22,095 nt of DNA, taken from positions 1 through 22,095 of the IMG/VR virus record IMGVR_UViG_3300009432_000043; one strand, given 5' to 3'. Under the pieces are notes generated by a model. The model made no database searches. It saw only the letters and a program-made list of their open reading frames with translations, and was not told where the DNA came from. The translations under genes and the position numbers were made by a program. This document shows, in pieces, positions 1 to 22,095 of this stretch (positions within the stretch are counted from its first letter, which is position 1; every line of letters starts with the position of its first letter). This DNA is from a virus.

Positions 1-263
1 ACTGCTCCTTCAGAGGAGGAGTGTGAACGCGTTATCTTTGCGAGTGCATTGATTTCAGCGTGTATCACGGTAGGTAGGGTTCGACCCTCTTGATTCTTAC
101 ATTCGTTATCGAAACCAGCGGGGGTTCCGTTATATCCATAACCTAGTATGCGGTCTCCTTTAGAGATTACGCATCCGACTTTAGTAGAAATATCATACGA
201 CTGTTGCGCTACGCGAGCAGCAATGTCCATCATGAAAGCTTCTTGTTTGTGGAATTTACTCAT
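1..263 (-). CDS. dCMP deaminase, N-terminal part (cut by window edge)
   Basis: Deoxycytidylate deaminase converts dCMP to dUMP, the thymidylate precursor, and is common in phage nucleotide metabolism modules. Translation from the ATG at 263 reads MSKFHKQEAFMMDIAARVAQ and continues with STKVGCVISKGDRILGYGYNG, the usual strand pattern of the cytidine/dCMP deaminase fold. It then shows VIHAEINALAK, which contains the HAE zinc-ligand and proton-shuttle motif at about residues 69-71. The second zinc motif (PCxxC) would lie beyond the left edge and cannot be checked. About 87 codons are visible and the stop is missing. The gene follows the AAA+ gene after a 76-nt gap that holds a T7-class promoter candidate and a small hairpin, so it may be driven by the phage polymerase. 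The family call is firm; full length and activity are unknown. Confidence 0.88.
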   Translation of the reverse strand, partial: MSKFHKQEAFMMDIAARVAQQSYDISTKVGCVISKGDRILGYGYNGTPAGFDNECKNQEGRTLPTVIHAEINALAKITRSHSSSEGA

Positions 264-283
264 AGGGATTGCCTATATTGGTT

Positions 284-309
284 AAAGAACCCCTACTCGG
301 GAGTAGAGG
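284..309 (-). terminator. Hairpin with short U-rich tail (weak terminator or leader hairpin)
   Basis: On the minus strand CCUCUACU and AGUAGGGG pair around a 4-nt loop (CCCG), giving about 8 base pairs including one U-G wobble, followed by UUCUUU. The wobble exists only in minus-strand RNA. It lies between the AAA+ gene and the dCMP deaminase gene, just downstream of a promoter candidate, so it could be a weak terminator or a 5' leader hairpin that stabilises the deaminase transcript. Confidence 0.45.
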
Positions 310-314
310 CGTGT

Positions 315-339
315 GGTTTCTTCTTTAGAAGGCGTCATT
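315..339 (-). promoter_or_regulatory. Candidate T7-class phage RNA polymerase promoter, copy A
   Basis: The 25 nt immediately after the AAA+ stop codon are identical to 11964-11988. Read on the minus strand the element begins AATGACGCC and ends TTCTAAAGAAGAAACC. The spacing between AAT and CTAAAG matches the T7/T3/SP6 promoter layout (TAAT ... CTATAG or CTAAAG with +1 at the final G), which puts +1 at 323 and gives a leader of about 60 nt to the deaminase start. The repetition is directly visible; promoter function is inference from the layout and position. Confidence 0.6.
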
Positions 340-2055
340 TTAGAACTGAAAAGATTTACTCATTTCAGCCTTTAACACCTCTGGCATTGTACGCCTTTTA
401 AGCTCAATCTCAGCTTTAACCATCTCACGAATACGCTTGATAGTGGGCTTCTTAGGTTCAAATAGGGCAGCTTGTTGCACCACCTTTAAATCACCCGGAG
501 TCATAAAGTCATAAAGACCAAGTTTGCTTTTCTTGAATTGTGGAAAGTACATTTGGAAACACTTCTCAGTCTGCTCTTCATTCATAAACTTAAACTCAGT
601 CTTCAAGAATAATCTACGAAGTATAGCAGGATCTAATCCTTCCATGAAGTTAGAAGTACAGAAGAAGATACCGTTGAAGTCATCAAGCTCAGTAAGCAAC
701 TGATTTGTAAAGGTTTTCTGATGCTGACGATCAGCACTATGACGGCTTCCTGCCATAGAGTCAATCTCATCAATCAGCAAGATAGCCTTTTCTTCTTTAG
801 CTTCTTCAAAGGCTTTGTGTAGATTCTTCTCGCCTTCACCTACGTACTTAGACTGCAGTTCACCATAGGTCTTCTTGATTACTTTCATACCTAGCTCTCT
901 ACCAATGTGATTAGCTAGCGCACTTTTACCTGTACCGGGAACACCGTAGAACAATCCAGTAATAGTCTTTGGACGATCTGCGACAGGCTTGTCCATTATT
1001 GCTTTCATTCTCTCTACTAAGTTCTCAGCAGAAGGCTCAATATTAACAATAGAAACATCATAAGGCTCCGAATATAATTCAGCGTGAACTTCATCAGGGA
1101 CTAGTGAAACGACAATACCCTTACCGAATACCATCTCGGTTACAGGCTCAATTCCTTGTGTTGATGATAAGTCCTTGTTTGCACGTTCTCTTGTGGCTAC
1201 AATCTTCTTAGCCATGTAGATTATTTCTTCTTTGTTAAATTCAACTGGATTCACTCTCAGTACAATACCGGGAATGTCTTCACCTTCCAAGGTTACCTTA
1301 ATTTCCTCACCTAAAGCCCATTGCTTCTCCGTAGCTGCAGATGAACTCCCGGAGGTAAGGCTGTTAATAAATGAATCAAAAGCAAAGAAGCCCATTTCAC
1401 TTTCAGGGTCAGCTGCAGCACTAGGCCTTTCAGAACTGGACAAGTATTCATAGAAGTGCCCCAGCTCTACACCAAACCACTGCATGATAGCATCACTGCG
1501 CATGTAGTAATCAAACGCACCTGCGTTCAAGAGTGCTTCAGCTACGCCCGAGGGTTCATAAGTGCCATAAGTGCGAGCTACGTGAGTTATACCGCCAGTA
1601 GGCTTTCGTAATAGTCCCGGTCGGAACACTAACAGGCTTTGAATGTAAGGTCCATTTAAGAAATCATTTACTACCTTTGATGCTTCTTTTACAGACATAT
1701 TTGGCCCTTCTTTTATAAATTTAGCAGCTTCTTCTCGTTCAAGTAATCGCTCAGAGTAATCAAGCAAGAACGCGTGGAATTGTTGCAAGTCTTTTTGTAA
1801 CCCTGTTTCTTTCCAGCTACCAAAGCCTTTAAGAGAATCACACAGGTCTAAACATTTTTCAGCGTCAAACAGATCTGGTTCATTTTCAAGCAAGTCGATG
1901 TCCCAAGGACTTATACACTGATTAGAATCATCGTGTATTTGAATTAACTTCTTGTAAATTCTACTAGTCCGTTTAGACTCCAAGTTAGTGTACCTAGCGA
2001 TAATGATCATAGCTGTTACTAGGTTTTTAAAGCTGACTATGTTGTATTCTGACAT
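340..2055 (-). CDS. AAA+ ATPase with unrecognised N-terminal half
   Basis: A 571-aa protein. The C-terminal part (about residues 340-500) is a classical AAA+ module of the FtsH/Cdc48/spastin-like group. It has Walker A GVPGTGKS at 371-378, a pore-loop-like KYVGEGE at 403-409, Walker B LLIDE at 426-430, a sensor-1 asparagine in CTSN (469) and a paired arginine finger in DPAILRR (480-481). Such ATPases form hexamers that unfold or remodel proteins. Residues 1-340 match no family I can name; they contain a long helical-looking region and a short segment (about 245-340) of beta-like character. No protease domain is visible, so a remodelling or adaptor role is more likely than proteolysis. It follows the primase-helicase gene by 9 nt, with a good ribosome-binding site (AAGGAAATAATATG), and so belongs to the replication operon. 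The target is unknown. Confidence 0.85.
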   Translation of the reverse strand: MSEYNIVSFKNLVTAMIIIARYTNLESKRTSRIYKKLIQIHDDSNQCISPWDIDLLENEPDLFDAEKCLDLCDSLKGFGSWKETGLQKDLQQFHAFLLDYSERLLEREEAAKFIKEGPNMSVKEASKVVNDFLNGPYIQSLLVFRPGLLRKPTGGITHVARTYGTYEPSGVAEALLNAGAFDYYMRSDAIMQWFGVELGHFYEYLSSSERPSAAADPESEMGFFAFDSFINSLTSGSSSAATEKQWALGEEIKVTLEGEDIPGIVLRVNPVEFNKEEIIYMAKKIVATRERANKDLSSTQGIEPVTEMVFGKGIVVSLVPDEVHAELYSEPYDVSIVNIEPSAENLVERMKAIMDKPVADRPKTITGLFYGVPGTGKSALANHIGRELGMKVIKKTYGELQSKYVGEGEKNLHKAFEEAKEEKAILLIDEIDSMAGSRHSADRQHQKTFTNQLLTELDDFNGIFFCTSNFMEGLDPAILRRLFLKTEFKFMNEEQTEKCFQMYFPQFKKSKLGLYDFMTPGDLKVVQQAALFEPKKPTIKRIREMVKAEIELKRRTMPEVLKAEMSKSFQF

Positions 2056-2064
2056 ATTATTTCC

Positions 2065-3714
2065 TTAGAGTTCTGGTTCTTTATTGAAAGTGCTTCCATC
2101 TACATAACCGAGACGACCTGTCTCTGCTTCATAGTAAGCTCCACCTGCATTACCTGTCTTACCTGTGTATCTTGACTTTAGAACACGAATCTTAATAGTG
2201 TTCTTTTCTCTTTCATCGTTACTTATCATGTTACGAGCAAATGCAATAATTTGAAATGAGACTTGCTTAATAGAGCCTGAACCCTTAATATCATCCATAG
2301 CGGGTAGTTTTCCTTCTTCAAATGCAGTTCCATTTCCACTTGTTTTTCTTAGGTGGGAAATAACACCTAACCATACATTGTGTTTCTTACAAATCTTTAA
2401 AAGGTCACTCATTACCTTGTCTACTGCACTGTTAACATCGCCTTCTACTTCAGAAGTGGCAATTGTTAAGTGATCGAGCCAAAGGTACTTACAACCCATA
2501 AGACACATAGTTTCCATCTTGTCCATTAAAGAACCATCAGATACAGAACCCTGATGATCCAACAAGATAATGCTACGGTCACCAAAGACAGCATCAAAAG
2601 CTTCTTTCTTATCGTCTTGAGATATATCTTCTTGCTCCGTTAAGTTAACTTTCATTTGCATACCGATAAACTTCTCTACAGTATCACCGGGACCTTCTTC
2701 TAATGAGATCATACCTATTTTATGTTCTGTAGTCTCTTTAAGATGCAAGACAATCTCTTTAACCATTGTACTTTTACCAGAACCTGTGCCAGATGTGAAC
2801 AAGTCTAGTTCACCAAACCTCATACCCTTAGTTAATTCATTAACACCTTGCATACAAGGAGGGTAAGGGGTAGACTCTGTTGCTTCACGTTCTAAGAACT
2901 TATCCCACAGAACTTCACCTTGGAGAATACCAGAAGGTGACCACGGTTGAGCATCCCAGACTGCTTTAAGGATATCCATATAACCGTGTTTGATTAGTTC
3001 ATCGTTAGCGTCTTTTTCTTTTAACTTAGCTATCTTTACCTTATCAATACCGACTATGGAACAGGCTTTGTCTAGTGCTTTCTTACCGGCTTCATCGTTG
3101 TCGAGCATCAATACTACTTCATCAAATTGTCTTACCCAGTCTCTCTGCTCCAGTAGGGCCTTTGTGCCGCTAGCTGAGGGTAGGGATACTACAGGGTAGA
3201 TTTGACCATACTTCTTCATAGAGGCAGTAGCTACAGCCATCGCATCTAGTTCGCCTTCAGTGATAATTAATCGCTTACCACCATTGAACTTGGATTGACC
3301 GAAGAGACCTTCAATACCTTCAACTACACGAAAGTCTTTAGGTAATGTTCTGACTTTATAGCCTATAGTCTTATCAACACCATAAGGGTAATAGTGCTCG
3401 TTAATCTCACCATTAACATCCACACCTGCCTTTACTCCGAAGAATTCACATATGTCTTTAGGTATTTGTCTTTCTTTAAAACCTCTTGTCGAATAAGTGT
3501 TTATCTCATCAAGAGACACTTTCGAATAGCTAGGGGTGTTAGAAGATGCGACAGCTGTAAACCCTTCAGGGGTCTCATTAGGATTCTTGTGGATAGCATC
3601 ACAGGACATACATTTCGCGGGGCCTGACTCATAGACGGCTACTGCATCACTTGAACCGCAAGCAACGCATTCACTATGGCCTAAAAAGTTAGACTTTTCT
3701 TGTTGCTTCTTCAT
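2065..3714 (-). CDS. Primase-helicase (T7 gp4-like)
   Basis: This bifunctional replication protein makes RNA primers and unwinds the fork. The 549-aa length is close to T7 gp4 (566). The order is: N-terminal zinc finger with C16, C19, C35 and C38; TOPRIM primase core with E153 in IITEGELDA and DND at 205-207; then a DnaB/RecA-type helicase. The helicase shows Walker A SGTGSGKST around 308-316 (K314), a likely catalytic glutamate at 339/340, Walker B YLWLD ending at D414, the H4-type histidine in VISH (454), glutamine 484 and an arginine finger candidate at 494. All key residues appear intact. The start at 3714 has AGAGGATAACAAATG as ribosome-binding site and overlaps the sequence at the end of the upstream GIY-YIG gene. 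T7 gp4 also has an internal start giving a helicase-only form; I could not tell whether that applies here. Confidence 0.95.
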   Translation of the reverse strand: MKKQQEKSNFLGHSECVACGSSDAVAVYESGPAKCMSCDAIHKNPNETPEGFTAVASSNTPSYSKVSLDEINTYSTRGFKERQIPKDICEFFGVKAGVDVNGEINEHYYPYGVDKTIGYKVRTLPKDFRVVEGIEGLFGQSKFNGGKRLIITEGELDAMAVATASMKKYGQIYPVVSLPSASGTKALLEQRDWVRQFDEVVLMLDNDEAGKKALDKACSIVGIDKVKIAKLKEKDANDELIKHGYMDILKAVWDAQPWSPSGILQGEVLWDKFLEREATESTPYPPCMQGVNELTKGMRFGELDLFTSGTGSGKSTMVKEIVLHLKETTEHKIGMISLEEGPGDTVEKFIGMQMKVNLTEQEDISQDDKKEAFDAVFGDRSIILLDHQGSVSDGSLMDKMETMCLMGCKYLWLDHLTIATSEVEGDVNSAVDKVMSDLLKICKKHNVWLGVISHLRKTSGNGTAFEEGKLPAMDDIKGSGSIKQVSFQIIAFARNMISNDEREKNTIKIRVLKSRYTGKTGNAGGAYYEAETGRLGYVDGSTFNKEPEL

Positions 3715-3717
3715 TTG

Positions 3718-4239
3718 TTATCCTCTTGCTTTATTTAAAATTTTATAGGCTTTAGCTAGGCAAGTTACCATCTCCTTATGCTCAGTTTTAGACTCTTTAG
3801 GAACAAATCGAATAGCGGCCACCTGATTGTTGAACCACATACGTTCGCCCTCTAAGTCCCTCTCTGTCATTGTCTGCAAAACCATTTGTAGATAGGCCTC
3901 AGTATAGGATAGCCACGCTCTTGTCTCAAACACACCAAGAATGTGGTACTCGAATGTATCGCCACCTTTGATAGCAGCTTTCACATGCGAGCTGGATGAC
4001 TTGTACAAGCGCCACAGGGCAGCACCCGTCTTCGTCATAGAGTTCCTTTTGAACGCCCAGAATTGTCTTTTACCTACATAAGCCATTCCAGTCTTCTTGT
4101 TTACCATCAAGTATATAAACCCGAATGAATCTGCAAGCTTCCTGTCTTTGCCTGTGTAGTTCCAGTGACCTAGCTCTTCCTTGAGCTTAGTATCTTTAGG
4201 CACATATTTAGCTTTCTTCTTCAATGTTGGTCGGGCCAT
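3718..4239 (-). CDS. GIY-YIG family nuclease (Seg-like, possible free-standing homing endonuclease)
   Basis: A 173-aa protein. The GIY-YIG core is GFIYLM followed by GMAYVGKRQFW, with a downstream arginine-rich stretch and a conserved glutamate in YTEAYLQ. The YKSSSS segment resembles the Y-GSS motif of phage Seg-like nucleases. These enzymes cut DNA and often act as homing endonucleases near replication genes; some have been adopted for DNA processing. I chose the third of three adjacent ATG codons (4239), which sits 6 nt after GGAGG, rather than upstream in-frame starts that would place the Shine-Dalgarno inside the gene. It overlaps the exonuclease gene by 32 nt and is followed by the primase-helicase after 3 nt, so it is well integrated in the operon. 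Homing activity is inference. Confidence 0.75.
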   Translation of the reverse strand: MARPTLKKKAKYVPKDTKLKEELGHWNYTGKDRKLADSFGFIYLMVNKKTGMAYVGKRQFWAFKRNSMTKTGAALWRLYKSSSSHVKAAIKGGDTFEYHILGVFETRAWLSYTEAYLQMVLQTMTERDLEGERMWFNNQVAAIRFVPKESKTEHKEMVTCLAKAYKILNKARG

Positions 4240-4933
4240 CATCATCCTCCAACTTAAAGTGTCCATCACGGGTAGGTAAAATATGGATGAGCGTGCCTGT
4301 ATGCATTATCTCTTCCTTCCACTTATCCCCTACTTTTTCATAATAGGCATTAATGACCGCTTGTTTCCTTTCACCAATAGCATGACCTTCTAAGATTTTT
4401 AAAGCTTTCTTAGGGCCAATGCCTCTGAGACCACGGATGTTATCTACACCGTCACCAGTGAGTATCTGTGTCCAGTAGTGAATGTCAGCTTCATCTTCAT
4501 TCATATACACAAACTTGTTCTTATGAATTAAATAATGAGTGCCTTCAATGCACAACAAGTCTTTATCGATTGAAGCTACAGCAAAAGGTATGCCAGCATC
4601 ACGAGCTTCTTTGGCCCATATATGGACTAAGTCGTCTGCTTCCATGCCATCTGAAGGTTCTGCTAATCCTTCCTCAATTAAATAATTACGCATATCCATG
4701 AAGTAAGGGTTGTTTGCTTTAGACTTATGACGATTAGGAGTATTCTTATAGTCAGGGAAGAAATCAACTCGAAAGTTATTAGAACCTTGGATAGCTATCT
4801 TGACTTCAGTAGCAAAGCACCGTTCTCTAATCTCTTCAATCATTTCTTCAAACCTATCTACAGCGTCCTCAAAGCAGTTCTTGTTCCAAGCAGAACGAAA
4901 AGCCACTACATCACCGTCAACAATTAACAGCAT
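4208..4933 (-). CDS. 5'-3' exonuclease (T7 gp6 / FEN-like)
   Basis: A flap/5' nuclease that removes primers and, in T7-like phages, degrades host DNA and helps recombination. The 241-aa protein shows the family's acidic metal ligands in order: MLLIVDGD at the N-terminus, GMEADDLVHIWA in the middle, ASIDKDLLCIEG, then the helix-hairpin-helix region LTGDGVDNIRGLRGIGPKKA. The size is somewhat below T7 gp6 (about 300 aa). The ATG overlaps the stop of the upstream gene as TAATG. The C-terminal tail is acidic and overlaps the start of the GIY-YIG gene. Confidence 0.93.
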   Translation of the reverse strand: MLLIVDGDVVAFRSAWNKNCFEDAVDRFEEMIEEIRERCFATEVKIAIQGSNNFRVDFFPDYKNTPNRHKSKANNPYFMDMRNYLIEEGLAEPSDGMEADDLVHIWAKEARDAGIPFAVASIDKDLLCIEGTHYLIHKNKFVYMNEDEADIHYWTQILTGDGVDNIRGLRGIGPKKALKILEGHAIGERKQAVINAYYEKVGDKWKEEIMHTGTLIHILPTRDGHFKLEDDDGPTNIEEES

Positions 4934-5226
4934 TACGAGAAGATCTTACTGAAGAAGTGCTTGATTCGTGTTACAACACCATCAAATGGATCTGGTGCTA
5001 ATGCTTTTGCAAGTGCTTCATCTTTTACTGCAGTAGAGGTATCAATAGCTTGTTCACGGTCTTTAACTTGAATTTCAGTCTCTACAACGTTCTTAGCAAC
5101 AAGTGTAGCCAAGTCTCGTTTATTCAGGTTCTTAATACCTTTCTCTTGGTACTTAGAAGCCATACGAATCAGTGCGGCACGGTTGTTATTTTTGATGAGT
5201 GATGCGATTTTAGTTTCAACGGTCAT
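4933..5226 (-). CDS. Hypothetical protein, 97 aa
   Basis: I do not recognise a family. The protein is helical-looking and lysine-rich in its first half (MTVETKIASLIKNNNRAALI), followed by a charged middle and a C-terminal FDGVVTRIKHFFSKIFS segment that could form an amphipathic helix. The start overlaps the end of the MazG-like gene by 11 nt, and AAAGGAAACTAATTATG supplies a strong ribosome-binding site. The stop overlaps the exonuclease start as TAATG, so it is translationally coupled to a replication gene. Confidence 0.75.
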   Translation of the reverse strand: MTVETKIASLIKNNNRAALIRMASKYQEKGIKNLNKRDLATLVAKNVVETEIQVKDREQAIDTSTAVKDEALAKALAPDPFDGVVTRIKHFFSKIFS

Positions 5227-5518
5227 AATTAGTTTCCTTTCGATTTTGTAATTTAGTTAAGTTATAATTTGCTATTTCAGACAAAGAGAGACCGTAAGCA
5301 CTAGAGATAGTAGATACATACCACAGTATATCACCTACTTCACTTACAACGGCTTCACGAGTGCTGTCTTTTCTGTCTGACCTTAAGTCTTTCATTCGTT
5401 CTGATGCTAGCTCCCCTACTTCGGAAGACAATCCGATAAACAGCGTGTCAAGGCTAGGGTGTGATGTAGCATACTCTTTGGCATCTAACTGATAACGATC
5501 TAAGTCATTAATCTTCAT
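5216..5518 (-). CDS. MazG-like nucleotide pyrophosphohydrolase
   Basis: A 100-aa all-alpha NTP pyrophosphohydrolase. It carries the ExxE...ExxD metal-binding signature as LSSEVGEL (about residues 31-38) and VSEVGDILWYVS (about 58-69), followed by the typical tail LSLSEIANYNLTKLQNR. Family members hydrolyse (d)NTPs or alarmone-like nucleotides to monophosphates. In marine phages MazG proteins have been proposed to adjust the host nucleotide or starvation state. Located in the nucleotide/replication operon and overlapping both neighbours by 11 nt. The start has AGGAAATAATTTATG. Confidence 0.85.
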   Translation of the reverse strand: MKINDLDRYQLDAKEYATSHPSLDTLFIGLSSEVGELASERMKDLRSDRKDSTREAVVSEVGDILWYVSTISSAYGLSLSEIANYNLTKLQNRKETNYDR

Positions 5519-5822
5519 AAATTATTTCCTGTGTATCATAATCAGAAACATTAATAGACCTCTCACCTACATACTCTGGAGAGCCTGAATCGAGACCTCT
5601 TACAGCTATCCTATAAACGTTATTCGTCTTAGTAATTATACCTAAAACTCCATCACCTTCATAAGATATATTTCTGATTTTTTGATCTAAGATATAGTTA
5701 GGAATTCTTGCCGAGTATCCACTAGATGTAATAAATGTCCTATCCACATAAACAGTAGTGATTTCATTGGTTAATTCTGCCATCATATTTTCTACTATGA
5801 TTTCATCATTTGTTAATTTCAT
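5508..5822 (-). CDS. Hypothetical protein, 104 aa
   Basis: No family recognised. It is mostly beta-like with a polar, acidic C-terminus (DTQEIIYED) and no signal peptide or membrane segment. The ribosome-binding site TAGGAAACATAATG is good and it overlaps the MazG-like gene by 11 nt, so it is very likely expressed. Its N-terminus (MKLTNDEIIVENMMAEL) and general size resemble the unrelated-looking hypothetical at 8716-8961 only in being small and basic/acidic mixed; I infer no function. Confidence 0.7.
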   Translation of the reverse strand: MKLTNDEIIVENMMAELTNEITTVYVDRTFITSSGYSARIPNYILDQKIRNISYEGDGVLGIITKTNNVYRIAVRGLDSGSPEYVGERSINVSDYDTQEIIYED

Positions 5823-5830
5823 TATGTTTC

Positions 5831-6079
5831 CTATTTAGTTGCGAATTTATAAGCACCAAGAGCGGCCCCTGCTGTTGCGCAGAATCCAACAGAAAGGATT
5901 GGTAAAGCTGCACCAATAAAGCCGCCAGCAAGTGCTGCGTAAAGAACGTGCTTAACTATAGGCTTCTCCATACTCTTAAAGAAAAACCCCTTGCTGGAGC
6001 CTAACAATTCTTGAGTATCTTCAGAGTTGTAAAAGTTTTTAGCAGATTCAGTTGCTTTGGTGTAGTGTTTTTTAAACAT
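5831..6079 (-). CDS. Small membrane protein, 82 aa
   Basis: The N-terminal half is charged and helical; residues about 46-80 form a glycine/alanine-rich hydrophobic stretch (VLYAALAGGFIGAALPIL, then VGFCATAGAALGAYKFA), consistent with one or two membrane helices with glycine-zipper-like spacing. No signal peptide. No family recognised. Lies between a GIY-YIG-like gene and a hypothetical gene in the middle operon. A role at the inner membrane, for example in superinfection exclusion or host takeover, is only a guess. Confidence 0.7.
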   Translation of the reverse strand: MFKKHYTKATESAKNFYNSEDTQELLGSSKGFFFKSMEKPIVKHVLYAALAGGFIGAALPILSVGFCATAGAALGAYKFATK

Positions 6080-6091
6080 ATTATAGACCTA

Positions 6092-6442
6092 TTATTTTAT
6101 AAAGAAGAGCCGTCTGCTATTGTAAGCTAGGCTGAGACCTTCCCCGAGCGGGGCACAGGCGGTGGTGGAGCGGTTTAAACATTGACCTTCAAAGTGTTCC
6201 CTGTTACCATCTTTCTTAGTACCGCCTAGCTCTATATCGATTGCTTCGAATTCAGCGCGTAGACACCCACCGAGAGTTCGGTGTTCAGATATGGCCTCTA
6301 GTGAAATCCATTCGGCATCATCGTAACGCTTAGAAGCCCTATGAGCCTTAGTGCGTCCGAGGATGTCAGTCGTGGATCCTATGTAGAATTTAAAACCTGG
6401 GTAACCTTTGTGTTTTGAGGTGATCTTATATACATAGTGCAT
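6092..6442 (-). CDS. GIY-YIG domain protein, 116 aa
   Basis: The N-terminus has a GIY-YIG core: HYVYKITS, then FKFYIGSTTDILGRTKAHR, which includes the second motif (YIG) and a following arginine; a glutamate in CLRAEFEAIDIELG may complete the active site. This is small, close to a bare catalytic domain with a short tail containing two cysteines (GQCL, TACAP). I chose the second ATG (6442) since AAGGATGCTT places the ribosome-binding site correctly for it; the first ATG at 6448 has almost no spacing. It may be a homing-type nuclease near the DNA polymerase gene or a structure-specific nuclease. Confidence 0.7.
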   Translation of the reverse strand: MHYVYKITSKHKGYPGFKFYIGSTTDILGRTKAHRASKRYDDAEWISLEAISEHRTLGGCLRAEFEAIDIELGGTKKDGNREHFEGQCLNRSTTACAPLGEGLSLAYNSRRLFFIK

Positions 6443-6463
6443 AAGCATCCTTACTTTGAAAAG

Positions 6464-6817
6464 TTAAACAATTTGAGTAAATACACAAGTTCCTTTAATA
6501 ATATCAGTCTTGTAAAAACCTTCTCTATTCGCTATAAACTGGTTAAAACTGATATACAAGTCGTTTACATCTAACACTATTGTATTCTTGTAATACCTAT
6601 CTCTTCCATCAAAATGTGCGTTTGAGAAAGTGTAGAAGTAAACGCCTTTGACTAGCTTATACTCTTTTTTAACTTCATTAATTTCAAGATAGCTTTCTTC
6701 TTCACCTATATAAATCTCCATCTGGGTTCCACCTTCAAGAATACAAGAAAGTCGATCAGGAAGGGCGAAGGATAATGAGGATATCATTGTTGCTACGATT
6801 AGTATTATATATTTCAT
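6464..6817 (-). CDS. Exported hypothetical protein, 117 aa
   Basis: Begins with a clear Sec signal peptide (MKYIILIVATMISSLSFA, cleavage likely after SFA). The mature part is about 99 aa, beta-rich, with two cysteines (LSCILEGG and KGTCVFT) that could form a disulfide linking the two ends. No family recognised. AAAGGGAAATAATATG is a strong ribosome-binding site. It lies directly downstream of the DNA polymerase gene, an unusual place for an exported protein; periplasmic action on the host envelope or superinfection exclusion is possible but unproven. Confidence 0.75.
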   Translation of the reverse strand: MKYIILIVATMISSLSFALPDRLSCILEGGTQMEIYIGEEESYLEINEVKKEYKLVKGVYFYTFSNAHFDGRDRYYKNTIVLDVNDLYISFNQFIANREGFYKTDIIKGTCVFTQIV

Positions 6818-6843
6818 ATTATTTCCCTTTAGTTATCATTAGT

Positions 6844-8706
6844 TTAGTGTGTTTCGTACCAGTTGTCACCTGACATTGCTTCGCCATCCATACAAGTAAC
6901 ACCAAACAACTTAGGTGCTTCTCTGAATGATTCAGCAGCTATTTCCATAGCTCGTTCCACTTGATCCTCTCGTACTGAGAGCTGGAACTCATCGTGGTAA
7001 AGAACCATAGGGCGTACTTCAATACCTTCTGCTCTCATCTTGTGCATAGCATATACATAGGCACCTTTACAAGTCACAGCTTCCATACTTTGCAGTAGGT
7101 AGTTAAGTGCTTTGTGTCCGGAGTCTAGATATATACGTCTACCATCGATTGCAGGTATGCTCGCCCTTTCCTTTCTATGCTCGCACATCTTAACAATCTC
7201 CATGAGACGATCGGTAAGGCGTTTGAACCCGGGAATTGCGGCGGCAAACTTTGCACGAGACTCACCCCCTGCCTTCTTATTTCTAACTCCTGTAAGGATG
7301 AGACCGAGTTTCTCCAAACCTGCTCCGAACAAGAATGCGTAAATCCAAGGTTTAGCTGTGGATCTTTTGCAACCGAGTATATCGGCATTCTTCTGGTGAA
7401 CGTCTCCATTGATGACCTCATCTGTAAAGTCTTGATCTTTAATATAATGACACAAAGCTCTAAACTGGTTACCAGAACTATCGGCACCTACTACCTTGTA
7501 TCCTCTTTCACAACCGAACAGAGAGCGCATTTGTTTACCCCAAGCAGCATCACTACCGGGAACATTCACGACAATCTTGTGACGAGAGCGACCAGTTGGG
7601 GTTCCAATAACAAACATATCGCCCCGCAGTCTTCCATCATCATCTACGTTCTTAATCCAACCATTTAGAATACCGAGGCGGCTCTTAGTTGTAGTATAAG
7701 TATCGATTAACAAACCATCTCTACCTAACAAAGCCAGTGACTCAGAACAGAGCTTAGGTGACTTCTTTTTAAACTCCTTGCCTATTCTCTCCCAGTTCCA
7801 ATCTAAAGGATCCCATCCGATAGAGTAGAGGTGGAGCTTAACGGCATCCATTGATGTAATATCGGGGTATATAAACTCAACACGATTATACTCACCTTCT
7901 ACCATTCGGGCACTTGTCTGACCGTTCTCTGAAGGTATCTTGAACCAAGAAGATGTTCTGGCCATATAGCCACCATTTATCTTGAACTCAGGGAACTTCG
8001 TCTTTCGATCTAAACACTTAGCCTTCATCTTCATCTTTGGATTCATTTCATCTTCAATATCTTTAATCTCACACTCCATCTCAAACTGAAGTTTACGAGC
8101 AGCATCAATGTTAAACACCCAGCCGCCTGCTTGAGCTTCCGCTGTAAGCTTTGCAACTTCGTGCTCATTACGCATAGATGTGAAGAACATCTTTTTCTTG
8201 TCGGGTTCCATGTCCTTCGTGTAGAAAGTCATTTCCCTTGCTAATAGGCGATACACTTTTTCATTGATGCCAACATCTTCTCGACATCGATGTAACATAT
8301 CGTCACTGTAGTTTAACCAATCTTCGTGTTCAGGTTTTTTCTGACCCAGATACTCGCCCCACAAAGCAAGAGCGTGACGCCCGTTACCGAAGCGGTCATA
8401 ATCAAGTACCTGTGACATAATTAGTGTATCTCGAAGAATAGTCTTAGGGTTAGGAGTCCAACCTAGTAATTTCTTTAATAAAGGCAAGTCATACGAAAGT
8501 ATGTTATGTCCGATAAGTTCTTTAGCTTTATACAAATGGGGCCAAGCTTTCGCTAGTGGCTCTGCTGTGTCCGAGTGGTCACAGAAGATATACTCTTTAC
8601 CTGTTTCAAGGTCTTTCGTAACTACCATCCATATGTTATCTGCTGCAAGCTTCTTCCCTTGTTTAGAGAGTAGCCCGTTGCTTTCTACATCCCAGATTAA
8701 TTTCAT
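6844..8706 (-). CDS. DNA polymerase, family A with 3'-5' exonuclease (T7 gp5-like)
   Basis: Replicative polymerase, 620 aa (T7 gp5 is 704). Exonuclease motifs are intact: MKLIWDVES with D6 and E8, IGHNILSYD with D73, and CREDVG with D144. The polymerase has motif A at VGADSSGNQFR with D409, motif B at RSTAKPWIYAFLFGAG with K452 and Y456 (the T7 Y526 position, so tyrosine-type ddNTP behaviour would be expected), and motif C at LYHDEFQ with D572. TPTGRSRH (369-376) is the conserved TGR segment. The C-terminus NWYETH resembles the NWAICH end of T7 gp5. Whether host thioredoxin serves as processivity factor cannot be judged; the thumb insertion looks short. It ends 26 nt before the exported protein gene downstream. 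Confidence 0.96.
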   Translation of the reverse strand: MKLIWDVESNGLLSKQGKKLAADNIWMVVTKDLETGKEYIFCDHSDTAEPLAKAWPHLYKAKELIGHNILSYDLPLLKKLLGWTPNPKTILRDTLIMSQVLDYDRFGNGRHALALWGEYLGQKKPEHEDWLNYSDDMLHRCREDVGINEKVYRLLAREMTFYTKDMEPDKKKMFFTSMRNEHEVAKLTAEAQAGGWVFNIDAARKLQFEMECEIKDIEDEMNPKMKMKAKCLDRKTKFPEFKINGGYMARTSSWFKIPSENGQTSARMVEGEYNRVEFIYPDITSMDAVKLHLYSIGWDPLDWNWERIGKEFKKKSPKLCSESLALLGRDGLLIDTYTTTKSRLGILNGWIKNVDDDGRLRGDMFVIGTPTGRSRHKIVVNVPGSDAAWGKQMRSLFGCERGYKVVGADSSGNQFRALCHYIKDQDFTDEVINGDVHQKNADILGCKRSTAKPWIYAFLFGAGLEKLGLILTGVRNKKAGGESRAKFAAAIPGFKRLTDRLMEIVKMCEHRKERASIPAIDGRRIYLDSGHKALNYLLQSMEAVTCKGAYVYAMHKMRAEGIEVRPMVLYHDEFQLSVREDQVERAMEIAAESFREAPKLFGVTCMDGEAMSGDNWYETH

Positions 8707-8715
8707 TTATGTCTC

Positions 8716-8961
8716 CTATGTTATATGGAAAATCATTAACTCACCTTGTATATTAGCTTCATACAGATTCTCTTCCTTTTTTCCAATTTTTATCACATGA
8801 TGCCCTAAAATCCAATCAAGGTATTTAGGCACTAGCTCTTCATTTAATTTCATACGAAAAATAGTTTCTGAACTAGTTATGTTATACGTAATATCAGTAG
8901 CTCTTGTTTGGTTTTGAAACAAGGAAACAACTGTATCCGCAATCACTTTACTTCTACTCAT
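8716..8961 (-). CDS. Hypothetical protein, 81 aa
   Basis: No family recognised. Soluble, mixed alpha/beta composition with a hydrophobic C-terminal strand (LMIFHIT). The ribosome-binding site TTGGAGAAAATAAATG is strong, and the gene sits 9 nt upstream of the DNA polymerase start, in the same operon. Confidence 0.72.
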   Translation of the reverse strand: MSRSKVIADTVVSLFQNQTRATDITYNITSSETIFRMKLNEELVPKYLDWILGHHVIKIGKKEENLYEANIQGELMIFHIT

Positions 8962-8974
8962 TTATTTTCTCCAA

Positions 8975-9085
8975 TTATTTATTAGCTCTTTGATAAAAGT
9001 AGTTAAGCGGTAAATAAAAAGGTGCGATTAAAAGTACACCACCTATGATTAACATCCACTTTAAAACTATAAAGACCTTAATCAT
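8975..9085 (-). CDS. Tiny single-pass membrane protein, 36 aa
   Basis: A 36-codon frame begins at the ATG at 9085, overlapping the end of the DUF3310 gene by 8 nt. It reads MIKVFIVLKWMLIIGGVLLI and continues APFYLPLNYFYQRANK: a hydrophobic helix with a positively charged end. The gap between its neighbours is otherwise unexplained and the next gene starts 14 nt after its stop. No family recognised, and no strong ribosome-binding site beyond coupling to the upstream gene. Confidence 0.6.
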   Translation of the reverse strand: MIKVFIVLKWMLIIGGVLLIAPFYLPLNYFYQRANK

Positions 9086-9794
9086 TATTTTCAACATCAA
9101 TCTTCCCTGTTTGCACAAACTTAACTAAACAATTAGTGTACCAACGGGCTTTACGAATGTCTTGCTCATAATCATCTTTCTTACCAGCTCGCATTAGATA
9201 CTTATAGACTTGACCGAACAAGTGGGCTTCAACTCCTGACTTGCCATCTAGCATGTATTGCATCATTTCCATGTATTGCATACCGGGAACTACGTCATTA
9301 TAGTGCTGGCCGGATACATAATGGTCTACATCTTTTTCTTTAGGTAAAGGTTCTACTTCATCTAGACTCCCAAAGGACATAATACGCATCCAGTCTTCAA
9401 ACTCTCGCTGTACAATAGGGTCTTCAAAAGAAGCGGCGTAGTCTACTTCACCTTTCACATCTGTAAGCAAAAGTGCCAAGTCTTCGGCGTATACTTCCTC
9501 TTCTCGATCTTTTAGCTCTTGTAGCTCTTCTAAAGTATAAGGGAGTGTTGCATCGTTTTTCTCTTTTACTTCTTTAGCTACCGCGTTCCACTCAGCACTT
9601 TTCTGCCTCCTTTTAGCTACCGCGTCCCACTCAGCAGGAGTTGCATCATTTAATCTACGAGCGGCTTTAGCTAGTTTGCCTTTGCTTACATCAATCATAT
9701 CACTATCCTTTTGATTATCTACAAAATCTTGTAATTCATAGCGGTGATAAGGGTCTCTCTTGTGTGCTTCATAGAAGTCAGCAATATCTGTCAT
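9078..9794 (-). CDS. DUF3310 domain protein (T7 gp1.7-like nucleotide kinase relative)
   Basis: A 238-aa protein. The last 75 residues carry the DUF3310 pattern: DHYVSG, then VEAHLFGQVYKYLMRAGKKD and DIRKARWYTNCLVKF. In T7 a domain of this type is part of gp1.7, a nucleotide kinase acting on dGMP and dTMP, so a role in nucleotide supply is plausible. The N-terminal two thirds are highly charged and coiled-coil-like, with a short internal repeat (AEWDAVAKRRQ and AEWNAVAKEVK). The start overlaps the upstream stop as TAATG. Enzymatic function is inference; DUF3310 proteins lack classical P-loops and none is seen here. Confidence 0.75.
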   Translation of the reverse strand: MTDIADFYEAHKRDPYHRYELQDFVDNQKDSDMIDVSKGKLAKAARRLNDATPAEWDAVAKRRQKSAEWNAVAKEVKEKNDATLPYTLEELQELKDREEEVYAEDLALLLTDVKGEVDYAASFEDPIVQREFEDWMRIMSFGSLDEVEPLPKEKDVDHYVSGQHYNDVVPGMQYMEMMQYMLDGKSGVEAHLFGQVYKYLMRAGKKDDYEQDIRKARWYTNCLVKFVQTGKIDVENND

Positions 9795-10051
9795 TATACA
9801 TCTCCATTATCGAATATACATTGGTCTTCATAGGGTGCTACGTATCTGCGATAGAACTCTAGGTTTGCTCCATTGAGTGCGCCTAGGATATCATTACAGT
9901 TTTGGTAGCGTTTATCTGAGTTAGCAAACATTTCTTTAATTAACACAGCGATTAAGTATTGCAACTCGCCTGCTGTCTCTGGTGGTGAAGCTTCAATTTC
10001 TTTTATTAAGAATTTAAAGTTACTACGGTCTTCGGATTTAATGTATGGCAT
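9794..10051 (-). CDS. Hypothetical protein, 85 aa
   Basis: No family recognised. The start at 10051 (MPYIKSEDRSNFKFLIKEIE) is preferred because AAAAGGAATAATAAAATG gives a proper ribosome-binding site; the upstream in-frame ATG at 10084 lies inside the preceding small gene. Helical, with a C-terminal aromatic/acidic segment (YRRYVAPYEDQCIFDNGDV). The repeated ELQYLIAVLIKEMF-type helix resembles small regulatory proteins seen in marine phages next to DUF3310 genes, but I do not assign function. Confidence 0.72.
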   Translation of the reverse strand: MPYIKSEDRSNFKFLIKEIEASPPETAGELQYLIAVLIKEMFANSDKRYQNCNDILGALNGANLEFYRRYVAPYEDQCIFDNGDV

Positions 10052-10055
10052 TTTA

Positions 10056-10181
10056 TTATTCCTTTTCTGATTTAGTAGCTTCAACTAGGTCCCAAGCAAC
10101 ATTGTGTAAATACTCAGGGGTAGTCTCTTCCGGGTTTTCCAATGCCCATACCAAGTGTTCAACGATTTCTTTTACTGACAT
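10056..10181 (-). CDS. Hypothetical protein, 41 aa
   Basis: A short frame starting at 10181, MSVKEIVEHLVWALENPEET followed by a tail ending in ATKSEKE. AGAGGCTAAGATATG supplies a ribosome-binding site and the stop lies just before the next gene's start. Amphipathic helical composition, acidic. No family recognised. The tight fit between neighbours and good translation signal argue that it is real. Confidence 0.62.
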   Translation of the reverse strand: MSVKEIVEHLVWALENPEETTPEYLHNVAWDLVEATKSEKE

Positions 10182-10191
10182 ATCTTAGCCT

Positions 10192-10644
10192 CTAGGTATA
10201 ATAGGATGCGACGGCGTCAAGTGCGTCATCGATGTCATAGAATTTCTCAGTGTAGATTGAATCGAGAAACGGGTGTGGCTTGTCATTTTTATCTGCAATC
10301 ATTATAATAATCTTGTTTTTCATATGGGCATACATAAGTTCCATACTTGTCCCAGTGCCTCTACCTGCAGAACGTCTTATATCGGCTAACACAACTGTGG
10401 ATTGAGCGATATCTTGTAAGTCTTGTTTAAAGATACGCTTAGAAATGTTCATAGACCTAACTTCATCTTCTAAGAACTCACCTACTTGATCGTGGAAAGA
10501 TACACGGCGCGTAGGGTCAAGAGTTTCAATCGCTCTATAAGAAAGAAAGGTAGTAGATTTTTCTCTCCACCCTTTCATTTCTTTAACTGATACATCTTCC
10601 ATTGAACCTGCTAAATATACATAATTTGTTTTCATAGTATTCAT
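10192..10644 (-). CDS. Nucleoside 2-deoxyribosyltransferase-like protein
   Basis: A 150-aa protein with the layout of the nucleoside 2-deoxyribosyltransferase family: N-terminal strand and glycine turn in YVYLAGSMEDV, GWREKST helix, ETLDPTRR, a central DIAQSTVVLADIR strand, then the catalytic-glutamate segment GTGTSMELMYAH and a closing strand with HPF. Family members exchange bases on deoxynucleosides or hydrolyse nucleotides, which fits nucleotide salvage or recycling of host DNA bases during replication. The start at 10644 has TTAAGGATTAATATG. The exact substrate cannot be told, and some relatives act as nucleotide sensors or toxins. Confidence 0.7.
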   Translation of the reverse strand: MNTMKTNYVYLAGSMEDVSVKEMKGWREKSTTFLSYRAIETLDPTRRVSFHDQVGEFLEDEVRSMNISKRIFKQDLQDIAQSTVVLADIRRSAGRGTGTSMELMYAHMKNKIIIMIADKNDKPHPFLDSIYTEKFYDIDDALDAVASYYT

Positions 10645-10652
10645 ATTAATCC

Positions 10653-10859
10653 TTAATTATTAAAATAAGCGGCTAAAGCCAATATTGCCATAAATGAATT
10701 TAAAGCTATTAAAGGTTTGTCACTTTGAACTACGCCTACATAGATCCAGAATACAGAACCTACAGAACCTAACAAGAAGTTGTAAGGCATATACCCAAAA
10801 GCAGCAACTACTGCACTGAGTATGATTAGGGATGTTGCAATCCATTTAATAGTTTCCAC
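10653..10859 (-). CDS. Small membrane protein, 68 aa, GTG start
   Basis: Two to three hydrophobic helices: WIATSLIILSAVVAAFGYMP, VGSVFWIYVGVVQ, and LNSFMAILALAAYF. This resembles a small membrane protein common in marine phages, whose function is unknown. The first codon is GTG at 10859, directly after the stop of the upstream gene (TAAGTG), so translation probably depends on coupling. The next in-frame ATG would lose the first helix. Soluble part is minimal. Confidence 0.68.
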   Translation of the reverse strand: METIKWIATSLIILSAVVAAFGYMPYNFLLGSVGSVFWIYVGVVQSDKPLIALNSFMAILALAAYFNN

Positions 10860-11036
10860 TTAACAATTTTCTTCTGGTATTAATAAGTCTTCACGACCTA
10901 CTGCTACACACACACTACTGTATTCCTCTACATGGTCAGGATCTATTTCCCAAGCATATAAGTTAAAAGCAATTCCGTTATCTATATAAAACTGGAATCT
11001 TTCGCTACCTTCATAGTTCTCTAATTCGCTAATCAT
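10860..11036 (-). CDS. Hypothetical protein, 58 aa
   Basis: A 58-codon frame starting at 11036 by an ATGA overlap with the stop of the upstream gene. It starts MISELENYEGSERFQFYIDN and ends REDLLIPEENC. Acidic, mixed alpha/beta, no membrane segment. It exactly fills the space between its neighbours, with overlap at the start and an adjacent GTG start after its stop. No family recognised. Confidence 0.65.
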   Translation of the reverse strand: MISELENYEGSERFQFYIDNGIAFNLYAWEIDPDHVEEYSSVCVAVGREDLLIPEENC

Positions 11037-11275
11037 TCATCAATCTCCACTGGTTCGCCCCAGCCAAATACGACTAGGGTCACGAGTTCATCATCTTTAA
11101 TCGGGTCTGAAACGTCTGAAGTTATTAAGCGCCAATCCGCAATAATCTCGTCTTCTTCAAGAATAGTGAGAAGTGCCATCTGCATTATAGCGGTTTCTGC
11201 TGGGATATCAGCAAGGGATGTAGACTCATACGTATTAAAAAGTTCTTTAATGCTTTTATCTTTTTCGCGACTCAT
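11033..11275 (-). CDS. Hypothetical acidic protein, 80 aa
   Basis: No family recognised. Strongly acidic (ILEEDEIIADW, DPIKDDEL, GWGEPVEIDE), soluble, possibly a DNA-mimic-type small protein, though that is only an impression from charge. ACAAGGAAACACTAATG is a good ribosome-binding site. It is the first gene after the terminator that closes the SSB gene, so it needs read-through or its own promoter. Confidence 0.68.
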   Translation of the reverse strand: MSREKDKSIKELFNTYESTSLADIPAETAIMQMALLTILEEDEIIADWRLITSDVSDPIKDDELVTLVVFGWGEPVEIDE

Positions 11276-11298
11276 TAGTGTTTCCTTGTATTTTGATT

Positions 11299-11329
11299 AA
11301 AAACCCCTACAGAAGTTAATCTGCAGGGG
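11299..11329 (-). terminator. Intrinsic terminator after the SSB gene
   Basis: Minus-strand RNA pairs CCCCUGCAGA with UCUGUAGGGG (10 base pairs with one G-U wobble that is a mismatch on the other strand) around a 6-nt loop, followed by UUUUU. It lies 11 nt past the SSB stop. Together with the promoter candidate at 11964-11988 it would make SSB a separately boosted transcription unit. Confidence 0.85.
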
Positions 11330-11340
11330 CTGAAAGGTTC

Positions 11341-11838
11341 TTACCATTGATCGTCATCAGAGTCAGTGTCGACAGGCACAACAACTTGAGTTGCTCCTTC
11401 GTCTTCAAAGCTCAATCCAGCTTTAGACTTGTATTCTACAAGACGTGTTACTTGAATGCCTTTAATGCTAAAACCGGTACCAGTTTTACCATTCATCGTG
11501 TATTCATATTGATCAATCTGAACATTACCAATAGAACCATTACCAATGATAGTACCATCGAGAGGCATTAATTGACCATCTACAATAGTAGGTGGCTTAC
11601 GAGGTGTTCCGTCACGCATTGCTGCTTTAGCTTTAAGATTTACTTGGTAGTACAGACCATCATCGTCTTCTTTAGGGGTTACGTTTAATTCGGCCTCTTT
11701 CCAAGTCTTTGCTTCGTCTTTTGAACGAGTTCGGACTTGAACTTCCCAATGTGGCTGGGGAGCGTTGAAAGGGTTTACTGGAGAAGCTGGATCAAGTTTA
11801 GCCCAGAAGAGTTCTGCATTACGGATTACGATTGACAT
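11341..11838 (-). CDS. Single-stranded DNA-binding protein (T7 gp2.5-type role)
   Basis: A 165-aa protein in the position and of the type of phage ssDNA-binding proteins (DUF2815-like/gp2.5-like OB fold). It starts MSIVIRNAELFWAKLDPASP and has an OB-like beta-rich centre (YQVNLKAKAAMRDGTPRKPP, GSIGNVQIDQYEY). It ends in an acidic tail with a terminal aromatic residue, DTDSDDDQW. In T7 gp2.5 the acidic tail ending in phenylalanine contacts DNA polymerase and helicase, so the same recruiting role is likely. AAAGGAAATACCCTATG precedes the start. A structured 134-nt leader from a phage promoter candidate and a strong terminator frame the gene, which fits a need for high expression. Confidence 0.82.
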   Translation of the reverse strand: MSIVIRNAELFWAKLDPASPVNPFNAPQPHWEVQVRTRSKDEAKTWKEAELNVTPKEDDDGLYYQVNLKAKAAMRDGTPRKPPTIVDGQLMPLDGTIIGNGSIGNVQIDQYEYTMNGKTGTGFSIKGIQVTRLVEYKSKAGLSFEDEGATQVVVPVDTDSDDDQW

Positions 11839-11867
11839 AGGGTATTTCCTTTAAGTGTTTGAGGTTT

Positions 11868-11888
11868 GATAATGAGATATTCATTACC
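11868..11888 (-). promoter_or_regulatory. Hairpin in SSB mRNA leader
   Basis: Minus-strand RNA pairs GGUAAUGA with UCAUUAUC around a 5-nt loop (AUAUC). The G-U pair is an A-C mismatch on the plus strand, so the structure belongs to the SSB transcript. It lies 30 nt upstream of the SSB start and could stabilise the leader or shape translation. Confidence 0.5.
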
Positions 11889-11919
11889 TAGTTTTATGTA
11901 AGTGTTTTAGTCTTTAAAT

Positions 11920-11957
11920 ATACATAACGATAATGTCCCTTATGGGCATTAATGTAT
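11920..11957 (-). promoter_or_regulatory. Long bulged hairpin near the 5' end of the SSB leader
   Basis: Minus-strand RNA pairs AUACAU with AUGUAU, then UAAUG with CAUUA and CCC with GGG around an AUAA loop, leaving a 5-nt bulge (UCGUU) and a single bulged A: about 14 base pairs. It would begin about 15 nt after the predicted +1 at 11972, so it could act as a 5' stabilising hairpin. Confidence 0.5.
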
Positions 11958-11963
11958 GCATTG

Positions 11964-11988
11964 GGTTTCTTCTTTAGAAGGCGTCATT
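11964..11988 (-). promoter_or_regulatory. Candidate T7-class phage RNA polymerase promoter, copy B
   Basis: Identical over 25 nt to 315-339 and placed one base after the RNA polymerase stop codon. With the flanking T it reads TAATGACGCCTTCTAAAG to +1 at 11972, which shares TAAT at the upstream end and CTAxAG at the start site with the T7 promoter at identical spacing, and CTAAAG with T3. It would drive the SSB unit. Identity and spacing are seen; function is inferred. Confidence 0.65.
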
Positions 11989-11989
11989 A

Positions 11990-14317
11990 TTAACAAAATG
12001 CGAAATCAGACTCCATTATCGCATTCAAATCTAAGTTGCCTTTTGGGGGTAAAAGCTCTAAAGCGTTTACTTGGGTTAGTACATTTTCAAGAGGTTCACT
12101 GGCGTAAAAGTCTACAAAGGTCTCTCTAACTATCCTAAACATATCACTCATGTCTCCTATATGACAACCGAAGCTGTCGTGAATTACTGTAACAGGAAAG
12201 TCACAAGCTACTATGGTAGATGTTAAATGAGCTGCATCGAACGAATGCACTAGGTTAGGGGCAGCACCGGTCTTCTGTGCTCTCTTCTCTAGCTTTCTTC
12301 TTTCATACGGGCGTATAGTAAGTCGAAGGGTCTTAGGTGGGTTATAAAGCACTTTAGCTTCACCTTTCCCTTTGTACTTAGGTCTACTGCTACCTTCTTT
12401 ACAAAACCTAACTTCTAGCTGGATCTCTTTAGTGGCTTCATAAGCTTGGACTACTGGAAACCCAGTTATAGGGACATTCCACTTCAAGAACTCACCTTGA
12501 TCATTAGCTCTCTCAGCTAGTGTTCTGAACAAGTCAAGCATTGCCGCTGGTCCTTTCATATTGGAAAGTGTGGTGTCCATCAGCAAGTCGCCGAAGGGGT
12601 TAACCCATCCTTTCTCTTTAAACTTAAGCTCTTCAGACAGGGTTCGAGTATCATCAAATACTTGCTCTCTTACACCCATCTTAGTGACACCGTAGCCAAG
12701 AGTCATCACAGGTCGCTTCACAGTCTTTCGCTGAAGCTTCTTGTCAGTGGCTAGTCTCATCCAGAATGGGACAAACATGCCCTTAGTTTGCTCACGATTA
12801 TCCTTACGCCACTGGTCAAGCTCAGCAAATACAGCGTTCTTGTCTTCCTTGGTTACAGTCTTTTCCATCTTAAGTTTAATAGCTGTTACTTCTTTAATAA
12901 AGCGGTCAGCATTAGCTTTTAACTCAGGTGAGATCTCTTCGTACAACTCTGCTAGCGCTTGCCAAGTCTTCTCCGCGACGAACATATAGACGTCTCCGGG
13001 AATCTCAGTAGGCACAAGGTTAACAAGGTGAGCAACAGTATCATCAAGACTCAAAGCTGTCAGATGTTGTACACCGTTATTAGAACCGTCAATAAACAAA
13101 GGTAAAGCACTCTCGTACTCTTCTATGTTGCCTCCATACTCTAACCTTGTCTGTATGTTAGCCCACTCGAAACAACAAGCCAAGAATGACCACGACTTAT
13201 CTGCTTTAGTCCACCCGTTATTAGTGTAGGGGTCTTCAGCGTAAGCACATATGTCATCCATGTTATCTTGAACCCATTGAGCTCTACCATCTAGTGTCAG
13301 CTTGTCTTCACCCCAGCAATTCGCTGTGTGAACAGCAAACCAGTAAGCACCTTCTTCCCCTAGTGGTTTCTTGTGATCATACAAGATTAAACCTTTAGCG
13401 TTATCAGATGATTGCTCGTGTAGGTAAGAAGAGCCGGGGTAGATTCGACCTCTGAAATCACAATTGTACCTGTGATAAAATTTCTTATCTAGGAAGCCCT
13501 CTGCAATCGCAAGGATCGCATCTGCCTCCAAGTACATACCTTCTCTACTTGGCTTTCTTTCCTCCTTCTGATGTTTAAACGGCGAATCCTTATCCACAAC
13601 AAACTCACGGGAGAACACGGTTTCTCTATCTTGTTGTTTTAAAAGGGTTTTATACACAGAAAATACTTTATGGTTTATAACGTAACCTGTGGTCTGTAGC
13701 TTGTTCAAAGCATTAAGCACTATTGGACAGGTGTCTTTAGTAATGTGCTCTAGGGCTTTTGAGTTACCTCTACGGATTAACGTATGTCCGTCTATATGAT
13801 ATCCTGATTCCCAGTCAGGTGCGGCAGTAGACCGAGGGCTTTCTTCTAAGGAGGCTACATCTAACTCAGCCCATAACTCTTCAAACAAAGTCTCATCTAG
13901 CATATCAAGGTGGTAGGTAGCATTCTTAGTTCTGCTAGTGTCTTTTCCGCGTTGATGCATTTTCTCTATGCCTAATAATTTAAATCCGGCTTGAGGCTTG
14001 TCTTTATTACAATAAGCTTCTAGTATTTTTAAACCGAAATACAAAGAGATCTTAGTTTCATTTTTATCATCCTCTTTTATCCCAATGTTTCTTCTAACTT
14101 TATTACCAAGCTTTATTGCGGTTTCGGTTAGCATGGATCTACTTCTTAACGCCATTAACACTGAGCCAAGAGTCATTTCAACAATCTCAATTACAGTTTC
14201 ATTCCAGTCCATCCCTTCCTCTTCAAGGTATTCTGGAAACCACTTATTGTTATTTCTCCCGTCCTTAGTGTCTATCAGGCGTTCTGCCATGCTGTCTATA
14301 AGGCGTTGTTTCGGCAT
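11990..14317 (-). CDS. DNA-directed RNA polymerase, single-subunit T7 type
   Basis: The phage polymerase, 775 aa versus 883 for T7, the shortfall being in the N-terminal domain. Conserved catalytic landmarks are intact: DFRGRIYPG (287-295), FIDGSNNGVQHLTAL with D410 (T7 D537), KRPVMTLGYG with K534 and Y542 (T7 K631 and Y639), NLVHSFDAAHL, and VIHDSFG with H713 and D714 (T7 H811 and D812). It ends in ESDFAFC, one residue different from T7's ESDFAFA foot. The start at 14317 has CTAGGAGCAGTAAATG. The T7-like specificity residues cannot be mapped by eye, but two promoter candidates of T7 layout are in the window. Directly upstream is a 34-bp hairpin with T13, so its own expression probably depends on read-through. 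Confidence 0.97.
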   Translation of the reverse strand: MPKQRLIDSMAERLIDTKDGRNNNKWFPEYLEEEGMDWNETVIEIVEMTLGSVLMALRSRSMLTETAIKLGNKVRRNIGIKEDDKNETKISLYFGLKILEAYCNKDKPQAGFKLLGIEKMHQRGKDTSRTKNATYHLDMLDETLFEELWAELDVASLEESPRSTAAPDWESGYHIDGHTLIRRGNSKALEHITKDTCPIVLNALNKLQTTGYVINHKVFSVYKTLLKQQDRETVFSREFVVDKDSPFKHQKEERKPSREGMYLEADAILAIAEGFLDKKFYHRYNCDFRGRIYPGSSYLHEQSSDNAKGLILYDHKKPLGEEGAYWFAVHTANCWGEDKLTLDGRAQWVQDNMDDICAYAEDPYTNNGWTKADKSWSFLACCFEWANIQTRLEYGGNIEEYESALPLFIDGSNNGVQHLTALSLDDTVAHLVNLVPTEIPGDVYMFVAEKTWQALAELYEEISPELKANADRFIKEVTAIKLKMEKTVTKEDKNAVFAELDQWRKDNREQTKGMFVPFWMRLATDKKLQRKTVKRPVMTLGYGVTKMGVREQVFDDTRTLSEELKFKEKGWVNPFGDLLMDTTLSNMKGPAAMLDLFRTLAERANDQGEFLKWNVPITGFPVVQAYEATKEIQLEVRFCKEGSSRPKYKGKGEAKVLYNPPKTLRLTIRPYERRKLEKRAQKTGAAPNLVHSFDAAHLTSTIVACDFPVTVIHDSFGCHIGDMSDMFRIVRETFVDFYASEPLENVLTQVNALELLPPKGNLDLNAIMESDFAFC

Positions 14318-14340
14318 TTACTGCTCCTAGTTGGTTTAAC

Positions 14341-14451
14341 AAAAAAAAAAAAACGTCTAGCCCCCTGCCCTTACAGGTTCTATATAAAACACTAATAGCC
14401 CGAAGGCCATCAATGGATTATATAGAACCTGTAAGGACAGGGGGCTAGACG
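14341..14451 (-). terminator. 34-bp inverted repeat followed by T13, before the RNA polymerase gene
   Basis: Arms at 14354-14387 and 14418-14451 are complementary over 34 bp. The only deviation is a G-U pair in minus-strand RNA (C-A mismatch on the plus strand), so the structure is kept as minus-strand RNA. The 30-nt loop contains a second hairpin, AUGGCC-UUCG-GGCUAU. The stem is followed by 13 consecutive U residues (14353-14341). This has the form of a very strong intrinsic terminator, but it ends only 23 nt before the RNA polymerase start. It could also be an RNase III target, attenuator or a small inverted-repeat element. The right arm's end reads TATAAT on the minus strand, without a recognisable -35. 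Confidence 0.8.
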
Positions 14452-14465
14452 CTTGCGCGTGGGTG

Positions 14466-14846
14466 TTACCAATCATCGCCGACAGTTATCGTTTCTACAT
14501 TGGATGTCTTTTGTTTTTGCGCTTGACGTATTTGGACTTTAAGTAATTCAAGTTCCAATTGAGTCTTTTCTAACTTTATACGCTCTCTTGATAGCGCAAT
14601 GTCATACAGTCTTTTACAATTTAATTTAGATTGTTTCTTTTTTCCTAGCTGATAAGTGTACCTTGCTTCAAAGCTTCCTGTTTGAGTTTGTGAATCAAAG
14701 TTAGTTCCAAAGGAAACCTTTTGACCTGTGTCTTCACTTGAATTGCAACTCGTACCGTCCGAAGTTCTGACGCTGTAGTTATCAGCGAAGCCTGTGGAGG
14801 ATAAGCCGAGAGCAAACACGACTAATAATACTTGCTTTTTCATCAT
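14466..14846 (-). CDS. Exported coiled-coil protein, 126 aa
   Basis: Signal peptide MMKKQVLLVVFALGLSSTGF with likely cleavage after GFADN or GFA. The mature part has a polar region with two cysteines near the N-terminus (SDGTSCNSSED) and one at LNCKRLYD, then a long charged helix (about residues 85-115) consistent with a coiled coil, ending VETITVGDDW. The start at 14846 follows GAGGTTGGAAAAA; a longer in-frame start at 14879 would bury the signal peptide and is rejected. It overlaps the end of the chaperone-like gene by 65 nt. No family recognised. As the third gene after a pilin-like and a chaperone-like gene it may form part of one surface-acting unit. Confidence 0.72.
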   Translation of the reverse strand: MMKKQVLLVVFALGLSSTGFADNYSVRTSDGTSCNSSEDTGQKVSFGTNFDSQTQTGSFEARYTYQLGKKKQSKLNCKRLYDIALSRERIKLEKTQLELELLKVQIRQAQKQKTSNVETITVGDDW

Positions 14847-15162
14847 TTTTTCCAACCTCAGTAAGTGTTGAACAGACAAGTAGCTTTCGCTTACCTTCTG
14901 CTTTAAACTTTAAGTTAATTGACCTTTTACTGTTGGGTAGAAGTTTATAAGTTACCTTATCTGACTTCCAGCCCTTAGCGGGGGTTCTATCTTTATTTAA
15001 AACCTCCACTTCATAAACAGCTGGAAAGTCATAGTGGTTTGTTAGCTCATACGATTTACTAAATATTTCTTCGTATGTCCGTTCAACCTCAAACCCCGGT
15101 TGCATAGAATGCCCTAGGGTGAGAGATGGAAACAGGATTAAAGCAGCGATTAATAAACGCAT
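14782..15162 (-). CDS. Exported protein with Ig-like/pilus-chaperone-like features, 126 aa
   Basis: Signal peptide MRLLIAALILFPSLTLG, likely cleaved before HSMQPG. The mature region alternates beta strands (KSYELTNHYDFPAVYEVEVL, KVTYKLLPNSKRSINLKFKA) in a way that recalls the N-terminal Ig-like domain of periplasmic pilus chaperones, including a proline after a short strand and a basic strand late in the domain. Full chaperones have two domains and about 220 aa; this is only one, so the assignment is weak. The start at 15162 is chosen since it forms a TAATG overlap with the upstream pilin-like gene. The last 21 residues, ending ISRVCSRLILHRLR, overlap the next gene's signal sequence and may be an extension caused by loss of an earlier stop. 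Confidence 0.6.
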   Translation of the reverse strand: MRLLIAALILFPSLTLGHSMQPGFEVERTYEEIFSKSYELTNHYDFPAVYEVEVLNKDRTPAKGWKSDKVTYKLLPNSKRSINLKFKAEGKRKLLVCSTLTEVGKNDEKASIISRVCSRLILHRLR

Positions 15163-15734
15163 TATTGTACGCATTCTACTGTGTGGTTAATTGTGTAAGC
15201 AGTCTCGTTTGCTAGTTTTTCTGTTGCTGCAATTTGAGAGTCATCTACACTTGTACCTGTAGGCACAACAGTAAGACCCATTGTTACAGTGCCACGTGGG
15301 TGAATATTTGTCAAACCACCGTTTCCAGTAGGTATTGCATTTACACCGAGACTAGTTGCAGTTCGTACCAAAGTACCACCAGTAGTAGTCGCGAGGATAG
15401 CTGTACCGTTACCAGTGTAATCAACAGTTGCAGTAATATCAGGAACGGCATCACCATCCGAATCACGAAGGATGTTGTCGCTTGTCATTATAATACTAGT
15501 GATGTTGCGTGATCGAACTTGGATAGTACCAGCTTGACCGTCACCTACAGACCAAACAGCTCCACTACGAGTCATTGTACCATTAGCTTGAGCGCGGAAT
15601 TGACAACCGTCGTCACTTATAGTTTGTGAGTTACCAGAAAAGGAAATGTCTGCATCGGCGCTGAAATCAGCAGTAGCGTTAACAGAAACGAAAGACAGAG
15701 CAGCGATAGCAGTAGCGATTTTTAAAGTTTTCAT
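15162..15734 (-). CDS. Exported pilin/coat-like beta protein, 190 aa
   Basis: Signal peptide MKTLKIATAIAALSFVSVNA with AxA cleavage site, then a mature protein rich in threonine, serine, glycine and beta-strand patterns. It has two cysteines (DDGCQFRA near the start and VECVQ at the end) and a C-terminal alternating strand (TAYTINHTVECVQ) like that of chaperone-usher pilin or spore-coat-U type subunits. The start at 15734 is supported by CTAAAGGAAAATAATATG; the longer reading to 15812 would translate the repeated leader element and is rejected. It is the first gene of a three-gene block behind that leader. A structural pilin role is inference; decoy or receptor-masking roles are equally possible. 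Confidence 0.62.
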   Translation of the reverse strand: MKTLKIATAIAALSFVSVNATADFSADADISFSGNSQTISDDGCQFRAQANGTMTRSGAVWSVGDGQAGTIQVRSRNITSIIMTSDNILRDSDGDAVPDITATVDYTGNGTAILATTTGGTLVRTATSLGVNAIPTGNGGLTNIHPRGTVTMGLTVVPTGTSVDDSQIAATEKLANETAYTINHTVECVQ

Positions 15735-15783
15735 ATTATTTTCCTTTAGGATTTTAGTTTGGTTTTTCATAAGGTTTAAGATA

Positions 15784-15852
15784 TTGATTAGTATGACTTT
15801 TAATTCTTCCATATTAGATACGTACTTTTTCTCACTTTTTTGGTCTATTTTT
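15784..15852 (-). promoter_or_regulatory. Repeated leader/promoter element, copy 1
   Basis: Shares 38 identical nt (15784-15821) with 17964-18001, and further downstream an identical 18-nt block (15826-15843 against 18006-18023), followed by a matching CTATTTTT. Each copy precedes the first gene of a block. On the minus strand it contains TATCTAATATGG and AATTAAAAGTCATACTAATC. TCTAAT could serve as a -10 box but I see no -35. Likely a promoter or mRNA leader; it is not the T7-like 25-mer. Confidence 0.6.
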
Positions 15853-15969
15853 AACTATTTTTCGAGCATTAAAAATAAGCGATTTCTGCTCTCTTGTCAA
15901 AGAAGCCCATTGGTCTGGGGTGAATGTTAGATTAGCTTTCTGTCTTAAAGACAAAGATTTAATATCCAT
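15832..15969 (-). CDS. Hypothetical basic protein, 45 aa
   Basis: A 45-codon frame starting at 15969 with a TAATG overlap to the DUF1289 gene, reading MDIKSLSLRQKANLTFTPDQ then WASLTREQKSLIF and ending in a basic tail NRPKK. Helical; the WxxLTREQ pattern is typical of helix-turn-helix or ribosome-associated small proteins but gives no family. RGGAAAG-type ribosome-binding sequence (GAGGAAAGAAATAATG) precedes the start. Its stop lies inside the repeated leader element. Confidence 0.62.
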   Translation of the reverse strand: MDIKSLSLRQKANLTFTPDQWASLTREQKSLIFNARKIVKNRPKK

Positions 15970-16130
15970 TATTTCTTTCCTCTTATCTCAAGCATAATAG
16001 TTTTACGCTTTTCTTCACTGTATCTAGACCATAAGCTTATGTCTTTTAAACTCCTTCCACACCCTGTACAAGCTTGATCCTCAATATTACACAAGAGAAC
16101 ACAAGGAGAACTTATAGTAGGCAAGCTCAT
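15969..16130 (-). CDS. DUF1289 family protein, 53 aa
   Basis: Translation from 16130 gives MSLPTISSPCVLLCNIEDQA, then CTGCGRSLKDISLWSRYSEE and KRKTIMLEIR. This matches the DUF1289 pattern: SPCxxxC, CxGCGRxxxEIxxW, then a charged SxEERxxI helix. The four cysteines (10, 14, 21, 24) would bind zinc or an iron-sulfur centre. The family is common as small proteobacterial proteins of unknown function. The start overlaps the upstream stop as ATGA. It is too short for many ORF callers. A phage copy may mimic or recruit a host partner, but that is speculation. Confidence 0.85.
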   Translation of the reverse strand: MSLPTISSPCVLLCNIEDQACTGCGRSLKDISLWSRYSEEKRKTIMLEIRGKK

Positions 16131-16357
16131 ACCTCATACTCTTTTATCAGGTCTGCTTTGAACCACTTTTGACAAGCTTTAACTTGACAAGCCACTCGTG
16201 TTTCTCCGTGATTACCTGCGTGTAAGTGTACTCTCTCTTTTATTTTGCTATTAAAGAGCTTTAGTGTTTTAGATAAACCTTCTGTAGCAATCATTTTGTG
16301 TGCCAAGCTAAAGTTAATGTTACGGTAAGTCCATTCTGCAAAGTGATAAGTTTTCAT
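16127..16357 (-). CDS. Hypothetical protein, 76 aa
   Basis: Basic, soluble protein (MKTYHFAEWTYRNINFSLAH ... RVACQVKACQKWFKADLIK). Several histidines and two cysteines (CQVKAC) could bind a metal, but no family is recognised. AAAGGCGTATTAATATG supplies the start. It is the first gene downstream of hammerhead ribozyme 1 and is coupled to the DUF1289 gene by an ATGA overlap. Confidence 0.7.
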   Translation of the reverse strand: MKTYHFAEWTYRNINFSLAHKMIATEGLSKTLKLFNSKIKERVHLHAGNHGETRVACQVKACQKWFKADLIKEYEV

Positions 16358-16388
16358 ATTAATACGCCTTTATTTAAAGTAAGAATCT

Positions 16389-16441
16389 GTCTCATCAGTA
16401 TAGGTAGATTAATTCCTATAGACGCCCGAAAGCGTTTCGAC
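16389..16441 (-). ncRNA. Hammerhead ribozyme 1 (type II, stem II open)
   Basis: In minus-strand RNA the order is GUC-GAAA, stem III ACGCU(UUCG)GGCGU, the cleavage C, stem I UAUAGG / CCUAUA, then CUGAUGA-GAC. All core residues of the hammerhead (CUGAUGA, GAAA, cleavage triplet GUC) are present, and GUC/GAC closes a 3-bp stem II. Predicted cleavage falls between 16421 and 16420. The 5' side directly abuts the stop codon of the gene at 16443-16757. Loop I carries UAAUCUA, conserved in all three copies. Confidence 0.93.
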
Positions 16442-16442
16442 T

Positions 16443-16757
16443 TTATCTTTCTGTCCACGAAGTAAGCTTTCCATTTACAAACGTATAAGTAGAGTAATTT
16501 CTGTGGTTGACCCATATTGAAATTTTACCAACAGAAGTGTTAGTTGTTGATTCAAGAGCTACTAATTTCCAATTAACATAACATCGGATAAAATCTTCAT
16601 CTAATCCTAATTTTAATTCTTTAGTACCTGCAATTTCCCACAGTTGTTCACATATCTTATTTACGCTTAGATCTGAGTCATTATAGGTATTAAGGCTATT
16701 AGCAAAAGCAGAAATGGACATAAGTGAAGCGAGTACTATAATCATTAAGTTTTTCAT
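16443..16757 (-). CDS. Exported hypothetical protein, 104 aa
   Basis: Signal peptide MKNLMIIVLASLMSISAFA with cleavage before NSLN. The mature part is about 85 aa with two cysteines (NKICEQLW and IRCYVNW) likely to pair in the periplasm, and a beta-rich end (STYTFVNGKLTSWTER). No family recognised; the pattern resembles the exported proteins encoded at 6464-6817 in size and layout. The ribosome-binding sequence is AGAGAGAGAATATG. Its stop codon sits directly against hammerhead ribozyme 1. Confidence 0.72.
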   Translation of the reverse strand: MKNLMIIVLASLMSISAFANSLNTYNDSDLSVNKICEQLWEIAGTKELKLGLDEDFIRCYVNWKLVALESTTNTSVGKISIWVNHRNYSTYTFVNGKLTSWTER

Positions 16758-16766
16758 ATTCTCTCT

Positions 16767-16955
16767 CTATTTATTAAACAAGTCTAACTGATTGCCATCA
16801 ACAAGGAACATACTTGCTTTTAAACACTCAATCATTCGTTGGCTGTCTTTAATGTCTCCTTCAAGAAACTCAATCTGTCTTGCTATTCCACGGATTTGAG
16901 CTGTTCTTGAATTCATTATACTTTTAATTTTAAAGTCTTTCCACCAGTTTATCAT
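16767..16955 (-). CDS. Hypothetical helical protein, 62 aa
   Basis: Starts MINWWKDFKIKSIMNSRTAQ and continues with an arginine/glutamate-rich helix of coiled-coil character (IRGIARQIEFLEGDIKDS) before a short tail LDLFNK. No membrane segment, no family recognised. The ATG at 16955 overlaps the stop of the 44-aa membrane protein as ATGA, and AAGGACTATCATTATG gives a usable ribosome-binding site. Confidence 0.68.
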   Translation of the reverse strand: MINWWKDFKIKSIMNSRTAQIRGIARQIEFLEGDIKDSQRMIECLKASMFLVDGNQLDLFNK

Positions 16956-17086
16956 AATGATAGTCCTTGAGCGTGATGTTGGCTTATTAGATCAACAAAA
17001 TATAATGCAGTTAAAACACCTGAAAGAGCGCCTACACCAATTATAGACATTCCGATTACTTCAATAACTTTGTCACTTATATTCAT
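16952..17086 (-). CDS. Tiny membrane protein, 44 aa
   Basis: A frame from 17086 reads MNISDKVIEVIGMSIIGVGA then LSGVLTALYFVDLIS and ends QHHAQGLSL. One hydrophobic helix with glycine-rich core, no signal cleavage site. The stop overlaps the next start as ATGA. The ribosome-binding site is weak (TATGGTATATTAAAATG), which lowers confidence, but the frame fills an otherwise empty gap. First gene after hammerhead ribozyme 2. Confidence 0.55.
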   Translation of the reverse strand: MNISDKVIEVIGMSIIGVGALSGVLTALYFVDLISQHHAQGLSL

Positions 17087-17116
17087 TTTAATATACCATA
17101 TTTAATTTAAGAATCT

Positions 17117-17169
17117 GTCTCATCAGCACATGTAGATTAGTTCATGTGGACGCCCGAAGGCGTTTCGAC
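17117..17169 (-). ncRNA. Hammerhead ribozyme 2 (type II, stem II open)
   Basis: Same architecture as the other copies but with compensating changes: stem I is CACAUG / CAUGUG instead of UAUAGG / CCUAUA, and stem III is ACGCC-UUCG-GGCGU. Core GUC-GAAA, CUGAUGA and cleavage GUC are intact. Predicted cleavage is between 17149 and 17148. It begins at the base after the stop codon of the metallopeptidase-like gene. Confidence 0.95.
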
Positions 17170-17556
17170 TTATTTAGCTTTACAAGCAAATGTAACATTA
17201 GCATTAGCAGCTTCAGCAATCATCTTACAAGCTTTTTTGAATGCTGTACCGTGACGGTGTGAAGCCTTACCTGTTTCATTTTTAACGTGAATGTGAGCAA
17301 GTTCGTGAACAAGGATGTCTGCTCTTTTGTGAGGACGAACTTCTTTGAATTCAGGCTTGTTAATGAAGATGTAGCTTTTACCAGAAGTCTTACCGAAAGC
17401 AGCGTAAGCAATAGTGTCTATGCCGTGAGTTTTAACAATAACAGTAGCAGACTTAATACCAGCTTTCTCAGCAATAGCGTCAACAGTAGCTTGGTGATCG
17501 TCAGCAGTAGCAGAGTTAGCGAATAATACAACAGCGATAGCGATAATAAATTTCAT
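17170..17556 (-). CDS. Exported SprT-like zinc metallopeptidase, 128 aa
   Basis: Signal peptide MKFIIAIAVVLFANSATA, cleaved before DDHQ. The mature protein contains a zincin motif VHELAHIH (HExxH) followed after about 13 residues by SHRHGTAFKKAC, in which a histidine-glycine pair can supply the third ligand, as in SprT-type and related small zincins. Two late cysteines (KKAC, FACKAK) may pair. The start at 17556 is preferred because CTAAAGGAAACTATTATG is a proper ribosome-binding site; the upstream in-frame ATG at 17589 lies inside the CUGAUGA core of ribozyme 3. A periplasmic protease, for example for envelope modification or exclusion, is inferred. Confidence 0.78.
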   Translation of the reverse strand: MKFIIAIAVVLFANSATADDHQATVDAIAEKAGIKSATVIVKTHGIDTIAYAAFGKTSGKSYIFINKPEFKEVRPHKRADILVHELAHIHVKNETGKASHRHGTAFKKACKMIAEAANANVTFACKAK

Positions 17557-17582
17557 AATAGTTTCCTTTAGTTTAAGAATCT

Positions 17583-17637
17583 GTCTCATCAGTATAGGTA
17601 GATTAGTGCCTATAGACGCCCAGGGGAGCGTTTCGAC
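17583..17637 (-). ncRNA. Hammerhead ribozyme 3 (type II, stem II open)
   Basis: Core identical to the other copies. Stem I is UAUAGG / CCUAUA with loop CACUAAUCUA; stem III is extended to ACGCUC-CCCU-GGGCGU, so its tip differs while its base pairs are kept. Predicted cleavage is between 17615 and 17614. It starts directly after the stop codon of the gene at 17638-17940 and ends 27 nt before the metallopeptidase-like start. Confidence 0.93.
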
Positions 17638-17940
17638 TTATGCTACGATTGTAGCTTCTTCAATCATATTGCCTAACTCAAGGTTCATTTGAGCCATAGG
17701 GACAACATATTCAATGTGGTTAAGTTCAGTAGTCTCACCGAAAGCAACACCACGGTAAGCATTAAGGTCACGATCTAAAACAAGTTTAACAACAACACGA
17801 CCGTCTAACTGGTAACCCTTTGCAACTTCCAAGCTGTCTGCCCAGTAAGAAACACGAGTGCCATTAGAGATTGTATCAGTAGCAATTAGTTTGTCAGCTT
17901 CTAACTTGCTCATAGCGCGATAGTAAGTATAAGTGTTCAT
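17638..17940 (-). CDS. Hypothetical protein, 100 aa (possible ADP-ribosyltransferase-like fold)
   Basis: Opens MNTYTYYRAMSKLEADKLIA, then shows VSYWADSLEVAKGYQLDGRV followed by VVKLVLDR. The pattern YRAMS-E-L ... W-S-E-A-Y ... V-K-V-L is the sort seen in small ADP-ribosyltransferase-like or phosphotransferase-like folds, where the first arginine and later tyrosine/serine matter. I cannot confirm a catalytic glutamate: the late segment GNMIEEATIVA contains a glutamate pair that might serve. First gene of the block that follows the leader repeat, with CTAAAGGAAGTCTTTATG as ribosome-binding site. If enzymatic it could modify host proteins early, as phage ADP-ribosyltransferases do; this remains a weak guess. 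Confidence 0.7.
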   Translation of the reverse strand: MNTYTYYRAMSKLEADKLIATDTISNGTRVSYWADSLEVAKGYQLDGRVVVKLVLDRDLNAYRGVAFGETTELNHIEYVVPMAQMNLELGNMIEEATIVA

Positions 17941-17963
17941 AAAGACTTCCTTTAGGTAAGTAT

Positions 17964-18032
17964 TTGATTAGTATGACTTTTAATTCTTCCATATTAGATA
18001 CATCATTTTTCTCACTTTTTTGGGCTATTTTT
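17964..18032 (-). promoter_or_regulatory. Repeated leader/promoter element, copy 2
   Basis: Second copy of the element at 15784-15852, with 38 identical nt at 17964-18001 and an identical 18-nt block at 18006-18023. It begins a few bases after the terminator that closes the lysis operon and leads into the ribozyme-containing block, which is where a new promoter is needed. Type of polymerase is unresolved. Confidence 0.6.
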
Positions 18033-18036
18033 TGAT

Positions 18037-18070
18037 AAAAAATCCCCCTCCAGATTTCTCTGAAAGGGGA
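18037..18070 (-). terminator. Intrinsic terminator after the holin gene
   Basis: Minus-strand RNA pairs UCCCCUUUCAGA with UCUGGAGGGGGA (12 base pairs, two of them U-G) around a GAAA loop, followed by UUUUUU. The wobble pairs exist only in minus-strand RNA. It lies 7 nt past the holin stop and closes the lysis/structural transcript. Confidence 0.88.
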
Positions 18071-18076
18071 ATAAAT

Positions 18077-18454
18077 TTATTTCTTCATGCCCATCAATTT
18101 ACTAGCTCCTCGAACACCGAAGCTGGAAGATATGGCAATGAATAAAAGATACTGATACCACTCGGGTAGGTTCTCTAGGGCGGCAAAGCCAGTAGCTACG
18201 CGGTCAATGATTGTGACATCGTTAGCCGCTATAGCATAGCCTACCATAAACAAAGGTATAGATAAAATGATAGTCCAAAATTCATCCTTCCAAGAATCCT
18301 TCGAGGCATCAGCCATTTGAGATTCCCAGTTAGCGTCATTCTGTATAACAGACATTTTAGCGGTATGCTTTGCTTGTTTTTCTGCAGCCTTATTGCTCAT
18401 GTAGGTTTTAGCTACACCTGCAAGGGGGCCAATTAGAGCAGTGAATATACTCAT
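18077..18454 (-). CDS. Holin (3-TM, GTA-holin-like)
   Basis: A 125-aa protein with an N-terminal hydrophobic/amphipathic start (MSIFTALIGPLAGVAKTYMS), a polar charged middle (KAAEKQAKHTAKMS, SKDSWKDEFW), then two hydrophobic helices (WTIILSIPLFMVGYAIAAN and YQYLLFIAISSSFGVRGASK). This matches the 3-TM holin family seen beside lysozymes in many phages and gene transfer agents. It would permeabilise the inner membrane and release the endolysin. It directly follows the endolysin gene by 2 nt and is the last gene before a terminator, which supports a lysis role. Confidence 0.75.
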   Translation of the reverse strand: MSIFTALIGPLAGVAKTYMSNKAAEKQAKHTAKMSVIQNDANWESQMADASKDSWKDEFWTIILSIPLFMVGYAIAANDVTIIDRVATGFAALENLPEWYQYLLFIAISSSFGVRGASKLMGMKK

Positions 18455-18456
18455 AG

Positions 18457-18936
18457 TTACTCTCCATAGTAAGGTAAAAGAATACCCGTTTGAAGCATTC
18501 GTGATTGACGATCAGTACGATTAGGGGTCTGACGAGCAAGACGAGAGTCTAACATCTCTTCTCCTGCCTTCTCGAAATCTCCCGAAACACAACAGCCAAG
18601 CATGTTCTTGAACTTGCTAAGTCCAACTACACCTATCTGATAAGCCATTGAAATCAAAACAGCTTCTTGAACATCATTACATTCTTCTAGGGCATCCGTG
18701 ATAATAGGGTAGTTCTTAAAACTATGTAGCACTTCTTTTGTGTGATTTTCACACCACAACTCTGCTACATCCTTGGGCATCTTTGGAAACCCTTTGAAAT
18801 GCTCAAGAGGCTGATCTTTACTTCCTACTTTAAGACCAATGCCAACAGTAGGGTATCCTTGGGTGCAGTGATAAACATCCGCTCGGTACCCTTCTTCTAT
18901 CGCAATTATTTTAGTAACTAATTCTAATTTATTCAT
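18457..18936 (-). CDS. Endolysin, T4-lysozyme family (GH24 muramidase)
   Basis: Cleaves peptidoglycan at lysis. The 159-aa protein starts MNKLELVTKIIAIEEGYRAD and has the motif IEEGYRADVYHCTQGYPTVG, in which glutamate, cysteine and threonine take the places of T4 lysozyme E11, D20 and T26; this is the E-8aa-D/C-5aa-T pattern with the cysteine variant. The SRLARQTPNRTDRQSRML segment near the end is the family's conserved C-terminal region. The start at 18936 has AAAAGGAGAAATAATG; the in-frame ATG at 18960 lies before the ribosome-binding site and is rejected. No signal or SAR anchor is visible, so it depends on the holin encoded next. Confidence 0.92.
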   Translation of the reverse strand: MNKLELVTKIIAIEEGYRADVYHCTQGYPTVGIGLKVGSKDQPLEHFKGFPKMPKDVAELWCENHTKEVLHSFKNYPIITDALEECNDVQEAVLISMAYQIGVVGLSKFKNMLGCCVSGDFEKAGEEMLDSRLARQTPNRTDRQSRMLQTGILLPYYGE

Positions 18937-18963
18937 TATTTCTCCTTTTGTATTAATCAACTG

Positions 18964-18981
18964 CCTTGCCCGAAGGCGAGG
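18964..18981 (-). promoter_or_regulatory. Small UUCG hairpin upstream of endolysin
   Basis: Minus-strand RNA pairs CCUCGCC with GGCAAGG around UUCG with one C-A mismatch; on the plus strand the same position is a U-G pair. It lies about 28 nt before the endolysin start and has no U-tract, so it is not a terminator. It may protect or shape the lysis transcript. Confidence 0.4.
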
Positions 18982-18989
18982 TCTTACTC

Positions 18990-19017
18990 TTAGATAAGGT
19001 TTAATAGCTTAATCTAA
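18990..19017 (-). promoter_or_regulatory. Hairpin after the adhesin-like gene
   Basis: Minus-strand UUAGAU(U)AAG pairs with CUUAUCUAA, about 9 base pairs with one bulge and a 9-nt loop. Together with the UUCG hairpin it fills the gap between the adhesin-like gene and the endolysin gene. No hammerhead core and no T-run are present; function unknown. Confidence 0.4.
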
Positions 19018-19025
19018 TGTTTTCA

Positions 19026-20321
19026 TTACTCTGCTTCTTCTAAATAAAAAGTAATTGAATCAAGACCTGTGCAATCTACTCCGTAATAGAAGTCAATAGT
19101 ATCTCCTGCGCTTAATGTGTATTGAGGTGATCTAAGCCAGAAGTATACGGGGACTGCATTGCCAACAGATGAGCTTTCAAAAAAGCCGTAACCTTGAGTA
19201 TCATCTATGAAGTTTATTAGCCTTCCTGTATTACCACTTGGAGTTCTACCGGGGGAGTTTTTAAATACAAAAAGACCTGAATTCCCTCCACCATTAACTG
19301 CCTCCCAAGATGTAGGGCTACTTGTAGTATTGGTTTTTGCAGACCTTTCCCAACCAGTAGCTGAAACACCTCCTGTAAGCATTGGGTATTCAGATTCAAC
19401 ACCATCTTGCGTAACAATAGTCATAATAGATTGCATGTCACTATGATAAGAAGAACCCGCTGAAACTTCTCTATAGGGGTTGCAATAAAATCTATAGACG
19501 CCCGCTGTAGACGCTGTTAACCTAACTCTGCGCCAAAATGCTGTCCCAATTATTTCCTCAGAACCTCCAATACCATCGAAATCTGCGTCAATAGGTATAT
19601 AATAATCAGTAGCAGAATCATATCCTTCAAGAGTAGCGGGTAGATACTGAGAGGGAGCAACAACAGGTATCCCACTTGCTTCTGATAGATTTGAGATTCT
19701 TAACTCACCTTGATCTAAGTATATGTACTCAAGGTCATACCAATTCATTTCATCGTTAGAATATTGAACAGTTAGACTTTGAGCGCCGTAAGTGTCACCA
19801 GGGCGGTTTTCAACTAAAAGGCTTTTAACCAATGTAGGTGACCCTAAGTCAAACTGAATGTAATTATCATACTGTTGACTGTCAGATTCACCAAGTTGCC
19901 ACCAACCCCGAATTGCGCTTTCATTTAAAACATTAGTGTAATAATAGGCATTTGTAGGATCATCACCAGTGCCACCAAAATTGGCACTAATGTTACTAAG
20001 TGTCCCTAATGCAGTGCCAGATCCATTGGCATCGCTGTATATTTGTAACCTAGTAATAAAGCAACCGGAACCGCTTGCGTGAGGGACCCACTGAGTGAAT
20101 CTAAAATACCTACCTGTAGCTCCAAGCGCAACAAAGGATTTGCCGTAAAAATCACTAGACAAATCAATTTCGCTATTTGGAATAGGCTTTCCTGCTAAGG
20201 TTCTAAAGCTTTCATCATTCATAGAAACCGAAGCACTAGGTTCAAGCTGCAATTCAATGGCGATTGACCTTCCAGCAGTGTCCCCTCCTAGAGATAGTTC
20301 ACCATCAAATGCAAGAGCCAT
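19026..20321 (-). CDS. Tail-associated adhesin-like protein with discoidin-type region, 431 aa
   Basis: Residues 30-62 hold a pattern frequent in phage tail proteins: VSMNDESFRTLAGKP, then SEIDLSSDFYGKS. The following part (about 68-215) resembles an F5/8 type C (discoidin) carbohydrate-binding fold: YFRFTQW, ITRLQIYSD, WWQLGES, YIQFDLGSPTLVKSLLVENR and LTVQYSNDEMNWYDL, with the typical buried aromatic and arginine positions. The C-terminal half is beta-rich, ends in a domain with aromatic and glycine content, and has no recognised family. A receptor-binding or tail-tip role is likely. Translation starts at 20321 with a TAATG overlap and a near-perfect Shine-Dalgarno. Confidence 0.7.
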   Translation of the reverse strand: MALAFDGELSLGGDTAGRSIAIELQLEPSASVSMNDESFRTLAGKPIPNSEIDLSSDFYGKSFVALGATGRYFRFTQWVPHASGSGCFITRLQIYSDANGSGTALGTLSNISANFGGTGDDPTNAYYYTNVLNESAIRGWWQLGESDSQQYDNYIQFDLGSPTLVKSLLVENRPGDTYGAQSLTVQYSNDEMNWYDLEYIYLDQGELRISNLSEASGIPVVAPSQYLPATLEGYDSATDYYIPIDADFDGIGGSEEIIGTAFWRRVRLTASTAGVYRFYCNPYREVSAGSSYHSDMQSIMTIVTQDGVESEYPMLTGGVSATGWERSAKTNTTSSPTSWEAVNGGGNSGLFVFKNSPGRTPSGNTGRLINFIDDTQGYGFFESSSVGNAVPVYFWLRSPQYTLSAGDTIDFYYGVDCTGLDSITFYLEEAE

Positions 20322-20812
20322 TAGTCACCTCCTTTGCGTGGAGCTGCCTGAACAAGTAAATCAGCCGCTGTATCAGCCGCTTCATCTTCCTGGCGTAAAG
20401 CTGCCTGAACAAGTAAATCAGCCGCTGTATCAGCCGCTTCATCTTCCTGCTTTGCAAGGTTAGCTGCAGCTTTTGCAACTTCAACCCAAGGTAGCTTTTT
20501 CTCAACTGTAACAGTTTTAGAGTTGTTAATCATAGATGAAATTTTAGCTTCTAGCTCTGTTACTTTTTCTTGGCCAAGATTAGCTTTAACCCATTCGATA
20601 GCAATTACCTCTGTAACTTCAATCCAAGGAATAAAGTTTTCAGAGGTTACATCACTTTCTAATTTAACCTTACCGTACATTCTACCATTGTGGGTATTGC
20701 CCTCGACCTCCTCATAGTCAAGGGCTTCCCAATGGGCTTCATAAACAGCGCCTGAATCTGCGTGAGCATTTAGCTTCACTATTCTCCATAATGTAGCCAT
20801 TAATGTAGCCAT
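20321..20812 (-). CDS. Small tail-module protein with C-terminal tandem repeat, 163 aa
   Basis: No named family. Resembles small proteins found between tail fibre genes of marine phages (MATLMATLWRIVKLNAHADS, then AVYEAHWEALDYEE). The C-terminal third carries two copies of a 19-aa unit (QEDEAADTAADLLVQAA plus LR or PR), acidic and helical. The first ATG is chosen (GGAGAAACAATAATG; TAATG overlap with the fibre gene); a 12-bp duplication gives a second in-frame ATG four codons later. It may be a tail-fibre assembly partner or connector. Expression is coupled to both neighbours by TAATG overlaps. Confidence 0.75.
   Translation of the reverse strand: MATLMATLWRIVKLNAHADSGAVYEAHWEALDYEEVEGNTHNGRMYGKVKLESDVTSENFIPWIEVTEVIAIEWVKANLGQEKVTELEAKISSMINNSKTVTVEKKLPWVEVAKAAANLAKQEDEAADTAADLLVQAALRQEDEAADTAADLLVQAAPRKGGD
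20325..20335 (-). promoter_or_regulatory. Near-consensus Shine-Dalgarno for the adhesin-like gene
   Basis: AAAGGAGGTGA on the minus strand is a nearly complete anti-16S complement, located in the last codons of the upstream gene and 4 nt before the ATG at 20321. It supports this start and suggests strong coupled translation of a structural protein. Confidence 0.8.
20336..20449 (-). repeat. Two 57-bp tandem repeats inside the small tail-module gene
   Basis: Units at 20336-20392 and 20393-20449 are identical except for two bases near one end, keeping frame and encoding a 19-aa repeat. Lack of synonymous differences points to a very recent duplication. Confidence 0.95.
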
Positions 20813-22095
20813 TATTGTTTCTCCAAGTTATTTAATTTGTTTTCTAAATCTTCTACTTTCTTAGTCAATTCTTTAACCGCTTCAATAAGCAAAGGAGTTA
20901 GTTTCTCATACATTACAGTTTTGTAATCTTGACCTATAGCAGATTTAGTTACAATTTCAGGTAATACTGATTCAACTTCTTGAGCAGAAACACCTACTTC
21001 TAATCCTTCAGCTTTTACACCAAGCAATTTAGCTGTTTCATTAGGAGTATAGTAATAACCATTAAGCTTATTTACTTTATCTAGTGCATTAGGAATAGTA
21101 CCACTAAAGTCTTTTAAGCGTTCATCAGAGAAGAACGAGGTAATATTACCCGTAGCAACAATATCACCAACAACATGAAGCACTTTTGAGGGGGTAGAGG
21201 TACCTATGCCGACATAGTTGTTTGCGCTATCAATGCGCATAGTTTCGCCATTTGAACCTTGGGAGAAGACTATGTCTGCATCCAATGATGCACCAGCGCT
21301 TCCAAGTAAAAATACCTCGCCATTATAAGCTTGAAGAGAGGCAGTAGTGCTTACAGTGTTTGTATTAGTAACTGCAATTCCAACAGCGGAAGCAGAGCTT
21401 TTGCTAGTATAAAGACCAGTAGCTGAAATATTTCCTACTACTTCAAGACTGTCAATTGGAGCATCAGTACCTACACCTACATAACCAGTAGTGCCGTCTA
21501 CATAGAGAGAATTAGTACTAACATTAGATTCAATTCTATGGTTAATAGTGTCGCCTGATTCATTAAAAGTAGTATCATTTTGAGACATCTTCATGCGGTT
21601 ACGCATATTACCGTTTCTAGCAACTTGAATTTTAAAGAAACCACTCTCATTAGTAGTACCAGAATTAGCTATTTGAGTAGTAAACTCAACGTATTCAACA
21701 GTAGCACCTGCACTATCCTTGCCTACAGATTGTATTTTACCAAGAACATCGCCATTTGATGGACTTGCTGATTCTCTTTCCATTCGGAAAACAGGACCAC
21801 TAAGGTCATCATCATCTGTGCTTTTAAGAACTAACTGAGCAGTGTTGTCATCGGTTGTAATAGTAACCGTATCTGTAAAGGTAGGGTTATCAATGACGCT
21901 TACTGTGCTAATACCTGCGTCTTCAGCTATAGAAATATTAGTACCTTCTGCAACTGCGGCGGCGTTTCCTTGAAGCCCTTGAAGTCCTATAAGACCTTGG
22001 GGACCAATTTCACCTTGAGCGCCTACATCGCCTTGAAGACCTATAAGGCCCTGAAGACCAATTCCACCTTGAGCGCCTACATCGCCTTGAGCGCC
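20812..22095 (-). CDS. Collagen-like tail fibre with C-terminal S74 intramolecular chaperone (5' end outside window)
   Basis: The visible 427 aa continue in frame to the right edge, so the start is missing. It opens with collagen-like Gly-X-Y triplets (about 44 residues: GAQGDVGAQGGIGLQG and similar), then a beta-rich shaft with two VGIGTxxP-type repeats (YVGVGTDAPIDSLEV and YVGIGTSTPSKVLHV). It ends with a peptidase S74 domain: FFSDERLKDFSG, where the Ser-Asp pair (Ser at about visible residue 323) is the self-cleavage site; LEVGVSAQEVESVLPEIV and KLTPLLIEAVKEL follow; a final coiled coil closes the protein. S74 domains trimerise the fibre and are then cut off. It is the host-recognition fibre or part of it. 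Confidence 0.92.
   Translation of the reverse strand, partial: GAQGDVGAQGGIGLQGLIGLQGDVGAQGEIGPQGLIGLQGLQGNAAAVAEGTNISIAEDAGISTVSVIDNPTFTDTVTITTDDNTAQLVLKSTDDDDLSGPVFRMERESASPSNGDVLGKIQSVGKDSAGATVEYVEFTTQIANSGTTNESGFFKIQVARNGNMRNRMKMSQNDTTFNESGDTINHRIESNVSTNSLYVDGTTGYVGVGTDAPIDSLEVVGNISATGLYTSKSSASAVGIAVTNTNTVSTTASLQAYNGEVFLLGSAGASLDADIVFSQGSNGETMRIDSANNYVGIGTSTPSKVLHVVGDIVATGNITSFFSDERLKDFSGTIPNALDKVNKLNGYYYTPNETAKLLGVKAEGLEVGVSAQEVESVLPEIVTKSAIGQDYKTVMYEKLTPLLIEAVKELTKKVEDLENKLNNLEKQ
21968..22095 (-). repeat. Gly-X-Y coding repeats in the tail fibre gene
   Basis: A block of near-identical 18- to 63-bp units (for example GTAGGCGCTCAAGGT and GGTCTTCAAGGCGAT) encodes G-A-Q-G-x-x-G-L-Q triplets. 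It continues past the right edge. Such DNA repeats change number readily, giving fibre length variation. Confidence 0.85.

Follow-up and report, generated by a model that had tools for sequence, protein, structure and literature searches.

An array of three type II hammerhead ribozymes at the gene borders of a phage with T7-like replication and transcription genes

Introduction

Multiple hammerhead ribozymes are known to flank single genes or short gene blocks in prophages, including a triple array that is cleaved both in vitro and in E. coli (Perreault et al. 2011, PMC3088659). Cleavage of such prophage arrays was recorded in three cases in vitro and in one in E. coli, and the inference drawn from these arrays, that the ribozymes dice mRNA, is the same as that proposed here (PMC3088659). 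A pseudoknot between loop I and the 3' tail is present in most type II hammerheads, that is, in a majority of them and not universally, and is required for fast cleavage as demonstrated by mutation and compensation (PMC3088659). The role of hammerheads in phages has been called an open question (PMC6155905).

The window analyzed here, i.e. the whole stretch of DNA under study, is a 22,095-base linear IMG/VR record of a phage with T7-like replication and transcription genes: a single-subunit RNA polymerase gene at 11990-14317 (PF00940, E=2.4e-79), a family A DNA polymerase and a DnaB-like helicase with a Toprim domain. Its relatives include the loci L134 (polymerase 87% identical) and L131 (98%); comparison of the ribozyme region with known phages found no nucleotide similarity. 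At the far edge of the window (21977-22095), there are tandem imperfect 18-nt/54-nt repeats, in the reading direction of a collagen-like or tail-fibre-like gene. The three ribozymes (HH1-HH3) lie at the borders of consecutive small genes, and the genes that flank them (A-H) are all encoded on the minus strand:

18043-18070, minus: intrinsic terminator-like hairpin (-20.3 kcal/mol, z -2.6), just upstream of the 17957-18032 repeat
17957-18032, minus: 76-nt repeat, copy 1 (91% identical to the other copy; 98.6% in L134)
17638-17940, minus: gene A, 100 aa, its stop codon immediately adjoining HH3
17578-17637, minus: HH3, between genes A and B; core 17583-17637, pseudoknot tail AGAUU 17578-17582, predicted cut 17615/17614
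17170-17556, minus: gene B, 128 aa, SprT-like metallopeptidase (PF10263, E=2.3e-7)
17112-17169, minus: HH2, between genes B and C; core 17117-17169, pseudoknot tail 17112-17116, predicted cut 17149/17148
16952-17086, minus: gene C, between HH2 and HH1
16767-16955, minus: gene D, between HH2 and HH1
16443-16757, minus: gene E, between HH2 and HH1
16384-16441, minus: HH1, between genes E and F; core 16389-16441, pseudoknot tail 16384-16388, predicted cut 16421/16420
16127-16357, minus: gene F, 3' of HH1
15969-16130, minus: gene G, 3' of HH1
15832-15969, minus: gene H, 3' of HH1
15777-15852, minus: 76-nt repeat, copy 2 (91% identical to the copy at 17957-18032)

Searches of Pfam and PHROG with the gene A protein matched nothing. 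The gene B protein contains a HELAH motif and a signal-like N terminus, and no other locations of this gene were found in viral contigs.

Structure and conservation of the ribozymes

The three elements are near-identical repeats of 58-60 nt each that contain, in order along the minus strand, GUC (the 5' strand of stem II), the GAAA core, stem III, C17, stem I, CUGAUGA and GAC (the 3' strand of stem II). The permutation is that of the type II hammerheads: stems I and III are closed by loops, the 3-bp stem II is open, and both hairpins lie between its strands, with stem I consisting of 6 bp and a 10-nt loop. The type II core (C3 U4 G5 A6 N7 G8 A9 / G12 A13 A14 / A15.1-U16.1 / H17) is intact in all three copies. 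A descriptor that combines a perfect type II core with stems I, II and III of at least 4, 2 and 4 bp, respectively, identifies HH1-HH3 and no other site in the window, and 1.37 Mb of shuffled locus DNA contains no match; no type I or type III hammerheads were detected by descriptor in the window, L131 or L134.

In each copy, the AAUCU of loop I is complementary to an AGAUU located right after stem II. This pairing is the predicted loop I/3'-tail pseudoknot that characterizes type II hammerheads, and the loop UAAUCUA is fixed among the copies because its AAUCU pairs with the AGAUU tail. The first-pass annotation of this DNA had correctly noted the fixed loop but overlooked the pseudoknot as its cause, the tail being located beyond the coordinates that it gave. 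For the same reason, its element extents hold for the cores and not for the 3' ends, each element being at least 5 nt longer owing to the tail.

Conservation of the pairing was assessed on 29 distinct phage sequences that share this geometry. In this set, changes on both sides affect every one of the six stem I pairs and, in the pseudoknot, three pairs out of five; 97.8% of the cells are paired, and the covariation score is 0.856, compared with 0.194 in shuffles. The covariation is decisive. The core, the descriptor and the covariation uphold the identification of intergenic, coding-strand type II hammerheads in a phage, and the sequences, core coordinates and cut positions first predicted (16421/16420, 17149/17148 and 17615/17614) are exact. 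We identify HH1-HH3 as canonical type II hammerhead ribozymes, for which self-cleavage is predicted.

The Rfam scores have to be weighed against this evidence. The Hammerhead_II family (RF02276) has a gathering score of 37 bits; HH3 scores 33.9 bits (E=1.5e-4), under this value, and HH1 and HH2 fall below the reporting level and are not listed. None of the Rfam families searched over the whole window reaches gathering. The first-pass annotation had called for such a search and named the lack of an above-threshold match as the outcome that would count against it, which, by the letter, is what was found. The gathering score is, however, a curated detection threshold rather than a structural requirement, and the structural evidence is the stronger of the two; other phages have sequences sharing this loop and tail that do pass RF02276 (39.3 bits in the L124 record and 40.2 bits in the L128 record). 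Scores under the cut-off, the near-identity of the copies and the uneven occupancy of the sites among relatives are all compatible with inactive relics, i.e. degenerate hammerhead repeats that spread with the neighboring genes and do not cleave. Such a status is very unlikely for elements in which every core position is intact, the stems change yet stay paired and the pseudoknot is retained in all copies.

The folding energies of the isolated 53-nt cores are not significant (z -0.6 to -1.4), and therefore, the folding energy is no evidence in either direction. The minimum-energy fold of the HH1 core alone is not a hammerhead; when the tail is added, the hammerhead stems become the minimum-energy fold.

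Position between translated genes

Stem II of HH3 begins right after the stop codon of gene A and that of HH2 right after the stop codon of gene B, and the gene E stop ends one base before HH1, so that all three copies are situated on the coding strand, at stop/start junctions of minus-strand genes. The same placement is seen across viral contigs: among 183 distinct type II hammerheads, an open-frame stop ends 3-12 nt 5' of G12 in 139, compared with 26 of 351 random same-strand positions, and no stop of an open frame occurs at offsets -2 to +10 from G12 (0/183). On the other side, a ribosome-site-like motif and a start codon are found no more than 80 nt downstream in 156 of the 183 hammerheads vs 196 of 620 random stretches. 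Taken together, these statistics indicate that, on the mRNA strand, the ribozyme takes up the space separating one translated gene from the next. The position of the upstream stop, which adjoins stem II in most of the phage copies, is a strong, testable handle, if a modest addition to what is known of these elements.

The array is flanked on both sides by the 76-nt repeats, which probably represent the promoter (plus leader) of the phage RNA polymerase, as we infer, with the copy at 17957-18032 serving the ribozyme unit and the copy at 15777-15852 serving the next one. The repeat is also present at 7556-7627 in L134 and at 969-1044 in L131; it is unusually conserved (up to 98.6%) and starts units of small genes. 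A separate feature of the minus strand is a hairpin at 14340-14480, between gene K (14466-14837) and the RNA polymerase gene. Its stem of 37 bp continues with a further 11 bp (-91.4 kcal/mol, z -14.8), and 13 consecutive U residues come after it. The hairpin could be a strong terminator or an RNase III-type site, and L134 has a similar long hairpin at the equivalent place (~9850-9970).

Proposed dicing of a polycistronic transcript

The most likely role of HH1-HH3, and a highly probable one, would be the co-transcriptional dicing of one polycistronic phage transcript by self-cleavage. Under this scheme, the transcript probably begins near the repeat at 17957-18032. In the nascent RNA, each element would fold, forming stems I, II and III along with the loop I/tail pseudoknot, and cut after C17, to yield the A, B, C-D-E and F-G-H mRNAs, that is, pieces of one to three genes. 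The 3' end of each upstream mRNA would be located 21-23 nt past the stop codon and would consist of the stem III hairpin with a 2',3'-cyclic phosphate, and the 5' end of each downstream mRNA would carry a 5'-hydroxyl and the stem I hairpin, followed by a short leader with the ribosome site. Hairpins would cap both ends, and the decay and expression of neighboring genes could become uncoupled. Counting against an assumption of activity, 4 of 18 consensus hammerheads were inactive in vitro (Perreault et al., PMC3088659).

Tandem copies of one ribozyme could, in principle, also free and ligate the RNA between them, releasing small circular or spliced RNAs in the manner of viroid-like or retrozyme systems; the gene B interval, bounded by HH3 and HH2, would be one example. 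The intervals here are translated genes, however, and such products were sought for phage arrays by Perreault et al. and none were detected (PMC3088659), which makes this explanation extremely improbable.

Mosaic junctions and gene exchange

The relatives differ in both the ribozymes and the adjoining genes. L134 lacks gene B, and a single hammerhead comes after gene A. The left part of this hammerhead (end of gene A, stem III CGCUC...UGGGCG) resembles HH3, and the right part (stem I CACAUG, leader ATATGGTATATTAAAATG) resembles HH2. Such a chimera is what a recombination event joining HH3 to HH2 would be expected to produce, or else might represent the state before gene B came with a second copy. 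This naturally occurring chimera, combining two ribozymes at a junction of gene gain or loss, is a testable handle and a modest addition. HH1 and HH2 are not essential to this type of phage because both positions are without a ribozyme in L134. In L131, the HH1 site has an HH2-type stem I allele; gene E survives as a remnant of its end, and both neighboring genes are different ones.

Homology ends at the 5' edge of the ribozyme in another two groups of phages: in the first (L036, L038, L043 and L055), the ribozyme and the downstream gene are conserved and the upstream gene differs, and in the second (L032 and L120), the two loci differ by an indel adjoining the ribozyme. Overall, breakpoints were found at 14 of 18 hammerhead junctions vs 158 of 294 other junctions (p=0.053) and, with junctions matched by width, at 7 of 7 vs 31 of 75 (p=0.003), all of these being small counts from partly redundant, related loci. 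The excess of breakpoints at hammerhead junctions is suggestive.

Being near-identical repeats at gene borders, the copies also act, at least passively, as joints for gene exchange. Whether the ribozymes are kept mainly as recombination joints, for the gain, loss and shuffling of accessory genes, with dicing only rendering a new neighbor harmless, is a different matter. The L134 chimera that lacks gene B, the allele swap in L131 with both flanking genes different, the junctions of the two further groups and the breakpoint counts all point in that direction, but phage mosaics break at gene borders anyway, the elements are at gene borders by construction, and the counts are small and come from redundant, related loci. 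Furthermore, compensatory RNA pairing is conserved, including that of the pseudoknot, whereas a DNA joint would need none. Maintenance primarily for recombination is, accordingly, distinctly unlikely.

A combined role is possible, and we propose it tentatively: the arrays would be exchange joints in which each ribozyme is both the homology for gene swaps and the cutter that gives the new gene its own mRNA. If so, insulation by self-cleavage would make the region tolerant of gene turnover. In the (mostly open-access) literature searched, there was no paper that connects the hammerheads of phages with recombination or with T7-like phages. What is fresh in this analysis is confined to the recombination-joint angle, which is only moderately supported.

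L131 shows two other rearrangements. At 162-679, a hammerhead lies between two small genes whose proteins look, by eye, like paralogues (MKFIKKxLK..., ending CxSYK or CSEYK), an arrangement that would fit duplication of a gene around the ribozyme. At 9522-10194, a 673-nt insertion that the window and L134 lack interrupts the DNA polymerase gene after residue 455; the insertion matches a group I intron with 32.9 bits (below the gathering score of 50) and contains a 163-aa ORF resembling an HNH/endonuclease VII-type homing nuclease.

Comparison with known hammerhead arrays and other systems

A run of three related copies had initially been taken as unusual, which is refuted by the described prophage arrays (PMC3088659) and by the pattern scan of viral contigs. 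The scan matched at least 120 stretches and gave 119 loci with a descriptor hit, 14 of which, among the matches listed, hold three to eight copies; in whole viral records, up to 8 copies are found by RF02276. A connection of hammerhead arrays with T7-like polymerases that outrun ribosomes was considered and rejected as a general rule: PF00940 is present in only 3 of 50 hammerhead-bearing viral records of at least 20 kb, some of which, being fragments, may hide it. In DSS3_VP1, the cultured phage nearest by RNA polymerase (39% identity), no type II hammerhead was found.

HH1-HH3 share with the type II hammerheads of RF02276 and Perreault et al. the core, the short open stem II, the closed stems I and III and the loop I/3'-tail pseudoknot, and differ from those of RF02276 in being AU-richer, in the AAUCU/AGAUU loop/tail pair and in scoring just below the Rfam cut-off. 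The triple array around ardA of Agrobacterium tumefaciens similarly consists of several coding-strand hammerheads that flank single genes or short blocks (PMC3088659); the window differs in having a T7-like RNA polymerase, no integrase among the genes examined, and flanking genes that are SprT-like or without a match. Among cultured phages, the stretches examined contain two type II hammerheads in Roseobacter phage CRP-212, three in Streptomyces R4 and one in Anoxybacillus A403; these are also located on the coding strand in regions of small genes, but the phages are unrelated and the loop/tail pairs are different.

A functional parallel comes from the mRNAs of phage T7, in which RNase III processing sites accomplish such hairpin capping and the uncoupling of neighboring genes. 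Like these sites, the ribozymes would act between genes, severing the polycistronic transcripts made by a phage polymerase and leaving hairpins at the ends; cleavage at the T7 sites is, however, protein-catalysed, whereas a hammerhead cuts itself, leaving 2',3'-cyclic phosphate and 5'-hydroxyl ends. The ribozymes of this phage are one more case of a known element class in a known arrangement, with the pseudoknot completing the identification.
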